Source: Egicoccus sp. AB-alg2
GTDB taxonomy: Bacteria > Actinomycetota > Nitriliruptoria > Nitriliruptorales > Nitriliruptoraceae
Assembly (NCBI RefSeq): GCF_041821065.1
Contig: NZ_JBGUAX010000006.1
Location: 124,001 to 188,000, forward strand
Direction of reading: 5' to 3'
DNA: 64,000 nucleotides
Below the pieces are notes generated by a model. That model searched no databases. It worked only from the letters and a program-made list of their open reading frames with translations, and had not been told where the DNA came from. Position 1 is the first letter of the stretch, and the number at the start of each line of letters is the position of its first letter. Positions 1-64,000 of this stretch are shown here, piece after piece. The translations under genes were made by a program, and so were the position numbers.

Positions 1-1
1 G

Positions 2-511
2 GAGGGCCGCCCCTGCCTGATCAACCTCTCGTTCGGAGGCTACTCGGAACACGATGAGCCGCCGGCGGCGATGCGCGACATCCTGCGCCGGCACGTGGGC
101 CCGGACGACGAGACGGTCGTCGTGGCCTCGGCGGGCAACGACGGCACCTGCCGCCCGAGCTGGCCGGCCGCCTTCGACGGGGTGATCGCGGTCGGCGCGC
201 TGTCGGACGGCGGCCAGCCGGCGTGGTTCACCAACTGGGGCCACTGGGTCGACGCCTGCGCACCGGGCGTCGACGTGGTCAGCACCTTCCTGCACCACGA
301 CGGGGTGAAGGTGCGCGGCCGGACCCACGAACGCTTCGAAGGGTGGGCGAGCTGGTCGGGCACGTCGTTCGCGGCGCCGAAGGTCGTGGCCGCGATCGCG
401 CGGGAGATGGTGGCGACCGGAGCCAGCCCCCGCGAGGCGGCCCGACGCGTCGTCCACGCACACGGCCTGTACCGGATGCCGAACCTGGGCACGCTCGTCA
501 ACCTCGTGTGA
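2..511 (+). CDS. S8 (subtilisin-like) serine peptidase, 3' part
   Basis: Partial gene: the 5' end lies outside the window and 169 residues are visible, read in frame from base 2. The fragment opens with INLSFGG, typical of the strand before the oxyanion-hole helix of subtilases. It continues with VASAGNDG, whose Asn is the oxyanion-hole residue, then WVDACAPGVDV, and ends with the catalytic serine motif SGTSFAAP. The catalytic Asp and His would lie upstream and cannot be checked, nor can a signal peptide. No C-terminal extension is present; the protein stops about 50 residues after the serine motif, so the catalytic domain is probably the end of the protein. Family assignment is firm; substrate unknown. 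Confidence 0.9.
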   Translation, partial: EGRPCLINLSFGGYSEHDEPPAAMRDILRRHVGPDDETVVVASAGNDGTCRPSWPAAFDGVIAVGALSDGGQPAWFTNWGHWVDACAPGVDVVSTFLHHDGVKVRGRTHERFEGWASWSGTSFAAPKVVAAIAREMVATGASPREAARRVVHAHGLYRMPNLGTLVNLV

Positions 512-589
512 GGAGGCTTCCCGGCCGTGCCGAGCCGGGCCTGCGGCATCGGACGTTCTGCCGTCGGACACCGCGCCGGCGGCGGCCCC

Positions 590-1537
590 TCAGCGCATGC
601 GCGCGAGCAGGGCCTGCAGCCGGGCACGGGCCGCGGCGTCCGACCAGGCCTCGAACCGAACGGCGAACGCGGCGCGGGCCGCGTCACGCTGCAGGTCCAG
701 TTCGACGAGCATCCGGTCGAGCGCCGCCTCGGGCAGGTCCGCCCCCGCGCCCGGGCCGCCGTGCCCGTCCGTGCGCAGCCCACGCAGCCAGGCCGCTGCC
801 ACCTCGGCGTCCTGGTGGGCACCGAGGACGTCCTGCAGCTCCCGCAGCGCAGCGACGATCGCCCGGCTGCGGCTGCGCCCGCCCAGGCCACCGAAGGCGT
901 CGAGGAGGTAGCGCAGGCGTTTGGCGTCCCTGCGCAGCCGGTGCAGTTCGCTGCCGGGCGCCGCGCTCGTGAGCGCACGTCCGCGCTGCAGCACCCGCTG
1001 TTGGGCGCCCTCGATGCGTTCGGCGGCGACCCGGCCCAGCGGCGCATCGGCGTCGCGGCCACCCCGCACCCACGCGTCGGGCAGATCGAGCCAGGCCCGC
1101 CAGTCCCGACGCAGCTGGTTGCCACGGGGCGAGGCCAGCGCCTCGGCGGCGGCCCGTCGGGTGGCGGTGCGACGACGCTCGAGCAGCTCGCCGACCTGCG
1201 CCAGCGCGGCCACCTCGGCGTCCGACGCCTCGTCGGTCGGTACCGGCCAGCGGACGCGCTGGACGTCCAGGTCGCGGGCCGGCCCGGTCACCCGGCCGAG
1301 CCATCGCAAGGCCTCGGCCTGGTCGCGGCGCACGATCGCGGGCAGGACCCGCCGACCCGCCGCCAGCAGGGACCGGGTCCGGCGACTGGCCACCCGGAGG
1401 TCGTGCAACACCTCGGGATCGTCGTCCTCGAGCCCGTGCCAGGTGGCCTCGATCGTGTCGGCCAGTCGCCGCAGCGCGCTGCGGTAACCGGGCAGCGCCG
1501 GTCGCCGGCGGTCGCCGTGGCCGAAGGTCTTCCCCAT
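590..1537 (-). CDS. CHAD domain protein
   Basis: A 315-residue protein with the helical, Arg- and His-rich CHAD fold. Characteristic segments are VLHDLRVASRRTRSLL near the N-terminus and LHRLRRDAKRLRYLLDAFG in the second half; these conserved basic helices bind polyphosphate in characterised CHAD proteins. The ATG at 1537 is chosen because the frame stays open further upstream only by running through the divergent CYTH gene. CHAD domains are often fused or adjacent to CYTH domains. Here the CYTH protein is encoded divergently with 39 bp between start codons, so a shared promoter region and a joint role in polyphosphate or triphosphate metabolism are likely. The exact role of CHAD proteins in actinobacteria is not established. 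Confidence 0.85.
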   Translation of the reverse strand: MGKTFGHGDRRRPALPGYRSALRRLADTIEATWHGLEDDDPEVLHDLRVASRRTRSLLAAGRRVLPAIVRRDQAEALRWLGRVTGPARDLDVQRVRWPVPTDEASDAEVAALAQVGELLERRRTATRRAAAEALASPRGNQLRRDWRAWLDLPDAWVRGGRDADAPLGRVAAERIEGAQQRVLQRGRALTSAAPGSELHRLRRDAKRLRYLLDAFGGLGGRSRSRAIVAALRELQDVLGAHQDAEVAAAWLRGLRTDGHGGPGAGADLPEAALDRMLVELDLQRDAARAAFAVRFEAWSDAAARARLQALLARMR

Positions 1538-1576
1538 CTCTCGCCCACCTGGCAGGCCATGGGGCACGATGCGCGC

Positions 1577-2044
1577 ATGGCGGTCGAGATCGAGCGGGCA
1601 TTCGTGGCGCCACGCGTCCCCGACGCGGCGCTGCTCGGTGCCGGCCTGCCACTGCGTCAAGGCTACGTCGGTCGTGACACCGACACCGAGATTCGGATCC
1701 GGATCCAGCCGGGGGCGGCCACCTTGACCATCAAGCTCGGCCGCGGACTGCGGCGCACGGAGATCGAGCTGCCCGTCCCGGCCGACGAGGCCGAACTGCT
1801 GTGGGAGCACACGGCGGGCCGGCGGCTCGAGAAGGTCCGCTACCGGGTCCCCGTCGACGGGCTGGTGGCCGACGTCGACGTGTTCACCGACGCGCGCCTC
1901 GCGGGCCTGTGCCGCATCGAGGTGGAGTTCGCGTCGGAGCCGGACGCGCACGCGTTCGTGCCGCCGGCCTGGTTCGGCCGCGAAGTGACCGGCGACCCGC
2001 GCTGGGGCAACGGCAGCCTCGCCCGCCACGGGCGTCCCGACTGA
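1577..2044 (+). CDS. CYTH domain (triphosphate tunnel metalloenzyme-like) protein
   Basis: A 155-residue single-domain protein. It begins MAVEIERAF, the position of the ExExK signature of CYTH enzymes; the two Glu are present but the Lys position is Ala. Later segments with alternating charged residues fit the beta strands of a triphosphate tunnel: EIRIRIQPG, LTIKLGRGLRRTEIELP, LEKVRYRVPV, ADVDVFTDARLAGLCRIEVEF. Family members hydrolyse inorganic triphosphate or thiamine triphosphate, or make cAMP, using divalent metals held by the Glu residues. The divergent neighbour is a CHAD protein, the usual CYTH partner. The start at 1577 places the ExExK-like motif at residues 4-8 as expected. Loss of the Lys makes the exact activity uncertain. 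Confidence 0.85.
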   Translation: MAVEIERAFVAPRVPDAALLGAGLPLRQGYVGRDTDTEIRIRIQPGAATLTIKLGRGLRRTEIELPVPADEAELLWEHTAGRRLEKVRYRVPVDGLVADVDVFTDARLAGLCRIEVEFASEPDAHAFVPPAWFGREVTGDPRWGNGSLARHGRPD

Positions 2045-2178
2045 CCATCACTGGCCGCACCGACGACGGGCGATGGTCACACGCGGAGGGGACATCGCGC
2101 CCTGGCAGCCGGCGCGCAGGCGGGCGGATGGTCGGGAGACCGGTTCGTCCGAACCGGTCGGAACCAAGGAGCCTCCTG

Positions 2179-3219
2179 GTGAAAGCGATCGTCTATCACG
2201 GCCCCGGGGACAAGCGCTGGGAGGACGTGCCGGACCCGCAGATCGTCGACGACACCGACGCCGTCGTCCGGGTCGACGCCGTCACCATCTGTGGCACGGA
2301 CCTGCACATCCTCAAGGGCGACGTGCCCGCGGTGACCGACGGCCGGATCCTCGGGCACGAAGCCATCGGCACCGTCGAGGAGATCGGGGCCGGGGTCAAG
2401 AACGTCGCGGTCGGCGACCGTGTGCTGGTCTCCTGCATCAGCGCCTGCGGCCGCTGCGACTACTGCCGCCGTGCCAGCTACGGCCAGTGCCGAGGCGGCG
2501 GCGGCTGGATCCTCGGCCACCTCATCGATGGCACGCAGGCCGAGCGGGTCCGCGTGCCCTTCGCCGACACGTCCACCTACCCCGTCCCCGACGGCGTCAG
2601 CGACGAGGCCACGCTGATGCTGGCCGACATCCTGCCCACCGGCTACGAGGTGGGGGTGCTCAATGGTCAGGTCGCCCCCGGCTCGGTCATCGCCGTGGTC
2701 GGCGCCGGACCGATCGGGCTGGCCGCGATCATGACCGCACGACTGCTCTCCCCGAGCGAGATCGTCGCCATCGATCTCGTCGACGCGCGCCTGGAGGCCG
2801 CCAAGCGCTTCGGTGCGACGACCACGATCAACAGCCAGCAGGAGAACGCGCTCGAGCACGTCCTGCAGATGACCGACGGGTTGGGCGCCGACGTCGCGAT
2901 CGAGGCCGTCGGCATCCCGGAGACCTTCGAACTGTGCGCCCGACTGATCCGTCCCGGGGGTCGCGTGGCCAACGTCGGCGTCCACGGCGCACCCGCCACC
3001 CTGCACCTCGAGGACCTGTGGATCCGCAACGTGACGGTGACCACGGGGCTCGTCGACACCTACTCCACGCCCACGTTGCTGCGGCTGATCGCGGCCGGGC
3101 AGATCGATCCGTCGCCGTTCATCACGCACCGCTTCCCGATGAGCGACTTCCTCGAGGCCTACGACGTGTTCGCCCGGGCGGGCGAGACCGGTTCGCTGAA
3201 GGTCGTGCTGACCGCCTGA
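2179..3219 (+). CDS. Zinc-dependent alcohol dehydrogenase (MDR superfamily)
   Basis: A 346-residue medium-chain dehydrogenase starting at GTG, with AAGGAG at 2166-2171 giving a 7-base spacer. Catalytic zinc ligands are Cys38 (VTICGTDLH) and His60-Glu61 (LGHE). Four structural-zinc cysteines are at about 90, 93, 96 and 104 (CGRCDYC and a later Cys). The nucleotide-binding loop is VVGAGPIGLAA near residue 174. Length and motifs match tetrameric secondary or short-chain alcohol dehydrogenases that oxidise an alcohol to a ketone or aldehyde with NAD(P). The precise alcohol cannot be read from sequence. It has its own upstream gap and a strong hairpin directly after the stop, so it is probably monocistronic. 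Confidence 0.92.
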   Translation: MKAIVYHGPGDKRWEDVPDPQIVDDTDAVVRVDAVTICGTDLHILKGDVPAVTDGRILGHEAIGTVEEIGAGVKNVAVGDRVLVSCISACGRCDYCRRASYGQCRGGGGWILGHLIDGTQAERVRVPFADTSTYPVPDGVSDEATLMLADILPTGYEVGVLNGQVAPGSVIAVVGAGPIGLAAIMTARLLSPSEIVAIDLVDARLEAAKRFGATTTINSQQENALEHVLQMTDGLGADVAIEAVGIPETFELCARLIRPGGRVANVGVHGAPATLHLEDLWIRNVTVTTGLVDTYSTPTLLRLIAAGQIDPSPFITHRFPMSDFLEAYDVFARAGETGSLKVVLTA

Positions 3220-3231
3220 CGCCAGCGGCCG

Positions 3232-3263
3232 CGTCGCGGCGCCCTCACCCGGGCGCCGCGACG
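3232..3263 (+). terminator. Hairpin terminator after alcohol dehydrogenase
   Basis: A perfect 13-bp inverted repeat (arms 3232-3244 and 3251-3263, 6-base loop) begins 13 bases after the dehydrogenase stop codon. No T-run follows, as is usual for terminators in high-GC actinobacteria. Confidence 0.7.
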
Positions 3264-3309
3264 TCACCGGCCCTCCGCGTCCCGACGCGTCGGCCACGCA
3301 TCTGCGAGG

Positions 3310-4608
3310 ATGCGTGACGCTCGGGTCGCGAGGTGGAGGAGGCGCCGTGGGCGCGCGGGCGTCGGTACGCCGGTCGCGCCCGTGACGGCGGCGCCGGCTC
3401 AGACCGTCGACCCGCCGGGCCGGTGGGGCGCGCTGGCCATCCTCGGCACGGCCGAGCTGCTCGCCATGAGCACGTGGTTCTCCGCGTCGGCCGTCGTCAC
3501 CGACGTGCAGGAGCTGTGGCAGCTGACCCCGGCGGCGGCGTCCATGCTGACCATCGCCGTGCAGTTGGGCTTCGTCGTCGGGGCGGTCGTCAGTGCCGCA
3601 CTGTCGCTGGCGGACGTGTTCCTCCCGCGGCGCGTGGTGGCCGTCGCGGCCGTGGGTGCGGCCCTGGCCAATCTCGGGCTGCTGGCGGTCGGTTCGGCCG
3701 GTCCCGCGATCGCCCTGCGCTTCCTGACCGGGGTGTTCCTGGCGGGCGTCTACCCGCCCGCCATGAAGGCCATGGCGACGTGGTTCCGCCGTCAGCGCGG
3801 CCTGGCCCTGGGCGTGATGGTCGGGGCCCTGACGCTCGGCTCGGCCCTCCCGCACCTGGTGCGGGCGGTGGGCGGGCTCGACTGGCGCGTCGTGGTGACG
3901 GCGACCTCGGCGACCACGCTGGTCGGTGCCGTGCTGGCGCTGGTCGCCCGTGACGGCCCCTACCCGTTCCCGCGGGCACGATTCGACCCCCGGCTGGCGT
4001 TGCGGGTCTTGGCCGACCGGGACGTCCGGCTGGCGTCGTACGGCTATTTCGGTCACATGTGGGAGCTCTACGCGATGTGGGCGTGGGTGGCCGTGTACCT
4101 GACCGCATCGTTCGAGCTGTCCGGTCTGCGCCGGCCCGAGACCGCCGCGTCGCTGGCCGCGTTCGCCGCCATCGGGATCGGCGCGCTCGGCTGCGTCGCC
4201 GGCGGCGTGCTCGGGGACCGTCGGGGGCGCGCGTGGCTCACGTCCCTGGCGATGCTGGCCTCCGGCGGCGCCGCCGCGGCCGCCGGCGTGGTCTTCGGCG
4301 GCCCCCCGGCCCTGGTCGTCGGCCTGGTGTTGTTCTGGGGATTCTGGGTCGTGGCCGACTCCGCACAGTTCTCCACCCTGGTCACCGAGTTGGCCGACCA
4401 GCGCTACGTCGGCACCGCCGTCACCCTGCAACTCGCGCTCGGGTTCACGCTGACGGTCGCGACGATCTGGCTCATCCCGGTGCTGGTCGACGCCGCCGGC
4501 TGGCGCTGGGCCTTCCTGGTCCTGACGCCCGGTCCGCTGCTCGGGACGGCCGCCATGCGTGCCCTGGCCCGCCGGCAGCGGGCCGGTTCACCAGCCCTCG
4601 CCGGCTGA
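3310..4608 (+). CDS. MFS transporter
   Basis: A 432-residue integral membrane protein with about twelve hydrophobic segments and an Arg-rich cytoplasmic N-terminus. The first segment is GALAILGTAELLAMSTWFSA. The loop after segment 4 carries MATWFRRQRGLALGVM, matching the conserved cytoplasmic motif region of major facilitators of the nitrate/cyanate-type branch. Substrate is not predictable. The start is uncertain: ATG 3310 is given, but GTG 3382, just before the first membrane helix, is equally possible; neither has a good ribosome-binding site. The gene converges with and overlaps the rhodanese gene by 21 bp at the 3' end. Confidence 0.85.
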   Translation: MRDARVARWRRRRGRAGVGTPVAPVTAAPAQTVDPPGRWGALAILGTAELLAMSTWFSASAVVTDVQELWQLTPAAASMLTIAVQLGFVVGAVVSAALSLADVFLPRRVVAVAAVGAALANLGLLAVGSAGPAIALRFLTGVFLAGVYPPAMKAMATWFRRQRGLALGVMVGALTLGSALPHLVRAVGGLDWRVVVTATSATTLVGAVLALVARDGPYPFPRARFDPRLALRVLADRDVRLASYGYFGHMWELYAMWAWVAVYLTASFELSGLRRPETAASLAAFAAIGIGALGCVAGGVLGDRRGRAWLTSLAMLASGGAAAAAGVVFGGPPALVVGLVLFWGFWVVADSAQFSTLVTELADQRYVGTAVTLQLALGFTLTVATIWLIPVLVDAAGWRWAFLVLTPGPLLGTAAMRALARRQRAGSPALAG

Positions 4609-5037
4609 GCGTCCCCGGGCAGTCGTCCCCGCAGCGGCGTCGAGGTGCCAGCCGGCCAGGCCGACGACGGGCAGCCCCGCGGCGGCCCACGCGCGCAGCC
4701 CGCCGTCGAGGTGGGCGACGTCGCGGTAGCCCAGCGATTCCAGGGCCAGCACGGACAGCGCCGAACGGCTGCCGAGCCAGCAGTACACGATCGTCCGCCA
4801 GGCGGGATCCAGCGCCGGATGGTGCAGCGGGCTGGTCGGATCGGCCGCGAACTCGAGTTGGCCGCGGGGCACGTGCACGGCATCGGCGACCCTGCCGTGC
4901 TCCGCGAGCTCGTCGGGCTCGCGCACGTCCAGCAGGATCGCGTCGCGAGCCAGCAGGTGGGCCTCGACCTGCGCCGGCGTCAGGTTGCGGATGCGTGCGG
5001 TGGCGTCGGCGACCAGGTCGGCCGCGGTCGCAGCCAT
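4588..5037 (-). CDS. Rhodanese-like domain protein
   Basis: A 149-residue single rhodanese domain. ILLDVREPDE at about residue 34 and the active loop VYCWLGSRSA with Cys86 are diagnostic; the Cys forms the persulfide in sulfurtransferases of this family. DVAHLDGGLRAWAAAGLPV is the usual C-terminal signature. The ATG at 5037 is preceded on its strand by GGAAGGAG at a suitable distance. The product probably carries sulfane sulfur in the cytoplasm, since no signal peptide is seen. Its 3' end overlaps the convergent MFS gene. It is divergent from the TPR protein gene, but no functional link is evident. Confidence 0.9.
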   Translation of the reverse strand: MAATAADLVADATARIRNLTPAQVEAHLLARDAILLDVREPDELAEHGRVADAVHVPRGQLEFAADPTSPLHHPALDPAWRTIVYCWLGSRSALSVLALESLGYRDVAHLDGGLRAWAAAGLPVVGLAGWHLDAAAGTTARGRSAGEGW

Positions 5038-5160
5038 GGGGGCTCCTTCCAGAGATGGTGAAAGGGCGGAAGGAACGCTGTCACGACCGGAACAGGGCCG
5101 CGATTCCGCTCGCTCGACATACGGGCGGCACCTACGCTCGGTCCGTCAGGGGGCGACGGC

Positions 5161-7263
5161 ATGCCGGCTCGAGAACTCGCCATCGAGGACTCCCTCACCC
5201 AGACGGTGCGGGAGGCGTTGGCCGCGGGCGCTTGGCGGCGGGCGTTCGACCTCCTGCTGGAGGCCCGGGAGGCCGGCGGGCTCACCGATGCGCAGCTGGA
5301 CCTGCTCGGCGACGCCGCCTACGGCGCCGGTGACCTGGAGGCCGCGATCGCCGCCTGGGAGGAACTCCACCGCCGCCACAGCGCCGCCGGGGACACGCTG
5401 GCCGCCGCGGGCGCGGCCGTCACCATCGCCACCTACCTCATGATGGACACGGGGCTGATGGCGCCGGTCCGTGGCTGGACCGCGCGGGCCGAGCGGCTGC
5501 TGGACGGGCAGGCGGAGTCGCCAGTGCACGCCGGGCTGGCGATGGTGCGCGCCTACGAGCGGCTGCTCTCCGGCGACGTCGCCGGTACGCGACGGTGGGC
5601 CGAGGCGGCGGTCGACCTCGGCACCCGCCTCGATGCCGCCGCTCCGGCCGCCGTGGGACGGGTCGCGCTGGCCCGGACCATGATCTTCGACGGGCAGGTC
5701 GAAGACGGCCTGCGACTGCTCGACGAAGCCGCGGTCGCGACGCTGTCGGGGTCGTTGGACCCGCTGGCCGCCGGCATGGTGTGGTGCGAGCTGATCTGCG
5801 CCATGCAGGGACTGGCGCAGTACGACCGCGCCGAGGAGTGGACCGACGCCATGGAGCGCTGGCGGCACGGCAACGCGTTCGGCGGGCTCAACGGCCGCTG
5901 CCGCGTGCACCGCGCCGAGATCCTGCGGCTCCGGGGATCCTGCGCCGAGGCGGAGCACGAGGCACTGCTCGCATGCGAGGAGCTGCGGCCGTGGATGCGG
6001 CGGGAGTTCGGCTGGCCGCTGACCGAGCTGGGCACCATCCGGCTACGCAGGGGCGATCTCGCCGGTGCCGAGCGGGCCTTCCTCGAGGCCCACGGGCACG
6101 GCTGGGATCCGCATCCTGGCCTGGCGCTGCTGCGGCTCGCGCAGGGCGACGTGACGTCTGCCTCGGTGCTGATCCGCGCCGCGCTCGAGCATCCCGGCAA
6201 CGTGCCGTCCAAGGAGCGCCCGCCCTACGGGCCCCTGCCGCGGGCCCCGTCGCTGGCCGCCGAGGTGGAGATCGCGCTGGCGGCCGGTGAGCCCGACCGG
6301 GCGGCGCGCGCCGCCGAGGAGCTGACCGGCATCGCCGGCGCCTTCCGCAGCCGTGCGCTGGAGGCCGCAGCGGCCCTGGCCCGGGGCCGGGTGGCCCTCG
6401 CGCGCGGTGACGCCGAGGCGGCCGTCGGCGAGGGCGAGACGGCGCTGGCCGGCTGGTGCGACGTCGGTGCGCCCTACGAGGCGGCGGTGGTGCGCGGCTT
6501 CCTCGCCGAGGCCTACGGCGAGTGCGGCAACCACGCCCGTGCGCGGCTGGAGGCCCAGGCCGCCACGGCCGCGTTCACCCGCATCGGCGCGGTCCCGCCG
6601 GGTGGCCCGCCTGCCGTTGGCGGCCACGCCACCTCGGCGATGCCTCTCGCCGTCCGTCACGACGACCCGGTGGTGGACGACGCCGTAGCCGTCTTCCGTT
6701 GCGAGGGCGACACCCGCCGCATCGTGTTCGCCGGCCGCGCCGTGCTGCTGCACGACCTGAAGGGCATGCGCCACCTGGAACGCCTGCTGGCCGAGCCCGG
6801 GCGCGAGTTCCACGCGCTCGACCTCGTCATGGCCGAGGTCGGGGCGTCCACACCGTCGCCCGCCAACGAGCCGGCGCTGCGGCCGTCGCGCGGCGGCGAC
6901 GCCGGACCGCTGTTGGACGAGCAGGCCCGGCAGGCGTACCGCCGCCGGCTGGCGGAAATCGACGACGACCTCGCCGAGGCCGAACGGTTCGGCGACGCCG
7001 AACGGGCTGCCCGGGCGGAGGCGGACCGCGAGTACCTCGTGCGGGAACTGGCGCGCGCATTCGGACTCGGCGGCCGGTCGCGCACCGCGGGTGCCGCCGC
7101 CGAGCGTGCCCGCGCCAGCGTGACGCGGGCCCTGCGGTACGCGCTCGCCCGCATCGCGACCCACCACCGTGACCTCGGGGAGCACCTGCAGCACACCGTG
7201 CACACCGGTACGTACTGCTGCTACCGCCCGGACCCGCGGGTGCGGGTCGACTGGCAGCTCTGA
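5161..7263 (+). CDS. TPR-type repeat protein with regulator-associated C-terminal domain
   Basis: A 700-residue soluble protein. Residues 1 to about 480 are Ala/Leu/Glu-rich helical hairpins of tetratricopeptide type (for example YGAGDLEAAIAAWEELHRRH and LRRGDLAGAERAFLEAHG). After a Gly/Pro linker, residues about 500-560 form a small domain (FRCEGDTRRIVFAGRAVLL, LKGMRHLERLLAEPGREFH), then a charged coiled coil (YRRRLAEIDDDLAEAERFG) and a helical end closing with GTYCCYRPDPRV. From family memory, this C-terminal module is also found on large LuxR/AAA-type regulators and cyclases, but no kinase, cyclase, AAA or HTH domain is seen here. Role unknown; possibly a signalling scaffold. The 5' gap is shared with the divergent rhodanese gene. 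Confidence 0.75.
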   Translation: MPARELAIEDSLTQTVREALAAGAWRRAFDLLLEAREAGGLTDAQLDLLGDAAYGAGDLEAAIAAWEELHRRHSAAGDTLAAAGAAVTIATYLMMDTGLMAPVRGWTARAERLLDGQAESPVHAGLAMVRAYERLLSGDVAGTRRWAEAAVDLGTRLDAAAPAAVGRVALARTMIFDGQVEDGLRLLDEAAVATLSGSLDPLAAGMVWCELICAMQGLAQYDRAEEWTDAMERWRHGNAFGGLNGRCRVHRAEILRLRGSCAEAEHEALLACEELRPWMRREFGWPLTELGTIRLRRGDLAGAERAFLEAHGHGWDPHPGLALLRLAQGDVTSASVLIRAALEHPGNVPSKERPPYGPLPRAPSLAAEVEIALAAGEPDRAARAAEELTGIAGAFRSRALEAAAALARGRVALARGDAEAAVGEGETALAGWCDVGAPYEAAVVRGFLAEAYGECGNHARARLEAQAATAAFTRIGAVPPGGPPAVGGHATSAMPLAVRHDDPVVDDAVAVFRCEGDTRRIVFAGRAVLLHDLKGMRHLERLLAEPGREFHALDLVMAEVGASTPSPANEPALRPSRGGDAGPLLDEQARQAYRRRLAEIDDDLAEAERFGDAERAARAEADREYLVRELARAFGLGGRSRTAGAAAERARASVTRALRYALARIATHHRDLGEHLQHTVHTGTYCCYRPDPRVRVDWQL

Positions 7264-7326
7264 CCGTCGGACGCGGACTTCGTGTCTCGCGGCGTGCCCT
7301 CGACGTCACGAGGGCGACCGCTCGGG

Positions 7327-7344
7327 CTGTCACGCCCGTGACAG
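7327..7344. promoter_or_regulatory. Palindrome upstream of cupin gene
   Basis: An 18-bp perfect dyad, 8-bp arms (CTGTCACG / CGTGACAG) around two bases, lies about 68 bp before the cupin start, where an operator would sit. No cognate regulator is adjacent. It could also be chance secondary structure. Confidence 0.3.
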
Positions 7345-7412
7345 GGTTGCTTCCGCCGTGCCGGTGACACCGCGGCGGCGAAGGCCGTGGTGGCGACGAG
7401 GAGGAAGCGATC

Positions 7413-7754
7413 ATGAACGTGTCGACCGGCGGACTGCCCGTGGAGCGGCGCATCGACGGGGTCGAAGCACGCCGCGCGACGTGGGCGGGCACCGCCGTGC
7501 GCGTGCTCGACGTCGCCCCCGGCGGTGACTTGCAGCGCCTGGGGACGACCACCGAGAGTGGGCTGTGTCCCGTCGACCACTGGGGTGTGGTGCTGGAGGG
7601 CCGGGTGGACGTGCGGTTCGCGTTCGGTGAACGCGAGACCGCGTCGGCCGGCGACATCTTCTTCTGGCCGGCGCTGCACCGATGCTGGAGCGAGCAGGGC
7701 GCCCGCCTGGTGGAGTTCAGCCGCAGTGCGGATCTCGACGCGGCGGCGCGGTGA
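7413..7754 (+). CDS. Small cupin-domain protein
   Basis: A 113-residue single-domain protein. LCPVDHWGVVLEGRVDVRFAFGER followed by SAGDIFFWPALHRCW gives the two cupin motif regions: a Gly turn between strands, and a GDxxxxPxxxxH-like second motif with His. The first motif keeps only one His (DHWG), so metal binding is not certain. The ATG at 7413 follows GAGGAGGAAG at a good distance. Cupins of this size may be sensors, isomerases or dioxygenases; the function cannot be told. The gene stands alone between the TPR protein and the secreted carboxypeptidase on the same strand, 150 bp after the former. Confidence 0.7.
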   Translation: MNVSTGGLPVERRIDGVEARRATWAGTAVRVLDVAPGGDLQRLGTTTESGLCPVDHWGVVLEGRVDVRFAFGERETASAGDIFFWPALHRCWSEQGARLVEFSRSADLDAAAR

Positions 7755-7825
7755 CTCCGGCGATGTGCGGCCCGCGCGTCAGTCCGTCATCCGCGCTTGA
7801 CCTGGCCCGAACGGGCTAGTTGTTT

Positions 7826-7873
7826 CCTCCCTCGTCCGGACCGGACGGCCCCTCCGCCGGTCCGCGAGGGAGG
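7826..7873 (+). promoter_or_regulatory. Leader hairpin covering the carboxypeptidase ribosome-binding site
   Basis: Outer arms 7826-7834 and 7865-7873 pair perfectly over 9 bp; inner arms 7838-7844 and 7857-7863 pair over 7 bp. The right outer arm contains GGGAGG, which is most of the Shine-Dalgarno sequence of the GTG at 7884, so folding would hide the site. Alternatively it serves as terminator of the cupin gene. Confidence 0.45.
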
Positions 7874-7883
7874 AGAGCCCCAC

Positions 7884-9059
7884 GTGAGTACCACTACCCG
7901 TAGCAACCCCCGCATGCGACTGGCCAGCGGCTTGGCCGCCGTGACCCTGGCCGGCGCGCTGCTGCCGGGCGCCGCGGCGCCGGCCGAGGCGTTCCCGGAG
8001 GAGTCGCGCTGTCACCGCAACCTGCCGACGGCGATCAGCGGCCACATCGACCATGCCGAGCTCGGGCGCACGCTCGAGCAGCTCGAGCGGACCAGCCGCG
8101 GCGCCATCGAGGTCGACGTCGCTGGCTACACCAACCACGGGCGCGAGATCTGGACGGCCCGGGTCGGCGAGGGCGACCAGGTCGTCCTGGTCAACAGCCA
8201 GATCCACGGCAACGAGAAGCACAACGTTCACGCCGTGCTGAACATCCTGAAGACGCTGAGCACGAATTCGCCGCAGGCCCAGCAGATCCGCGAGGCGGTC
8301 ACGCTGGTGTTCGTGCCGATGCTCAACGCCGACGGCGGCGAGGCCAACCAACGCCAGAACGTGATGACCTGGGACGAGGTCGTCGCCGACTTCCCGCAGC
8401 TCGAGGGTGCCCGGCGGGCCTGGAACTTCAACACGAACAATCAGGGCTTCGACGTCAACCGGGACTTCAACCCGGACCTCGACTACGTGCCCGACCCCGC
8501 CGACTTCCCCGGCAGCAGCGCCGGCACGGGCTGGTACATCACCCCGGAGGCCCAGACGCTGCGTGACGTCTACGCCGCGCTGGAGGACGAGTTCGGTGTG
8601 GTCGATGTCTTCGTCGACCTGCACAACCAGGGGCCTTGCTACACCGGCGACGGGCTGGACGGCTACTCGCCGCTGTCGCTGTCGGCACGGTTCATCGCCG
8701 ACCCGAGCGAGCACGGGGACTGGCCGCTGTTCGACTACGACGCGTCGCGCCAGGCCAACCTCGCCGTGCACGACGCGCTGCAGATCGGCAACTCGCCCTA
8801 CGGTGCGATCACGCTGTACCCGCAGAACATCAACCTGCCGGGCACCGCGCTGGGGTCGTTCGCACTGCGCGGCAGCGCGACCGTGCTGTTCGAGACCAGT
8901 GGCAACTCGACGTCGACCGGCCAGAAGCGCATGGGCATGGCGATCAAGCAGATCGAGGTCGGCCTGATGGGGCTGATCGAGGCGGTCGCGGACGGCTCGT
9001 GGCGTGACCTCGACCCGGAGCGCTACGAGGACATCCCACACCGCCAGAACGCGAACTGA
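7884..9059 (+). CDS. Secreted M14-type zinc carboxypeptidase
   Basis: A 391-residue protein. The N-terminus has basic residues, a hydrophobic Ala/Leu/Gly stretch and a cleavage region PGAAAPAEAF, so it is probably exported by Sec. The metallocarboxypeptidase motifs are visible: SQIHGNEKHN supplies the HxxE zinc ligands, DLHNQGPC the third His ligand, and VLFETSGN the probable catalytic Glu. Asn/Arg substrate-binding positions may be in FDVNRDFNPD. The GTG at 7884 is chosen because AGGAG lies 8 bases upstream and the signal peptide starts properly there; an upstream ATG at 7797 would place a long non-signal stretch first. It probably trims peptides outside the cell. A strong hairpin follows the stop. 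Confidence 0.88.
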   Translation: MSTTTRSNPRMRLASGLAAVTLAGALLPGAAAPAEAFPEESRCHRNLPTAISGHIDHAELGRTLEQLERTSRGAIEVDVAGYTNHGREIWTARVGEGDQVVLVNSQIHGNEKHNVHAVLNILKTLSTNSPQAQQIREAVTLVFVPMLNADGGEANQRQNVMTWDEVVADFPQLEGARRAWNFNTNNQGFDVNRDFNPDLDYVPDPADFPGSSAGTGWYITPEAQTLRDVYAALEDEFGVVDVFVDLHNQGPCYTGDGLDGYSPLSLSARFIADPSEHGDWPLFDYDASRQANLAVHDALQIGNSPYGAITLYPQNINLPGTALGSFALRGSATVLFETSGNSTSTGQKRMGMAIKQIEVGLMGLIEAVADGSWRDLDPERYEDIPHRQNAN

Positions 9060-9071
9060 GACGCGCGGGGG

Positions 9072-9105
9072 ACGACGGCGCGGTGCACCAGCACCGCGCC
9101 GTCGT
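9072..9105. terminator. Bidirectional hairpin terminator
   Basis: A perfect 15-bp inverted repeat (9072-9086 and 9091-9105) with a 4-base loop sits between the convergent stop codons of the carboxypeptidase (9059) and the flavin oxidase (9127). Confidence 0.8.
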
Positions 9106-9126
9106 GCGTCCACGCCCGACCGGGCC

Positions 9127-10500
9127 TCAGGGAACGACGTTCTGGTTGAGGTGGAAGACGTTGTCCGGGTCGTACTGCCGCTTGATCGCGACGAGGCGGG
9201 CGTAGTTGCCGCCGTAGTTGTCGCGGACGCGGTCCTGGTCGTCTCCCGCCATGAAGTTGACGTAACCACTGGACTCCGAGTGCGGGGCGATGGCCTCGTA
9301 GTAGTCGCGGACCCAACCGATGTTGGCGTCGTTGTCGGCCGGGTCCTCCCACATGCCGGCGATGACGGCGGCGAAGTTGGCTTCCCGGTGGGCGAACGCC
9401 GTCTCGTTGGGCGCGACGTCGTGGACCGCACCGTCGATCGGGTACAGGTGCATCGTCGACTGGACGCTCGGCACACGCGGCCCGTGCTCGAGGTGAGCGG
9501 CGATCGCCTCGTCGGTCAGGTCGGTGACGAAGTTGGCCTTCCAGTAGTGCTGCAGGCCTGGCGGCAACAGCGCGTCGAAGGCGCTGTTGAGCGCCGGATA
9601 CGGCATCGTGTCGACGTGTTCCGCCGCGGGCTGCGCCACGTCGCGGAGTTGGTCGATCAGGGCCGCACCCTCCTCGGCGGGTCCGTTGAAGCAGGCGACC
9701 ACGATGACGAACGTGTCGCCGTGCCGCTCCTCCGGGATGAACGGCAGTGGTGGCGCGATCTGGAAGCCCGGGAAGGCGCCCATGGCGCGTGGTGCGGCGG
9801 CGATCCAGTCACGGTAGGTCCGCAGCAGCACCTCGGCGTCCTCGAGCTCGAACAGCATCGGCCCACCGTGGATCTGGTCGACCTCGTGGAGACGGAACAG
9901 CAGGTCCGTCACCACACCGAAGTTGCCGCCGCCACCGCGCAGCGCCCAGAACAGATCGGCGTGCTCCTTCTCCGAGGCGTGGAGGAACTCGCCGTCGGCG
10001 GTGACCACGTCAGCGGCCAGCAGGTTGTCCAGTGACAGCCCGTGGGCCCGTGCGAGGTAGCCGATCCCGCCGCCGAGCGTCAGACCGCTGACCCCGGTCG
10101 TCGACACCAGGCCGCCCGTGGTCGCCAGCCCGAAGGCGTGCGTCGCGTGGTCCAGGTCGCCCCAGGTGCACCCGGCCTGGACCCGCACCGTGCGCTCCAT
10201 CGGGTCGACGCGGATCCCCTTCATCGGCTGCAGGTCGAGCACGATCCCGTCGTCGAGCGTGCCGAATCCGGCCACGGCGTGGCCACCGGCCCGAACCGCC
10301 AGTTCGATGCCGTGGTCGCGAGCGTGGCGCACCGTGGCGATCACGTCGGCGACGTCGCGGGCTCGGACGACCGCCAGCGGATGTCGGTCGTGCATGGCAT
10401 TGCGGACCGTCCGGGCTTCTTCGTAGGCGACGTCGTCGCGGGTGATCACGTCGCCACGCACCACCGCACGCAGGTCCTCGAGCAGCGTCGCATCCACCAT
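9127..10500 (-). CDS. FAD-linked oxidase of the berberine-bridge-enzyme type
   Basis: A 457-residue flavoprotein. The N-terminal FAD domain (about residues 35-210) contains RAGGHAVAGF, whose His is the usual site of covalent 8-alpha flavin attachment, and TLGGGIGYLARAHGL, where bicovalent members carry a Cys; no Cys is seen, so a single covalent bond is likely. The C-terminus has YGGNYARLVAIKRQYDPDNVFHLNQNV, the BBE-domain signature. Members oxidise sugars, alcohols or alkaloids with oxygen; substrate unknown. No signal peptide is evident. The ATG at 10500 is preceded on its strand by GGGGAGGGA. It diverges from an SDR gene over 172 bp. Confidence 0.9.
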   Translation of the reverse strand: MVDATLLEDLRAVVRGDVITRDDVAYEEARTVRNAMHDRHPLAVVRARDVADVIATVRHARDHGIELAVRAGGHAVAGFGTLDDGIVLDLQPMKGIRVDPMERTVRVQAGCTWGDLDHATHAFGLATTGGLVSTTGVSGLTLGGGIGYLARAHGLSLDNLLAADVVTADGEFLHASEKEHADLFWALRGGGGNFGVVTDLLFRLHEVDQIHGGPMLFELEDAEVLLRTYRDWIAAAPRAMGAFPGFQIAPPLPFIPEERHGDTFVIVVACFNGPAEEGAALIDQLRDVAQPAAEHVDTMPYPALNSAFDALLPPGLQHYWKANFVTDLTDEAIAAHLEHGPRVPSVQSTMHLYPIDGAVHDVAPNETAFAHREANFAAVIAGMWEDPADNDANIGWVRDYYEAIAPHSESSGYVNFMAGDDQDRVRDNYGGNYARLVAIKRQYDPDNVFHLNQNVVP

Positions 10501-10672
10501 CGATCCCTCCCCAGGGTCATCGGTCCGACCCCCGCGGCCGAACCTTCGTCGACCCTCCGTCGCCGCGAGGTGGCCGTCAATCGGGTTCGCACCATGGGCG
10601 TCTTTCACTCCCTGACGGCTACGTTGCGCCGACCTCGGGGCCCCGTGGCCGCTCGCCGTCCCGGAGACGACC

Positions 10673-11539
10673 ATGTCCACGCCCGCCGCCGTCACCGGGT
10701 CCGACACCGTGCCGGCACCGCCGCGCCGCTCCGGCGGTGCCCATCCCGTCGCCGTGGTCACGGGGGCCAACCACGGCATCGGCGCCGCCACGGCCCGGCA
10801 TCTCGCGGCCACCGGCGCACACGTGCTCGTCGCCGGCCTGCCCATCGAGGACGAACGGGACCCCGCGACGCCGGCGGCCTACTACACGGCCCGCGCCCGC
10901 GATCCGGAACTCGTCGCGGAGACGATCCGCGCCGACGGCGGTCGAGCGGTCGCCGCGGCGGTCGACCTGGCCGACGACGACGCCGCGCGCAGGCTCTACG
11001 ACCGCGCGGAAGAGGCGTTCGACGCGCCGGTGCGGATCCTGGTGCACAACGCGACCGGATGGGTCGGCGACTCGTTCCGTGGAGGCGGGACCGACCATGC
11101 CGAGCGGACGGTGCGACCGGTCACGCCGGCGACGTTCGACCAGCAGTTCGCCGTCGACGCCCGTGCCGGCGCACTGCTGATCGCCGAGCACGCGCGACGG
11201 CACCGCCAGCGGGGTGACGACTGGGGCCGGATCGTCACGCTGACCTCCGGGGGGCCGGACGGCTTCCCGTCCGAGGCCTCCTACGGCGCGGCGAAGGCGG
11301 CTCTCGACAACTACGCGATGACCGCCGCTGCGGAGCTGGGCGAGCTCGGTATCACGGCGAACGCGCTCATGCCGCCGGTGACGGACACGGGCTGGGTGAC
11401 CGATCCCGTCCGGGACTTCGTCGCCTCGTCGTGGGGGCACCAGCACGTCGCCAGCCCGGAGGAGGTGGCCGGGGTGGTCGCGTGGTTGTGCTCCGACGCG
11501 TCCTGGCTCGTGACCGGCAACCGGATCGTCCTGCGCTAG
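10673..11539 (+). CDS. Short-chain dehydrogenase/reductase
   Basis: A 288-residue Rossmann enzyme. The cofactor loop is TGANHGIG (residues 30-37); catalytic residues are Ser192 (TLTSGG) and Tyr204/Lys208 (SYGAAKAA). HNATGW replaces the usual NNAG. A 20-residue Ala/Pro-rich N-terminal tail precedes the fold. Between strand 2 and helix C an insertion (about residues 57-80) holds acidic and Tyr residues, so the usual NADP/NAD selector is not easily read. The product probably reduces or oxidises a small carbonyl or alcohol. The divergent neighbour is a flavin oxidase; shared regulation is possible but unproven. Confidence 0.88.
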   Translation: MSTPAAVTGSDTVPAPPRRSGGAHPVAVVTGANHGIGAATARHLAATGAHVLVAGLPIEDERDPATPAAYYTARARDPELVAETIRADGGRAVAAAVDLADDDAARRLYDRAEEAFDAPVRILVHNATGWVGDSFRGGGTDHAERTVRPVTPATFDQQFAVDARAGALLIAEHARRHRQRGDDWGRIVTLTSGGPDGFPSEASYGAAKAALDNYAMTAAAELGELGITANALMPPVTDTGWVTDPVRDFVASSWGHQHVASPEEVAGVVAWLCSDASWLVTGNRIVLR

Positions 11540-11565
11540 GGACCGCTGCGCACCACGAGCCGCGC

Positions 11566-12642
11566 TCAGGGGCCGGAGAGCACGAGCTCCGGGCTGCGGC
11601 CGAGGAAGTCGCCGTAACGCTCGGCGGCGTCGTGCAGGGCGGCCCGCTCGTCGGGCGCCAGGCCGCGGAACAACTCGACCTCGAAGACCACGCGGTCGGG
11701 TTCCACTCGGCGACGCATCCCGCCGACCATCTGCGCGTCCACGAGGGCCATGCCGACGGTCCGGCGGCTGCGCGGGACGATGCCGTCGACGTCGAGCACG
11801 TCTCGGGAGTCCTGATAGCCGTTGTGGTACTCGTCCAGAGTCTGCAGCAGGTGGCCGCGCGGTTCCAACGGCCCATCGTCCGGCACCTCGCCGCCGTGCC
11901 AGTAGGTGCGGCCGTCGTGCTCGAAGCTGGCGAGGCGGTCGCCCGCGGCCGCCAGCCCCGCGCGGACGTCGGTGACGGTCATCGTCGCCCAATAGGTGAG
12001 GTCTCGTTCGGTGGCGGGGCCGTGGCCCGTGAAGTAGCGCACCACGAGTTCGGCGACCGCTTCGTCCCGGTCGCGCCGGCGGGCCGACGGCGCTCGCTCG
12101 TCCAGCAACGCATAGGTGTGCTGACCATCGACGAGCGGTCCGCTGCAGACGATGGCCTCCAGCTCCACGTCCGCCATCAGCACGGCCAGGGCCAGGTTCA
12201 CAGCGGGAAGGCCAGCCTCGCGCAAGCGTTCCCCCAGGGCCGCACGAGTCAGCGGCCCATCGGCGGCGAGCGACGAGGCGATGACCGACCGCGAACGTTC
12301 GATCGCGGCGCCGTCCAGGCCGAGCTCGCGCTCGTGCAGGCGGAACGTGCGCCGGATGCGTGGCGCCGTCAGCTCCAGCAGCCAGCGGATGTCGCCCGGC
12401 CGCACGAAGTGCCAGGTCGGCCGCAGCACGTGGGTCCGCAGCACGGTGCCAGCGTCGAACCGGCGCGCGAACTCGGTCTCGGTGAGGCCGTTGGTGCGGG
12501 TCGCCACGGCCCACGACGCCTGCCCGTGGTTCTCCGCCTGCACCCCGAGCAGGCCACCGACGACCGCCTCCGGGGAGGCGTGACCCTGCCCTGCGAGCCG
12601 CAGCGTGCGCACCCGCCAGCGGGCGATCGCTCGTGCGTCCAT
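11566..12642 (-). CDS. Winged-helix DNA-binding domain protein (HTH_42 family)
   Basis: A 358-residue protein of the widespread actinobacterial family annotated as winged helix DNA-binding domain-containing. Typical segments are IARWRVRTLRLAGQ and VVGGLLGVQAENHGQASWAVATR at the N-terminus, LRPTWHFVRPGDIRWLLELTAPR, and TERDLTYWATMT in the middle. Related proteins include DNA glycosylases such as AlkX/YcaQ, which unhook crosslinks, but their catalytic motif cannot be confirmed here. The ATG at 12642 starts the conserved region directly. The gene is convergent with the SDR gene (27 bp between stops). The role is probably DNA repair or regulation; uncertain. Confidence 0.75.
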   Translation of the reverse strand: MDARAIARWRVRTLRLAGQGHASPEAVVGGLLGVQAENHGQASWAVATRTNGLTETEFARRFDAGTVLRTHVLRPTWHFVRPGDIRWLLELTAPRIRRTFRLHERELGLDGAAIERSRSVIASSLAADGPLTRAALGERLREAGLPAVNLALAVLMADVELEAIVCSGPLVDGQHTYALLDERAPSARRRDRDEAVAELVVRYFTGHGPATERDLTYWATMTVTDVRAGLAAAGDRLASFEHDGRTYWHGGEVPDDGPLEPRGHLLQTLDEYHNGYQDSRDVLDVDGIVPRSRRTVGMALVDAQMVGGMRRRVEPDRVVFEVELFRGLAPDERAALHDAAERYGDFLGRSPELVLSGP

Positions 12643-12782
12643 GCCAGCTCCCGTCACCGCCGCTGTCACGGTAAGCCTCGATGGTGTCAGTTCCGGTCCT
12701 CGTCGGAGGAGTGACGCAGACGGCAACGGGCCGGCACGTCGACCGGCCACCCCGTCCCCGGACGGATGTCTATGGTGGAGCC

Positions 12783-13652
12783 ATGGATGTGCCGGACGGG
12801 GTGACGAGCCGACACGAGTCGGCGCTGGGCACATGGGTCAGGGCCTGGCAGCGACCCGGCGCGCCGCTGCGCGGGCTGGTCGCGGGGTACCACGGGTACG
12901 AGCAGCGGCTGGCCCGGCCGGCCCGGCACCGCGGCATCCCCGGCGCTTCGGTGGCACTGGTGTTCGGCTTCGGCCCGCCCCAGACCGTGTCCTCTCCGGA
13001 TGCCGGGACCGAGCCCGTGACACTCGGTTCCTTCGTCGCGGGCCTCTACGACCGGCACGTACTGATCGACGCGCCGTCCTACCACGGCATCCAGGTCGAT
13101 CTCGGTCCCGTAGCCGCCTTCCGCCTGCTGAGGCGACCGTTGCGTGAGCTGACCGGGCGGACGCTCCCGCTGCACTCGGTGTTCGGCCGGCACGCCGACC
13201 GCGTCGTGGAGCGGCTCGCCACGGCGCCGAGCTGGCCCGACCGCTTCCGGATGCTCGACCGGCTGCTGATCGCCAACCTCCACCGCGGCATGCTCCCTCG
13301 CACCGAGGTCCACCAGGCCTGGCGCCGCATCCGGGCCACCGGCGGCCGTGTGCGCGTTGGTGCGCTCGCCCGCGAACTGGGATGGAGCGAGCGACGACTC
13401 GCCTCCCAGTTCGGTGACCAGCTCGGGATGTCACCGAAGCGGATGGCCGGGCTCGTGCGGTTCGAGCGGGCGGCGGCCCTGCTCGCGCGCCCCGATCGCC
13501 CATCGCTGGCGGAGATCGCGCACCGCGTCGGCTACTACGACCAGGCGCACCTCACCACCGAGGTGCGCCGCTTCGCCGGGCTGACCCCGCGGCAGCTCGT
13601 CGGTGATCGGCTCCCCGACCAGGGCGGCGTCTTCGACCTCACCGGGCGGTGA
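12783..13652 (+). CDS. AraC-family transcriptional regulator
   Basis: A 289-residue protein. The C-terminal third (about residues 175-280) contains two helix-turn-helix units: VRVGALARELGWSERRLASQF and SLAEIAHRVGYYDQAHLTTE, followed by FAGLTPRQLVG, the classic AraC/XylS end signature. The N-terminal part is a sensor region of the type seen in DUF6597-like AraC regulators (GYHGYEQRLARPARHRGIPG, VFGFGPP). The gene lies 106 bp before a VOC-family gene on the same strand. AraC/VOC pairs of this kind are frequent in actinobacteria, so it probably regulates the downstream gene. The start is not supported by a good ribosome-binding site, so an upstream start is possible. Confidence 0.88.
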   Translation: MDVPDGVTSRHESALGTWVRAWQRPGAPLRGLVAGYHGYEQRLARPARHRGIPGASVALVFGFGPPQTVSSPDAGTEPVTLGSFVAGLYDRHVLIDAPSYHGIQVDLGPVAAFRLLRRPLRELTGRTLPLHSVFGRHADRVVERLATAPSWPDRFRMLDRLLIANLHRGMLPRTEVHQAWRRIRATGGRVRVGALARELGWSERRLASQFGDQLGMSPKRMAGLVRFERAAALLARPDRPSLAEIAHRVGYYDQAHLTTEVRRFAGLTPRQLVGDRLPDQGGVFDLTGR

Positions 13653-13758
13653 CCGTCTCGCCGGCGGGGACCATCGACCCTTCCGATTCTTCCAAGCCAG
13701 GTCACGGTCGCCGTCGTAGCGTCCTTCGTGTTCCTGCCCGTCGACGCGAGGAGTACAC

Positions 13759-14166
13759 ATGCGGCCCCAGCTGATCCCGGTCCCCGGTTACCGCGACCTG
13801 CCCAAGGCCATCGACTTCCTGGTCGAGGCCTTCGGGTTCGAACGGCACGCGGTCTACGAGGACGAGCGCGGCAACCTGCAGCACGTCGAACTCGTGCTCG
13901 GCGGCGCGATGGTGATGCCGGCCCCCGTGGACGGCACCGAGTACGGCCGTCTGCTCCGCGCGGTCGACGACGCTGGCCCCACCGGCGGCTACTACGTCGT
14001 CGTGGACGACGTCGCCGCCCACGAGGAGCGAGCCCGCTCCGCCGGGGCGCAGATCGTCATCCCGCTGCGGGAGCAGGAGTACGGCACGGACTACACCTGC
14101 CGCGACCTCGACGGCCACCTGTGGACCTTCGGCACCTACGACCCGTGGGCCAGCACCGGCGAGTGA
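13759..14166 (+). CDS. VOC-family (glyoxalase/bleomycin-resistance fold) protein
   Basis: A 135-residue protein with two beta-alpha-beta-beta-beta modules. DLPKAIDFLVEAFGFE starts the first module, HVELVLGGAMVMPAP contains a candidate metal-binding His, and DYTCRDLDGHLWTFGTYDP closes the second with the typical DPDGH/W-like ending. GAGGAG stands 6 bases before the ATG. Members can be lyases, dioxygenases or drug-binding proteins. The gene follows the AraC regulator and is probably its target, perhaps in detoxification. It is convergent with the nucleotidyltransferase gene with 10 bp between stops. Confidence 0.85.
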   Translation: MRPQLIPVPGYRDLPKAIDFLVEAFGFERHAVYEDERGNLQHVELVLGGAMVMPAPVDGTEYGRLLRAVDDAGPTGGYYVVVDDVAAHEERARSAGAQIVIPLREQEYGTDYTCRDLDGHLWTFGTYDPWASTGE

Positions 14167-14176
14167 CACACGCCGA

Positions 14177-14968
14177 TCAGGAACCGGCGGCGCGGTAGCG
14201 ATCCACCAGCCAGGCGCCGAGTCCGTCGACGAGACGCAGGAGCTCGTCCTCGTCGGCGAGCCCCGCACCCTCCTCGCTACGCCGGAGCGCCGCTTCTGCC
14301 GAGGCGCGCAGGGCGGGCGCGACGCGGGCCACGAGCGCGGCACCGGTTGCCCGATCGGTCGACCAGCCGCCGGTCTCGACGCTCAGCAGGGTGGCGGCGG
14401 CCATCAGCAGCTTGCGGCAGACCCGCACCTCCAGGGCGGCACGCGCCGCCGGATCGGTCGTCGTCTCGAGCCGGCGGCGGACGTCGGCCAGCACTGCACC
14501 GAGGTCGCCGTTGAAGCCGACCGCCAGCTCGGTGGACGGCCGGCAGGCCGGCAACGTCGGTCGCAGGTCCTCGCCGGCGAGGTACACGGTGTAGTGCCGC
14601 AGGAAGCAGCGGTCGGCCGCGGCCGCTGGATCCGGGCGCCAAAAGTCCTCGAACGTCACGGTGCCGACCGCCACGCCGCGCACCACGTCGCGGTGTCGCC
14701 GGCCGACCTCCGCGGCGACGTCGCCCAGGGCCGCGTCCACGGTGGTACGCAGCACGACGATCAGATCGAGGTCGGAGCGGGCCACGACCGCCTGGCCCGT
14801 GGCCACGCTGCCGTACAGATAGATGCCGTGCAGGCTGGCACCCACCTCGGCACGCAGGCGCGAGACGGCATCGTCGACGACGGGCGCGAAGGCCACGTCG
14901 AGGTGGGCCGCGTCCGCGCCGGTCACGATCGTGCCGTCGGCCGCCACGCCCTCACGCGGATCGCGCAC
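14177..14968 (-). CDS. Nucleotidyltransferase, aminoglycoside adenylyltransferase-like
   Basis: A 263-residue protein. YLYGSVATGQAVVARSDLDL is the nucleotidyltransferase-fold signature: GS, then the D-x-D pair that holds Mg-ATP. The C-terminal half (VCRKLLMAAATLLSVETGGWS, then helices to the end) resembles the helical domain following this fold in AadA/DUF4111 proteins. Such enzymes adenylate aminoglycosides, but many homologues have no shown resistance role. GTG 14968 is chosen because GGAG lies 6 bases upstream; the frame remains open further but without motif content. Divergent from the alpha/beta hydrolase gene. Confidence 0.75.
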   Translation of the reverse strand: MRDPREGVAADGTIVTGADAAHLDVAFAPVVDDAVSRLRAEVGASLHGIYLYGSVATGQAVVARSDLDLIVVLRTTVDAALGDVAAEVGRRHRDVVRGVAVGTVTFEDFWRPDPAAAADRCFLRHYTVYLAGEDLRPTLPACRPSTELAVGFNGDLGAVLADVRRRLETTTDPAARAALEVRVCRKLLMAAATLLSVETGGWSTDRATGAALVARVAPALRASAEAALRRSEEGAGLADEDELLRLVDGLGAWLVDRYRAAGS

Positions 14969-15052
14969 GTGGTGCTCCTGCGCTGTGCCCTGCCCAGCGG
15001 ACGCGTGGGCGGGCACGACCCTATGCCCTCGATGGATCGCTATCGTCGGACG

Positions 15053-15766
15053 ATGGAGACGTCGGTCCTGCTGGTCCACAGCCCGCTGGTCGGTCCCACG
15101 ACGTGGGACCCAGTGGCGCGCGTGCTGGCCGCGAGGGGCTGCGAGATCCGGCTGCCGAACCTGACCGGGGTCGCCGAGGCGGGTCCGCCGCGTTGGCGCT
15201 GGTTCGTGGACGCCGCGGTGTCGGCAGCCGCCGACCTGGCCGCACCCGTGGTCGTCGCCGGGCACTCGGGCGCGGGCGTGCTGCTACCTGCCATCGGTGC
15301 GGGGCTGGACGACCGGCTCGGTGGGCTGGTGTTCGTGGACGCCGTGGTCCCGCCGACGACCGGCGCACACCAGAGCTCCGATGCCATGCTCCGGTTCCTC
15401 GATGGTCAGTCGGAAGCCGGCCGGCTGCGGCCGTGGCTCGACTGGTGGCCCGACGACGTCGTGGCCGACCTCCTGCCCGACCCGGCCGATCGCGCGGTCC
15501 TGCGCCAGGAACTGCCGCGCGTGCCCAGGGACTTCTACGACGAGCCGGTCCCGATGCCGCCGGACTGGTCGGTCGACGGCTGCGTCTACCTGCGCCTCAG
15601 CGATGCCTACGACGAAGAACTCGGCGAAGCGCAGCGGCGAGGCTGGCCCTGCCGTGCGCTCGACAGCGACCACCTCGGCATGTTCACGAACCCCGAACCG
15701 GTCGTCGACGCGGTCGAGTCCCTGTTCGCCGCGGCGAGCCACCGGTCAGCACCGTCCGACGCCTGA
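15053..15766 (+). CDS. Alpha/beta hydrolase
   Basis: A 237-residue alpha/beta-hydrolase fold protein. VLLVHSPLVGPTTW is the oxyanion region, GHSGAG holds the nucleophile Ser, and LDSDHLGMFTNP supplies the probable catalytic His. The nucleophile elbow and short length place it near small esterase or lactonase-type members; the substrate is unknown. Start codons at 15023, 15032 and 15053 are all in frame; 15053 begins just before the first strand and is used here. The gene is divergent from the nucleotidyltransferase gene over 84 bp and lies about 110 bp upstream of the permease gene. Confidence 0.8.
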   Translation: METSVLLVHSPLVGPTTWDPVARVLAARGCEIRLPNLTGVAEAGPPRWRWFVDAAVSAAADLAAPVVVAGHSGAGVLLPAIGAGLDDRLGGLVFVDAVVPPTTGAHQSSDAMLRFLDGQSEAGRLRPWLDWWPDDVVADLLPDPADRAVLRQELPRVPRDFYDEPVPMPPDWSVDGCVYLRLSDAYDEELGEAQRRGWPCRALDSDHLGMFTNPEPVVDAVESLFAAASHRSAPSDA

Positions 15767-15874
15767 GCCGCTTCGCGGACACGGCAGTCGGTCCAGCCGT
15801 TCGGTGCCGCGGCTCGGTGCACCCACTACGGTTCGCGTGGACACCGGACCCGTCGCCCCCCGGAGGAGTCCCGT

Positions 15875-18013
15875 TTGGCCGACGTCGAGGGTGGGGGCCG
15901 CCTGGAGAAGCAGCTCGGCCTCCTCGACGTGTACGCGATCTGCACCGGCGCGATGTTCGCCTCCGGCTTCTTCCTGCTGCCGGGCATCGCCGCCGCCAAC
16001 GCCGGTCCATCGGTGGTGCTCGCCTACCTCGTCTCCAGCGTGCTCATGGTGCCCGCGATGTACTCCATCGCGGAGTTGTCCAGCGCCATGCCGCGCGCCG
16101 CCGGCACGTACTTCTTCATCCACCGCAGCATGGGACCGCTGGCGGGCACGGTCGGTGGCCTCGGTGCCTGGCTGGTGCTGATCGCCAAGAGCGCGTTCGC
16201 CCTGGTCGGCATGGGCGCGTACCTGTCGCTCTACGCCGACCTGCCGGTCCGCTCGCTCGCGATCGCCCTGACGGTCGGGTTCGGGGTGCTCAACGTCCTC
16301 GGGGCGAAGGAGACGGCACGTCTGCAGGTCTGGCTGGTCGCCACGCTCGTCGCGATCATGAGCTTCTTCATCGCCAACGGACTGTTGGACCTGACCCTGG
16401 CCGGCGAGACGGTCGCCGGGCAGTTCCGCCCGTTCTTCGCGTTCGGCATCGAGGGGTTCGTCTCCACGATCGGGCTGGTCTTCATCTCCTACGCGGGTCT
16501 GACGAAGGTGTCGTCGGCCGCCGAGGAGATCCGCGACCTCGACCGCAACCTGCCGCTGGGCATGATCCTGGCGCTGCTGACGGTGGGTGCCATCTACACC
16601 GCGGGGGTCGCCGTCCTCGTCGGCGTGCTGCCGGCCGACGAGCTGCGTGAGGACTTGACCCCGGTGGCCACGGCGGGGGCCCAGGTCTTCGACTGGCTGC
16701 CCGGGGCGGTGGCGCTGGGGCTGATCGTCCTGGCTGCGGTGACGGCGTTCGCCTCCACGGGCAACGCCGGCATCCTGACGGCCTCGCGCTACCCGCTGGC
16801 CATGGCCCGCGACCGGCTGATGTGGAGCGGCTTCGACCGGCTCGGGCGGTTCGGGACGCCGACGGTCAGCATCGTCGTCACCTGCGCCCTGATGGTGGCC
16901 GCGATCCTGTTCCTCGACGTCGAGCGGCTCGCGAGCCTGGGCAGCGCGTTCCTGCTGCTGCTGTTCGCGCTCATCAACCTGTCCGTGATCCTGATGCGCG
17001 AGGGGCGCATCGCCTCCTACGCGCCCGGCTACCGCTCACCGTTCTACCCGTGGATGCAGATCGCGGGCTTCGTCGCGACGTTCGGCCTCATCTTCACCCT
17101 CGGGACCTTCTACGTCGCCTTCATCCTGGTGATCATCGTCGGCTCGTACCTGTGGTACCGGCTGTACGTCCGCGAGCGCGTCGAACGCCGAGGCGCGCTG
17201 TTCGGCGTCTTCCGCCGGCTCGGTGAACTCCACGACGAGGGGGTCGACGAGGAACTGTGGAGCATCCTGCAGGAGCGGGGCGCAAGCGAGGGCGACTCCT
17301 TCGACGCCCTGATCGCTCGTGCGCGGGTCATCGACCTGGACGGGCCGACCGACCTCGAGGACGTGAACGCGCGCGTGCTGACCGCCTTCGACGCGGCGCT
17401 GCGGGGCCCGGACGGACGCCGCAACGGCTCGATCGACCTCCGGGCGGCACGCGGCATCGTTCCCGAGCGGGCACCGGCGGTGGTCTACGACTTCGTACTC
17501 GACGAGATCGAGCAGGCCGAGGTCGTCCTCGTCCGCAGCAGGCGCGGCGTGCAGATCGCCGGCGCCGCCCGCTTCCCGGGCGCCGATGCCGGGAACGGCG
17601 AACCCGACGCGCGGGGCACCGTCCACGCGCTGCTCTATCTCGTCAGTCCCCCGGAGCCGGTCACCCAGCACCTGCGGCTGCTGGCGCAACTGGTGTCGAT
17701 GGTCGAGGTCCCCGACTTCGTCCGCGCCTGGCGTCATGCCGGTGACGACCAGCAACTGCTGGAGACGTTGCTACGAGACGAGCGCTTCCACTCCTTCGTG
17801 GTCGGGGCTCCTGGCCCGCCGGCCCGGATGGTCGACCGTCGGCTGCGCGAGATCGACTTCCCAGGTGACACGCTCGTCGCGTTGATCCGACGCGGCAACC
17901 GCACGATCGTGCCCAACGGCGACACACAGCTGCGCGAGGGCGACCGCGTCACCGTGATCGGTTCACCCGACGACGTCGCGTCGCTGGTGCGCGACGAGCC
18001 GGCGAACGACTGA
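15875..18013 (+). CDS. APC-family permease fused to EIIA-like and TrkA-C domains
   Basis: A 712-residue protein with TTG start, supported by GGAGGAG at 15862-15868. Residues about 1-440 are an amino-acid/polyamine/organocation permease with 12 hydrophobic segments; ICTGAMFASGFFLLPG is the conserved unwound first helix and STGNAGILTASRYPLAMARD the helix 8 region. Residues about 450-620 form a soluble domain like type 2 PTS EIIA (VVYDFVLDEIEQAEVVLVRS, LLYLVSPPEPVTQHLRLLAQL). Residues about 640-712 form a TrkA-C/RCK_C domain (LVALIRRGNRTIVPNGDTQL, EGDRVTVIGSPDDV). Transport is thus probably controlled by a small ligand. The substrate is likely an amino acid or other cation; not predictable. Confidence 0.88.
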   Translation: MADVEGGGRLEKQLGLLDVYAICTGAMFASGFFLLPGIAAANAGPSVVLAYLVSSVLMVPAMYSIAELSSAMPRAAGTYFFIHRSMGPLAGTVGGLGAWLVLIAKSAFALVGMGAYLSLYADLPVRSLAIALTVGFGVLNVLGAKETARLQVWLVATLVAIMSFFIANGLLDLTLAGETVAGQFRPFFAFGIEGFVSTIGLVFISYAGLTKVSSAAEEIRDLDRNLPLGMILALLTVGAIYTAGVAVLVGVLPADELREDLTPVATAGAQVFDWLPGAVALGLIVLAAVTAFASTGNAGILTASRYPLAMARDRLMWSGFDRLGRFGTPTVSIVVTCALMVAAILFLDVERLASLGSAFLLLLFALINLSVILMREGRIASYAPGYRSPFYPWMQIAGFVATFGLIFTLGTFYVAFILVIIVGSYLWYRLYVRERVERRGALFGVFRRLGELHDEGVDEELWSILQERGASEGDSFDALIARARVIDLDGPTDLEDVNARVLTAFDAALRGPDGRRNGSIDLRAARGIVPERAPAVVYDFVLDEIEQAEVVLVRSRRGVQIAGAARFPGADAGNGEPDARGTVHALLYLVSPPEPVTQHLRLLAQLVSMVEVPDFVRAWRHAGDDQQLLETLLRDERFHSFVVGAPGPPARMVDRRLREIDFPGDTLVALIRRGNRTIVPNGDTQLREGDRVTVIGSPDDVASLVRDEPAND

Positions 18014-18016
18014 GGA

Positions 18017-18391
18017 TCAGACGCCGGACGTCATGGTGTCACGCAGGCGTGCCAGCTCCGTGTCGGCACAGGCGCGGCACAGCGGCACGCGGAAGGCGTC
18101 TCCGGTCACGTCGTCGACCTGCTCGAGCACGGCCGACTCGGCCTCCGGACGCCGACGCCGGCACCGGGCGCAGCGCTGCCGGCCGTGGGCGGCGTGAGCC
18201 CGTGTGCGGCGGGCCTCCGCCACGGCGCAGCCGTCACAGACGAACGCCTTGAGGGCCTGACCGGGAACGGCGTCCTCGTGGGTGACGATCCATCCGTCGG
18301 CCACGTCCTGCTCGTCGCCACACCACGCACACGGCCACGTCGCTGACGCACCTTCCGTCGTCGCGGCGCGCTCGATCCTCAGGATGCTCAC
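18017..18391 (-). CDS. Small protein with four CxxC zinc-ribbon motifs
   Basis: A 124-residue protein with four CxxC pairs: CAWC, CDGC, CARC and CRAC, spaced as two zinc ribbons, each likely binding one zinc. Between them is a basic helix (EARRTRAHAAHGRQR). I do not recognise a named family. It could bind nucleic acid or partner proteins. GTG 18391 is chosen because the first CxxC follows after about 20 residues of strand-like sequence; its ribosome-binding site is weak. It converges with the permease gene, 3 bp between stops. Confidence 0.7.
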   Translation of the reverse strand: MSILRIERAATTEGASATWPCAWCGDEQDVADGWIVTHEDAVPGQALKAFVCDGCAVAEARRTRAHAAHGRQRCARCRRRRPEAESAVLEQVDDVTGDAFRVPLCRACADTELARLRDTMTSGV

Positions 18392-18496
18392 CTCGACGGA
18401 CTTCCCTCGCTCCCGGGGCCCACCCTGCCGTGCGGGTGCCACCGCCGATACCGGCCAACGATCAGGGAGCCGGAGGCGGCACGGACGGGCATGGAA

Positions 18497-18535
18497 GGAG
18501 GGGCCGGACGCGAGACCTCGTCGTCCGGCCCCTCC
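18497..18535 (-). terminator. Hairpin terminator after amidohydrolase
   Basis: A perfect 14-bp inverted repeat (18497-18510 and 18522-18535, 11-base loop) lies 17 bp past the stop codon of the amidohydrolase gene and before the zinc-ribbon gene on the same strand. Confidence 0.75.
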
Positions 18536-18552
18536 GGATCGTGCCCGGCCGG

Positions 18553-20040
18553 TCAGGCGCGACCGGCGCTGGGGATCACGCCCTTGGCGCCGCGGCCGCC
18601 TTCCCAGTCGGTGTACTGGTAGGGGTTGTCGAACAGCTGCTGTTCGGGCAGGTCGGGCGACATGCCGCTGCGCCACTCCTGCTCGCCCATCTCCGACCGC
18701 AGGTAGTCGATGGTGCGGCCGACCTCGTCCTTGGCGCGCTGCAGGTCGACGTCGACGAGCTCGTGGGCGTACTTGACGGCGCGCCCGTTCACGAAGACGG
18801 AGTGCACGTCCGCGCGCGTGGCCTGGAACACGACGTGCCCGTAGGGGTGCAGGATCGGGTACATGGCCGGCGAGCGGTCGTTCTTGACCAGGACCACGTC
18901 GGCCTTCTTGCCCGGCTCGAGCGAACCGACGAGATCGTCGAGGTCCAATGCCTGCGCACCACCCCGGGTTCCCCACCGCACGACGTCGTCGGCACGCAGC
19001 GCGTTGTAGACGACGGTGTCGCCGTCGGCCTGGGTGTCGAGGTGGTCGCGGCTGCGGTCGGCGCTGAGGGTCGCCCGCATGGCGTTGAACAGGTCGCCGC
19101 TCCACCACACGCTGGTGTCCATCGACAGCGAGACCGGGATGCCGTGCCGGCGCAGCGCGTAGGTGGGCGGGTAGCCCTGGCCGGCGCTCTGTTCGCTTTC
19201 CGTGGACACCGACGCGAACGCACCGGACGCGGCGATGCGCTGGTAGGAGTCGTGCGACAGCGAGGCCGCGTGCACGTAGGTGACGTCGGGCGTCATGAAC
19301 CCGTGGTCGCACATCAGTTGGATGCTGTTGTCGTTGGTGGCGCCCCAGACCCCGGCATGCGTGGTGACCCGCAACCCCTGCTCGCGGGCCGCCTCGAAGG
19401 CCGCCTTCTCCGGGAAGGCCGGGTCACCGGTCACGTCGAAGGCGAGCTGGACCTGGAGCAGGTCCTCCTTCCCGCCCCGGCGCCGATCGATGAAGGCGCG
19501 CACGTCGGCGCTGGGCACCCACTCCCACGGGCCGGCCTGGATGTTGCCGTAGGCCAGCACGTAACGCCCCGGCATGGCGGTCAGCGCGTCGGCGGCCGCC
19601 TCGGCGTGGTCGACGGTCTGCAGGCCGTGCGACCAGTCGACCACGGTCGTGACGCCGGCGTCCAGCGCCTCCACGGCGGCGAGCAGGTTGCCGGCGTGGA
19701 TGTCCTCGGGCCGGAAGATCTTGCCCCAGTTGAGGTAGTAGAAGACGAAGTACTGGGTGAGCGTCCAGTCGGCGCCGTAGCCGCGCATCGCCGTCTGCCA
19801 CATGTGGCGGTGCGTGTCGATCATGCCGGGCATGACGATCCCGCCCGAGGCGTCGATCTCCACGGCGTCGTCGGGTACCTCGAGGTCGGTACCGACGGCC
19901 TCGATGCGGTCGTCGACGATCAGCACGTCTCCGCGTTCGAGGACCGTGTCACTGCGGTCCATGGTCAGCACGGTGCCGCCGCGCAGCACGGTGGGCCGGC
20001 CGCTGTTGAGTCCGTCACGGGTCGCTGGAGTGTCGGTCAT
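18553..20040 (-). CDS. Amidohydrolase (cytosine deaminase / chlorohydrolase-like)
   Basis: A 495-residue TIM-barrel metallohydrolase. VLRGGTVLTMD starts the composite beta sandwich; GGIVMPGMIDTHRH gives the HxH metal ligands; THAGVWG and YVHAASLSH supply further His; SLSMDTSVWW contains the probable catalytic Asp. The end, LVGSLEPGKKADVVLVKND, is the classic return to the sandwich. Such enzymes deaminate or dechlorinate ring compounds such as guanine, triazines or cytosine; the exact substrate cannot be given. ATG 20040 follows GAGAGGACGT on its strand. It is divergent from the DoxX gene across 154 bp. Confidence 0.9.
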   Translation of the reverse strand: MTDTPATRDGLNSGRPTVLRGGTVLTMDRSDTVLERGDVLIVDDRIEAVGTDLEVPDDAVEIDASGGIVMPGMIDTHRHMWQTAMRGYGADWTLTQYFVFYYLNWGKIFRPEDIHAGNLLAAVEALDAGVTTVVDWSHGLQTVDHAEAAADALTAMPGRYVLAYGNIQAGPWEWVPSADVRAFIDRRRGGKEDLLQVQLAFDVTGDPAFPEKAAFEAAREQGLRVTTHAGVWGATNDNSIQLMCDHGFMTPDVTYVHAASLSHDSYQRIAASGAFASVSTESEQSAGQGYPPTYALRRHGIPVSLSMDTSVWWSGDLFNAMRATLSADRSRDHLDTQADGDTVVYNALRADDVVRWGTRGGAQALDLDDLVGSLEPGKKADVVLVKNDRSPAMYPILHPYGHVVFQATRADVHSVFVNGRAVKYAHELVDVDLQRAKDEVGRTIDYLRSEMGEQEWRSGMSPDLPEQQLFDNPYQYTDWEGGRGAKGVIPSAGRA

Positions 20041-20194
20041 ACGTCCTCTCCCGATTGCGCGTCGCGCGCCGCGCAGTCCCGTGCGCTGCCGCCGCCAACC
20101 AACGGACACCCATCCGTCTGGCGGACACACGGCATATTCTGCGCGGCATCGACGGATGTCAAGCGCCGCCGGAAACGCGCCAGGAGGACCCCGC

Positions 20195-20581
20195 ATGCCG
20201 ATCGCCCGCCGCCTGTCCCGAGTGCTGCTCGCCGCGCCCTTCGTCGTACTGGGCTACGAAGCAGCCGCCGAACCGGGCGGACGCGTGGACCTCGCGGCCG
20301 GCATCGGGATCCCGAACCCCGAGGCGGCCGTGCGGCTCAACGGTGCGGCCATGACGGCAGGCGGGGTGGCGTTGGGGCTCGGCGTGCTGCCGCGCAGCGC
20401 GGCGACGGGCCTGGCCGTGTCCCTGGTGCCGACCACCCTGGCCGGCCACGCGTTCTGGAAGCACGAGGACCCCGCGACGCGCAAGACGAACCGCATTCAG
20501 TTCCTCAAGAACCTGGGGCTGATCGGTGGACTCGTGGCCGTCGCGGCGGCCACGGAGGGCGGCGAACGACGCCGCCGGTGA
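20195..20581 (+). CDS. DoxX-family membrane protein
   Basis: A 128-residue protein with four hydrophobic segments. The sequence follows the DoxX pattern: ARRLSRVLLAAPFVVLGYEA, then RLNGAAMTAGGVALGLG, then LVPTTLAGHAFWKHEDP, and finally FLKNLGLIGGLVAVA. AGGAGG stands 7 bases before the ATG. DoxX proteins are small membrane components linked with thiol stress and quinone or redox enzymes in some actinobacteria. No partner is adjacent here; the next gene is an IclR regulator 94 bp downstream. Confidence 0.88.
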   Translation: MPIARRLSRVLLAAPFVVLGYEAAAEPGGRVDLAAGIGIPNPEAAVRLNGAAMTAGGVALGLGVLPRSAATGLAVSLVPTTLAGHAFWKHEDPATRKTNRIQFLKNLGLIGGLVAVAAATEGGERRRR

Positions 20582-20675
20582 CGACAGCCGGACGGCCTCG
20601 ACGACGGGTCGGCCGCCGGCGCGTACGGTTTGCGAGGTCGGCGGGCACGCGTCCGCCACGCGAGGAGGCGACAGG

Positions 20676-21488
20676 ATGGCCCGGAGCCAGACGGGGCCCG
20701 ATTTCATCGAGGCACTGGCGCGCGGCATCGACGTGATCCGGGCGTTCGCACCGTCGCGACCGACGATGGTCCTGAGCGAGGTGGCCGAGGCCACTGGCCT
20801 GGCGAGGCCGACCGCGCGCCGGATCCTGTTGACTCTTCAGGAACTCGGCTACGCCCGCCTGGACGACCGCGGCTGGTCGCTGACCCCCCGCGTGCTGGAG
20901 CTCGGTACGGCCTACGTGCACTCGCAGGGGCTGTGGGAGCTCGCCCGCCCGCACATGGAGGACCTGGTCCGCCAGACCGGCGAGTCCAGTTCCATCGCGC
21001 AGCTCGACGGGTCGGACATCGTCTACGTCGCACGTGTGGCGGTGCCCAAGATCATCACGTTCGCGGTTGCCATCGGCACCCGCTTCCCGGCCCTGCAGAC
21101 CTCGCTGGGCAAGGTCCTGCTCGCCGCGTTGCCGCCCGAGGAGGTCGAAACGCGGCTCGCCGAGCCGAGCCGCTCGGGGATCACCCCACGCTGGCAGCCG
21201 TCGCGTGAGGAGCGCGAGCAGCACTTGCGCGAGGTTCGGGCCCGCGGCTGGGCGGTGGCCGACGAACAGCTCGCGGCCGGGATCCGTTCTGCCGCGGTGC
21301 CGCTGCGTGACGGCGAGGGCCGGGTGGTCGCGGCCATGAACGTCACCGTGCACGCGGCCGAGACGTCGGTCGAGACGCTGACCGACGAGCACCTGCCGCG
21401 GCTGCTGGCCGCCGCCGGCCGCATCAGCCACGACTACGCGCTGCGCGACGCCGTCCCCCAGGTGACGATGGGCGCCCCGGTCCCATGA
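20676..21488 (+). CDS. IclR-family regulator (PcaR/PobR-like)
   Basis: A 270-residue regulator. The N-terminal winged helix is at about residues 10-75 (LSEVAEATGLARPTARRILLTLQELGY). The C-terminal effector domain runs from about 90 to 260, with SSSIAQLDGSDIVYVARV, the lid-type GTRFPALQTSLGKVLLAALP, and VADEQLAAGIRSAAVPL. These features and length match PcaR/PobR regulators that respond to aromatic acids or beta-ketoadipate. GAGGAGG precedes the ATG by 7 bases. It is immediately upstream of the CoA-transferase/lyase/dioxygenase set and on the same strand, so it probably controls it. Confidence 0.9.
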   Translation: MARSQTGPDFIEALARGIDVIRAFAPSRPTMVLSEVAEATGLARPTARRILLTLQELGYARLDDRGWSLTPRVLELGTAYVHSQGLWELARPHMEDLVRQTGESSSIAQLDGSDIVYVARVAVPKIITFAVAIGTRFPALQTSLGKVLLAALPPEEVETRLAEPSRSGITPRWQPSREEREQHLREVRARGWAVADEQLAAGIRSAAVPLRDGEGRVVAAMNVTVHAAETSVETLTDEHLPRLLAAAGRISHDYALRDAVPQVTMGAPVP

Positions 21489-21575
21489 CCTCCCGCCCCG
21501 GGGCCGCCTTGACGTGCGCGACCCGGCAGGCGACCATGCGGACACGTGTCCGCACAACGGTCATCCGGAGTCGAC

Positions 21576-22763
21576 GTGACGTCGCCAACGCCCGCATCCG
21601 CCCCGCACGCCGACGCCACCGGGCCGCTGTCCGGCCTGGTGGTCGCCGATTTCTCCCGCATCCTGGCGGGGCCCTACGCGACGATGCTGCTGGCCGACCT
21701 CGGCGCCGAGGTGGTCAAGGTGGAGGGTCCGTCCGGGGACGACACCCGCACCTGGATGCCGCCGGTGCGCGACGGGATCTCCACGTACTACCTCGGCGTC
21801 AACCGCAACAAGCGGTCCATCGCACTGAACCTCAAGGACCCCGACGACCTCGGTCTGGCGCGTGAACTGGCCGGGCGCGCCGACGTCCTGATCGAGAACA
21901 TGCGACCGGGCGGCATGGCGCGCTTCGGCCTCGACTTCGACAGCGTCCGGGCCACCAACCCCGGGATCGTGTACGCCTCGATCTCGGGGTTCGGGTCGAC
22001 GCCCGAGGGCGCGAAGCTGGCCGGCTACGACCTGATGGTGCAGGGCATCTCGGGCCTGATGAGCCTCACCGGCGACCCGGCGGGCGAGGCGTACCGGGCC
22101 GGCATCTCGGTGTTCGACGTCATGGCGGGCATGCACGCTGCGATCGGGATCCTGGCGGCGATCAACCACCGCCATGCCACCGGCCAGGGCCAGCACGTCG
22201 AGGTGAACCTGCTGTCCTCGGCGCTGTCCGGCCTGGTCAACCACAGCAGCGCCGCCGTCGCCGGCGGCGTCACGCCCTACCGCATGGGCAACGCCCACCC
22301 GAGCCTGTTCCCCTACGAACCGCTGCCGACCGCCGACGGCGCGATCATCGTGATCGCCGGGAACAACGGCCAGTTCGCCCTGCTCTGCGACGTGCTGGGC
22401 GTGCCGGAGCTGGCCGAGGACGACCGCTTCCAGTCCAACGAGGACCGCACGGCCCGTCGCGACCAGCTCAAACCACTGCTGGTCGACGCGCTGGCGAAGG
22501 GCACGACCGAGGAGTGGTTCGCCCGCTTCCGCGAGAAGGGGCTCCCGGGCGGTCCGGTGAACACGGTCCCCGAGGGGGTCGCGTTCGCCGACTCGATCGG
22601 GCTCGAACCGGTCGTCGAGGTCGGCGAGGGCGACGCGGCGATCCCGTCGGTGCGCAACCCGATCTCGTTCTCCACGACGCCGCCGTCCTACCGCTACGCC
22701 CCGCCGGCCCTCGACGAGCACGGCGACGAGGTGCGGGCGTGGTTGCGGCGCCCGCGGGGCTGA
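21576..22763 (+). CDS. Class III (CaiB/BaiF) CoA-transferase
   Basis: A 395-residue family III CoA-transferase. The N-terminus LVVADFSRILAGPYATMLLADLGAEVVKVE is diagnostic. The catalytic Asp, which forms a mixed anhydride with the acyl group, is in LAGYDLMVQGISGLMSLTG. VNRNKRSIALNLKD and VLIENMRPGGMARFGLD are further family segments. GTG 21576 is preferred because GGAG lies 5 bases upstream; GTG 21546 is an in-frame alternative. The enzyme moves CoA between carboxylic acids. The position before the citryl-CoA-lyase-like gene and dioxygenase suggests activation of a ring-cleavage product, by inference. Confidence 0.92.
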   Translation: MTSPTPASAPHADATGPLSGLVVADFSRILAGPYATMLLADLGAEVVKVEGPSGDDTRTWMPPVRDGISTYYLGVNRNKRSIALNLKDPDDLGLARELAGRADVLIENMRPGGMARFGLDFDSVRATNPGIVYASISGFGSTPEGAKLAGYDLMVQGISGLMSLTGDPAGEAYRAGISVFDVMAGMHAAIGILAAINHRHATGQGQHVEVNLLSSALSGLVNHSSAAVAGGVTPYRMGNAHPSLFPYEPLPTADGAIIVIAGNNGQFALLCDVLGVPELAEDDRFQSNEDRTARRDQLKPLLVDALAKGTTEEWFARFREKGLPGGPVNTVPEGVAFADSIGLEPVVEVGEGDAAIPSVRNPISFSTTPPSYRYAPPALDEHGDEVRAWLRRPRG

Positions 22764-22774
22764 CCTCACCGACC

Positions 22775-23590
22775 ATGACCAGGAGCGACACGACCGTGAC
22801 CGACGCCGCCGAGCCCCGCTACCGCACGTCGCTGGGCGCCTCCGACGCGACCACCATCACCCTGCTCGGCGAGGACCTCGCGTCCGACATCATGGGCGAG
22901 GTCGGCTTCGGTGAGCTGTCGTTGTGGTTGCTGCTGCGGCGGCGCCCCGAACCGGGCCAGACCCGCGTGTTCGAGGCCGTGCTGGCGTCGCTGGCCGACC
23001 ACGGATTCGTGCCGACCGCGATCGCGGCGCGCCTGACGCTCCTGAGCGCACCCGACGCGTTGCAGGGAGCGCTGGCAGCCGGCCTGCTCGGCGGCGGTTC
23101 ACGCTTCCTCGGGGTCACCGAGGACTGCGGGCAGTTCCTCGCGGCCAAGGTGTCGGCGCTGGAGGCGCCGCTGCCCGACGAGGACGCGGGCTGGGACGAG
23201 GTGGCGCGCCAGATCGTCAAGGAGGAGCGCGCCGCCCGCCGCATCATCCCCGGCCTCGGCCATCCGACGCACACCTCCGACCCGCGCGTGCCCCGGATCC
23301 TGCAGATCGCCGAGGAGGCGGGCCTGCGCGGCCCGCACCTGCGGTTGTTCGAGGCGATCGGGCGCGTGCACCACGAGGTGCTCGGCCGCACGCTGCCGCT
23401 CAACGGCGCGGGGGTGGGCGGGGCCGCGCTGGTGGACGCCGGCATCCCGTTGCCGATGCTGCGCGGCGTGGCACTGCTCGCACGCGCGGCCGGCCTGATC
23501 GGCCAGCTCGCCGAGGAGCTCGAGCAACCGATCGCCAACGAGATCTACCTGTCCGTGCACCGACACACGGACTACGTCGACCCGGAGTGA
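22775..23590 (+). CDS. Citryl-CoA lyase-like protein (citrate synthase superfamily)
   Basis: About 271 residues, matching the C-terminal lobe of citrate synthase, the form usually annotated as citryl-CoA lyase. RRIIPGLGHPTHTSDPRVPRIL corresponds to the conserved GHxxY/DPR loop with catalytic His. The third catalytic region (LPLNGAGVGGAALVDAGIP) has Asn where citrate synthase has Asp, so chemistry may differ. The ATG at 22775 has no good ribosome-binding site; GTG 22796, with AGGAG 10 bases upstream, may be the true start. It follows the CoA-transferase by 11 bp (32 bp if GTG is used). A role in cleaving or forming a C-C bond in a CoA thioester is inferred. Confidence 0.8.
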   Translation: MTRSDTTVTDAAEPRYRTSLGASDATTITLLGEDLASDIMGEVGFGELSLWLLLRRRPEPGQTRVFEAVLASLADHGFVPTAIAARLTLLSAPDALQGALAAGLLGGGSRFLGVTEDCGQFLAAKVSALEAPLPDEDAGWDEVARQIVKEERAARRIIPGLGHPTHTSDPRVPRILQIAEEAGLRGPHLRLFEAIGRVHHEVLGRTLPLNGAGVGGAALVDAGIPLPMLRGVALLARAAGLIGQLAEELEQPIANEIYLSVHRHTDYVDPE

Positions 23591-23632
23591 CCGCGGCGGG
23601 AGGCGCCGGGGTGAAGAGGAGTGGGAGGGGTC

Positions 23633-24460
23633 ATGACGACGACACCGGAGAACCTGCGCGACCAGGTCGTGAGCGCGTTCGGCGCCGCACCCGACCCGCG
23701 CGTGCGCGAGCTGTTCACCAAGCTCGCCCAGCACCTGCACGACTTCGTCATCGAGACGAACCTGACCGTCGATGAATGGCTCGCGGCGGTCGAGTTCCTC
23801 ACGGCGGTCGGGAAGATGAGCGACGACAAGCGGCAGGAGTTCGTGCTGCTGTCGGACGTGTTCGGCATCTCCGCACTGGTGGACTTCCTCAACGGGCCGC
23901 AGGGTGAGGACGCGACGGAGAACGCCCTGCTGGGACCGTTCTACGTCTCCGACGCGCCCCTGCTGGACAACGGCGACTCCATCGTCAAGCAGTACGAGGG
24001 GGAGCCGCTGCGTCTGGAGGGCCGGGTCACCGGCCAGGGCGGTGCCCCGCTGATCGGCGCCCAGGTCGAGGTCTGGCAGATCGCCGCGAACGGCGCCTAT
24101 GACGGCCAGGACCCCGACATGGTGGAGAACAACATGCGGGGCCGCTTCCTCACCGACGAGGACGGGCGCTACTGGCTCATGACCAACCGCCCGTTCGGCT
24201 ATTCCGTGCCGACCGACGGCCCCGTCGGCCGGCTGCTCGACCTGCTGCAGCGCGACCCGATGCGGGCGGCCCACATCCACCTGCGGGTCAGCGCCGAGGG
24301 TTACCAGCCGCTGGTGACGCAGCTGTACGACGCCGACTGCCGCTACCTCGACACCGATGTCGTCTTCGGCGTCCGCGAGTCGCTGGTCACGAAGCTCGAC
24401 CAGGTCGAGGACGGCACCCTCCGCGCCCGCTTCGACGTCCGGCTCGTCCGGGCGACGTGA
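23633..24460 (+). CDS. Intradiol ring-cleavage dioxygenase (catechol/hydroxyquinol type)
   Basis: A 275-residue non-haem Fe(III) dioxygenase. An N-terminal helical domain (about residues 1-95, with FLTAVGKMSDDKRQEFVLLSDV) is typical of catechol 1,2- and hydroxyquinol 1,2-dioxygenases rather than protocatechuate 3,4-dioxygenase. Iron ligands are visible: Tyr in NGAYDGQD, Tyr in RPFGYSVPTDGP, and two His in AAHIHLRV. RGRFLTDEDGRYWLMTNRP is the conserved core. The product would be a cis,cis-muconate or maleylacetate type acid. GGGAGGGG precedes the ATG. It is the last gene of the IclR-controlled set; the substrate remains unproven. Confidence 0.9.
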   Translation: MTTTPENLRDQVVSAFGAAPDPRVRELFTKLAQHLHDFVIETNLTVDEWLAAVEFLTAVGKMSDDKRQEFVLLSDVFGISALVDFLNGPQGEDATENALLGPFYVSDAPLLDNGDSIVKQYEGEPLRLEGRVTGQGGAPLIGAQVEVWQIAANGAYDGQDPDMVENNMRGRFLTDEDGRYWLMTNRPFGYSVPTDGPVGRLLDLLQRDPMRAAHIHLRVSAEGYQPLVTQLYDADCRYLDTDVVFGVRESLVTKLDQVEDGTLRARFDVRLVRAT

Positions 24461-24842
24461 CCGCCGGGACGGCTCCACCCCCGCGGCCGTCCCGGCAGCC
24501 ACACCGCGTTCCCTCCCCTAGCGCGCGACCTGTACGTGGTCTGCGCGCCGCGTTCCGGTGGGTCGAGGCGCACGTTGACGGCACGACAGCGCCTGGCTGC
24601 CGTGCTCGGGATGTCCGCCCGAGGCCGGCCCCGTTCGGTATGGCCGACCGGATGGCCGAGGCAGCGTCGACGCACTGAACGGTGACGACGTCTCCGGCCT
24701 GCCGACCTACGGCTGGGACCAGTAGCCGTCCGAACGTCGACGGGGGTACGGGCCGCGCCGGTCCGTACCCTCGTCGCTCGTTGCGGCCGGCCGGGGACAC
24801 GGGCCTCGCGGGGCCTGGGACAACGGAACGCGAGGAGGGGTC
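24461..24842. other. 382-bp intergenic region without a convincing gene
   Basis: It holds only a Pro/Arg-rich open frame that starts at the dioxygenase stop, and one hairpin at 24738-24776. No tRNA-like or repeat structure is seen. Confidence 0.6.
24738..24776 (+). terminator. Hairpin, possible terminator or leader
   Basis: Arms 24738-24751 and 24763-24776 pair over 14 bp with one G-T pair and an 11-base loop. It lies 278 bp after the dioxygenase stop and 66 bp before the epimerase start, so it may end the upstream operon or lie in the epimerase leader. Confidence 0.5.
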
Positions 24843-25805
24843 GTGAGGATCACCGTCACGGGGGGCGCCGGCTTCATCGGCGCGAACCTGGTCCGGCGCC
24901 TGGTCGCCGCATCGGACGTCGAGGTGAGCGTGCTGGACGACCTGTCCAGCGGGAGGCGCGCCTACCTCGAGGAGCTGCCGCGGACGCGGCTCGTCGTCGG
25001 CGACGTCCGCGACGAGGCAGCGCTGGACGAGGTCGTCGCCGGCGCGGACGCGGTCGTGCACCTCGCCGCGCGCGTGTCCGTGCCGGAGTCGGTCGCGGAC
25101 CCGGTCGACACCCACGAGGTCAACGCGACCGGCACGCTCCGGGTGTTCGAGGCGGCGCGACGGCACGGCGACCTGCACGTCGTGTGGCCGTCGTCGGCAG
25201 CGGTCTACGGCTCACCGACGACGATGCCGGTCAGCGAGGAGCTGCCACCGGCCCCGGCCAGCCCGTACGCCGCCTCCAAGCTGGCCGGCGAGGGGCTGGC
25301 CCGGTCGCATGCGAGCAGCTACGGGCTGCCGGTGCTGACCTTCCGGTTCTTCAACGTGTTCGGCCCGCTGCAACCAGCCGACCACGCCTACGCGGCGGTC
25401 GTGCCGGCCTTCGTGGACGCCGCGCTCGCGGGCCGGCCGCTGACCATCTACGGCGACGGCGAGCAGACCCGCGACTTCATCTCCGTCCACGCCCTGACCG
25501 GCGTGCTGGAGACCGCGCTGCGCCGGCGCCTGGTGCACATCGGTCCGGTGAACCTCGCCTTCGGCACGCGACGGTCCATCAACGAGCTCGCCGGGCTGCT
25601 GGAGGAGCACTTCGGCCCGCTGCCGGTCGAGCACCGCGAGGAACGTCCAGGTGACGTCCGCCATTCGCAGGCGGACAACCGGCTGCTGCGCGCACTGGTG
25701 CCGGATCTGCCGCAAGACGACTTCCCGGCCGCGTTGGCCGACACCGTGCGCTGGTTCCGGGCCCAGCACGACGACGTCGCGCAGCTGACGCCGGGCCCGT
25801 CCTGA
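24843..25805 (+). CDS. NAD-dependent epimerase/dehydratase (extended SDR)
   Basis: A 320-residue extended SDR. TGGAGFIG at residues 6-13 binds NAD; SPYAASK provides the Tyr/Lys pair, and SSAAVYG the Ser. FFNVFGPLQ and GDGEQTRDFISVHAL are typical of UDP-glucose 4-epimerase and related nucleotide-sugar enzymes. GTG 24843 follows GAGGAGGGG. The product probably makes a sugar nucleotide for cell-envelope glycans, although no glycosyltransferase lies nearby. It is monocistronic, ending at a strong hairpin shared with the convergent thioredoxin gene. Confidence 0.9.
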   Translation: MRITVTGGAGFIGANLVRRLVAASDVEVSVLDDLSSGRRAYLEELPRTRLVVGDVRDEAALDEVVAGADAVVHLAARVSVPESVADPVDTHEVNATGTLRVFEAARRHGDLHVVWPSSAAVYGSPTTMPVSEELPPAPASPYAASKLAGEGLARSHASSYGLPVLTFRFFNVFGPLQPADHAYAAVVPAFVDAALAGRPLTIYGDGEQTRDFISVHALTGVLETALRRRLVHIGPVNLAFGTRRSINELAGLLEEHFGPLPVEHREERPGDVRHSQADNRLLRALVPDLPQDDFPAALADTVRWFRAQHDDVAQLTPGPS

Positions 25806-25813
25806 ACGTCGAA

Positions 25814-25845
25814 CGGCGGCCACCTGGCGTCAGGTGGCCGCCGTC
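25814..25845. terminator. Bidirectional hairpin terminator
   Basis: A perfect 14-bp inverted repeat (25814-25827 and 25832-25845, loop 4) between the convergent stops of the epimerase (25805) and thioredoxin (25869) genes. Confidence 0.8.
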
Positions 25846-25868
25846 GCGACGTCGCGGTGATTGGGCGT

Positions 25869-26234
25869 TCAGGCGCTCTGCTGCTCGGCGATCTCGCGCT
25901 TGATCTCGTCCATGTCCAACTCGCGGACCTGGCGGACGAGGTCCTCGAGGGCCGCGCCGGGCAGCGCACCCGGCTGCGAGAACAGCACGACCCGGTCGCG
26001 GATGATCATCAGCGTCGGGATCGACTGGATGTTGAACTGGGCGGCGAGCAGCTGCTGCGCCTCGGTGTCGACCTTGCCGAACACCAGGTCGGGGTGGTCC
26101 TCGGAGGTCTCCTCGTAGATGGGGCCGAACATGCGGCAGGGTCCGCACCACTCGGCCCAGAAGTCGACCAGGACGATCTCGTTGTCGTCGATGGTCTGCT
26201 GGAAGTTGTCAGCGGTCAGTTCGACGGTCGCCAC
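25869..26234 (-). CDS. Thioredoxin
   Basis: A 121-residue protein with the classic thioredoxin fold. VLVDFWAEWCGPCRMF carries the redox pair Cys30/Cys33 in CGPC; QSIPTLMI holds the cis-Pro. The C-terminal helix is Glu/Asp-rich and slightly longer than in E. coli thioredoxin. It reduces disulfides in the cytoplasm; no signal peptide. GTG 26234 is chosen because GGAG precedes it and MATVELT begins the first strand as expected. Its upstream gap holds a 19-bp tandem repeat; the next gene upstream is the PLP enzyme on the same strand. Confidence 0.92.
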   Translation of the reverse strand: MATVELTADNFQQTIDDNEIVLVDFWAEWCGPCRMFGPIYEETSEDHPDLVFGKVDTEAQQLLAAQFNIQSIPTLMIIRDRVVLFSQPGALPGAALEDLVRQVRELDMDEIKREIAEQQSA

Positions 26235-26388
26235 GAAGGCTCCTGAAACGGTCGGGGGGTGGCCGGAGTCCGGCCGGTCCCCAGTGAGAACGCCGGACCG
26301 CGGCGGGCCATTCCGGGCTCCGGGCCACGGCCGCCCGCGGGCGGGCGTACCGCACGCAGCCCGCCATCCGGCGCACCCGCCCCTCGCT

Positions 26389-26502
26389 GTCGAGGCAGCG
26401 ACGCACGGTCGAGGCAGCGACGCACGGTCGAGGCAGCGACGCACGGTCGTGACAGCGACGCACGGTCGGAGTGGTGACGCACGGTCGAGCCAGTGGCGCA
26501 CC
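26389..26502. repeat. 19-bp tandem repeat array
   Basis: Six head-to-tail units of 19 bp lie in the 361-bp gap between thioredoxin and the PLP enzyme. Units 1-3 (26389-26445) are identical (GTCGAGGCAGCGACGCACG); units 4 (26446-26464), 5 (26465-26483) and 6 (26484-26502) are increasingly diverged. A further isolated partial copy is at 26557-26570. There are no spacers, so it is not CRISPR. The rest of the gap shows only GC-rich sequence. Confidence 0.9.
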
Positions 26503-26595
26503 GGTGCGACGCTGGACCGACCGTGCGGCACACCTCCGACACGGCCTCCGCCCACGGTCGAGGCAGCGACCGCCTTGGGAGCGGCTGCCGCGTGC

Positions 26596-27717
26596 TCAGC
26601 TGGTGCGGCCGCGGGCGGCGACGGGGACACGCTGGACGGCGGCGCCGTCCCGGGTCACGACGAGTTCGTCGGTCAGGTTCACGACCGGACAGACGTGGTT
26701 GGGCACCACCGCGACCACGTCGCCGACCGCCGGTGGCGGCAGGTCGTCGGGCAGCGAGACGACCGCGTGGTGGTCGTAGACGGACGTGATCGTCGCGCCG
26801 GGCAGCGCCGGGATCACCCCGTGGCCGTCGAGCCAGCCCGGCTTGTCCTTGGCGAGCGCCTTGGCGCCGGCGTCCAGCACGCAGCCGCCGGGCACCGCGG
26901 TGCTGACCACCGTCGCCGCCACGGCCAAAGCCACGGTCGCCGGGTCGGAGCCGCGCAGGTTGACCTGCTGGCGGTCCCCGAAGACGTAGGTGCCGGGCCG
27001 TTCCTCGGTGATCGGCTGCGCGGAGGCGTCGACGGCCGTGGGCGTGGATCCCGCGCTGACGACGCGCACCTCGAAGTCGGCCGCGTCCAGGGCGGCCAGG
27101 GCAGCCGCGAGGGTCGACTGTTCGTCCCGCGCGGCGCCGCTGACACGTTCCGGGCCGCGATAGGCGTGCCCGCCGTGGGTGAACACGCCGGCGAGCGGCA
27201 GGCGAGCGTCCGCGACGGCGCGTGCCACCTCGGCGACCCGGTCCGGGCTGGTGCCGGTGCGCCCCTCACCGGAGTCCACTTCGATCAGGACCTCGGGTCG
27301 GTCCGCGGCGCCGGCGAGCGCCCGCCCGAGTTGCGCGGCGCCCTCGACCGAGTCGACGCCCACCGACAGCTGCACCCGACCGGCGAGCGCCCGCAGCCGG
27401 CGGGCCTTCTCCCCCACCGCCCACACCGGGTAGGCCACGAACACGTCCTCGGCGCCGCCGTCGGCCAGCACCTCCGCCTCGCCGAGCACCGCCACGGTCA
27501 TGCCGACCGCGCCGGCGGCAAGCTGCCGTCGGGCGAAGAAGGGGCTCTTGTGGGTCTTCGCATGCGGTCGCAACGCGACGCCGCGGTTGTCCAACAGCGC
27601 TTGCATCCGCGCGATGTTCGCATCGACCCGGTCGAGGTCGACGACCACCTCGGGGGTGTCCAGCCCGTGGGGAAGTCGCGGCGCGACGATGCTCCCGTCG
27701 AGGTCGGTCAGCGGCAC
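26596..27717 (-). CDS. PLP enzyme of D-threonine aldolase / D-serine dehydratase-like family
   Basis: A 373-residue fold-type III PLP enzyme. LRPHAKTHKS contains Lys54, the PLP Schiff-base residue. FTHGGHAY and VSAGSTPTA bind the phosphate, and NHVCPVVN near the C-terminus gives the His-x-Cys metal site typical of low-specificity D-threonine aldolases and eukaryote-type D-serine dehydratases. The enzyme probably cleaves a beta-hydroxy-D-amino acid or removes ammonia from D-serine. ATG 27717 begins with a short tail before the TPEVVVDLDRVDANI strand. It lies upstream of thioredoxin on the same strand but is separated by the repeat array. Confidence 0.88.
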   Translation of the reverse strand: MPLTDLDGSIVAPRLPHGLDTPEVVVDLDRVDANIARMQALLDNRGVALRPHAKTHKSPFFARRQLAAGAVGMTVAVLGEAEVLADGGAEDVFVAYPVWAVGEKARRLRALAGRVQLSVGVDSVEGAAQLGRALAGAADRPEVLIEVDSGEGRTGTSPDRVAEVARAVADARLPLAGVFTHGGHAYRGPERVSGAARDEQSTLAAALAALDAADFEVRVVSAGSTPTAVDASAQPITEERPGTYVFGDRQQVNLRGSDPATVALAVAATVVSTAVPGGCVLDAGAKALAKDKPGWLDGHGVIPALPGATITSVYDHHAVVSLPDDLPPPAVGDVVAVVPNHVCPVVNLTDELVVTRDGAAVQRVPVAARGRTS

Positions 27718-27772
27718 GGGCGGCTCCTGCGGCGGGCCGGGTGCGTGTGTTCGCGCGTGATCGTCGGGCGGC

Positions 27773-28153
27773 TCACGCGTCGCGGTTCAGCACGAGGCAG
27801 AACGGGTGGCCGACCGGGTCGAGGTAGACGCGGAAGGTCTCGCCCGGCTGGTACTCGGCCTTGCGGGCGCCGATGGCCAGCACGCGACGCTCACCCTCGT
27901 CGAGGTCGGGCACGTCGAAATCGACGTGGGCCTGTTGCGGCCGGTCCGTGCTGGGCCAGTTCGGCGCCCGGTAGTCCTCGACCTGCTGGAACGCCAGCGT
28001 GATCCCGCCGTCGCTGCGCAGCTCGACCCAGTCGGCGTCGCCCCCGCCGTCGTCGTCGACCGGCCAGCCCGTCAACTGGCTGTAGAACTCCGCCAGCGCC
28101 CGCGCATCGGGGCAGTCGAGGGCGAACAGACTCAGTCGCGCGATCTCGGCCAT
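27773..28153 (-). CDS. VOC-family glyoxalase-like protein
   Basis: A 126-residue VOC-fold protein. It starts with LSLFALDCPDARALAEFYSQLTGWPV, the standard first module, and ends with FRVYLDPVGHPFCLVLN, where the DPxGHPFCL motif is common in actinobacterial members. HVDFDVPDLDEGERRVLAIGA lies between. No metal-ligand set can be assigned safely. It is 55 bp upstream of the PLP enzyme gene on the same strand, so they may share a transcript. It diverges from the DUF1918 gene. Confidence 0.87.
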   Translation of the reverse strand: MAEIARLSLFALDCPDARALAEFYSQLTGWPVDDDGGGDADWVELRSDGGITLAFQQVEDYRAPNWPSTDRPQQAHVDFDVPDLDEGERRVLAIGARKAEYQPGETFRVYLDPVGHPFCLVLNRDA

Positions 28154-28279
28154 GCCATGAGGCTAGTCGGCGGCCGGACGGCGCGCGCGGGCGGGACCCT
28201 GCCGCCGGGTGGGGGGCCCGCCTCTTGCGACCCGGGTCGGCGCGACGCACGCTTTGTCGTGTCGTACGGGGAGGTGGAC

Positions 28280-28507
28280 ATGGAACTGCAGTCGGGTGAC
28301 GCCATCGAGGTGGTGTCCAACAAGGTCGAACAGCCCCACCGCAGCGGGGTCGTCGAGCGGGTCCTCCAGCAGGACCCCCTCCGCGTCGAGGTTCGGTGGG
28401 AGGACGGGCACACGTCGGTGTTCATGCCGAGCGGCGGCAACGTGCGCGTCCGCGAACACGCGGCCGGCAGCGAGGCGGACGCCGGCGGCACGGGCACCGA
28501 GCGCTGA
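28280..28507 (+). CDS. DUF1918 domain protein
   Basis: A 75-residue protein. The first 60 residues match the small DUF1918 fold found in actinobacteria: SGDAIEVVSNKVEQPHRSGVV, then VRWEDGHTSVFMPSGGNVRV. The fold is SH3-like by its pattern of short strands; function unknown. The tail is Glu/Gly-rich. GGGGAG stands 7 bases before ATG 28280. It is alone on its strand and converges with recQ, separated by a strong hairpin. Confidence 0.85.
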   Translation: MELQSGDAIEVVSNKVEQPHRSGVVERVLQQDPLRVEVRWEDGHTSVFMPSGGNVRVREHAAGSEADAGGTGTER

Positions 28508-28521
28508 TCGTCGCGACGTGG

Positions 28522-28553
28522 GCCGGCCCGTCGTCCTGCGCCGACGGGCCGGC
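28522..28553. terminator. Bidirectional hairpin terminator
   Basis: Perfect 12-bp inverted repeat (28522-28533 and 28542-28553, 8-base loop) between the DUF1918 stop and the convergent RecQ stop. Confidence 0.7.
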
Positions 28554-28602
28554 GCGCCCGTGCCGGCGTCGCGGTCGGACGTGGGCGGTGCCTACCGGCG
28601 CG

Positions 28603-30750
28603 TCAACTCGCCGTCCGGGACGACAGCACCAACGGCAGGACCGGCCCGGCACCGGCCTCGGCGAGCAGCACGCCGGCGACGGTCAGGGTCCAGCCCGAGC
28701 GCGTCAAGGTGTCCACGAGTAGCACCGGACCGGAGGGAACCGGGCCGGCCAGCCGTAGCGTGTCGAGCGCGTTGGCGGCTTGGAACGCGGAGTTGGCGAA
28801 CTGGTCCTGTGGCGGGGTGTCGGCGGCCTCCAACACGTCGTGATGGACCGACAGGCGGCCGAGTTCGCCGAGCCGGTCCGCGACCGCCCGGGTCAGCGTC
28901 CCGTAGGTCCGCGACGGGACGGTCACGATCGACTGCGGGCGCCGCGGCCAGTCCCAGCGCGCCAGCAGCGCCACGAGCCCGTCGACGGCCTCGCCGAACG
29001 CCGCACCGGTGGTGAGTTGATCGTCCTGGCCCGACCGGACGAGCTCCAGGAGCTCGGCCACCTGCTGCCCGTAGCCGGAGGCGTCGGCACCGGCCAGGGC
29101 CCGGCCCGTCGCTGCCTGCACGTCCTTGGGAATGTTCCCGCGCCGGTCGTGGCCGAGCCGGTCCAGTCCGGACGGCCAGCGCCGCCGCGGCATCACCGGC
29201 AGTTCGCGGTCGCGGACGTGGCGGCGGGCGAGGTCGAGGACCCTGTCGTCCAACTCGACCGCCAGGGGGCGGCCCGTGCAACGCCCACACCGCCCGCACG
29301 GCTCGGCGGCCGGATCGTCCAGGGCGGCCGTCAGCAGCTGCATGCTGCACTGGGTCGTGGCCGGGTCGAGGTAGCGGCGCATCACCTCGTGCTCCGCCCG
29401 CCGGCCGTCGAGCAGGCGCCGGTACCGGGCGTCGTCGTGGCGGTAGGGTCGGCCGGTGGCGACGTAGCCGCCCTCCACCCGCGCGACCACGCCTTCCACG
29501 TCGAGCACCTTCAGCAGCAGCTCGAGGCGGCTGCGGCGGACGTTCACCGCCGTCTCCAGCGACGGCAGGCTGCGCGGCGTCGACCCGTCCAGGGCGGCGA
29601 CGATCTGGTCCACCTCGGCCTGCGTCGGGATCCCGGCGACGTCGAAGTGGTGCCACAGTCGCTCGTCGGCCGGCGTCGGCAGGACGACGATGTCGGTGTC
29701 GTGCCCGCCGCGGCCGGCCCGGCCGATGGCCTGGTAGTAGGCGACCGGCGACGAGGGCGCCCCGAGGTGGATCACGAACCCCAGGTCGGGTTTGTCGTAG
29801 CCCATCGACAGCGCCGTGGTGGCCACGACCCCGGCGAGCTGGTTGGCCTTCAGAGCATCCTCGAGCTGTGCGCGCTGTTCGGCGTCGAGCTGGGAGGTGT
29901 AGGCGGCGACGTCGTGGCCGGCTTCGGTGAGGAACGCCGCGACACGGTCGGCCTCCGCAACGGTGAGCGTGTAGACGATGCCGGCGCGGCCCGACGGCGC
30001 ATGGTCGGCGAGGTAGCCGGCGATCCAGGCCAGGCGCTGCTCGTGGCTGGAGAGGTCGACCACGTGCAGGCCGAGCGTGTCGCGCGCCAGGGCGCCACGG
30101 AGCACGGTGACCGGCACGGGCTCGCCGTCCGGGCGGCGCGCGAGCTGGTCGGCGACGTCCGTGACGACCCGGTCGGTGGCCGTCGCGGTGCACGCCAGGA
30201 CCGGCACGGCCGCGGTGCGGGCGGCGGCCAGCTGGTCCAGCACGTCGCGGAGCCGTCGGTAGTCGGGGCGGAAGTCGTGGCCGTGGTCGGAGATGCAGTG
30301 CGCCTCGTCGATGACGAGCATCCCGATGCTGGCGACGAGCCGGTCCAGGATCTCCGCCCGGAACCGGGGGTGGTTGAGCCGCTCCGGCGACACGAGCAGC
30401 AGGTCGACCTCGCCGGCGGCGACCTCCCGCTCGATCGTGTGCCAGTCGTCGACGTTGGTGGAGTTCACGGTCTCCGCCCGCAACCCCATCCGCCGTGCGG
30501 CGGCCAGCTGGTCACGCATGAGCGCCAGCAACGGCGAGACGATCAAGGTCGGTCCGGCCCCCTGTTCGCGCAGCAGCCGGGTGGCGATGAAGTAGACCGC
30601 GGACTTGCCCCAGCCGGTGCGCTGCACCACCAGCACCCGCTCGCGCCGGTCGACCAACGCGTCGATGGCGCGGTCCTGGTCGGCGCGCAGCGTCGCATCC
30701 AGGCCGGCGAGCTCGCGCAGCAGGGCGGCAGCGTCCTGGGTGGTCGGCAC
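28603..30750 (-). CDS. RecQ-family helicase with phosphoribosyltransferase-like C-terminus
   Basis: A 715-residue protein. Helicase motifs in order: FRADQ-like LRADQDRAI, Walker A variant RTGWGKSAVYF, SPLLALMRDQ, DEAHCISDHGHDFRPDY (DEAH plus RecQ aromatic loop), TATATDRV, TTALSMGYDKPDLGFVIHLG and YQAIGRAGRGG. A zinc-binding cluster follows (TQCSM and CGRCGRC, about residues 460-490). The last 120 residues resemble a PRTase: SIVTVPSRTYGTLT and VLLVDTLTRSGWTLTVAG, the PRPP-loop position. Such fusions are common in actinobacteria. Role: 3'-5' DNA unwinding in repair; the role of the tail is unknown. GTG 30750 starts just before the helicase N-terminus. Confidence 0.92.
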   Translation of the reverse strand: MPTTQDAAALLRELAGLDATLRADQDRAIDALVDRRERVLVVQRTGWGKSAVYFIATRLLREQGAGPTLIVSPLLALMRDQLAAARRMGLRAETVNSTNVDDWHTIEREVAAGEVDLLLVSPERLNHPRFRAEILDRLVASIGMLVIDEAHCISDHGHDFRPDYRRLRDVLDQLAAARTAAVPVLACTATATDRVVTDVADQLARRPDGEPVPVTVLRGALARDTLGLHVVDLSSHEQRLAWIAGYLADHAPSGRAGIVYTLTVAEADRVAAFLTEAGHDVAAYTSQLDAEQRAQLEDALKANQLAGVVATTALSMGYDKPDLGFVIHLGAPSSPVAYYQAIGRAGRGGHDTDIVVLPTPADERLWHHFDVAGIPTQAEVDQIVAALDGSTPRSLPSLETAVNVRRSRLELLLKVLDVEGVVARVEGGYVATGRPYRHDDARYRRLLDGRRAEHEVMRRYLDPATTQCSMQLLTAALDDPAAEPCGRCGRCTGRPLAVELDDRVLDLARRHVRDRELPVMPRRRWPSGLDRLGHDRRGNIPKDVQAATGRALAGADASGYGQQVAELLELVRSGQDDQLTTGAAFGEAVDGLVALLARWDWPRRPQSIVTVPSRTYGTLTRAVADRLGELGRLSVHHDVLEAADTPPQDQFANSAFQAANALDTLRLAGPVPSGPVLLVDTLTRSGWTLTVAGVLLAEAGAGPVLPLVLSSRTAS

Positions 30751-30833
30751 GTCGTTCGGCGTCCTCGTCGTGGAGCGGGCATGATGCGCCCTCGTCCCGC
30801 ATGGCGCACATCCGCGCGCCCGCCGCCTGTGGA

Positions 30834-31463
30834 TCAGCGGCGCGTCTCGCGGTCGAGGACGACGGCGCCGGTGCGGGCCGATCTCGTCTCGAGCAGCCCG
30901 GCGTAGGACTCGTTCGTGACCCCGGTGTGCCGCTCGCACACGGCCTGGAACGTCCCGGCGCTGCCGTCGCCGTCGAACAGGTGGAGCGGGTAGCCGCAGA
31001 GCAACTCGAAGTGGTGGCGCAGGCCCTGCCGGTTCCACAGGTCCTCGAGCACCAGCGCCTCGAGGGCCCGCTCGTTCGCGTGCAGCAGCGCGACCATCTC
31101 GCCGTAGATGTGCACGGATCGGCCCGTCGCCACCAACCGTTCGATGTGGCCGGCCACGACCGTGTCGAACCGGTCGGGGTCGAGCGCGCCGTCCACTTCC
31201 AGGGTGGCCAGCGTGGCCTGCGCGTCCAGCAGCACCAGCCGTTCCGGATCGACCACGAGCCCCGCCGCCGCGACCCGATCGTGCATTGCCGCCGCGAAGC
31301 GGGCGCGGTGGTCGGCGGTCGCGATCACCAGCGCGATGCCGTCGGCCAGCAGGGCCGGAGCGAGGAAGTCCGCGACCGCCTCGGCGAGGAAGTCGTCCGA
31401 CTCGTAGAAGCCGACGAGATGGCTGGCCCGCCCTTGCGGAGCCAGCGCGTGTGCGGACGGCAT
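30834..31463 (-). CDS. MEDS-domain (DcmR-like sensory) protein
   Basis: A 209-residue protein covering one MEDS domain: HLVGFYESDDFLAEAVADFLAPALLADGIALVIATADHR (N-terminal half) and VHIYGEMVALLHANERALEALVLEDLWNRQ. MEDS (methanogen/methylotroph DcmR sensory) domains are found with anti-sigma-like and PAS-type partners and may bind small ligands. No kinase or HTH is fused, and the likely partner is not adjacent. ATG 31463 directly precedes the domain. It lies upstream of recQ on the same strand (83 bp), and downstream of a long gap. Confidence 0.82.
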   Translation of the reverse strand: MPSAHALAPQGRASHLVGFYESDDFLAEAVADFLAPALLADGIALVIATADHRARFAAAMHDRVAAAGLVVDPERLVLLDAQATLATLEVDGALDPDRFDTVVAGHIERLVATGRSVHIYGEMVALLHANERALEALVLEDLWNRQGLRHHFELLCGYPLHLFDGDGSAGTFQAVCERHTGVTNESYAGLLETRSARTGAVVLDRETRR

Positions 31464-31725
31464 GGCGACCTCCCAGCACCCCCCGCGACGACGTCGGTGA
31501 GACGCCGTCAACGAGGTCGCAGCCCGTGCGGGGCGGACCCTAGCCGTCGGACAGGTCGGACGAAACGGGAATCGTGGAAACCGTCGACCGGTTGCGAACG
31601 CCCGGATGCCGCCACCGCGCGCGGGCGGCCAACGGTCCGCCGGACGACCGACGGTGCGTGGCGGACGGCCGACGGTCCGCGGGGCCGGCGGTCCCCGCTG
31701 CCGATGCGGCGCCGGCGGACACAAG

Positions 31726-31761
31726 CCGGCCGCTCGTGACGGGGGAGACACGAGCGGCCGG
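31726..31761. other. Perfect 13-bp hairpin in long intergenic gap
   Basis: Arms 31726-31738 and 31749-31761 (CCGGCCGCTCGTG and its complement), loop of 10 bases. The right arm overlaps a GGAGGAG box at 31760-31766. No gene ends nearby, so it is not an ordinary terminator. Confidence 0.75.
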
Positions 31762-31769
31762 AGGAGAAC

Positions 31770-31862
31770 GTGCACCTCGTCCCCGAGGCACGTGCCGAGA
31801 CCCTGACCAAGGAGCCGCTCGGTTCTCCCGCGGGTGAGGCTAGGGCGGCGTGCTGGACGTAG
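31770..31862 (+). CDS. Candidate 30-residue small ORF after hairpin
   Basis: A GTG at 31770 follows GGAGGAG by only 3 bases and opens a 30-codon frame ending in TAG. The peptide starts VHLVPEARAETLTKE and shows no membrane segment. The spacing is shorter than normal, so translation is doubtful; it is listed only because the box and hairpin make the context unusual. Confidence 0.2.
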   Translation: MHLVPEARAETLTKEPLGSPAGEARAACWT

Positions 31863-32098
31863 CGCCCGATGCCACTGAAGATCTCCTGAGGGCTAGCCGG
31901 GCGCGCCGTCGAGCGGGCGCCGGTCGCCAGCTGAAGCGCACCGGTGTGTCACCACGCTGGACAGGCCCGAGGACCGCAGTCCATGCTCGGGCCGCGTTGC
32001 TGCTCGTGCAGAGACGACCCTGTTCACGCTCCGGCGAACCCACCTGCCGCGGTTCCCGACGCCGCCGTGACCACGACCGCTCACGGCCCCCCGGGCCC

Positions 32099-32983
32099 TC
32101 ACGGCCCGGTGGCTGAGCGGACCGGACCCAGGTGGGCGAGCTTGTCCGGGTTGCGTATCGCCTCGATGCTGCGCACGGCACCGTCGGCGACGTCGAGGAC
32201 GAACACGACGAGCAGCGACCCGTCCGCCACGCCGACGACCAACCCGGGCGTGCCGTTGTACCAGCGCGTTTCCAGCACGACATCGGACGGTGCCTGGCGG
32301 GCCAGTCCTTCGAAGAAGCGCATCACCCGCTCGGCGCCCTCGACCGGTCGGCGCGCCGCCGAGACCTTCCCGCCCCCGTCCGAGCGCAGGACGACGTCGG
32401 GCGCCAGCGTGGACAGCAGGGCCTGCAGGTCACCGGTCCGGCAGGCCTCGAGGAAGCGGCCCGCCACCTCGGCGCGCACGCTCGGGTCGGGCTCGAAGCG
32501 TGGACGGCGGGCCTCGACCTGTTTGCGGGCACGCGACACCAGCTGCCGGCAGGCCGCTTCGCTGCGGTCGAGGATCGCGGCCAACTCGGCGTGGTCGTAG
32601 CCGAACACGTCGTGGAGCAGGAACGCGACCCGCTCCGCCGGGCTGAGCGACTCCAGCACGACGAGGAACGCCATCGACACCGACTCCGCCAGCTCGACGG
32701 GATCGCCGGGGTCGCCGGACGACTCCAACGGTTCGGGCAGCCAGGGTCCCACGTAGACCTCCCGTCGGGCCTGCGCCGACGTCAACCGGTCGAGGCAGAT
32801 CCGCGAGGTGGTGCGGTTCAGCCAGCCACCGACGTTGTCGATGCCATCCGTGCCGTGGCGCTCCAGCCGCAGGAACGCCTCCTGCACGGCGTCCTCCGCC
32901 TCGCTGACCGAGCCGAGGAGGCGGTAGGCCAGCCCGAGCAGCGCCGAACGATGCTCGTGGACCGCCACCTCCAGGCTCGTCAC
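32099..32983 (-). CDS. ECF sigma factor, ECF41 type with SnoaL-like C-terminal domain
   Basis: A 294-residue extracytoplasmic-function sigma factor. Region 2 is at about residues 8-75 (RLLGSVSEAEDAVQEAFLRL); region 4 at about 110-165 (LSPAERVAFLLHDVFGYDHAELAAIL, SEAACRQLVSRARKQV). The ECF41 hallmarks are present: WLPEP between regions 2 and 4, DGGGK in the extension and NPDKL near the C-terminus. This extension controls activity in place of an anti-sigma factor. GTG 32983 overlaps the stop of the upstream flavoprotein gene by 4 bp, so the two are translationally coupled. ECF41 factors often neighbour oxidoreductases. Confidence 0.93.
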   Translation of the reverse strand: MTSLEVAVHEHRSALLGLAYRLLGSVSEAEDAVQEAFLRLERHGTDGIDNVGGWLNRTTSRICLDRLTSAQARREVYVGPWLPEPLESSGDPGDPVELAESVSMAFLVVLESLSPAERVAFLLHDVFGYDHAELAAILDRSEAACRQLVSRARKQVEARRPRFEPDPSVRAEVAGRFLEACRTGDLQALLSTLAPDVVLRSDGGGKVSAARRPVEGAERVMRFFEGLARQAPSDVVLETRWYNGTPGLVVGVADGSLLVVFVLDVADGAVRSIEAIRNPDKLAHLGPVRSATGP

Positions 32984-34269
32984 GCCGCCTGCTCCTCCTG
33001 CTGTCGCCGTGCCGTGGTGCCGGCGGCGCGCCGTTGCGCGATCGCCGTGGCCGCCGACGACGCGCTGACGAGGCTCGCCTGTGACAGGTTGCCACGGGTG
33101 CCGACCCAGTCGCCGGCGACGTACAGCCCCGGCGCGCCGGGCACCTCGGGACCGGGCCGGCCGCGCCGTCCGCCGTTGGCGGCCAGCCCGCCGTCGTTGG
33201 TGACGGTGAGGCCGGGCAGGTAGCGGGCGTGGACCACCTCGTCCCGCCAGCCCGGCAGCACCTGGTCCAGCAGTGCCTCGAGGCAGGCGCGGGTGTCCGC
33301 CGGGGCGCGCTCGCCGATGCGCAGGAACCGGGCGACCTGGACGACCGCGCCGCCCGCGGGGGCGATGCGGCTGTGGTCGGACTGGACGGAGAGGTACAGC
33401 GGCTCGTCGACGCCCAGCACCAGCGAGTGGCCCGCGGGGCGGTGGGCCAGGGCGACGTCGAGGCAGGCCATGTGCACCGCGGCGGCGCGCCCGGCCCAGC
33501 CGTCGACGGTCTGCCGCTCCTGCCCCGTCAGCAATCTCGCCACGTCCGCGGGACCCCCGACGGCGACGAGCACGGCCGCGGCGTCGAGCACCTCACCGTC
33601 GCGCAGGACGACCTCCCACCCGCCGGCGGCTGCGCGCCGCACCTGCTGGACGCCGGCGCCGGTCCGCAGCTCGGCGCCGGCGGCGAGCGCCGCCCGGCGC
33701 AGCCGCTCGACGAGCGCCCCCCAGCCACCGTCGAGGTAGCGCACGCCCCCGCCGCGGATCGCCTCGGCCATCACGTCGGCGCCCTGCTCGTCGAGGGAGT
33801 CCGAGTAGGTCGCCAGGCGTGCCACCACGGTCGCGGTCGCGCGGGCGCGGCGGTCGGGGATCCGGCGCTCCAGCCAGTCGCGCACGCTGCCCTCAGGGTC
33901 CCCGTGCCGGGTCTCCGCGGCCATCCGCCCGATCGCCGCGAGCGTGCGCAACCCGCCGGCGCCGCGGCGGCGCTGCAGCGGACCGACCAGCTCGCCGTCG
34001 ACCAGCAGCTGCGCGCGGTGCACGGCTGGGCTGTGGCCGGGCAGCTCGATGCCCAAGCGCCGCAGCACGGCCGTGCCCGGTCCGCCGAGGGCCAGGCCGT
34101 GCGGGCCGAGGTTGAGCGCGAAGCCGCCGCGCACGGTCGAGCGGGCACGACCGCCGAGTCGGCCGCTGCCGTCGACGGCGACGACGGGGACGCCGTCGCG
34201 GGCGAGCTGCAAGGTGGCGGTGAGGCCGGCCAGGCCCCCACCGACGACGATCACGGGGCGGGTCTCCAT
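32980..34269 (-). CDS. FAD-dependent oxidoreductase (amine oxidase / phytoene-desaturase-like)
   Basis: A 429-residue flavoprotein. VIVVGGGLAGLTATLQLARDG is the N-terminal dinucleotide-binding fold, followed by GRLGGRARSTVRGGFALNLGPHGL. The C-terminal FAD motif is PGLYVAGDWVGTRGNLSQASLVSASSAA. These fit the NAD(P)-binding amine-oxidase/protoporphyrinogen-oxidase superfamily. The substrate is unknown. ATG 34269 precedes the Rossmann strand. The stop overlaps the ECF41 start in a GTGA arrangement, so it is the likely target or partner of the sigma factor. Confidence 0.88.
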   Translation of the reverse strand: METRPVIVVGGGLAGLTATLQLARDGVPVVAVDGSGRLGGRARSTVRGGFALNLGPHGLALGGPGTAVLRRLGIELPGHSPAVHRAQLLVDGELVGPLQRRRGAGGLRTLAAIGRMAAETRHGDPEGSVRDWLERRIPDRRARATATVVARLATYSDSLDEQGADVMAEAIRGGGVRYLDGGWGALVERLRRAALAAGAELRTGAGVQQVRRAAAGGWEVVLRDGEVLDAAAVLVAVGGPADVARLLTGQERQTVDGWAGRAAAVHMACLDVALAHRPAGHSLVLGVDEPLYLSVQSDHSRIAPAGGAVVQVARFLRIGERAPADTRACLEALLDQVLPGWRDEVVHARYLPGLTVTNDGGLAANGGRRGRPGPEVPGAPGLYVAGDWVGTRGNLSQASLVSASSAATAIAQRRAAGTTARRQQEEQAA

Positions 34270-34435
34270 GGGGCGACTCCGAGGGTCGTTGGGTCCGTCA
34301 CCGCTTCGACGACGCACCCACCGCGTCTGTGACACGCCACCGCGCGACGCGTCCGGACCGAGAACGCCGCCGAACCCGCTCGCGCGAATCCGCGATCTGC
34401 CATGCTGAGGCCAGCCCTTTCGAGGCAGGTGTGCG

Positions 34436-35533
34436 GTGGGTTCTCGACCGGTGTCGCCCGCCGGCGCGGCCGGCCGGGGTCGACGGGTGCGCGACGCCGT
34501 GGCCTCCGTCCGCCGGCCCACGCGCGACGACCTCGCGCGCCTGCACGGGTCGGCCTGGTGGCCGGCCGTCTCCACGGTGGTGCTCGTCGGGCTGATCGTC
34601 GGGGTGTTCGTCCTGCTGCGTACCGGGAGCGGCCGGACCGCGGAGAGCCGGGCGTTCGCCGCCACCGTCGAGTTCCACATCTGGGCGCTGGCCCTGGCTG
34701 CCACGGTGGCGCTGTGGGTCGTGATCGCGGCGGTCGTCGGTCAGGCGGTCCGGAGGGTCTTCCCCGATCGGGGTCGCGGCTGGTTCGTGGGTGCCGCCTC
34801 GTGCTACGGCCTGCTGATCCTCGCCCTGATGGGCGGGCTGTCGCTCGCCGGCGGTGGCCCGGTGAACCCGCTCCATGCCGCCCGCGTCAAGGTCCTCTTC
34901 CTCGTCGGGCTGATCATGGCCCTCGGGTTCCCCGCGGTCGCGGGATTGTGGTGCACGCAGGCGCGGCTCGGCCAGTTCGCTCGTTTCCTCCCGCTCGTTC
35001 CGCGGGTGGCCGTGCCCGCGTCCGCGACGGGCGGGGACGTCGCGTCCGAACCGACCCCGACGGCGGCGGCAGCGAGCGCGGAGGTGGACCGTGCCCACTG
35101 CGCCAGCCAACTCGTCGGGCTGCGGCGGCTGACGCAGCGCATCCTCACCGCCGTCAGCATCGGCATCTCCGCGGGCGTCGTCAGCACCGGCGCACTGCGG
35201 AACGCCCTGCTGAGCTCCGGCGCCGCGACGCCGGAGACGTTCCCGTCGTACTGGGTCCTCGCCTACGGCGCGCTCTTCACGGGGCTGTTCGCGATCGTGT
35301 TCGTGCCGACGTTCGTGGAATGGCGCGGGGTCGCCGCCCGGTTGGTGGACGAGGCGTTCCCGATCCCTCCCGACGGCATCCCCGGCGACCCCTGGCACGA
35401 GGGGCGCGCGAGCATGAGCAAGATGCTCCAACTCGACGTCTCGCCGCTGCGTGCCCTGGGACCGCTCGCCGGGGTGCTGGCTCCGGTGGCCACCAGCCTG
35501 GCCGCCGTGTTCGTCTCGGAGGTCGGCGGCTGA
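34436..35533 (+). CDS. Polytopic membrane protein of unknown function
   Basis: A 365-residue protein with a basic N-terminus (about 45 residues) and about six to seven hydrophobic segments: WPAVSTVVLVGLIVGVFVLL, FHIWALALAATVALWVVIAA, GAASCYGLLILALMGGLSLA, VLFLVGLIMALGFPAVAGLW, and later GISAGVVSTGAL and WVLAYGALFTGLFAIVFV. A linker near residues 195-225 is Ala/Pro/Thr-rich. I do not recognise a family. The GTG at 34436 has no clear ribosome-binding site. It diverges from the flavoprotein gene and precedes the beta-lactamase-like gene by 119 bp. Confidence 0.7.
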   Translation: MGSRPVSPAGAAGRGRRVRDAVASVRRPTRDDLARLHGSAWWPAVSTVVLVGLIVGVFVLLRTGSGRTAESRAFAATVEFHIWALALAATVALWVVIAAVVGQAVRRVFPDRGRGWFVGAASCYGLLILALMGGLSLAGGGPVNPLHAARVKVLFLVGLIMALGFPAVAGLWCTQARLGQFARFLPLVPRVAVPASATGGDVASEPTPTAAAASAEVDRAHCASQLVGLRRLTQRILTAVSIGISAGVVSTGALRNALLSSGAATPETFPSYWVLAYGALFTGLFAIVFVPTFVEWRGVAARLVDEAFPIPPDGIPGDPWHEGRASMSKMLQLDVSPLRALGPLAGVLAPVATSLAAVFVSEVGG

Positions 35534-35652
35534 CCGGCAGGACTCGCCGTCGCGGTGGAACGGACGATGCTGCCGCGTCCCGGCTGTAAGGCGCCGCTGC
35601 CCGGCGCGTCAGGTTCTCCGTTGGTGACCAGTGCGACGACGGAGAGCGACCG

Positions 35653-38250
35653 ATGAATCCCATGACGACGTACACGACCTTCCCGAGGCGCCGCCGCGGC
35701 ACGGACCGCGGCCGGCGCCGTTCCCTGCCTGCCCGGCGCGGCATCGCGATCGCGGTCGCCCTCGCGTCGGCGGTGCTCGCCAGCGGCTGCCAGGACGGAC
35801 AGCTTCCGCGCGTCTCGGGCGAGGCCGCGCCGCAGATCGGCGCCGCCGTCGACGTCGTGATGCTGCAGTACCTCGACGAGCAGCAGATCCCCGGCGCGAC
35901 GGTGGCCGTCACGAAGAACGGCCGGCTGGTGCTGTCGAAGGGTTACGGCGTGGCCGACCTGGACAGCGGGCGCCAGATGGAACCGTGGCACCGCACCCGG
36001 ATCGGCAGCGTCTCCAAGGTGCTGACCGCCATCGCCGCGCTGCAACTGGTCGAGCAGGGCGAGCTCGACCTCGACGGTCACCTGTACGGCTCCTCGGCCA
36101 CGCCGATCTGGGGCGCCGACCCGGAGGGCACGCCCGGCGTGCTGCACGCGAACGACGCCGTGCTCGAGGATGCGGGTCGCTACCTCGCCGTCGCCGCCGA
36201 GGCCGTCCAGCGCCGGGTGCCGGCACCCGGTGACGACACGACCGGGCTGCCGGCCTACCTCACCCAGGGCAACTACCAGGCGAACGTCGCCGAGCTCCTG
36301 GACTGGATGAGCGAGGTCGAGGTCCGCCACGCACTGAGCCACACCGCTGGCTACCTGCGCAACGGCAGCGGGCCGGCCGCCGCGACCCGCTTCGACAAGG
36401 ACGAACTCGACGTCACCTATCCGGAGGTGCACGAGACCATGATGGCGGGGGCGACCGCCCGTCCATTCCGGTTCCGTCCCGGCAACCACCGTGAATACTC
36501 GAACCACGGCTTCGGCCTGCTCGGGCAGGTGGTCGCCGAGCGCAGCGGCGTTCCCTACGTCGACTACGTCCGGGCGAACCTGCTGCAACCGCTGGGGCTC
36601 CACGACGTCGTCCCCGTCGACGTCGTGCACCTGCAGAGCGAACGCGACGCGGCGGGCTACGACCTCGACGAGAAGTCGGGCCTGCCGATCCCGCCCCTGC
36701 CGGAAAACGTCATCGAGCGCGACGAGCCCGCCATCAGCACCTCGACCGGCGGCTGGGCCGCGACGGCGCAGGACGTGGCCCGCATCGTCTGTGGCGTGGA
36801 CGTCGCGAGCAACCACCGCCGCCTGCTCGACCTCGACACCGCCGCGACGATGGTGAGCCCCGCCGTTCCGGAGCTGTCCTCGAAGTGGGTGCTGGGCTGG
36901 GACGAGCGCTACACCACCCCGTCCGTCACCAAGAACGGTGCCACCCCACGCGGAGGCGGCGCCCGGGTGACCAAGTACCTGCCGGGCGGGCTGGACGACG
37001 CGGAGATCAACGTCGTCGTCAACATCAACCGGCGCGGTAGCCCGCCGGTCGAACTGCTCCGGACGATCGGGCTCGCGGTCGCCGAGGCGGAGGTCGCCGC
37101 CGACTTCGACCTGTTCCCGGCCTCGCACCGGTGCCAGGGCGAGGCACCCACGCTGGACATCACCCAGCCCGGCCACGGCGGCACCTTTCGCCTCGGCGAG
37201 GAGATCCACGCGGAAGCGATCGCCCGGGACCACACCGGCCGGGCGCTGCCCGTCACGTGGTCGCTGCCCGACGGCCGGCGGATCGACGCCGTCCCGAGTC
37301 CGTCCGACGGCACCGTGAGCCTGTTCACCGACGCGGTGCCGGTCGGGAAAGACACGCTGCGAGCCAGCGCACGGGACGCCGGCGGCCACGAGGTGACCGA
37401 CGAGGTGATGATCGAGGTCGTCCACGACGCGCCGACGGTGAGCATCGTCACCCCTGGCGACGCCGCGTCGGTGCCCGCGGACACCGACCTGCTGCTGGTC
37501 GGCCACAGCACGATGGGCACGCACTTCACGCTGGCCGACGACCAGGTCATGTGGGAGCTGCGACGCGGCGGCGAGGTCGTGCACGAGGCGAGCGGTCACG
37601 TGGCGACCGTCCCGGCCGACCACCTCCAGCCGGGCGGTCATACGCTGGTGTTCACCGGTTCCGACGGCGTGGCCAGCAGCAGCGCACAGGTGGCGCTGCA
37701 GGTCGAGGGGGGCCCTGGCGAACCGCCGCGCCGCGGTCGCCCCTCCTCCCCTGCGCCGGGGGGTCCGACGACGCCGCCCGGTGGGCCTGGTGTTCCCGGT
37801 GGACCCGGTGGACCCGGGAAGCCGGGTGGGCCGGGCGAGCCGGACGCACCGGACACGCCCTGGCAGCCGGCCGTCGCCACCATCGAGCTCCCCGTCGCCG
37901 GCGGCCCGATCGCCAGCGGCCCGGGTGGCACCGCCGTCGCGGTGGAGCTCGCCGGCTCGGCCGTCGACGTGACCGGCGAGGTGCTCGACGGAACCCGCCT
38001 GCGATGGATCATGACCAAGATCGGTCAGGCGCCCGAGGCCCTGTGCGAGGGCAGTCACTTCGCGGCGTCCGACCAGGGTCCCGACGAGCCGGTCGTTGAC
38101 TGCGGAAGCCTCGTCACGGACCTGCTGCCCGAGCCGGTGATCGGGGGCAGCGGGACGTCGTTCGTCCTCGCACTGGAGGCGCGGGCGTCCGACGGCACCG
38201 TCGCGAAGGACTTCCGGGTCCTCACCGTGATCATCCCGCCCGCCGGCTGA
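35653..38250 (+). CDS. Lipoprotein with beta-lactamase-family domain and Ig-like tail
   Basis: An 865-residue exported protein. An Arg-rich start, hydrophobic stretch (residues 30-42) and LASGC with Cys46 indicate a lipoprotein, although -3 is Ala rather than Leu. Residues about 60-480 form a serine beta-lactamase/class C-like hydrolase: GSVSKVL gives the S119-x-x-K122 pair, REYSN the Y282-x-N284, and LSHTAGYL is also typical. Residues about 495-690 are two Ig-like modules; a Gly/Pro linker of about 40 residues (collagen-like GGPG repeats) follows, then another Cys-containing beta domain. It probably hydrolyses a cell-wall or other ester/peptide outside the membrane. GGAGAG precedes ATG 35653; ATG 35662 is possible. 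Confidence 0.88.
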   Translation: MNPMTTYTTFPRRRRGTDRGRRRSLPARRGIAIAVALASAVLASGCQDGQLPRVSGEAAPQIGAAVDVVMLQYLDEQQIPGATVAVTKNGRLVLSKGYGVADLDSGRQMEPWHRTRIGSVSKVLTAIAALQLVEQGELDLDGHLYGSSATPIWGADPEGTPGVLHANDAVLEDAGRYLAVAAEAVQRRVPAPGDDTTGLPAYLTQGNYQANVAELLDWMSEVEVRHALSHTAGYLRNGSGPAAATRFDKDELDVTYPEVHETMMAGATARPFRFRPGNHREYSNHGFGLLGQVVAERSGVPYVDYVRANLLQPLGLHDVVPVDVVHLQSERDAAGYDLDEKSGLPIPPLPENVIERDEPAISTSTGGWAATAQDVARIVCGVDVASNHRRLLDLDTAATMVSPAVPELSSKWVLGWDERYTTPSVTKNGATPRGGGARVTKYLPGGLDDAEINVVVNINRRGSPPVELLRTIGLAVAEAEVAADFDLFPASHRCQGEAPTLDITQPGHGGTFRLGEEIHAEAIARDHTGRALPVTWSLPDGRRIDAVPSPSDGTVSLFTDAVPVGKDTLRASARDAGGHEVTDEVMIEVVHDAPTVSIVTPGDAASVPADTDLLLVGHSTMGTHFTLADDQVMWELRRGGEVVHEASGHVATVPADHLQPGGHTLVFTGSDGVASSSAQVALQVEGGPGEPPRRGRPSSPAPGGPTTPPGGPGVPGGPGGPGKPGGPGEPDAPDTPWQPAVATIELPVAGGPIASGPGGTAVAVELAGSAVDVTGEVLDGTRLRWIMTKIGQAPEALCEGSHFAASDQGPDEPVVDCGSLVTDLLPEPVIGGSGTSFVLALEARASDGTVAKDFRVLTVIIPPAG

Positions 38251-38274
38251 TCCAGAAGGCCTCGCCGTCGGCTC

Positions 38275-38304
38275 CGATCCGGCCGCCCACACGCGGTCGG
38301 ATCG
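38275..38304. terminator. Hairpin between convergent genes
   Basis: Arms 38275-38286 and 38293-38304 pair over 12 bp with one G-T pair and a 6-base loop, between the lipoprotein stop (38250) and the PH-protein stop (38326). Confidence 0.55.
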
Positions 38305-38325
38305 CGCGCCGGCGGCCGGCGACGT

Positions 38326-38709
38326 TCAGCGGCCGCTGGCGCCCAGCACGGCCTCGGCGATGAGCTTGTCGAGGCGCCGGACGTCGACACCCTTGTGCAG
38401 ATTCACCTTGATGTGGCCGGCCCGCGTCCACAGTTCCAGTTCGGCGTTGAAGTCGAGCATGCCCGCGGCGTTCTCCGACGACCACATGTTGATTGCCGAG
38501 TAGGGCAGGCTGTAGATCTCGACCTTCTTGCCGCGCAAGCCCTGCGCGTCGCGGACGATCAGCCGCCGGGTCGTGAACACGGCGCTGTCCCGGAAGGTCT
38601 TGTAGGCGGCAACCGCCTTCTCGCCGTCGACGAGCAGGTCGGTCACGTCCGACGGGATCGGGATCTCCTCGACGAGTGTCCAGGAGAGGATCGCACTGGT
38701 TTCGGCCAC
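38326..38709 (-). CDS. Bacterial PH-domain protein
   Basis: A 127-residue protein. The sequence matches the bacterial pleckstrin-homology family (PHb/YvbH-like): DVTDLLVDGEKAVAAYKTFRDSAVFTTRRLIVRDAQGLRGKKVEIYSLPYSAI, then WTRAGHIKVNLHKGVDVRRLDKLIAEAVL. Functions are mostly unknown; some bind lipids or partners. GTG 38709 follows AAGGA on its strand. It is convergent with the lipoprotein gene and downstream of the methyltransferase gene on the same strand. Confidence 0.85.
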   Translation of the reverse strand: MAETSAILSWTLVEEIPIPSDVTDLLVDGEKAVAAYKTFRDSAVFTTRRLIVRDAQGLRGKKVEIYSLPYSAINMWSSENAAGMLDFNAELELWTRAGHIKVNLHKGVDVRRLDKLIAEAVLGASGR

Positions 38710-38819
38710 GGCAGGTGTCCTTTGGCAGTGAGGGCGGTGGCAGCACCGCTCAGGCGGCGCGGCCATGCGTCGTCGAAGCATCCGGGTTCAGCCCCTCGAT
38801 CCCCGGAAGCGACCGGATG

Positions 38820-39659
38820 CTAGTCCTCGGTCTGCTCCGAGCCTCTGATCCCGGGGGCCGCTGCTCGGCCCGGTCGTCGGCACCGCACGTGGAGGCGCAC
38901 GAAGGTCTGGTCGAACGAGCCGTCGTGGCGGCGCAATGCGTCCAGGCGGGCGACCACCTCGCTCACGAATCGCTCCCGGTCCTCCGCGCCGGTGAAGCGA
39001 TACGCCATGGTGGCCTGGGTCCGCACGAAGGCGAGCAGTTGCTCGCGGTCGAACCCGCGGCGCTGCGCGATCGTCGACACCCCGGTCGGAGGCACCTCGA
39101 AGCCGGCCTGCTCCAACAGTTCCAGGACCGTGCCGGCGTCGTGGAACGTGAGGCGTGTCGGCGTTGCGCCCACGACGTCGGCCACCTCGTCGAGGACCGA
39201 CCGCAGCCGCCGCACGTTGCCGGCACCGCCCCACTCGGCGTGGAACCAGCCACCCGCCCGCAAAGTCCGCCACGTCGCGCGGAAGGCGTCGAGGTGGTCC
39301 TCGGACGGCAGCCAGTGCAGCACTGCCCGACTGACCACCAGGTCGGCGCCGCCGCTGCCGCAGACGCCGTCGAGCTCCGCGAAGGTGCCGGCCCGGAACT
39401 CGAGGTTGGCGCGTTGGTGCCGTCGCGCCGCGGCCAGCATCGACGGATCCGGCTCGACGCCGATGACGTGGCCGTCCGGCACCAGCTCGGCGAGCCGTGC
39501 CGTGAACTCGCCCGAGCCGGCCCCCACGTCGACGACCCGGTCCGACGGCCCCGGCGGCAGCTGCGCGACGAACCAGTCGTCGAACGAGCGGTGGTGTCGG
39601 GCCGCGGCGGCGTAGGGCTCACCGGCCCACCCCGATGGCGATGCGGCTCCAGACGGCAC
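38820..39659 (-). CDS. SAM-dependent class I methyltransferase
   Basis: A 279-residue methyltransferase. VVDVGAGSGEFTARLAELVP is motif I, GVEPDPSMLAAARR binds the adenosyl ribose, and ADLVVSRAVLHWL is motif post-II. The substrate is not readable. The GTG at 39659 starts a short Gly/Pro tail before YAAAARHHRSFDDWFV, which resembles TehB/UbiE-like members. It is divergent from the PhnB-like gene by 209 bp. It might share a transcript with the PH-domain gene (110 bp gap). Confidence 0.88.
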   Translation of the reverse strand: MPSGAASPSGWAGEPYAAAARHHRSFDDWFVAQLPPGPSDRVVDVGAGSGEFTARLAELVPDGHVIGVEPDPSMLAAARRHQRANLEFRAGTFAELDGVCGSGGADLVVSRAVLHWLPSEDHLDAFRATWRTLRAGGWFHAEWGGAGNVRRLRSVLDEVADVVGATPTRLTFHDAGTVLELLEQAGFEVPPTGVSTIAQRRGFDREQLLAFVRTQATMAYRFTGAEDRERFVSEVVARLDALRRHDGSFDQTFVRLHVRCRRPGRAAAPGIRGSEQTED

Positions 39660-39868
39660 GTCTCCTCACTTCCAAGGCATTGGCGCAGCATGCGCCGTGT
39701 GTGGCCGTCGCGCACCTGACCCGATTGCAGACGGACGCCTGCCCCTGCTCGCGCCCGTTGCCGGCAGCAGGATGGCGACGCGGACCGTCAGCGGGGTCGC
39801 GACCGATGAGTTCGTGCCCTCGCGGCCGTCTGCCCGTCGGCAACCGCCGTTTCCGAAGGAGCAATCCC

Positions 39869-40285
39869 GTGACCGTGCAACTCACCCCGTACCTCAACTT
39901 CCGCGACCGCACCCGCGAGGTGATGACCTACTACCAGAAGGTGTTCGGCGGCGAGCTGACCATGGACACCTTCGCGTCCTTCGGGGCCAGTGAGGACTCC
40001 GCCGAGGCGGAAAAGATCATGCACAGCCAGCTGGAGACCGAGCACGGGCTCGTGCTGATGGCGGCCGACGTGCCCGACTCCATGGACCTCGACGAGGGCA
40101 GCGCGTTCAACATCTCGCTGTCTGGCGACGACGACGAGGCCCTGCGTCGCTTCTGGGACGGCCTCTGCGACGGCGGCACGGTGGTCATGCCGCTGGAGCC
40201 GGCGCCATGGGGTGACACGTTCGGCCACTGCGTCGACCGGTTCGGCGTCAGGTGGCTGGTCAACATCGCCGGCTCACCGAGCTGA
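39869..40285 (+). CDS. PhnB-like VOC family protein
   Basis: A 138-residue protein of the PhnB/3-demethylubiquinone-methyltransferase-like VOC subfamily. PYLNFRDRTREVMTYYQKVFGGELTMDTF is the diagnostic start; HSQLETEHGLVLMAADVP and PWGDTFGHCVDRFGVRWLVN complete the fold. Active role unknown; some members bind small ligands. GTG 39869 follows AAGGAG. It ends at a strong hairpin shared with the convergent SRPBCC gene. Confidence 0.88.
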   Translation: MTVQLTPYLNFRDRTREVMTYYQKVFGGELTMDTFASFGASEDSAEAEKIMHSQLETEHGLVLMAADVPDSMDLDEGSAFNISLSGDDDEALRRFWDGLCDGGTVVMPLEPAPWGDTFGHCVDRFGVRWLVNIAGSPS

Positions 40286-40296
40286 GCCACGATCGC

Positions 40297-40333
40297 GCGG
40301 CTCGCGGCGGCGTTCGGCCCCGCCGCGAGCCGC
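40297..40333. terminator. Bidirectional hairpin terminator
   Basis: Perfect 14-bp inverted repeat (40297-40310 and 40320-40333, 9-base loop) between the convergent PhnB-like and SRPBCC genes. Confidence 0.8.
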
Positions 40334-40357
40334 CTCGACCGCCGCCCCGACGTCCCG

Positions 40358-40849
40358 TCAGGTGGCCGAGGGCGTCGAGCCGTCGGCTGCCTCGGCGTCC
40401 GCCTTCAGCCGCTGCAGCCCCTTCTCGAAGTCCGGACCGATCAGCTTGTCCATCGAGGTGAACAGGCCCATGAGCCGCAGCATCGCGGTGTTGGGGCCTG
40501 TCATCGTCCACGTGACGAGCGTGCCGTCACCGTCGGGCCGCAGCTCGAACGCGGTGGTGCTGCGGGACTTGAACGGCTTCACGAACTGCAGATCGATCGT
40601 GACGGTGGACTCGTCGGCGCCGACGATCTCCATGCGACCCTGCCCGGCCTTGCGGTTGCCACGCCAGGCGTACCAGGCACCGACGCCCTGCTCGGCGCCG
40701 CCGTACCTGCGCTCCTGGTCGGGGTCCAGGTCCTCCCAGGGCGACCAGGACGTCCAGCGGTGGAGGTCGACGACCCGCTCGTGGACCACGGCCGGCGGCG
40801 CGTCGACGTGGATGCGGCGCTCCACGCGGTAGGTGTCGCCCTTCGTCAT
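40358..40849 (-). CDS. SRPBCC-family polyketide-cyclase-like protein
   Basis: A 163-residue START/Bet v1-like protein. YRVERRIHVDAPPAVVHERVVDLHRWTSWSPWED is the typical N-terminal strand-helix, with Trp residues lining a ligand cavity. TTAFELRPDGDGTLVTWTMTG and the C-terminal MDKLIGPDFEKGLQRLKADAE helix match the polyketide_cyc2 group. The ligand is unknown. ATG 40849 has AGGAGG upstream. It diverges from the DinB gene by 130 bp. Confidence 0.87.
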   Translation of the reverse strand: MTKGDTYRVERRIHVDAPPAVVHERVVDLHRWTSWSPWEDLDPDQERRYGGAEQGVGAWYAWRGNRKAGQGRMEIVGADESTVTIDLQFVKPFKSRSTTAFELRPDGDGTLVTWTMTGPNTAMLRLMGLFTSMDKLIGPDFEKGLQRLKADAEAADGSTPSAT

Positions 40850-40979
40850 TCCGGACCTCCTCGCCGTCGACGACCCTAGACCTCGGCCCTCCCCCGCGCC
40901 GGCGATTTCGGGCCGGGGGCTGCCCCCGCGACGGACGGACCGCGACGTTAGGGTGCCCGTGCCGGGCGAAGGGGACACG

Positions 40980-41570
40980 GTGGGTGGGTTCGATCCGAAG
41001 GCGGATCTGCAGCGGTATCTGCAGGTCGGGCGCGAGGCGATGCTCTGGAAGCTCGAGGGGTTGGGCGAGTACGACGCGCGCCGACCGATGACCCCGACGG
41101 GCACGAACCTGCTGGGGATGGTCAAACACCTCGCGGGCGTCGAGGCGGGCTACTTCGGGTTCGTGTTCGGTCGCCCCTTCCCCGAACCGTTGCCGTGGAT
41201 GGACGAGGACGCGGAGCTCAACGCCGACCTGTGGGCGACGCCGGAAGAGTCACGGGAGCAGGTCGTGGGGCTGTATCGGCGCGTGTGGGCACACGCGGAT
41301 GCCACCATCGAGGCGCTGGCTCTCGACGACGTCGGCCGGGTGCCGTGGTGGCACACGGACGCCAACCCGGTGTCCCTGCACCGGATCCTGGTGCACGTCG
41401 CCACCGAGACCCACCGGCACGCTGGACACGCCGACATCGTGCGCGAGCTGATCGACGGCGCGGTCGGCCACCGCGAGGCCGTCAGCAACCTGCCCGACGG
41501 TGATGCCGGCTGGTGGTCGACCTACCGCGATCGTGTCGAGGAAGCGGCCCGCGCCGCCGCCGACTCCTGA
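40980..41570 (+). CDS. DinB/DUF664-family protein
   Basis: A 196-residue four-helix-bundle protein. WKLEGLGEYDARRPMTPTGTNLLGMVKHLAGVEAGYF and ILVHVATETHRHAGHADIVRELIDGA are the DUF664 (mycothiol-dependent/DinB) signature with three conserved metal-binding His. Members may act as mycothiol-dependent enzymes in actinobacteria. GTG 40980 follows AAGGGG. It precedes the AHSA1-type gene by 41 bp on the same strand, so they probably share a transcript. Confidence 0.9.
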   Translation: MGGFDPKADLQRYLQVGREAMLWKLEGLGEYDARRPMTPTGTNLLGMVKHLAGVEAGYFGFVFGRPFPEPLPWMDEDAELNADLWATPEESREQVVGLYRRVWAHADATIEALALDDVGRVPWWHTDANPVSLHRILVHVATETHRHAGHADIVRELIDGAVGHREAVSNLPDGDAGWWSTYRDRVEEAARAAADS

Positions 41571-41611
41571 CGGACTGTGCCACCGGCTCGCGGCCACGAG
41601 GAGGCGCGAAC

Positions 41612-42061
41612 ATGGCAGAGCCCTCGGGCAGCCGGCGGATCCGCCTCCGGACCGAGCTTCCCGGCCCGCCGGCGGCGGTGTTCGCGGCGCTCACCGAACC
41701 CGACCGGCTCGCCCGATGGTGGGGACCGCATGGCTTCTCCCTGCCCGAGGTCGAGCTCGCGCTGCGGGTCGGCGGTGGCTATCGGTTCGCCATGCAACCG
41801 CCGGCGGGTGAGCCGTTCCACGTGCAGGGCGAGTTCCTCGAGGTCGCGCCCCCGCACCGGCTCGTGTTCACGTTTCGGTACGAGGAGCCGGACCCGGACG
41901 ACGTGGAAACCGTCGTGACCGTCACCTTGTCGGCCCGCGGTGCCGCGACCCGGATCTTCGTCGAGCAGGAAGCCTTCGCGACCGAGGCACGGCGGGCGTT
42001 GCACGAAGCCGGCTGGAGCGACAGCCTGGATCGGCTGCGGACGCTGCTGGCGGCGGGCTGA
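41612..42061 (+). CDS. SRPBCC (AHSA1-like) protein
   Basis: A 149-residue Bet v1-like protein. IRLRTELPGPPAAVFAALTEPDRLARWWGP is the typical AHSA1/activator-of-Hsp90-like start, followed by GEFLEVAPPHRLVFTFRYEE and a C-terminal helix (HEAGWSDSLDRLRTLLA). It is usually associated with ligand binding; the ligand is unknown. GAGGAGG precedes ATG 41612. It is probably co-transcribed with the DinB gene and ends at a long terminator hairpin. Confidence 0.88.
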   Translation: MAEPSGSRRIRLRTELPGPPAAVFAALTEPDRLARWWGPHGFSLPEVELALRVGGGYRFAMQPPAGEPFHVQGEFLEVAPPHRLVFTFRYEEPDPDDVETVVTVTLSARGAATRIFVEQEAFATEARRALHEAGWSDSLDRLRTLLAAG

Positions 42062-42127
42062 GGCACGGCGACGGCGTGGCATCGGCCTCCGCGCCCCGAC
42101 CCCGGTGTCGGGCCGTCGGAGGCGGTT

Positions 42128-42172
42128 CGCGCGAAGACGCCCCGGCCATGACGGCCGGGGCGTCTTCGTGCG
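42128..42172. terminator. Long bidirectional hairpin terminator
   Basis: Arms 42132-42147 and 42153-42168 are perfect over 16 bp with a 5-base loop; outside these the stem extends by four pairs including one G-T. It lies between the convergent AHSA1-like (42061) and lipoprotein (42181) stops. Confidence 0.85.
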
Positions 42173-42180
42173 TGACCGGA

Positions 42181-42471
42181 TCAGCTGTCGGTGTCCGTGT
42201 CGGTGTCGGTGTCGGTTTCGAGGTCGGTGTCGGCGTCCGCGTCCGCCTCGGCGTCGGCGTCGGCATCGAGGTCGTCGCCGGTGGCGTCGTCGCCGGTGGC
42301 GTCGTCCCCGGTCATGTCGTCACCGGTCGCGTCGTCACCGGTCGCGTCGTCCTCGACGACGTCCGGCGCGTCGTCGACCACGGTGTCGCCCTCACCCTCG
42401 CAGGCGGCGACGCCAAGGCCCAGTACCAACGCAGCCGGAACGGCAGCGAACTTCTTCAGGTGCGAACGCAT
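42181..42471 (-). CDS. Small, extremely acidic repeat lipoprotein
   Basis: A 96-residue protein. The N-terminus MRSHLKKFAA followed by VPAALVLGLGVAAC forms a lipoprotein signal peptide with VAAC lipobox, Cys24 as lipid site. The mature part (72 residues) contains no Lys or Arg and is almost half Asp/Glu: five ATGDD-like repeats, then DADADAEADADAD and TDTDTDTDTD dipeptide runs. This is low complexity, probably disordered, and reflects tandem DNA repeats. It may bind cations at the cell surface; no family is recognised. AAGGA precedes ATG 42471. Confidence 0.75.
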   Translation of the reverse strand: MRSHLKKFAAVPAALVLGLGVAACEGEGDTVVDDAPDVVEDDATGDDATGDDMTGDDATGDDATGDDLDADADAEADADADTDLETDTDTDTDTDS

Positions 42472-42682
42472 GTCGGTCCTTTGGTGTTGGTGCAGCGCTC
42501 GACAGCGACCGTAGGGAAGGGCCGGGAGCCACCCTGACCATGGCCCGGCCATGTGGCCACGGTTGCGGTCGGGCGAGTCGGGGGGCGGGCCACCTGCCAG
42601 GCGTCCGGTCGGACCCGTCGGTGTGGCCAATGGAGCGTATTCCGGCTCGGAACCCGAAGATTCGCTGAATTCGACCCGGCCG

Positions 42683-43579
42683 TCACCGCGACGCCAAGGT
42701 CGGTTCCCGCTCGGACACGCGCACGCGGAGGTGGGCGTCGCCACGGACGTTGGCCAGCAGCAGCACCGCGGCTGCGAGGTACAGCACGATGATGACCGGC
42801 TCCACCGGATCGAACGCCGCTCCCGGAATGTCCGCCGCCAGCTGGAAAAGCATCCCGGACACGTAGCTGGCCTGATGCAGCAGGCCGGCCACCAGCACGG
42901 TCACGGCGATCAGGTAGCCCCCGCCGCGGCGCCGCCACAGCAGAACCGCGGCGAGCAGGTAGGTGGGGACGAGCAGTGCCAGGTCCAGCACGGCGCCCAG
43001 GCGGGTGAACGTGAGCGGGACGACGAGCTGCGACGGCTCCTGCGGGGCCGCGCCGGTGACCGCGAAGGTGGCCAGGCCGAGCAGCTGGATGGCGGCGAGG
43101 GCACCCCCGAGCAGCGCCAGGATGGCGGCCACCGTCCGCACCGGGGTCGTGGCAGCGAAGTGCTCGGCGAGCGCGGCGACGTCCAGCGTCATGACCGAGA
43201 GCACCAGCGCGTACAGACTGCCGGTGAAGATCGCGACGTGGGCCAGGAGCGTCGCGTTGAGCTCGGCACCGAAGAGGTAGTAGGCGTAGTCGTAGACGCA
43301 GAAGGCCAGCAGCCCGACCCGCAGCAGGGTCGTGGTCACCCGGTCCCGCAGCGACGGCACGAGGGTGAGTACGAGCAACGGCGCCACCAGCACGAGCGTG
43401 ACGAGGTCGTAGCCGCGGAACATGACGGCCACGGCGGGCGGGTCGGTGTACAGGCCACCGACCAACAGGCCGGCCGCGGATGCGCCGGCCACCAGCAGCG
43501 CCACGGCGGCGGTCAGCCACGTGACCGCCGTCCGCGCCGCGCCGCGGGACGGGAAGAGTTGACGGCTCTGCGGTGTCAT
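42683..43579 (-). CDS. Polytopic membrane protein
   Basis: A 298-residue protein with eight hydrophobic segments, among them TWLTAAVALLVAGASAAGLL, LVTLVLVAPLLVLTLV, LLAFCVYDYAYYLFGAELNA and AILALLGGALAAIQLLGLA. A short N-terminal tail and Arg-rich end lie inside. I do not recognise a named family. ATG 43579 overlaps the stop of a possible 38-residue leader frame. It is in the same direction as the DUF2510 and other membrane genes upstream. Confidence 0.8.
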   Translation of the reverse strand: MTPQSRQLFPSRGAARTAVTWLTAAVALLVAGASAAGLLVGGLYTDPPAVAVMFRGYDLVTLVLVAPLLVLTLVPSLRDRVTTTLLRVGLLAFCVYDYAYYLFGAELNATLLAHVAIFTGSLYALVLSVMTLDVAALAEHFAATTPVRTVAAILALLGGALAAIQLLGLATFAVTGAAPQEPSQLVVPLTFTRLGAVLDLALLVPTYLLAAVLLWRRRGGGYLIAVTVLVAGLLHQASYVSGMLFQLAADIPGAAFDPVEPVIIVLYLAAAVLLLANVRGDAHLRVRVSEREPTLASR

Positions 43580-43692
43580 GTCGGATCACCTGCCTTCCCG
43601 AACGGGACCGAGGTTCCGGTCCGTCGGCCGTGGGGCCAGGACACGACGAAGAGACCGTCCGGTCGGCGGTGCGGAGCAGTCGTTGACGTCAT
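43576..43692 (-). CDS. Candidate 38-residue leader ORF coupled to membrane protein
   Basis: ATG 43692 with AGGAG about 8 bases upstream opens a 38-codon frame (MTSTTAPHRRPDGLFVVSWP start) whose TGA overlaps the ATG of the membrane protein in an ATGA arrangement. The overlap and good ribosome-binding site suggest translational coupling. No domain is seen. The remaining 200 bp of gap up to 43892 show nothing recognisable. Confidence 0.35.
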   Translation of the reverse strand: MTSTTAPHRRPDGLFVVSWPHGRRTGTSVPFGKAGDPT

Positions 43693-43892
43693 CCGACCAT
43701 CTCCTGCGTGCCTCGTGACGAGCATGCGCCGTGACACCTCGCGCCGGCAGGGCCGGCGTGCCCGAATCTGTTCCGCGTTCGTCCGTGCTCGCCGCGGGCG
43801 GCGTCCGTCATCGGTGCTGCGACGAGCGCGGCTGCGGGGCAGCGCGGTGCCGGCGGGGTTCGGGTGCGGTATGGGCGCGGTGCCGGGCCGCG

Positions 43893-44327
43893 TCAGCCGC
43901 CGCCCGGCTCGGGAAGCGGCGCGGTCGGTGCCTCGCGGGCGAGCCCGCCCACGACGAAGCCGACGACGCCGGCCTGGACCCCCACCAGGCCCGCCAGCGT
44001 GAGACCCCAGCCGAACACCAACTGTTCGGGTGGCGTGCCGAGGTCGAGCACGGCGCCCCGAAGCACCGAGAACCCGAAGAGCGCACCGAGCAGCCCCAGG
44101 ATCAGCGCCGCGGTCGAGCGATGCACGATCGGCGCGAACGGCGCCGTCGCGCCAGCAGCAACCTCGGCAGCCCCCTCGTGGTCGACGAGGTGCAGGGTGG
44201 GGCCGCCGACCGGGCGGGTCGCGTGCCCCCAGGCACTGCCTGACCACCAGCGGCGGTAGCGCCCGTCGGTCAGCGGGTCCGGCTTGAACCCCGGCTGACG
44301 GTCGTCGGGCGGTCGCAGCGTCGTCAT
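43893..44327 (-). CDS. DUF2510 protein with two membrane helices
   Basis: A 144-residue protein. The N-terminal PGFKPDPLTDGRYRRWWSGSAWGHAT is a DUF2510-like motif (PGWxxDP...RYWDGxxWT), an actinobacterial marker. The C-terminal half has two hydrophobic helices (ALILGLLGALFGFSVLRG and LTLAGLVGVQAGVVGFVVGG). Role unknown, membrane-anchored. ATG 44327 follows AGGAGTGG. It sits 68 bp after the next membrane gene on the same strand. Confidence 0.82.
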   Translation of the reverse strand: MTTLRPPDDRQPGFKPDPLTDGRYRRWWSGSAWGHATRPVGGPTLHLVDHEGAAEVAAGATAPFAPIVHRSTAALILGLLGALFGFSVLRGAVLDLGTPPEQLVFGWGLTLAGLVGVQAGVVGFVVGGLAREAPTAPLPEPGGG

Positions 44328-44395
44328 GGGCCACTCCTGGCGGCGGCTCCCCGGGCCGCAGCGCCGCGGAGTCTTGCACAGCGCGGTGCCCGCGC

Positions 44396-44995
44396 TCACG
44401 CAGCCACGGCGACGTCGTTGCCAGCGGGCGATCGTGACGCCCGGGCCGCGACCACGCTGATGGCGACGGCGAGGAGGAAGAACCGCGTCGGCAGCGGGGT
44501 GAAGCACACCACGGAGCCGGCGAGGAGCCAGCGCCCGTCGGCCCGCGAGATCGCACCGTGCCGCCGCAGCGTGAGGGTCCAGAGCAGTGCGCCGAGCCCG
44601 AGCAGGCCGTAGGAGATCAGGTAGCCCGCCAGGACCGAGGGGTGCTGCTGCTGCAGGAGTTCGGGCGCGTTGGCGGTGAGCACGGGCACCGTGAACACCA
44701 GGTCCCACATGCCGCCGGCGGCCAGCGCGCCACCGGCCAGCAACAGCAGGAACGGCCGGTCGGCTCGTCCTTCCACGACGGCGACCGACCGGACGTGCAG
44801 GCCGACCATCCCCATCAGCAGCGTCGTCGCCGCGAGCAGGCCGAGGACGGCGGCGACGACGCCCACAGGGCTTCCCATGCCGGGCCCGGCGACCTCGGCT
44901 GCCACGACGAGGGCCAGCGAGGCCACCGCGAGGGGTCCGGACCACCGTGCGAGCCGGTTGCAGCGGTCGGACAGGTTCTGAATGGACGTGTGCAT
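44396..44995 (-). CDS. Membrane protein, divergent from sensor kinase
   Basis: A 199-residue protein with six hydrophobic segments (WSGPLAVASLALVVAAEVAG, GVVAAVLGLLAATTLLMGMV, FLLLLAGGALAAGGMWDL and others). I do not recognise a named family. ATG 44995 begins MHTSIQNLSDRC. It is divergent from the histidine kinase across 179 bp, so it may be a target of the two-component system, as inference. Confidence 0.78.
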   Translation of the reverse strand: MHTSIQNLSDRCNRLARWSGPLAVASLALVVAAEVAGPGMGSPVGVVAAVLGLLAATTLLMGMVGLHVRSVAVVEGRADRPFLLLLAGGALAAGGMWDLVFTVPVLTANAPELLQQQHPSVLAGYLISYGLLGLGALLWTLTLRRHGAISRADGRWLLAGSVVCFTPLPTRFFLLAVAISVVAARASRSPAGNDVAVAA

Positions 44996-45174
44996 GCGAG
45001 TTCCTCACCGTTCGTGGTCTACCGGCAGCCCGCTCGGCCACCTCCCCGAGGACGCTACGGAGCCGACCCTCCGCTGCCTTCCGCCGACCGGCGTGCCGTC
45101 CTGGTCCTCTCGGAGGGCCGATCTCCTCCTCGAGAACGAGCGGGCGACGCCACGCCGGGTCGTATCCTTCGTCG

Positions 45175-46341
45175 ATGATCGATCTGCGGACGCGAACGCT
45201 GGCGCCGGATCCCGTCGTACGGGCCTGGTGGCCGGTCCCGCTCGTGCTCGTGCTCGACCAGATCACGCCGGGCATGGCCGCGGCCGGCACGCTCCCGCCG
45301 CTGGCGGCGGCGGTGTTCTCGGTGGCGCACGCGCTCCCTCTGCGTTGGCGGGAGCCGCGACCGATCGGTGCGGCCGCCGCCGTGCTCGGTGCAGCCCTGG
45401 TGCAGGCGCTGCTGACCGGCCCGACGCTCGCCTTCGGCTCGTGGGTCGCGCTGATGATCGTCGCGTTCGCGGTCGCCAACGGCACCCGGCGCGTCGTGGC
45501 GGTGGCGTCCCTGACGTCGATCCTGCTCGGCGTCGGGGTCATCTCGGTCGTCACCGAGCCGGAGGCACCGGTCACCGACATGGTGTTCCCGATCGTGTAC
45601 TTCGGCGGGGCCTGGGGTGCCGGCCGTCTGGTGCGCAGCCGCCGGCTGGCCGCGGCCCGGCTCTCCGCCCTCGCCGACTCGCTGGCCCGCGAACGGGAGG
45701 AGACCGCGCGTCTCGCCGTGGCCGCGGCGCGGGGTCGCATGTCGCGTGAAGTGCACGACATCGTGGCGCATTCGCTGAGCATCATCGTGCTGCAGGCCGA
45801 GGCCGCCGAAGCGCTCCTCGAGCGGCAGCCGGCAAAGGTCCAGCGGCCGCTGACCGTCATCCAGCGCACCGGCCGCCAGGCGCTGGACGAACTGCGTCGC
45901 ATGCTGGACGTCCTCGGCACCGACGACGTCGACGCACCGCTGCCCGGGCTGTCCGACCTGGAGGAGCTGACGCGGACGTTCGAGCGGGCGGGTCTCGCCA
46001 TCGACCTGCAGGTTGCCGGTCCTGCCGAGACCGTGGCGCCGGGCCTCGGCCTGACCGTCTACCGGCTCGTACAGGAGTCACTGACCAACGTCCTCAAGCA
46101 CACGGGTGGGGCGCCGTGCCGGGTGCGCGTGACGATCATGGAGGGGCACGTGGACGTCGAGGTGCATGACGACGGCCCACCGCGGGCCGTCGGCACCTCG
46201 GTGCCGGGCGCCGGCCGCGGGCTGGCCGGCATGCGCGAGCGGGTCGAGTCGTACGGCGGCGACTTCGTCGGCGCCCCGACGAGCGAGGGCGGCTTCCGCG
46301 TCGCCGCCCGGCTGCCGATGGCCGCCGAGGTCGTGGCATGA
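45175..46341 (+). CDS. Sensor histidine kinase (HisKA_3, NarL-type)
   Basis: A 388-residue membrane kinase. Residues about 18-150 contain four to five transmembrane segments, followed by a short coiled coil. The dimerisation/phosphoacceptor box REVHDIVAHSLSIIVLQAEAA has His194. The ATPase domain contains VYRLVQESLTNVLKHTGG (N box), DVEVHDDGPPR (G1) and GRGLAGMRERVESYGG (G2). The kinase thus pairs with a NarL-type regulator, which follows with an ATGA overlap. Signal unknown. Confidence 0.93.
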   Translation: MIDLRTRTLAPDPVVRAWWPVPLVLVLDQITPGMAAAGTLPPLAAAVFSVAHALPLRWREPRPIGAAAAVLGAALVQALLTGPTLAFGSWVALMIVAFAVANGTRRVVAVASLTSILLGVGVISVVTEPEAPVTDMVFPIVYFGGAWGAGRLVRSRRLAAARLSALADSLAREREETARLAVAAARGRMSREVHDIVAHSLSIIVLQAEAAEALLERQPAKVQRPLTVIQRTGRQALDELRRMLDVLGTDDVDAPLPGLSDLEELTRTFERAGLAIDLQVAGPAETVAPGLGLTVYRLVQESLTNVLKHTGGAPCRVRVTIMEGHVDVEVHDDGPPRAVGTSVPGAGRGLAGMRERVESYGGDFVGAPTSEGGFRVAARLPMAAEVVA

Positions 46342-47018
46342 TCCGCCTGCTGCTGGTGGACGACCAGGAGCTCGTGCGCGAAGGGCTGCGCACCATCCTC
46401 GACGCCGAGGCGGACCTCGAGGTGATCGGCGAGGCCGGCGACGGCGACGAAGCCGTACGTCAGGCGCGGCTGCTGCGGCCGGACCTGGTGATCGTCGACG
46501 TCCGGATGCCGGGGACCGACGGCCTCGAGGCGACCCGCACGCTGCTGGACACCAAGGGGTGGCGACCCCGGGTCCTGGTACTGACCACGTTCGACCTCGA
46601 CGAGTACGTGTTCGAGGCCCTCCGGGCCGGCGCGTCCGGCTTCGCGCTGAAGTCCGCACCGCGGCATCAGCTCGTCGCGGCGGTACGGACCGCCGCCGAC
46701 GGCGATCTGGTGCTGGCGCCGGCCGTGACCCGGCGGCTGGTGGACCGCTTCGGCTCACCGCAGCCCCGCCGCCCGCTCCCCGCGGAGCTGACGAACCGTG
46801 AGGCCGAGGTGCTGCAGCTCGTCGCGCGTGGCCTGAGCAACGCGGAGATCGGACGCGAGCTGCACCTCGCGACGACGACGGTCAAGACCCATCTCAGCGC
46901 GCTGCTGACCAAGCTCCGGGTCCGCGACCGCGTCCAGCTCGTCATCGCGGCGTACGAGCACGGCGTCGTGGAGCCCGGCCCGGACCGCTCCGCCGCGCGC
47001 GTGCACCCCCTGGCCTGA
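46338..47018 (+). CDS. NarL/LuxR-family response regulator
   Basis: A 226-residue regulator. Receiver domain residues 1-120: acidic pair Asp8/Asp9, phosphoacceptor Asp54 (VIVDVRMPG), TTF and LKSA for the switch. LuxR HTH at about 155-215: ELTNREAEVLQLVARGLSNAEIGRELHLATTTVKTHLSALLTKL. It is translationally coupled to the kinase gene and probably binds DNA as a phosphorylated dimer. Its targets may include the divergent membrane gene. Confidence 0.95.
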   Translation: MIRLLLVDDQELVREGLRTILDAEADLEVIGEAGDGDEAVRQARLLRPDLVIVDVRMPGTDGLEATRTLLDTKGWRPRVLVLTTFDLDEYVFEALRAGASGFALKSAPRHQLVAAVRTAADGDLVLAPAVTRRLVDRFGSPQPRRPLPAELTNREAEVLQLVARGLSNAEIGRELHLATTTVKTHLSALLTKLRVRDRVQLVIAAYEHGVVEPGPDRSAARVHPLA

Positions 47019-47030
47019 CCGACGCGGGCT

Positions 47031-47050
47031 GCTCTCGCGGCCGCGAGAGC
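47031..47050 (+). terminator. Palindromic hairpin after response regulator
   Basis: A 20-bp perfect palindrome (GCTCTCGCGG and its complement) 12 bp after the regulator stop; it could fold as a short stem and end the two-component transcript. Confidence 0.5.
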
Positions 47051-47155
47051 CGCCGCGACGGCCGCCGGACGCCTCGGCCAGCACGTGTGGCCCGGGTGAT
47101 GACCGGCCGACGCGGGTGCGGGATGGTCGGCAGGCGCGACACCGGAGGAGCACGG

Positions 47156-47986
47156 ATGCAACCGCCACCGAACGGTCCCGACACCATCGTCCTCATCCAC
47201 GGCTTCTGGGTGACCCCTCGCTCGTGGGAGCACTGGATCCGCCGCTACGAGTCGTACGGCTTCCGGGTCCTGGCACCCGCCTACCCCGGCATGGACGTCG
47301 AGGTGGAAGCGCTGAACGCCGATCCCTCACCCATCGAGGCGTTGACGTTGCCGGCCATCGTCGAACACCTCGAGCGGATCGTCGGGGCGTTGGATCGCGC
47401 GCCGATCCTGATGGGGCATTCGGCCGGCGGGGCGCTCACGCAGATCCTGCTCGACCGCGGCTACGGGGCATGCGGCGTCGCGATCAACTCGGCCCCGACG
47501 GAGGGCGTGCGCACGGTGCCGCTGTCCCAGGTGCGCGCGACGTTCCCGGTCCTGAAGAACCCGGCCAACCACCATCGGGCCGTCGCGCTGACGCCCCAGC
47601 AGTGGCGCTACGCCTTCACCAACACGTTCTCCGAAGAGGAGTCCCGGCGGCTGTACGAGCGCTACGCCGTGCCGGCCTCGGGCCGGATCCTGCTGGACGG
47701 GGTGTTGGCGAACTTCCAGCCCGGGCCGCAGGCCGCGGCGGTCGACTACCGCAACGGCGCGCGGGCGCCGCTGCTGTTCGTCTCCGGGTCCGAGGACCAC
47801 CTGATGCCGCCGAAGGTGCAACGCGCGAACCTGCGCCACTACAAGGCGGCGACGGTGACCGAACTGCGCGAACATCGCGGCTTCGCGCATCTGCTGCCGG
47901 CACAGGAGGGGTGGGAGGCGATCGCCGACGAGGCGCTGCGCTGGGCACTGGAGCACACCGCCCAGCCCACGGCCCGGTCCGCATGA
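47156..47986 (+). CDS. Alpha/beta hydrolase
   Basis: A 276-residue alpha/beta hydrolase. IVLIHGFWVTPRSWEHW forms the oxyanion-hole region; LMGHSAGGALT holds the nucleophile Ser; FVSGSEDHLMPP the Asp; and EHRGFAHLLP the His. It resembles AB-hydrolase-6-type proteins that act on small esters or lactones. ATG 47156 follows GGAGGAG by 5 bases. It is convergent with the Fur-family gene, only 10 bp between stops. Confidence 0.88.
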   Translation: MQPPPNGPDTIVLIHGFWVTPRSWEHWIRRYESYGFRVLAPAYPGMDVEVEALNADPSPIEALTLPAIVEHLERIVGALDRAPILMGHSAGGALTQILLDRGYGACGVAINSAPTEGVRTVPLSQVRATFPVLKNPANHHRAVALTPQQWRYAFTNTFSEEESRRLYERYAVPASGRILLDGVLANFQPGPQAAAVDYRNGARAPLLFVSGSEDHLMPPKVQRANLRHYKAATVTELREHRGFAHLLPAQEGWEAIADEALRWALEHTAQPTARSA

Positions 47987-47996
47987 CGTCCGGGGC

Positions 47997-48419
47997 TCAG
48001 GACGCGGTCGTGCGCGCACCCACGCAGTCGGGGCAGCGGGCCCGGAACGTGACGTCGACGCCGAGTAGTTCGAAGCCGTGCTGCTCGCCGTCCGGTAGCC
48101 GCGGGTCGTCGACGTGGACGTCGAGCATGCGCCCGCACTCCACGCACAGCAGATGGTGGTGGGGGTGCTGGACGTTGGGGTCGTAGCGCTTGCGGCCGTC
48201 GGCGTGGGCGACCTCCAGGAGCTCGCCCATGTCCACGAGTTCATGCAGGGTGTTGTACACCGTGGCGAGGCTGACCTCGGGCAGGATCGCCCGCGCCCGG
48301 ACGAACACCTCGTCCGCCGCCAGGTGGACGTGCTCGCCAGCCATCACCTCGGCGATGACGCGTCGCTGCGCCGTCAGGCGCCAGCCACGGTCGCGCAGGC
48401 GCTCCACCAGCGGTTGCAC
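47997..48419 (-). CDS. Fur-family regulator (FurA/PerR-like)
   Basis: A 140-residue Fur-family protein. The winged helix is at residues 1-80 ([54 protein letters not shown]); the metal-binding region contains [14 protein letters not shown] (HHxHxxCxxC) and CPDC, so a structural zinc is bound by four Cys and a regulatory metal by His. It is divergent from katG with a palindromic operator in between, which is typical of FurA/CatR/PerR peroxide sensors. GTG 48419 starts the coding region. Confidence 0.92.
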
Positions 48420-48497
48420 GAACGTTTCCTCGAGACGGTTCGACGGGTCGATGCGGCCGGAACGCTACCAGAGACCCCACTGCTCCAAGAGCAGGTT

Positions 48498-48531
48498 GCC
48501 CCCATCCTTGGAATTGTTCTAGGTTGGGGGC
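48498..48531. promoter_or_regulatory. Fur/PerR-type operator upstream of katG
   Basis: The core TTGGAATTGTTCTAG (48508-48522) resembles the Per/Fur box (TTAGAAT-N-ATTCTAA). It is enclosed in a longer imperfect dyad, GCCCCCA...TGGGGGC, from 48498 to 48531. It lies between the divergent Fur gene (start 48419) and katG (start 48618). Confidence 0.8.
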
Positions 48532-48617
48532 GTCGCACCCGACGTGGTCGATCTGCTCGACTCGGCCGCCGTCGCCCGCAGCCCCGAGCGACCCCAGGAC
48601 CCTTCGAGGAGGACATC

Positions 48618-50816
48618 GTGTCCGACCAGCAAGCCTCGCGCCGAGAGTGGAGCGCGCGGACCACGCCCAGCCTGCAGGGCAACGAACACTGGTGGCCCGA
48701 CCAGCTCAGCCTGAACATCCTGCACCAGAAGCACCCGGACGCGAACCCGCTCGGCGAGAACTTCTCCTACGCCGAGGCGTTCTCGCAACTCGACGTCGAG
48801 GAACTGACCCGCGACGTCGACGCGCTGATGACCGACTCCCAGGACTGGTGGCCCGCCGACTGGGGTCACTACGGCCCGTTCTTCATCCGCATGTCGTGGC
48901 ACGCCGCCGGCACCTACCGTGCGATCGACGGCCGCGGCGGTGGCGGCACCGGTGCGCAGCGTTTCGCGCCGCTCAACAGCTGGCCCGACAACGGCAACCT
49001 GGACAAGGCCCGACGCCTGCTGTGGCCGGTCAAGAAGAAGTACGGCGAGAAGATCTCCTGGGCCGACCTGCTGGTCTTCGCCGGCAACCGCGCGCTGGAG
49101 ACGATGGGCTTCAAGACCTTCGGGTTCGGGTTCGGTCGCGCCGACATCTGGGCGCCCGAGGACGACATCTACTGGGGTCCGGAGACCGAGTGGCTCGCCA
49201 CCAACGACGAGCGCTACACCGGCGACTGGGAGGACGGCAGCCGGATCCTCGACAACCCGCTCGCCGCGGTCCAGATGGGTCTGATCTACGTCAACCCGGA
49301 GGGCCCCAACGGCGTCCCGGACGCGCTGAAGTCCGCACAGGACGTGCGCGAGACCTTCGGCCGCATGGGAATGAACGACCGCGAGACGGTCGCGCTGACG
49401 GTCGGTGGGCACACCTTCGGCAAGATGCACGGCAACGGGCCGAAGGAGGCGGTCGGCGGTCTGCCCGAGGAATCCAAGATCCACGAGCAGGGCTTCGGCT
49501 GGGCCAACACCCACGAGACCGGCCTGGGTGAGTACACCATCACCTCGGGGTTGGAGGGCGCCTGGACGCCGACGCCGACCACGTGGGACAACACCTACCT
49601 GGAGACCCTCTTCTCCCACCAGTGGGAGGTCACCGAGTCGCCGGCCGGCGCGAAGCAGTGGGAACCCGTCGAGGTCAAGGACGGGTTCTGGGTCCCCGAC
49701 GCGCACGTCGAGGGCAAGCTGAACCCGCCGGTGATGAACACCGCCGACATGGCGATGATCGCCGACCCCGACTACCTCGAGATCGCCAAGGAGTTCCGCG
49801 AGAACCCGGACGTGCTCGCCGACGAGTTCGCCCGTGCCTGGTACAAGCTCCTGCACCGTGACATGGGCCCGAGCGCCCGTTACCTCGGCCCCCAGGTGCC
49901 CGACGAGGAGCTCATCTGGCAGGACCCGGTCCCCGCGCACGAGGGGCCGCTGGTCACCGAGGACGAGATCGCGACGCTCAAGCAGCAGATCGCGGACTCC
50001 GGGCTGACCGCCGCACAGCTGGTCGGCACGGCCTGGGCGTCGGCGTGCACCTACCGCCAGACCGACCACCGCGGTGGTGCCAACGGCGCACGCATCCGTC
50101 TCGAGCCGCAGGCGAGCTGGGACGTCAACCTGCGCTCGGGCGTGTCGGCCGTGATCGACAAGCTCGAGGAGGTCAAGGACGCGTCCGGGTTCAACATCTC
50201 GCTCGCGGACACGATCGTCCTCGGCGGCAGCGTCGGTGTCGAGATGGCGGCCAAGGCCGCCGGTCGCGACATCACGGTCCCGTTCACCCCGGGTCGCACC
50301 GACGCGACCCAGGAGATGACCGAGGTCGACACGTTCGCCTACCTCGAGCCGGTGCACGACGCCTTCCGCAACTACCTGCAGAAGCAGACGAGCATCCCCT
50401 CCGAGCACTACCTGATCGACCGGGCGTTCATGCTCAACCTCAGCGCGCCGGAGATGGCGGCCCTGCTCGGTGGCATGCGCGCCATCGGCGCGAACGCCGG
50501 TGACGACAACACCGACGGCTACTTCACCGACCGTCTGGGTCAGCTCACGAACGACTTCTTCTTCAACCTCGTCGACATGGGCACCGTCTGGGAGCCCATC
50601 GGCGAGGGCGAGGACCGCTTCGAGGGCAAGGACCGCAAGACGGGCGAGACGAGGTGGACCGCCACGCGCGTCGACCTGATCTTCGGCTCCAACTCGGTGC
50701 TGCGCGCCATCGCCGAGGAGTACGCCTCCGCCGGCGGCGAGGACCACATGATCGACAAGTTCGTCCAGGGCTGGGTCAAGGTCATGCAGAACGACCGCTT
50801 CGATCTGCACCGCTGA
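48618..50816 (+). CDS. katG: Catalase-peroxidase KatG
   Basis: A 732-residue bifunctional haem enzyme that breaks down hydrogen peroxide and oxidises peroxidatic substrates. The distal pocket is [10 protein letters not shown] with Arg91, Trp94 and His95. Tyr224 ([10 protein letters not shown]) and Met250 lie at the spacing of the Met-Tyr-Trp crosslink; proximal His265 is in [11 protein letters not shown]. The C-terminal duplicated, haem-free domain starts around residue 420. The length is normal for KatG. GTG 48618 follows GAGGAGG by 5 bases. It is regulated by the adjacent Fur-family protein, by the operator at 48498-48531. A hairpin terminator follows. Confidence 0.98.
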
Positions 50817-50833
50817 CGCGAACCGCATCGCAC

Positions 50834-50867
50834 GCGTGCGGCCGCCCCGTCCGGGGCGGCCGCACGC
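50834..50867 (+). terminator. Hairpin terminator after katG
   Basis: Arms 50834-50848 and 50853-50867 are complementary over 15 bp with a 4-base loop, 18 bp past the katG stop. Confidence 0.8.
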
Positions 50868-50939
50868 CGTTCGGTTCCCCCGCCCCGGGTTACCGGTAGC
50901 CTTCCGGAGTCCTACGCGTCGTGGAACGGGAGGCAAACG

Positions 50940-51128
50940 ATGGCCGTGGAGCCCATGCTCGCCTATCTCGACGGCGGCACCGCCAGCCTGGTGCTGGCCG
51001 CCCTGGCCGCGGGCGGCGCTGGCATCGCCGTCCTCGTCAAGATGTACTGGAACCGGTTCCTCGGGCTCTTCTCGGAGAAGCACCGCCTGGCCGCCGAGGA
51101 AGCTCGCAGCCAGCTGACGGGCGAATGA
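50940..51128 (+). CDS. Micro-membrane protein of a three-gene module
   Basis: A 62-residue protein with one transmembrane helix (about residues 13-35, ASLVLAALAAGGAGIAVLV) followed by KMYWNRFLGLFSEKHR and a short charged tail. The preceding MLAYLDGGTAS fits a pattern I recall from small proteins next to sulfatase/methyltransferase genes. No named domain. The start at ATG 50940 has GGGAGG upstream. Its TGA overlaps the ATG of the methyltransferase gene (ATGA), so it is translationally coupled and probably part of the same complex. Confidence 0.8.
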   Translation: MAVEPMLAYLDGGTASLVLAALAAGGAGIAVLVKMYWNRFLGLFSEKHRLAAEEARSQLTGE

Positions 51129-52651
51129 CCGAACCTGCGCAGCCGCGTCCCACGCACGAAGGCGACCCGACGGCGCAGCCGGACCCCGGCTCCTTCCGCG
51201 ACCCCACCAACCGGGTGTTCCTCCACGAGGACCGGGTGCTGCGCGGCCTCGACGAGACCGCCGCACGGGACTTCGCCTCCCTTCGCGCCTCCGGCTTCTT
51301 CGCCCGGGCCGTGGAGCAGCGGCAACTCGTCGCGACGGAGCTGCTGGACGCGCCACCGGCCGCGCTGGAGCAGGCGGGTTGGGCGGCCGTGCTCGAGCAC
51401 GAGCGGATCCCGGTCGTCACCTACCCGTACGAGTGGCCCTTCGCGATGCTCCGCGACGCGGCCCTGCTCCAGCTCGACCTGCCCCTTGCGGCGCTCGACG
51501 AGGGCCTCACCACCAAGGACGCCACCCCCTACAACGTCCAGTTCGTGGGTGCCCGGCCGACGCACATCGACCTCGGCTCCTTCGAGCGGCTGTCTCCCGG
51601 CGAGCCGTGGTTCGGCTACCGGCAGTTCTGCCAACAGTTCCTCTACCCGCTGCTGCTGACCGCCCGTCGCGGGGTGCCCCACCAGCCGCTGCTGCGCGGC
51701 TCGGTGCGCGGCGTCACGCCACAGACCTGCGCGGCCTGCCTGCGCTGGTGGGACCTGGCGCGACCGTCGCTGTTCATCCACGTCGCCCTGCAGAGCCTCG
51801 CCGAGCGGCGCAAGACCGATGCCGGCCCCGACGGCCACGACGTGCGGGCCGAGCTGAAGTCGGCCGGCTACGGACCGGCGGTCATCCGCGGTCAGCTGCG
51901 CAAGCTGCGCAAGCTGGTCGAACGGCTCGAGTGGAAGCAGACCCGGTCCGTGTGGTCGGAGTACTCCGACCGTCAGCACTACGACCCCGAGGACCTGCGC
52001 GCCAAGGAGGAGCTCGTCCGCCGCGTGGCCGGCGAGCGCCCGCGGCGGCAGGTGCTGGACCTCGGCGCCAACGACGGGCACTTCAGCCGCATCGCCCTCG
52101 AGTCCGCCGAGTACGTGGTCGCCGTGGACCACGATCCGCTGGTCGTCGACCGGCTCTACCGGCAGCTGTCCGAGCAGGGTGAGGAGCGGATCCTGCCGCT
52201 CGTGATGGACCTCGCCGACCCGTCGGGCGGGCTCGGCTGGCGGGCGCGCGAACGGTCGCCGTTCGTCGCGCGGGTCCGTCCCGACCTCGTGCTGTGCCTG
52301 GCGCTGGTCCACCACCTCGCGATCTCGGAGAGCATCCCGCTGGACGAGGTCGTGGCCTTCCTCGCGGAGTTCTCCAGCGAGGTGATCCTCGAGTTCCCCA
52401 CGCCCGAGGACCCGATGGTGGCGCTGCTGATGGCCCAGAAGAAGGACCGGGCGGTGCCGGCCGACCGGTACGGCGTCGACGCGCTCGAGCGGGCGCTGGC
52501 CACGCGGTTCGACACGCGGCTGCGCACGGAGCGGGGCACGCGGCTGCTGTACGACCTCGTCCCCCGCGGCCGCGGCCAGCCGATCGAGGTCCACGCGACC
52601 GCGTCCGCGCAGCCCGTGCCCGACGGCGAGACGCGGCCCTCGGGGCCGTGA
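51125..52651 (+). CDS. Methyltransferase with extra N-terminal domain
   Basis: A 508-residue protein. Residues about 300-470 are a SAM-dependent methyltransferase: motif I VLDLGANDGHFSRIAL, then EYVVAVDHDPL and PDLVLCLALVHHLA. The first 270 residues form another domain with TKDATPYNVQF followed by PTHIDLGSFERL; the ordering of an Asp/Asn loop and a downstream Asp resembles the catalytic and metal loops of kinase-like folds. That likeness is inference only. It is translationally coupled to the small membrane gene before it and the sulfatase after it, so methylation or other transfer on an envelope polymer is likely. Confidence 0.82.
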   Translation: MTEPAQPRPTHEGDPTAQPDPGSFRDPTNRVFLHEDRVLRGLDETAARDFASLRASGFFARAVEQRQLVATELLDAPPAALEQAGWAAVLEHERIPVVTYPYEWPFAMLRDAALLQLDLPLAALDEGLTTKDATPYNVQFVGARPTHIDLGSFERLSPGEPWFGYRQFCQQFLYPLLLTARRGVPHQPLLRGSVRGVTPQTCAACLRWWDLARPSLFIHVALQSLAERRKTDAGPDGHDVRAELKSAGYGPAVIRGQLRKLRKLVERLEWKQTRSVWSEYSDRQHYDPEDLRAKEELVRRVAGERPRRQVLDLGANDGHFSRIALESAEYVVAVDHDPLVVDRLYRQLSEQGEERILPLVMDLADPSGGLGWRARERSPFVARVRPDLVLCLALVHHLAISESIPLDEVVAFLAEFSSEVILEFPTPEDPMVALLMAQKKDRAVPADRYGVDALERALATRFDTRLRTERGTRLLYDLVPRGRGQPIEVHATASAQPVPDGETRPSGP

Positions 52652-54792
52652 GCACCACGGAGCGGCCGGCCGACGCTCGCCCCGGCCCTGGTGGCGGTCC
52701 CCTGGTGCGGGCGCTGCGGATCTTCGGGCTGTGCGGACTGGCGGTGGCGCAGCCGCTGCTCGATGTACTCGGAGGTGGGGTCGCCTTCTTCGTGACGCAC
52801 GACGCGTCGCGCCTGCAGGTGCTGCTGGTGGCGGTGGCCGTGCTGCTGGGGCCGGCGGCGCTGCTCGTGCTCGTGGTGGAGGCGCTCCGGGCCTGGTCCG
52901 TGGCGGTTGGCGAGCGAGCGATGGCCGTGGTGGTCGGCCTCCTGCTGGGCGTGACGATCGCCTCGGCGGTGGACCGGGCCGCCGCACTGCCGCTGCCGGC
53001 GTACGCCGCACTGCTGCTGGTGATCGGCGCGGCCGGTGCGACGGCCTACGCCCGGCTGGAGCCGGTGCGCAGCTTCACCACGTTCCTGGCGCCGGCGCCG
53101 CTGCTGTTCGCCGTGGTGTTCCTGTTCTTCTCGCCGGTGCGTGCGCTGGTGGTGGGCGACGACCCGGAGTCGCTGGCGGCGGCCGAGGCCCGCGCGACCG
53201 ACGTCGTCATGGTGATCTTCGACGAGCTCCCGCTCGGTGCGCTGCTGGACGAATCCGGGGCGATCGACGAGGCACGCTTCCCGGGGTTCGCCCGGCTGGC
53301 CGCCACCTCGACGTGGTACCCGAACGCCACCACCGTGGCGCCGGAGACGACCGCGGCGGTGCCGGCGCTGCTGACCGGCCGGCTGCCGGAGGTGGGGGCC
53401 GAGGCGGCCGCGTCGCCGGTGGCGGCCGCGCATCCGCGGTCGCTGTTCACCATGCTGGGCGGCTCGCATGACCTGCGCGTGCACGAATGGGTCACGCGCC
53501 TGTGCCCCGCCGAACTGTGTGACGAGCGTGCCCAGACGGTCGCGGAGGAGCAGCCGAGCCTGTCTCGGGACGTCGCGGTCGTGGCCGGCCACCAGGTACT
53601 GCCGCAGCGCCTCGCGGACCGTGTACTGCCCTCCATCTCCGGCCAGTGGGCGGGCTTCGGGATGGACTCGCCCGCCACGGACGGGACCGGGACCGGCGAC
53701 CCAACCGACCAGGACGGGCCGGACGGCGATGGCGAGGCGGAGGCGCGTCCGGAGCGGCACCGGTTCGGCGCGGCGCTGCAGGCCCTGGAGGCGGAGGCGA
53801 GCCCGCAGCTGTGGTTCGCACACGAGCGGCTCCCCCACCGTCCGTCGACGCTGCTTCCCGACGGCACCCGCTACCCGCGGGCCTTTCCGTTCGACTGGTG
53901 GAGTCATCACCGGCCGGACGCCTCGATCGTCTACCGCCAGCAGTTCCAGCTGCAGGTGAAGTACGTCGACCGTCTGCTCGAGCAGCTGCTCGACCGCCTG
54001 GAGCGGGAGGACCTGGAAGACGCGCTGCTGGTCGTCGTCAGCGACCACGGGCTGAGCTTCCGGCCGCACGGCCACCCACGGGCGTATTCCAGCCCGCAGC
54101 CCTCGGAGCTGGCCGACGTCCTGCCGGTACCGCTGTTCGTGCGCTACCCGTCACAGGAAGACGGCGAGGTGGATCCGCGCGACGCCAGCGTGATCGACGT
54201 CGTGCCCACCGTCGCCGATGTGGTGGGCGTACAGCTGCCGACGGACTGGGAGTTCGACGGCCGTTCGTTGCGGGCCGAGGACGCCGGTGAGCGGCGTCAG
54301 TTCTGGCAGCCGCTGGGCGAGCTGTCCGACGACCTCGCGGTTGCCGATCCGCTGCAGCTGGCCCGCGAGAACGCCGAGCTGTTCGGCCCGGGCGGTGGTC
54401 CGCACGACCTCTACGCCATGGGTCCGCACGGGGATCTGGTCGGCGAGGCGCTGCAGCGCGGGGACCCCGTCGAGGAAGCGGTCGTCGAGCCGCTCCATCA
54501 CGACGCCTACGACGACGTCGATCCGGAGTCCGGCCGGCTGCCGGCGTTCTACGAGGCCGAGGTGTCCGGGCTCGAGTCCGGGCAGTGGGTGGCAGTGGCC
54601 GTCGACGACGTCGTCGCGGGCGTCGGTCTGGTGATCGAGCCCTCGGAGGGGCCGGCCCGCATCAAGGCGATGCTCGACCCGAGCCTGTTCCTGGCGGGCA
54701 GCAACGACGTCGAGGCCTTCCTGGTCGACGAGGACACCTCGACCCTGCGCCCGATCGCGCGTGCGCCCGAGTCAGCCGGCACGGCCGGGTGA
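52648..54792 (+). CDS. Membrane-anchored sulfatase-like hydrolase
   Basis: A 714-residue protein. Residues about 20-170 contain five hydrophobic segments; the rest is an extracytoplasmic alkaline-phosphatase-superfamily domain. DVVMVIFDELPLGALL begins it with the metal-binding Asp; TTVAPETTAAVPALLTG carries the position of the nucleophile (Thr or Ser); VVVSDHGLSF and DASVIDVVPTVADVVGV complete the sulfatase/phosphoglycerol-transferase fold. A formylglycine Cys motif is not seen, so it may be a phosphotransferase or phosphodiesterase. GTG 52648 overlaps the methyltransferase stop by 4 bp. It probably modifies surface glycans. Confidence 0.85.
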   Translation: MSTTERPADARPGPGGGPLVRALRIFGLCGLAVAQPLLDVLGGGVAFFVTHDASRLQVLLVAVAVLLGPAALLVLVVEALRAWSVAVGERAMAVVVGLLLGVTIASAVDRAAALPLPAYAALLLVIGAAGATAYARLEPVRSFTTFLAPAPLLFAVVFLFFSPVRALVVGDDPESLAAAEARATDVVMVIFDELPLGALLDESGAIDEARFPGFARLAATSTWYPNATTVAPETTAAVPALLTGRLPEVGAEAAASPVAAAHPRSLFTMLGGSHDLRVHEWVTRLCPAELCDERAQTVAEEQPSLSRDVAVVAGHQVLPQRLADRVLPSISGQWAGFGMDSPATDGTGTGDPTDQDGPDGDGEAEARPERHRFGAALQALEAEASPQLWFAHERLPHRPSTLLPDGTRYPRAFPFDWWSHHRPDASIVYRQQFQLQVKYVDRLLEQLLDRLEREDLEDALLVVVSDHGLSFRPHGHPRAYSSPQPSELADVLPVPLFVRYPSQEDGEVDPRDASVIDVVPTVADVVGVQLPTDWEFDGRSLRAEDAGERRQFWQPLGELSDDLAVADPLQLARENAELFGPGGGPHDLYAMGPHGDLVGEALQRGDPVEEAVVEPLHHDAYDDVDPESGRLPAFYEAEVSGLESGQWVAVAVDDVVAGVGLVIEPSEGPARIKAMLDPSLFLAGSNDVEAFLVDEDTSTLRPIARAPESAGTAG

Positions 54793-54804
54793 CGCGCCGT
54801 CGGT

Positions 54805-54824
54805 GGCGGAGGTTACGCTCCGCC
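54805..54824 (+). terminator. Weak hairpin after sulfatase gene
   Basis: 7-bp perfect stem (54805-54811 and 54818-54824) with a 6-base loop, 12 bp after the sulfatase stop. Short for a terminator in this genome. Confidence 0.35.
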
Positions 54825-54870
54825 CCGCGACAGCGACACGGCCCCCTGACGCGGCCCGCGGGGCAGCACG

Positions 54871-55824
54871 ATGAGCGAACAGCGGATCATCACACAGGAC
54901 ACCTTCGGCGGCCCCGAGGTGTTGCGCCCGGGCACGGCTGCGGTCCCGGACCCGCTCCCGACCGAGATCCGCGTCCGCGTCACCGCCGCCGGCGTCAACC
55001 CGGTCGATGCCAAGACGCGATCGGGACGGGGCATGGCCTCGGTGCTCGGCGAACCACCGTTCGTGCTCGGGTGGGACGTCGCCGGCACCGTGGACGCGGT
55101 GGGGCGTGGGGTCACCCTGTTCGGCGTCGGTGACCGGGTCATGGGCATGCCACGGTTCCCCCAGCAGGCCGCCGCCTATGCGGAGTACGTCACGGCCCCG
55201 TCACGGCATTTCGTCGCGACCCCGAACGGCCTCGACGACGTGCACGCCGGTGCCCTGCCGATGGCTGCGCTGACCGCCTGGCAGTCGCTGGTCGACACGG
55301 CCCACGTCGCGTCCGGCGACCGGGTCCTCGTGCAGGGCGCCGGCGGCGGGGTCGGGCACGTCGCCGTGCAGATCGCCAAGGCCCGGGGCGCCCACGTCGT
55401 CGCGGTCGCCAGTGCCGCCAAGCACGACCTGCTCCATGACCTCGGAGCCGACGAACTGATCGACTACCGCGACGCGGACCTGGCCGAAGCCACGCAGCCC
55501 GTCGACGTCGTGTTCGACCTCGTCGGTGGCGACGCGACGGTCGCGTCGATCCAGACACTCCGGCGCGGCGGGCAGGTCGTGATCGCGCCGGGTGGCCTCG
55601 CCGACGATGCCCGGCGGCTCGCCGAGGACCGCGGCGTCCGCCTGGTGCCGATCCTGGTCGAGCCGGACCGGGCCGGCCTGCTGGCCGCCAGCGTCCTGGT
55701 CGCCGACGGCCGCCTCCGTGTCCACGTGAGCAGGACGTTCCCGTTGGCGGACGCCCGCTCCGCCCACGAGGCGATCGAGTCCGGTCACACGCCGGGCAAG
55801 CTGGTGCTGACCGTCGGTGCCTGA
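54871..55824 (+). CDS. NADP-dependent quinone oxidoreductase-like MDR
   Basis: A 317-residue zinc-free MDR protein. VTAAGVNPVDAKTRSG and LGWDVAGTVDAVG are the N-terminal signature, VLVQGAGGGVGHVAVQIAKARGAHVV is the NADPH-binding Rossmann motif, and the C-terminal HTPGKLVLTV is typical of quinone reductases. No Cys zinc ligands are present. It probably reduces quinones or enones in the cytoplasm. Its 3' end overlaps the convergent IclR gene by 40 bp. Confidence 0.9.
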   Translation: MSEQRIITQDTFGGPEVLRPGTAAVPDPLPTEIRVRVTAAGVNPVDAKTRSGRGMASVLGEPPFVLGWDVAGTVDAVGRGVTLFGVGDRVMGMPRFPQQAAAYAEYVTAPSRHFVATPNGLDDVHAGALPMAALTAWQSLVDTAHVASGDRVLVQGAGGGVGHVAVQIAKARGAHVVAVASAAKHDLLHDLGADELIDYRDADLAEATQPVDVVFDLVGGDATVASIQTLRRGGQVVIAPGGLADDARRLAEDRGVRLVPILVEPDRAGLLAASVLVADGRLRVHVSRTFPLADARSAHEAIESGHTPGKLVLTVGA

Positions 55825-56624
55825 GCGCGGATCCGCCCTTCGATCTCGGTCACCGCGGCGTAGAGGTCGTCGCGATGCTGCTCGACGACTCGTTCGACGC
55901 TGAGTACCCGACGGCGCCAGGTGAGGTTGATGCAGCCGATCACCCGTTCGCTGCTGCGGATCGGCACGGCGATCGACATCCGCTGGTCGTCGTGGACGTC
56001 CCGACCACCGGCGTAGTCGCCGCCGAAGTCCGGGTCACGAACGCTGCAGCCGCGTGCCCGCGTCTCACGCACCATCCGTTCGATCCACGCGTCGTCGTGG
56101 GCGAGTTCGTGGCCGGGCGTCGTCTTCTGCCGCAACCGTCGCAGCACCGACTCCCGTTCGGTCGCGGCGCAGAACGCGAGGTAGGCCCGGCCGGACGCCG
56201 AGCGCAACATGTTGACCCGGTAGCCGACCGGGTTGCGCCGCACGTCGTCGAAGTACGCCTTGCGGCTGTTGGTCTCCAGCGTCTCCATGTAGTCCAGCCG
56301 CGGCACCGACAGCACCGATGGCCACCGGCTCTTCGTCACGAGGTCCTCGAGAACGGGCGAGGCGACCTCCACGAGCCAGTCCGTGTCGTCGAGCTGGCCG
56401 CGGTGCAGCAGCGAATGGCTCGGCAGGAACGCGCCGTCGGCCAGCCGCTGCCAGACGAAGCCCTGCTGGTGGCAGGTGAACAGGATCCGCGTCAGCGTGC
56501 TCTTGGGCAGGCCTGTGGCGAGGTGGAGGTCGTGGAGGCTCGCCGCCCGCATCTCGTGCAGCACCTTCAGCACCTGCAGGCCACGGCCGAGCGCCGTGAT
56601 CGGTTCGACCTGGTACTGCCGCAA
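55785..56624 (-). CDS. IclR-family regulator near ketone-carboxylation genes
   Basis: A regulator of about 279 residues. HTH region: LHDLHLATGLPKSTLTRILFTCHQQGF. Effector domain: VLEDLVTKSRWPSVLSVPRLD, YRVNMLRSASGRAYLAFCAATE and VIGCINLTWRRR. The frame has no good ATG close to the domain; TTG 56624 with a GGGA-like site is preferred, since an ATG at 56825 would lie inside the divergent synthetase gene. It is divergent from the acetoacetyl-CoA synthetase gene, so it probably regulates that operon. Its stop lies 40 bp inside the convergent MDR gene. Confidence 0.82.
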   Translation of the reverse strand: MRQYQVEPITALGRGLQVLKVLHEMRAASLHDLHLATGLPKSTLTRILFTCHQQGFVWQRLADGAFLPSHSLLHRGQLDDTDWLVEVASPVLEDLVTKSRWPSVLSVPRLDYMETLETNSRKAYFDDVRRNPVGYRVNMLRSASGRAYLAFCAATERESVLRRLRQKTTPGHELAHDDAWIERMVRETRARGCSVRDPDFGGDYAGGRDVHDDQRMSIAVPIRSSERVIGCINLTWRRRVLSVERVVEQHRDDLYAAVTEIEGRIRAQAPTVSTSLPGV

Positions 56625-56733
56625 GCTCGTCCCACGTTCCGGTCTCCGAAATCCTATCGTTTTCTCCTTGCCCTTCGTCCGGAGCCGGGGCAGCCTCGAT
56701 CGTGGAGAGCGGGAGAGGCCGGGAGCAGGCGAG

Positions 56734-58758
56734 GTGGTCGACCAGGTCGTCGGGGCCGGTACGGCGCATGGCGTGGCGGAGGGCGAGACCCTCTGGTCCC
56801 CCAGCGCCGAGTGGATCGAGCGCACGAACCTGACCCACTTCCTGGAGTGGTTGCGCGACCGGCGGGGCCACGACTTCGGGGACTACTTCGAGCTGTGGCG
56901 CTGGTCGACGACCGACCTCGAGGGATTCTGGGGCGCGCTCTGGGACTACTTCGACATCCAGGCGTCGGCGCCGCCGCAGCGAGTCCTCGGCCGTCGCGAG
57001 ATGCCGGGGGCCGAGTGGTTTCCCGGTGCCCGGCTCAACTACGCCCAGCACGTCCTCCGCCAGGTGCGTCCCGGCAGCGACGCGCTCTACCACGTCGGCG
57101 AGGACGTGCCCTCGACCGGGATGGCCTGGGAGGAGTTGGCCGCCCAGGTCCGGACGCTGGCGAGCCGGCTGCGCGAGCTCGGCGTGCAGCCGGGGCAGCG
57201 GGTCGCCGCCTACGTGCCCAACATCCCCGAGGCCATGGTCGCGCTGTTCGCGACGACCGCCATCGGCGCCGTGTGGGCGAGCTGTTCACCGGACTTCGGA
57301 TGGCGCGGCGCGGCCGACCGGTTCGCCCAGCTCGAACCGACCGTGCTGTTCGCCGTCGACGGATACCGGTACGGCGGCCGGGAGTTCGACCGACGCGACG
57401 AGGTGCGCCAGCTGGTCGAGGCACTGCCGACGCTCACCCAGGTCGTGCACGTCTCGCACCGGTTCGGCGACGGCACGCCCCCGACGACCGAGAACGTGGC
57501 GAGCCACCGCTGGGAGGACGTCCTCGACGGTCCAGCCGTCCCGGCGGAGGAGTTCGCGTTCGAGCAGGTGCCGTTCGACCATCCCCTGTGGGTGCTGTTC
57601 TCCTCGGGTACCACGGGACTGCCGAAGGCGATCGTGCACGGCCACGGCGGGATCCTGCTCGAGCAGCTCAAGCTCCAGACCTTCCACATGGACCTGCGGC
57701 GCGGGGACCGGCTGTTCTTCTTCACGACGACCAGCTGGATGATGTGGAACTTCATCGCGAGCTCGCTGCTGCTTGGCGTCGCCCCGATCCTGTACGACGG
57801 CAACCCGGCCCATCCCGGCCCGGAGGTGCTGTGGCGCGTGGCGCAGGACGCCCGTGCGACGCTCTTCGGGGCCAGCCCCAGCTACGTGCGGCTCATGGAT
57901 CAGGCCGGCGTCGTCCCGCGCGAGCAGTTCGACCTGTCGGCGCTCCGCACGATCATGCCGGCCGGGTCACCGGTCTCCCCCGAGATCACGGCCTGGTTCT
58001 ACCGCAACGTCAAGGACGACCTGTGGGTCGCCACCGGGAGCGGCGGCACCGACTGCTGCACCGGGTTCGTCGGTGGTGTGCCCACGCTGCCGGTCCGGGC
58101 CGGCGAGATCCAGGCCCCCTCCCTCGGTGTGGCGGTCGCAGCGTTCGCCCACGACGGCCGACCGGTGGTCGACGAGGTCGGCGAGCTCGTGATAACCGAA
58201 CCGATGCCGTCGATGCCGCTCGGCTTCTGGGGCGACCGGGACCACCAGCGGTACCGCGAGACGTACTTCGCCGACTTCCCGGGCGTCTGGCGGCACGGCG
58301 ACTTCTTCCGCATCAACGAGCGGGGCGGCTGCTACGTGCTGGGGCGGTCGGACGCCACGCTCAACCGTCACGGCGTCCGCATCGGCACCGCCGAGATCTA
58401 CCGCACCCTCGCGCAGCTCGACGAGGTCGAGGACGCGCTGATCGTGAACCTCGAACGCGCCGACGGCGGGTTCTTCATGCCGCTGTTCGTCAAGCCCGCA
58501 CCCGACGTGGAGTTCGACGCGAGCGTCGTCGACCGGATCCGCGACCGGCTGCGGCGCGACTACACGCCGCGCCACGTCCCCGACGACGTCGTGGCCGTGC
58601 CCGACATCCCCGTCACCTTGACCGGGAAGAAGCTGGAGGTGCCAGTCCGCAAGCTCCTGCTCGGCACACCCGTCGAGCAGGCCGTCAACCTCGAGGCGGT
58701 GGCGAACCCTGCCGCGCTCGAGCCGTTCCTGGAGTACGCACGTCAGCACGCCATGTGA
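56734..58758 (+). CDS. Acetoacetate-CoA ligase
   Basis: A 674-residue adenylate-forming enzyme. Length and N-terminal LWSPSAEWIERTNLTHFLEWL are typical of acetoacetyl-CoA synthetase (about 650 residues). ATP-binding P-loop LFSSGTTGLPKAIVHGHGG, adenylation GSGGTDCCTGFVGGVP, GDFFRINERGGCYVLGRSDA and the C-terminal catalytic Lys region LTGKKLEVPVRKLL are visible. It converts acetoacetate or a similar 3-oxoacid to its CoA ester with ATP. GTG 56734 follows GGGAG. It is the first gene of the plus-strand cluster, 67 bp before the split PEP-synthase-like genes. Confidence 0.93.
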   Translation: MVDQVVGAGTAHGVAEGETLWSPSAEWIERTNLTHFLEWLRDRRGHDFGDYFELWRWSTTDLEGFWGALWDYFDIQASAPPQRVLGRREMPGAEWFPGARLNYAQHVLRQVRPGSDALYHVGEDVPSTGMAWEELAAQVRTLASRLRELGVQPGQRVAAYVPNIPEAMVALFATTAIGAVWASCSPDFGWRGAADRFAQLEPTVLFAVDGYRYGGREFDRRDEVRQLVEALPTLTQVVHVSHRFGDGTPPTTENVASHRWEDVLDGPAVPAEEFAFEQVPFDHPLWVLFSSGTTGLPKAIVHGHGGILLEQLKLQTFHMDLRRGDRLFFFTTTSWMMWNFIASSLLLGVAPILYDGNPAHPGPEVLWRVAQDARATLFGASPSYVRLMDQAGVVPREQFDLSALRTIMPAGSPVSPEITAWFYRNVKDDLWVATGSGGTDCCTGFVGGVPTLPVRAGEIQAPSLGVAVAAFAHDGRPVVDEVGELVITEPMPSMPLGFWGDRDHQRYRETYFADFPGVWRHGDFFRINERGGCYVLGRSDATLNRHGVRIGTAEIYRTLAQLDEVEDALIVNLERADGGFFMPLFVKPAPDVEFDASVVDRIRDRLRRDYTPRHVPDDVVAVPDIPVTLTGKKLEVPVRKLLLGTPVEQAVNLEAVANPAALEPFLEYARQHAM

Positions 58759-58825
58759 CGCGGCCGGACCACGCGAGGGAGACGCGACGAGGCGGTCGGC
58801 CGCCAACCGGGAGGATGGGAGAACG

Positions 58826-60655
58826 ATGACCGACGCGAGCGAGCGGACCTTTCCGCTGCCGAGCGAGATCACCGATGTGCCGGGGGCCGAGAACTGGGCG
58901 TCGATGTACCCCGCGTTCACGAGGTTCCGGCCCGGGGACGACCAGCGGTTCTGGTTCTACAACTCGATGCACTTCCCCGAGCCGATGCCGGCGTTCGACG
59001 CCATCACGGCGGAGGTGCCGTACACGGCGATCGGGGCCAACACGGCGCGGTTGTTCGCCTTCCCGACGACCCTCGGCATCGAGCACCGGATCGTCAACGG
59101 ACGGGTCTACATCACGGCGAACCCGGTGCTCGACGAGGACGAGGTCGCCCGCCGGCTGCAGGAGTTCGAGCGGCGTGCCGGCCACTACTACGAGAACTGG
59201 GACGACATCTACACCGGTTGGAAGGCGCGCATCGACGCCCTCATCCGGGAGGTGGACGACATCGAGGTGCCGGCGCTGCCCGAGCTCGACGACCTCGACG
59301 CCATCACGAGCGCACGCGGGTATGCGCAGAACCACCTCGTGCGGGAACGGTGGCACCGCTGCATCGACCTCTTCTCGATGATGTGGCACCACCACACCGA
59401 GCTGCTGATGCTCGGCTACGGGGCCTACGTGGTGTTCTTCGAGTTCTGCAAGACGGCGTTCCCCGAGATCCCGGATCAGATGGTCGCGCGGATGGTCGCG
59501 GGCATCGACGTGATCATGTACCGGCCCGACGAGGAGCTGAAGAAGCTGGCGCGGCTGGCCGTCGAGCTGGGCCTCGACGACGTCTTCGTCGAGGACGCCC
59601 GAGCGGACGCGATCCTCGCGCAGCTCGAAGCCCGCGGAGAAGCCGGCTCGCAATGGGTGAAGGCGATGGACGAGGCACGCGACCCCTGGTTCAACGTCTC
59701 GACCGGTGACGGCTTCTACCACCACCACCGCAGCTGGAACGACGACCTGACGGTGCCGTTCTCGGCGTTGCCGCGGTACGTCAGGCTCGCCAAGGAGGGC
59801 GACCCGCTGCTGCGCCCGACGGAGCAGTTGCAGGAAGAACGCGAACGGATCGTCGCCGAGTACCGGTCGCTGCTGCAGACGGACGAGGACCGGGCCGCGT
59901 TCGACCAGATGCTCGGTCTGTGTCGCGTCGTCTTCCCGTACGTCGAGGACCACAAGTTTTACTGCGAACACTGGTTCACCAGCCGCTGGTACGCGAAGCT
60001 GCGGGAGTTCGGGGCGTTGTTGCAGCGGTTCGGGGTCGTCGAGCAGGCGGACGACATCTTCCACCTGCAGCACTACGAGGTCGATCAGGCCCTCGCGGAC
60101 GTGATGCTCGCGTGGGCGGCCGGCGGATCGGTCGTCAGCGCCGAGCACGTCCAGGCGGTCGTCGCCGACCGCAAGCAGATGCTGGCGACCCTGGCGGAGT
60201 GGAACCCGCCGCCCGCGCTCGGGCCGGTCCCCGAGGCGCTCAACGATCCCGCCGTGAAGATGCTGTGGGGTGTCACCTCGGAGACGATCGAGGCGTGGGC
60301 CACCGCCGCCAACGTCAGCGGGAACGAGATCCGTGGCTACGCCGCCTCACCCGGCGTGGTGGAGGGCACCGCCCGTGTGCTGCGCAGCGTCAACGAGATC
60401 GGCGAGGTGCTCGACGGCGAGATCCTCGTCGCGACCGTCACGGCCCCGAGTTGGGGCCCGGTCTTCGGCAAGATCCGGGCCGCCGTCTCCGACATCGGCG
60501 GGACGATGTCGCACGCGGCGATCGTGGCCCGCGAATACGGCATGCCGGCGGTCGTCGGGACCGGTCAGGCCACGGAGCGCATCCGTACCGGGCAGCGGCT
60601 CAGGGTCGACGGAGACCGAGGCATCGTCACGATCCTCGACGGGGACGGCCGATGA
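58826..60655 (+). CDS. PEP-synthase-like phosphotransferase, large subunit (phosphohistidine domain)
   Basis: A 609-residue protein. The last 90 residues are the mobile phosphohistidine domain of PEP-utilising enzymes: DIGGTMSHAAIVAREYGMPAVVGTG with His563. The first 500 residues contain helical and central segments (ENWDDIYTGWKARIDALIREV, FYCEHWFTSRWYAKLREFGALL) unlike pyruvate phosphate dikinase. From family knowledge, size and His position match the 70-kDa subunit of phenylphosphate synthase, which transfers a beta-phosphate to a small acceptor. The acceptor here is unknown. GGGAGGAT precedes ATG 58826. Its TGA overlaps the next gene by 4 bp. Confidence 0.85.
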   Translation: MTDASERTFPLPSEITDVPGAENWASMYPAFTRFRPGDDQRFWFYNSMHFPEPMPAFDAITAEVPYTAIGANTARLFAFPTTLGIEHRIVNGRVYITANPVLDEDEVARRLQEFERRAGHYYENWDDIYTGWKARIDALIREVDDIEVPALPELDDLDAITSARGYAQNHLVRERWHRCIDLFSMMWHHHTELLMLGYGAYVVFFEFCKTAFPEIPDQMVARMVAGIDVIMYRPDEELKKLARLAVELGLDDVFVEDARADAILAQLEARGEAGSQWVKAMDEARDPWFNVSTGDGFYHHHRSWNDDLTVPFSALPRYVRLAKEGDPLLRPTEQLQEERERIVAEYRSLLQTDEDRAAFDQMLGLCRVVFPYVEDHKFYCEHWFTSRWYAKLREFGALLQRFGVVEQADDIFHLQHYEVDQALADVMLAWAAGGSVVSAEHVQAVVADRKQMLATLAEWNPPPALGPVPEALNDPAVKMLWGVTSETIEAWATAANVSGNEIRGYAASPGVVEGTARVLRSVNEIGEVLDGEILVATVTAPSWGPVFGKIRAAVSDIGGTMSHAAIVAREYGMPAVVGTGQATERIRTGQRLRVDGDRGIVTILDGDGR

Positions 60656-61737
60656 GCAGACCGGGGCAGGCGACCGAGCTGGTCCGACGCCTGGACCAGC
60701 TCGGGACGAACGACCGGCCGGAGGTCGGCGGCAAGGGCGCGAGCCTCGGCGAGCTGATCCGCACGGGCATCCCCGTGCCCCCCGGCTTCGTGGTGACGAC
60801 CCGCGGGTTCCTGCGTGCGCTGGAGACGTTGGACCCCGGTGCCGAGTTGCGGGCCAGGATCGGGCAGCTGCCGCCAGACGCCGCGGCGGCGGACCCCACG
60901 ATCCGACCGCTGCGGGACCGCATCCTCGGCGCGCCGTTGCCCGACGACGTGCGCGACGCGATCGTCGCGGCGTACCGGGAGCTCGGCGCTGACGCGACAC
61001 CTGTCGCCGTGCGATCGAGCGCGACGGCCGAGGACAGTGCCGAGGCGAGCTTCGCCGGCCTGCAGGACACCTACCTGTGGGTGCGGGGCGCCGAGGACGT
61101 CGTCGAGCACGTACGCCGGTGCTGGGCGAGCCTGTACAGCCTGGAGGCGGTGTCGTATCGGCGACAGCGCGGGCTCGGCGAGGACGGGCTCGCGATGGCG
61201 GTCGTCGTCCAGGAGATGGTCGACGCCCGCTGTTCGGGGGTGATGTTCACGTGCAGCCCGACCACCGGGGACCCGTCGGTGATCGCGATCGAATCCGGCT
61301 GGGGGCTCGGGTCCGCGATGGTCAGCGGCGAGGTCACGCCCGACGCCTTGGTCGTCAGCAAGGTGACCGGCGAGGTCGTCAAGCGCGAGATCGCGGTCAA
61401 GACCCACTGGCACCGGATGGACCCCAGCGGTCACGGTGTCGTCTCCGAGGAGGTGCCCGAGGACTTGCAGGCGCGCCCCTGCCTCAGCGAGTCCCAGCTC
61501 ACCGCCCTGACCCGGCTGGCCCGCCGCGTGGAACAGCACTACGGCTGCCCGCAGGACATCGAGTGGGCGATCCCGACGGACGCCGGGGAGACCGACATCG
61601 TGCTGCTGCAGAGCCGTCCGGAGACGGTGTGGGCGAACCGGCCGGCACAGCCCGTGGCGGCACCGAAACCACGCGCGTTCGACCACGTGCTGGGGGTGCT
61701 CGGCGGGCAGGCCCGTCACCGCGGAGACGACCGGTGA
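60652..61737 (+). CDS. PEP-synthase-like phosphotransferase, ATP-binding subunit
   Basis: A 361-residue protein equivalent to the N-terminal ATP-grasp part of PEP synthase: VGGKGASLGELIRTGIPVPPGFVVTTRGF at the start, VAVRSSATAEDSAEASFAGLQDTYLWV (ATP-binding), MVVQEMV-like VVVQEMVDARCSGVMFT and the ending IEWAIPTD...VLLQSRPETVW. There is no phosphohistidine or PEP-binding barrel; the former is supplied by the preceding gene. The size matches the 40-kDa subunit of phenylphosphate synthase. It uses ATP to phosphorylate the His of the large subunit, probably. Coupled by 4-bp overlaps at both ends. Confidence 0.9.
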   Translation: MSRPGQATELVRRLDQLGTNDRPEVGGKGASLGELIRTGIPVPPGFVVTTRGFLRALETLDPGAELRARIGQLPPDAAAADPTIRPLRDRILGAPLPDDVRDAIVAAYRELGADATPVAVRSSATAEDSAEASFAGLQDTYLWVRGAEDVVEHVRRCWASLYSLEAVSYRRQRGLGEDGLAMAVVVQEMVDARCSGVMFTCSPTTGDPSVIAIESGWGLGSAMVSGEVTPDALVVSKVTGEVVKREIAVKTHWHRMDPSGHGVVSEEVPEDLQARPCLSESQLTALTRLARRVEQHYGCPQDIEWAIPTDAGETDIVLLQSRPETVWANRPAQPVAAPKPRAFDHVLGVLGGQARHRGDDR

Positions 61738-62222
61738 ACCTCACCAACGACGACGTCCAGGAGCTCCTCCGGCTGCTCGATCAGGTCCCGCTCGACGAGT
61801 TCGAGGTCACCACCGACCGGTTCCATGTGCGGCTGCGGCGTTCGGGCAGCGACGGCTGGACCCAGGTCCGCCAGGTGACGGCGCCGCCACGGCCGGCGGT
61901 CACCGTCGAAGCCCACGCCACCGCGACCACCGGCGCGCCGGACGCGCCCGAGCGTGAGCCGGTCGAACTCGAAGGGCGGCTGGCGGTCCGAGCCCCGCTG
62001 CTCGGGACCTTCTACCGCGCGCCGCGACCCGGCGCCGACCCGTTCGTCGAGGTCGGCGACCACGTCGACGAGGACACGGCGGTCGGCATCGTGGAGACCA
62101 TGAAGCTCATGAACTCGGTCCCGGCAGGCGTGGTCGGGACGGTGGTCGAGATCCTCAAGGGCAACGCGGAGTTCACCGAGAAGGACGAGATCCTGATGGT
62201 CGTCGAACCGGACGTACCGTGA
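61734..62222 (+). CDS. Biotin carboxyl carrier protein
   Basis: A 162-residue protein. The N-terminal helix LTNDDVQELLRLLDQVPLDEFEV is typical of AccB; a Pro/Ala linker follows; the biotinyl domain starts near residue 82 (LAVRAPLLGTFYRAPRPGADPFVEVGD), and VETMKLMNSVPAG contains Lys124, the biotin site. It carries carboxybiotin between the biotin carboxylase and the carboxyltransferase encoded downstream. GTG start with 4-bp overlap to the previous gene. Confidence 0.93.
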   Translation: MNLTNDDVQELLRLLDQVPLDEFEVTTDRFHVRLRRSGSDGWTQVRQVTAPPRPAVTVEAHATATTGAPDAPEREPVELEGRLAVRAPLLGTFYRAPRPGADPFVEVGDHVDEDTAVGIVETMKLMNSVPAGVVGTVVEILKGNAEFTEKDEILMVVEPDVP

Positions 62223-63604
62223 TCCTGCGTCGAGTGCTGATCGCCAACCGCGGCGAGATCGCCGCCCGGATCATCGGCACCTGTCAGTGGCTCGGCATCG
62301 AGGCGATCCTCGCCGCCTCGGACGCGGACCTCGACTCGCTACCGGCGCGCCTCGCCGACGGCGTCGTCCGGCTCGGCCCCGCCCCCGCCGGGCAGAGCTA
62401 CCTCGACGTCGAGGCAGTCGTCGCCGCAGCGCGAACCGTCGGCGCGGACGCGATCCATCCCGGGTACGGGTTCCTCTCCGAGAACGAACGCCTGGCCCGC
62501 GCCTGTGACGCCGCCGGCATCGTCTTCGTCGGCCCCACGGCCGGCCAGCTCGCGGCCGTCGGCGACAAGCTCACCGCCCGCCGTCACGCGCTCGAGGCCG
62601 GTCTGCCCGTCGTCCCCGGCGGCGAGGTGGACGACGTTGCGAGCGCCGAGTCGCTGGTCGACCGGCTCGGCCTCCCGGTGCTGGTCAAGGCCGTCGGCGG
62701 CGGCGGTGGGCGCGGGATGCAACGGGTGACGGATCGCTCGCAGTTGCGCACGACACTCGACCGCTCGATGGCCGAGGCGGAGGCGGCCTTCGGCGACCCG
62801 CGCGTCTACCTCGAACGCTTCGTCGTCTCCGGGCGGCACGTCGAGGTGCAGGTGCTGGGTGACGGTGCCGACGTCGTCCACCTCGGCACCCGCGACTGCT
62901 CGGTCCAGCGCCGCTACCAGAAGCTCATCGAGGAGGCGCCGGCGCCCTGCCTCGACGACGCGCTGCGCGATCGCATGCACGACGCCGCCGTCGCGTTCGC
63001 GCGCCACCTGGGGTACCGCGGCGCCGGGACGGTGGAGTTCCTCGTCGACCGTGAGCGTGGCTCGTTCTACTTCCTCGAGATGAATGCCCGGCTGCAGGTG
63101 GAGCATCCGGTCACGGAGGCGATCACCGGCGTGGACCTCGTCGCCGAGCAGATCGCGGTCGCCGAGGGCCAGCCGCTGCGACTGCGGCAGTCCGACGTGA
63201 CCTTCCGCGGTCATGCCTTCGAGTGCCGGATCAACGCCGAGGACTGGGAGCGTGACTTCGCCCCGACGCCCGGCACCGTGACCGAGGCGATCTTCCCGGC
63301 CGGACCGGGAATCCGCATCGACACGCACGTGCAGGCCGGCGCCGTGGTGCCGCCCTTCTACGACTCGCTGATCGCCAAGCTGATCGTCCACGCCGGGGAT
63401 CGGCCGTCGGCGCTCGAGCGGCTGCGCAGTGCCCTGCGCCGATGCGCCATCGACGGGGTGTCGACGACCGTGCCGATGCACCTGGCCGTCGCCGACGATC
63501 CGGAGTTCGCCCGTGGTGGCGTGGACACCCGGTGGTTCCCGCAGTTCCTCGAACACGGCTCCCCCGCCCCCGCCGCTGCGCCCGCCGGGAGGCTCGGCCC
63601 ATGA
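62219..63604 (+). CDS. Biotin carboxylase
   Basis: A 461-residue ATP-grasp enzyme. VLIANRGEIAARIIGTC at the start, HPGYGFLSEN, the ATP loop VKAVGGGGGRGMQ, QRRYQKLIEEAPAP, and the active site EMNARLQVEHPVTEAITG are all conserved. Its C-terminal domain ends at residue 450 with an Ala/Pro tail. It carboxylates biotin on the carrier using ATP and bicarbonate. GTG 62219 overlaps the carrier stop and its TGA overlaps the next ATG, both by 4 bp. Confidence 0.96.
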   Translation: MILRRVLIANRGEIAARIIGTCQWLGIEAILAASDADLDSLPARLADGVVRLGPAPAGQSYLDVEAVVAAARTVGADAIHPGYGFLSENERLARACDAAGIVFVGPTAGQLAAVGDKLTARRHALEAGLPVVPGGEVDDVASAESLVDRLGLPVLVKAVGGGGGRGMQRVTDRSQLRTTLDRSMAEAEAAFGDPRVYLERFVVSGRHVEVQVLGDGADVVHLGTRDCSVQRRYQKLIEEAPAPCLDDALRDRMHDAAVAFARHLGYRGAGTVEFLVDRERGSFYFLEMNARLQVEHPVTEAITGVDLVAEQIAVAEGQPLRLRQSDVTFRGHAFECRINAEDWERDFAPTPGTVTEAIFPAGPGIRIDTHVQAGAVVPPFYDSLIAKLIVHAGDRPSALERLRSALRRCAIDGVSTTVPMHLAVADDPEFARGGVDTRWFPQFLEHGSPAPAAAPAGRLGP

Positions 63605-64000
63605 CCCGGATCCAACTCGTCGACGTGTCGCTACGTGACGGCAACCAGAGCCTGTGGGGTGCGGTCGGCCTGAAGACGCCCCACGTCCTGCAGATCGCCC
63701 CGGTGATGGACCGGGTGGGGTTTCGCGCGCTGGACTTCACCTCGAGCACCCACATGGGCGTCTCCGTCCGCACGCACCGCGAGGACCCCTGGGAACGGAT
63801 CCGGCGAACGCATGCGGCCATGCCGAACACGCCGCTGCAGTTCATCGGGACCGGTTTCCGGTTCATCTCGTGGGAACGACAGCATCCCGACGTCATGCAG
63901 TTGATCTACGACCGGCTCGTGGTCAACGGTCTCTCGCGGTTCGTGGTGCTCGATCCGATGCACGACATGGATGCGGTGCGCGCGACGGCCGCAGCCATCC
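63601..64000 (+). CDS. Carboxyltransferase subunit, pyruvate/oxaloacetate-carboxylase-like, 5' part
   Basis: Partial: 133 codons visible before the window ends. VDVSLRDGNQSLWGA is the start of the HMGL-like TIM barrel used by pyruvate carboxylase and oxaloacetate decarboxylase; Asp8 is a metal ligand and Arg12/Asp13 help bind the substrate. VMDRVGFRALDFTSSTHMGVSVR and EDPWERIRRTHAAMP are further family segments. The stretch FIGTGFRFISWERQHPDVM differs from the usual RGQNLVGYR, so the acceptor may differ from pyruvate. It overlaps the biotin carboxylase stop by 4 bp. Confidence 0.9.
   Translation, partial: MTRIQLVDVSLRDGNQSLWGAVGLKTPHVLQIAPVMDRVGFRALDFTSSTHMGVSVRTHREDPWERIRRTHAAMPNTPLQFIGTGFRFISWERQHPDVMQLIYDRLVVNGLSRFVVLDPMHDMDAVRATAAAI

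Follow-up and report, generated by a model that had tools for sequence, protein, structure and literature searches.

The three-gene locus and its conservation

Three adjacent genes on the + strand make up the locus described here, which lies between genes for a catalase-peroxidase and an oxidoreductase in a window of 64,000 nucleotides (the whole stretch of DNA that was analysed). Gene 1 (50940-51128, + strand) starts at an ATG with GGGAGG upstream and encodes a microprotein of 62 aa. Gene 2 (51125-52651, + strand) encodes 508 aa from an ATG inside the sequence ATGA, and gene 3 (52648-54792, + strand) encodes 714 aa from a GTG inside GTGA. Both junctions are exact 4-base overlaps (ATGA at 51125..51128 and GTGA at 52648..52651, both + strand), just as the original prediction had described, and a scan for sigma-70-like promoters gave no match. 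The fixed ratio of products that had been proposed from these overlaps, through translational coupling, is possible, with the qualification that the 4-bp overlaps are not a conserved feature of the trio across relatives: at the S. meliloti locus, 23 bp are shared by the microprotein gene and noeA, and 14 bp separate noeA from noeB.

The original prediction had named conservation outside close relatives as its own decisive check, and this check was run. The trio occurs in at least four phyla, being found in several gene orders in Actinomycetota, Pseudomonadota, Planctomycetota, Gemmatimonadota and a deltaproteobacterium, while its distribution is patchy near home, as two further genomes sampled from this genus lack it. 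Across 51 non-redundant gene 2 loci, gene 1 is present in 46, an alkaline phosphatase (ALP) gene of the gene 3 type in 43 and all three in 41, and because the trio is conserved across loci, a chance arrangement can be excluded. Genomes with a strong microprotein match also carry gene 2 homologues, in 30/30 and 5/5 cases in two phyla (Fisher 5e-38 and 2e-9), and microproteins that lie apart from gene 2 homologues adjoin a gene 3-like ALP gene in 5/5 genomes examined. The distances of gene 2 and ALP proteins correlate (rho 0.63; permuted maximum 0.28); the cause may be the species history that they have in common and not contact. The near-perfect co-occurrence and the adjacency in several gene orders thus support the functional complex that had been proposed, in which direct contacts between the members are what we infer. 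Among 106 neighbouring ORFs, picked by a procedure that is crude in GC-rich DNA, glycosyltransferases and sugar dehydratases were few, and in this sample genes for polysaccharide synthesis showed no strong enrichment around the module.

Gene 2, a NoeA homologue

The product of gene 2 aligns with S. meliloti NoeA at 37% identity over 87% of the query (E 1e-54, tblastn) and, judged by its sequence, is a NoeA homologue in which an atypical kinase domain is fused to a class I methyltransferase (AF2 model pLDDT 82). The kinase-like domain comprises residues 22-264 (51188..51916, + strand) and is followed by a C-terminal class I SAM methyltransferase domain at residues 272-482 (51938..52570, + strand; fold matches with Z ~15.6-17), as is expected of the NoeA family. 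The two-domain methyltransferase that had been predicted was therefore right in the number of domains and in the methyltransferase, with the other domain turning out to be kinase-like. In the NoeA protein Lani_1194, the kinase-like domain is characterized by an Arg that replaces the catalytic Lys and by conserved D..N and D residues (PMC9758233). The gene 2 protein likewise has the Arg and keeps the D..N and D equivalents, and R40, D132, N137 and D149 are invariant in 48/48 NoeA proteins, with D132 (at 51518) and N137 (at 51533) predicted to belong to the catalytic loop and D149 (at 51569) to bind metal. The sole match of the kinase-like domain alone against PDB sequences was a weak one to RIO3 kinase (E 0.52), and Pfam kinase models gave one weak RIO1 match (E 0.071) in 1/46 members; structure searches with full-length gene 2 were dominated by the methyltransferase domain.

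The original prediction had given no named function for such a neighbourhood. This did not hold, as the genes are related to noeA and noeB, whose products have figured since 1995 as nodulation proteins that affect host range, and the neighbourhood is already published both for noeA/noeB of S. meliloti and for Lani_1194/Lani_1195 of Legionella anisa, the latter in a survey of the Legionella kinome (PMC9758233). The window locus resembles those systems in that the homology of gene 2 to NoeA extends along almost the entire protein and an ALP-fold gene comes next. The S. meliloti genes belong to a nod operon that also contains nodL (nodL-noeA-noeB) and have been described as determinants of host range with a presumed role in modifying the Nod factor (PMC9048898, PMC9758233, citing Ardourel 1995), and none of the papers searched assigns a chemistry to NoeA/NoeB. 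From this operon it might be supposed that the module acts on a diffusible signal, a lipo-chitooligosaccharide or other secreted glycolipid, and not on the envelope, as has been suggested for S. meliloti NoeA/NoeB. Nod genes are, however, absent at the window locus and no nod-type neighbourhood was seen in the sampled Actinomycetota carriers, so that this reading appears improbable; the rhizobial role looks like recruitment, and the envelope-modifying role originally put forward for the trio is plausible.

A profile of 48 NoeA proteins, compared with all PDB sequences, ranked WbdD first (E 2.5e-5, with the next non-WbdD match at 0.006) and aligned both WbdD domains. WbdD of E. coli O9a also combines a kinase and a class I methyltransferase in one chain, with which it phosphorylates and methylates the end of the polymannose O-antigen. 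NoeA D132, N137 and D149 align with WbdD D351, N356 and D369, of which D351 yields a dead kinase when mutated and N356 and D369 bind Mg (PMC3482155). The HH pair at residues 396-397 (52310-52315), each His being present in 48/48 NoeA proteins, aligns with WbdD H132/H133, whose mutants lose phosphate methylation, while NodS and RebM have His or Tyr at the two positions (PMC3482155); the methyltransferase similarity is remote, and an HH pair is also found in unrelated methyltransferases. R473 of the methyltransferase domain is conserved as well (47/47). The two enzymes differ in that WbdD is ordered methyltransferase-kinase-coiled coil, whereas NoeA has the kinase first and no coiled coil after its catalytic domains. 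A role in anti-phage defence was considered and rejected, as the PADLOC mad2 match to gene 2 covers a generic methyltransferase region (residues 281-415, 3e-6) and genes 1 and 3 have no match.

Gene 3, a NoeB-type membrane protein

Gene 3 occupies the position of noeB in S. meliloti and encodes a NoeB-type membrane protein of the alkaline phosphatase superfamily (PF00884, 8.5e-16), which exceeds rhizobial NoeB in length, has an additional C-terminal region and resembles it only remotely. Hydropathy and AF2 helices indicate an N-terminal membrane domain of about five hydrophobic helices at residues 18-180 (52699..53187, + strand), followed by an alkaline-phosphatase-fold domain at residues 182-567 (53191..54348, + strand) that resembles sulfatases, YejM and LtaP (Z 18-20) in a model of moderate confidence (pLDDT 64). 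The predicted metal ligands are D192, H392/H397, D466 and H467, and the predicted nucleophile is T234 (at 53347).

A membrane sulfatase had originally been proposed; membrane helices are indeed predicted, but the sulfatase chemistry is not supported. The nucleophile position in 39 homologues is held by Thr in 31 and Ser in 8, with Cys in none, and the sulfatase motif C/S-x-P-x-R is absent from the window gene 3 protein. Its identity as a formylglycine sulfatase was rejected on these grounds, and with an intact kinase signature in gene 2 as a further objection, the reading of the trio as a desulfation module of the arylsulfatase type, in which the methyltransferase is an accessory, is barely credible, despite the family match and the fold similarity to sulfatases. 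Gene 3 is better described, from its predicted residues, as a Thr-nucleophile alkaline-phosphatase-superfamily protein, as in LtaS-like phosphotransferases. It shares with LtaS, LtaP, YejM and EptA types the N-terminal membrane helices, the ALP domain with its Thr nucleophile and the predicted metal ligands, within the moderate confidence of the model, and is set apart from them by low sequence identity and by its place beside NoeA and the microprotein.

This LtaS-/EptA-type architecture also suits a scheme in which NoeA makes a small head group that is phosphorylated and methylated on N or O (e.g., phosphocholine-like), which NoeB, like EptA, PptA or LtaS, transfers on the outside from a lipid donor to an envelope acceptor with the assistance of the microprotein. 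A phosphoethanolamine N-methyltransferase is among the weak NoeA profile matches (E 0.067). Against this, WbdD is clearly the best profile match, with both domains, and no signature of a lipid kinase was found; the scheme is considered unlikely.

The microprotein

The microprotein (50940..51128, + strand) is predicted to cross the membrane once, at about residues 15-33, in agreement with the one-helix membrane protein first proposed, and has a basic C-terminal tail predicted to lie inside. Near its N-terminus, at residues 8-16, is the motif AYLDGGTAS, predicted to be outside, which corresponds to the predicted outward-facing family motif A-Y-[LI]-D-[PA]-G-[ST]-G-S. The motif is placed outside because in about 21/46 microproteins a signal-peptide-like segment ends directly before Y[LI]D. 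In the alignment of 46 members the motif Tyr, right at the predicted outer membrane face, is the sole invariant residue (46/46), with the Asp present in 44/46. No Pfam or NCBIfam model matched any of 10 members checked, and a literature search for the string YLDPGTGS gave no match. A small hypothetical gene with a Y-L-D-P-G motif also lies upstream of noeA in S. meliloti (L040, 7748-7963), and the microprotein represents a previously unclassified membrane family that forms a near-constant third part of the NoeA/NoeB module.

In DltX, an invariant extracellular Tyr relays acyl groups from one enzyme to another (PMC12148441). By analogy, the outer Tyr of the microprotein might accept a group covalently and pass it to NoeB, and DltX of the Dlt pathway is likewise a very small protein that crosses the membrane once, has an outer motif with an invariant Tyr close to one terminus and is linked to an extracytoplasmic enzyme. 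The DltX motif, FxYxxF, is nevertheless C-terminal and its partners are MBOAT and SGNH proteins, whereas the microprotein has its motif at the N-terminus and is partnered by NoeA and an ALP protein, and the module has no MBOAT protein. In addition, NoeA is predicted to be cytoplasmic, so loading the outer Tyr would need another step, and such a shuttle is very doubtful.

Proposed function

The preferred reading, held tentatively, is that the trio is a NoeA/NoeB-type phosphoryl-decoration module with a WbdD-like NoeA and a microprotein that couples NoeA and NoeB across the membrane. It builds on the observed conservation and co-occurrence of the trio, the kinase and methyltransferase signatures, the WbdD-like catalytic residues and the Thr/Ser nucleophile, and by analogy with WbdD the module probably phosphorylates and subsequently methylates a sugar or lipid that is part of the cell envelope or is secreted. 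At the cytoplasmic face, the NoeA kinase domain would phosphorylate a hydroxyl group on a glycan or glycolipid, as WbdD does, and the methyltransferase domain would then methylate that phosphate. At the outer face, NoeB, with its membrane domain and extracytoplasmic ALP domain, would either use the product, phosphorylated or a phosphodiester, as its substrate or transfer a phospho-group. The microprotein would span the membrane so that the Y-[LI]-D motif lies next to NoeB and the basic tail next to NoeA, the substrate class, reaction order, direct contacts and topology being the parts of the model that we infer.

A more specific form of the proposal, and quite an improbable one, is a widespread three-part trans-membrane system that makes methyl-phosphate groups on bacterial glycans or lipids, with a domain-swapped WbdD-like enzyme inside, an ALP enzyme outside and a new family of obligate microproteins, the invariant outer Tyr taking part directly in transfer. 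If true, it would explain the role of NoeA/NoeB in nodulation host range. The residue-by-residue match to WbdD yields a specific, testable prediction of phosphorylation followed by phosphate methylation, and the microprotein, annotated merely as hypothetical beside noeA and nearly always present, should be included in any reconstitution.

Conservation of the Three Genes

The trio lies on the forward strand, where open reading frames give gene 1 (50940-51128), a 62-residue microprotein, gene 2 (51125-52651), a 508-residue NoeA homologue, and gene 3 (52648-54792), a 714-residue NoeB-type protein of the alkaline phosphatase (ALP) superfamily (PF00884 match). The 4-base overlaps of the original prediction proved exact in their coordinates, with ATGA and GTGA junctions. 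The trio is real and functionally interesting, and the neighbourhood is already known, noeA/noeB since 1995 and the conserved neighbours since 2022; what is added here is a residue-level link to WbdD, nucleophile evidence against sulfatase chemistry and a near-obligate microprotein.

A tblastn search of annotated plasmids links gene 2 to NoeA, a nodulation protein of rhizobia (37% identity across 87% of the query, E 1e-54), and to related proteins from Singulisphaera (Planctomycetota), Gemmatirosa (Gemmatimonadota) and one deltaproteobacterium. In a sample of 296 genomes of the window's phylum, 33 gave a strong match (E below 1e-20) and neither of the two other members of its genus gave one, so the distribution is patchy. 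All 30 genomes with a strong microprotein in this sample also carried NoeA (Fisher 5e-38), as did all 5 among 200 from a second phylum, that of a genome labelled Pseudomonadales, where 6 had NoeA (Fisher 2e-9). The NoeA genomes lacking a strong microprotein were two contig-edge cases and two genomes with divergent NoeA-like proteins (G035, G426), the latter two also having no good ALP match.

The order microprotein-NoeA-ALP was seen at 31 loci, ALP-microprotein-NoeA at 4, microprotein-ALP-NoeA at 3, ALP-NoeA-microprotein at 1, and one gene was inverted at 2. As genomes hold roughly 0-9 ALP matches, chance cannot explain adjacency at ~40 of 51 loci. Pairwise distances of NoeA and ALP also correlate (rho 0.63 versus a permuted maximum of 0.28), for which shared ancestry alone could be the source. 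Where microproteins occur apart from NoeA, in five genomes (L131-L135), they adjoin an ALP gene.

NoeA and WbdD

Across 48 homologues, R40, D132, N137 and D149 are invariant in the N-terminal half of NoeA, a set consistent with a kinase active site and in line with the family description from Legionella (Lani_1194) in PMC9758233. Invariant in the C-terminal half are D312, G314, N316, H396, H397, E423 and D429; in the confident predicted structure (pLDDT 82), this half resembles class I methyltransferases, NodS being one of them (Z 15.6-17), and its best Foldseek matches include WbdD.

When a profile of 48 NoeA proteins was searched against all PDB sequences, the top match was WbdD, the E. coli O9a O-antigen kinase-methyltransferase (E 2.5e-5; next other protein, 0.006). 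The alignment covers the SAM motif, the HH region and the kinase catalytic loop as three separate stretches, each domain's segment being weak by itself. Catalytic residues of both domains align, whereas domain order is swapped. On the WbdD side (alignment coordinates minus a 13-residue offset seen between two WbdD constructs), the match falls on H132/H133, which cannot be mutated without loss of phosphate methylation, and on the kinase active-site residues D351, N356 and D369 (PMC3482155). NoeA R473, conserved in 47/47 and outside the aligned stretches, is suggested as a candidate counterpart of WbdD R203. In its text, PMC9758233 compared WbdD with another Legionella kinase-methyltransferase, Lcin_0519, and not explicitly with NoeA.

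The Microprotein and the ALP Protein

The microprotein family is recognisable at 46 of 51 non-redundant loci, with a motif A-Y-[LI]-D-[PA]-G-[ST]-G-S (Tyr 46/46, Asp 44/46), a hydrophobic stretch and a basic K..W.RRI tail. About 21 have what resembles a signal peptide, which ends immediately before Y[LI]D at a site such as AHA, ANA or AYA, and the remainder begin a few residues ahead of the motif; by hydropathy and the positive-inside rule, both forms should place the motif on the outer face and the tail inside. None of 10 microproteins tested matched Pfam or NCBIfam models. In S. meliloti the gene is the unnamed one between nodL and noeA, and the family may be the Lani_1193 neighbour that PMC9758233 reports in 65% of neighbourhoods. 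At L031, a locus from another genome, the microprotein (5162-5940, minus strand) lies on the other strand from NoeA and has another, weak microprotein-like ORF alongside.

Gene 3 had been called a membrane sulfatase. In its model, some five membrane helices at the N-terminus precede an ALP domain comparable to sulfatases, YejM and LtaP (Z 18-20, details uncertain at pLDDT 64). The nucleophile position among 39 homologues holds Thr in 31, Ser in 8 and Cys in none. Since classical sulfatases require Cys, or Ser within a C/S-x-P-x-R motif, sulfatase chemistry is unlikely judging by these residues; Thr serves as nucleophile in phosphotransferases of the LtaS and EptA types. Beyond the ALP domain, a strand-rich C-terminal region (54349-54792, residues ~600-702) is common to several actinobacterial relatives.

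A Possible Mechanism

The module is conserved, with its active-site residues and co-occurrence, and the best-supported reading, putative in substrate, direction, contacts and topology, is that NoeA would phosphorylate a glycan or glycolipid and then methylate that phosphate, as in WbdD, while NoeB would act on the phospho-group across the membrane, coupled to NoeA by the microprotein. In S. meliloti, noeA/noeB act in host range, probably through a change in Nod factor (PMC9048898, PMC9758233), which fits a phosphate-type modification without proving it.

Genomic Setting

Judging by the translations, read by eye, the trio is an isolated unit flanked upstream by a catalase-peroxidase gene and downstream by a quinone-oxidoreductase-like gene; its GC (70-73%) is like that of its surroundings (72%). 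The katG-like gene (~48500-50816, plus strand) is divergent from a Fur/PerR-family regulator gene (47997-48419, minus strand), a classic peroxide-response pair, and at 55785-58758 an IclR-type regulator (minus) adjoins an acetoacetyl-CoA synthetase-like gene (plus), all likewise named from their translations. In other genomes, three tandem NoeB-like ALP genes lie directly downstream of the microprotein and NoeA (L036, 7398-13419), and L135 (G177 contig 12, 773-14299) holds a cluster of four NoeB-like ALP genes with two microprotein genes; NoeA is absent from this cluster and located elsewhere in that genome.
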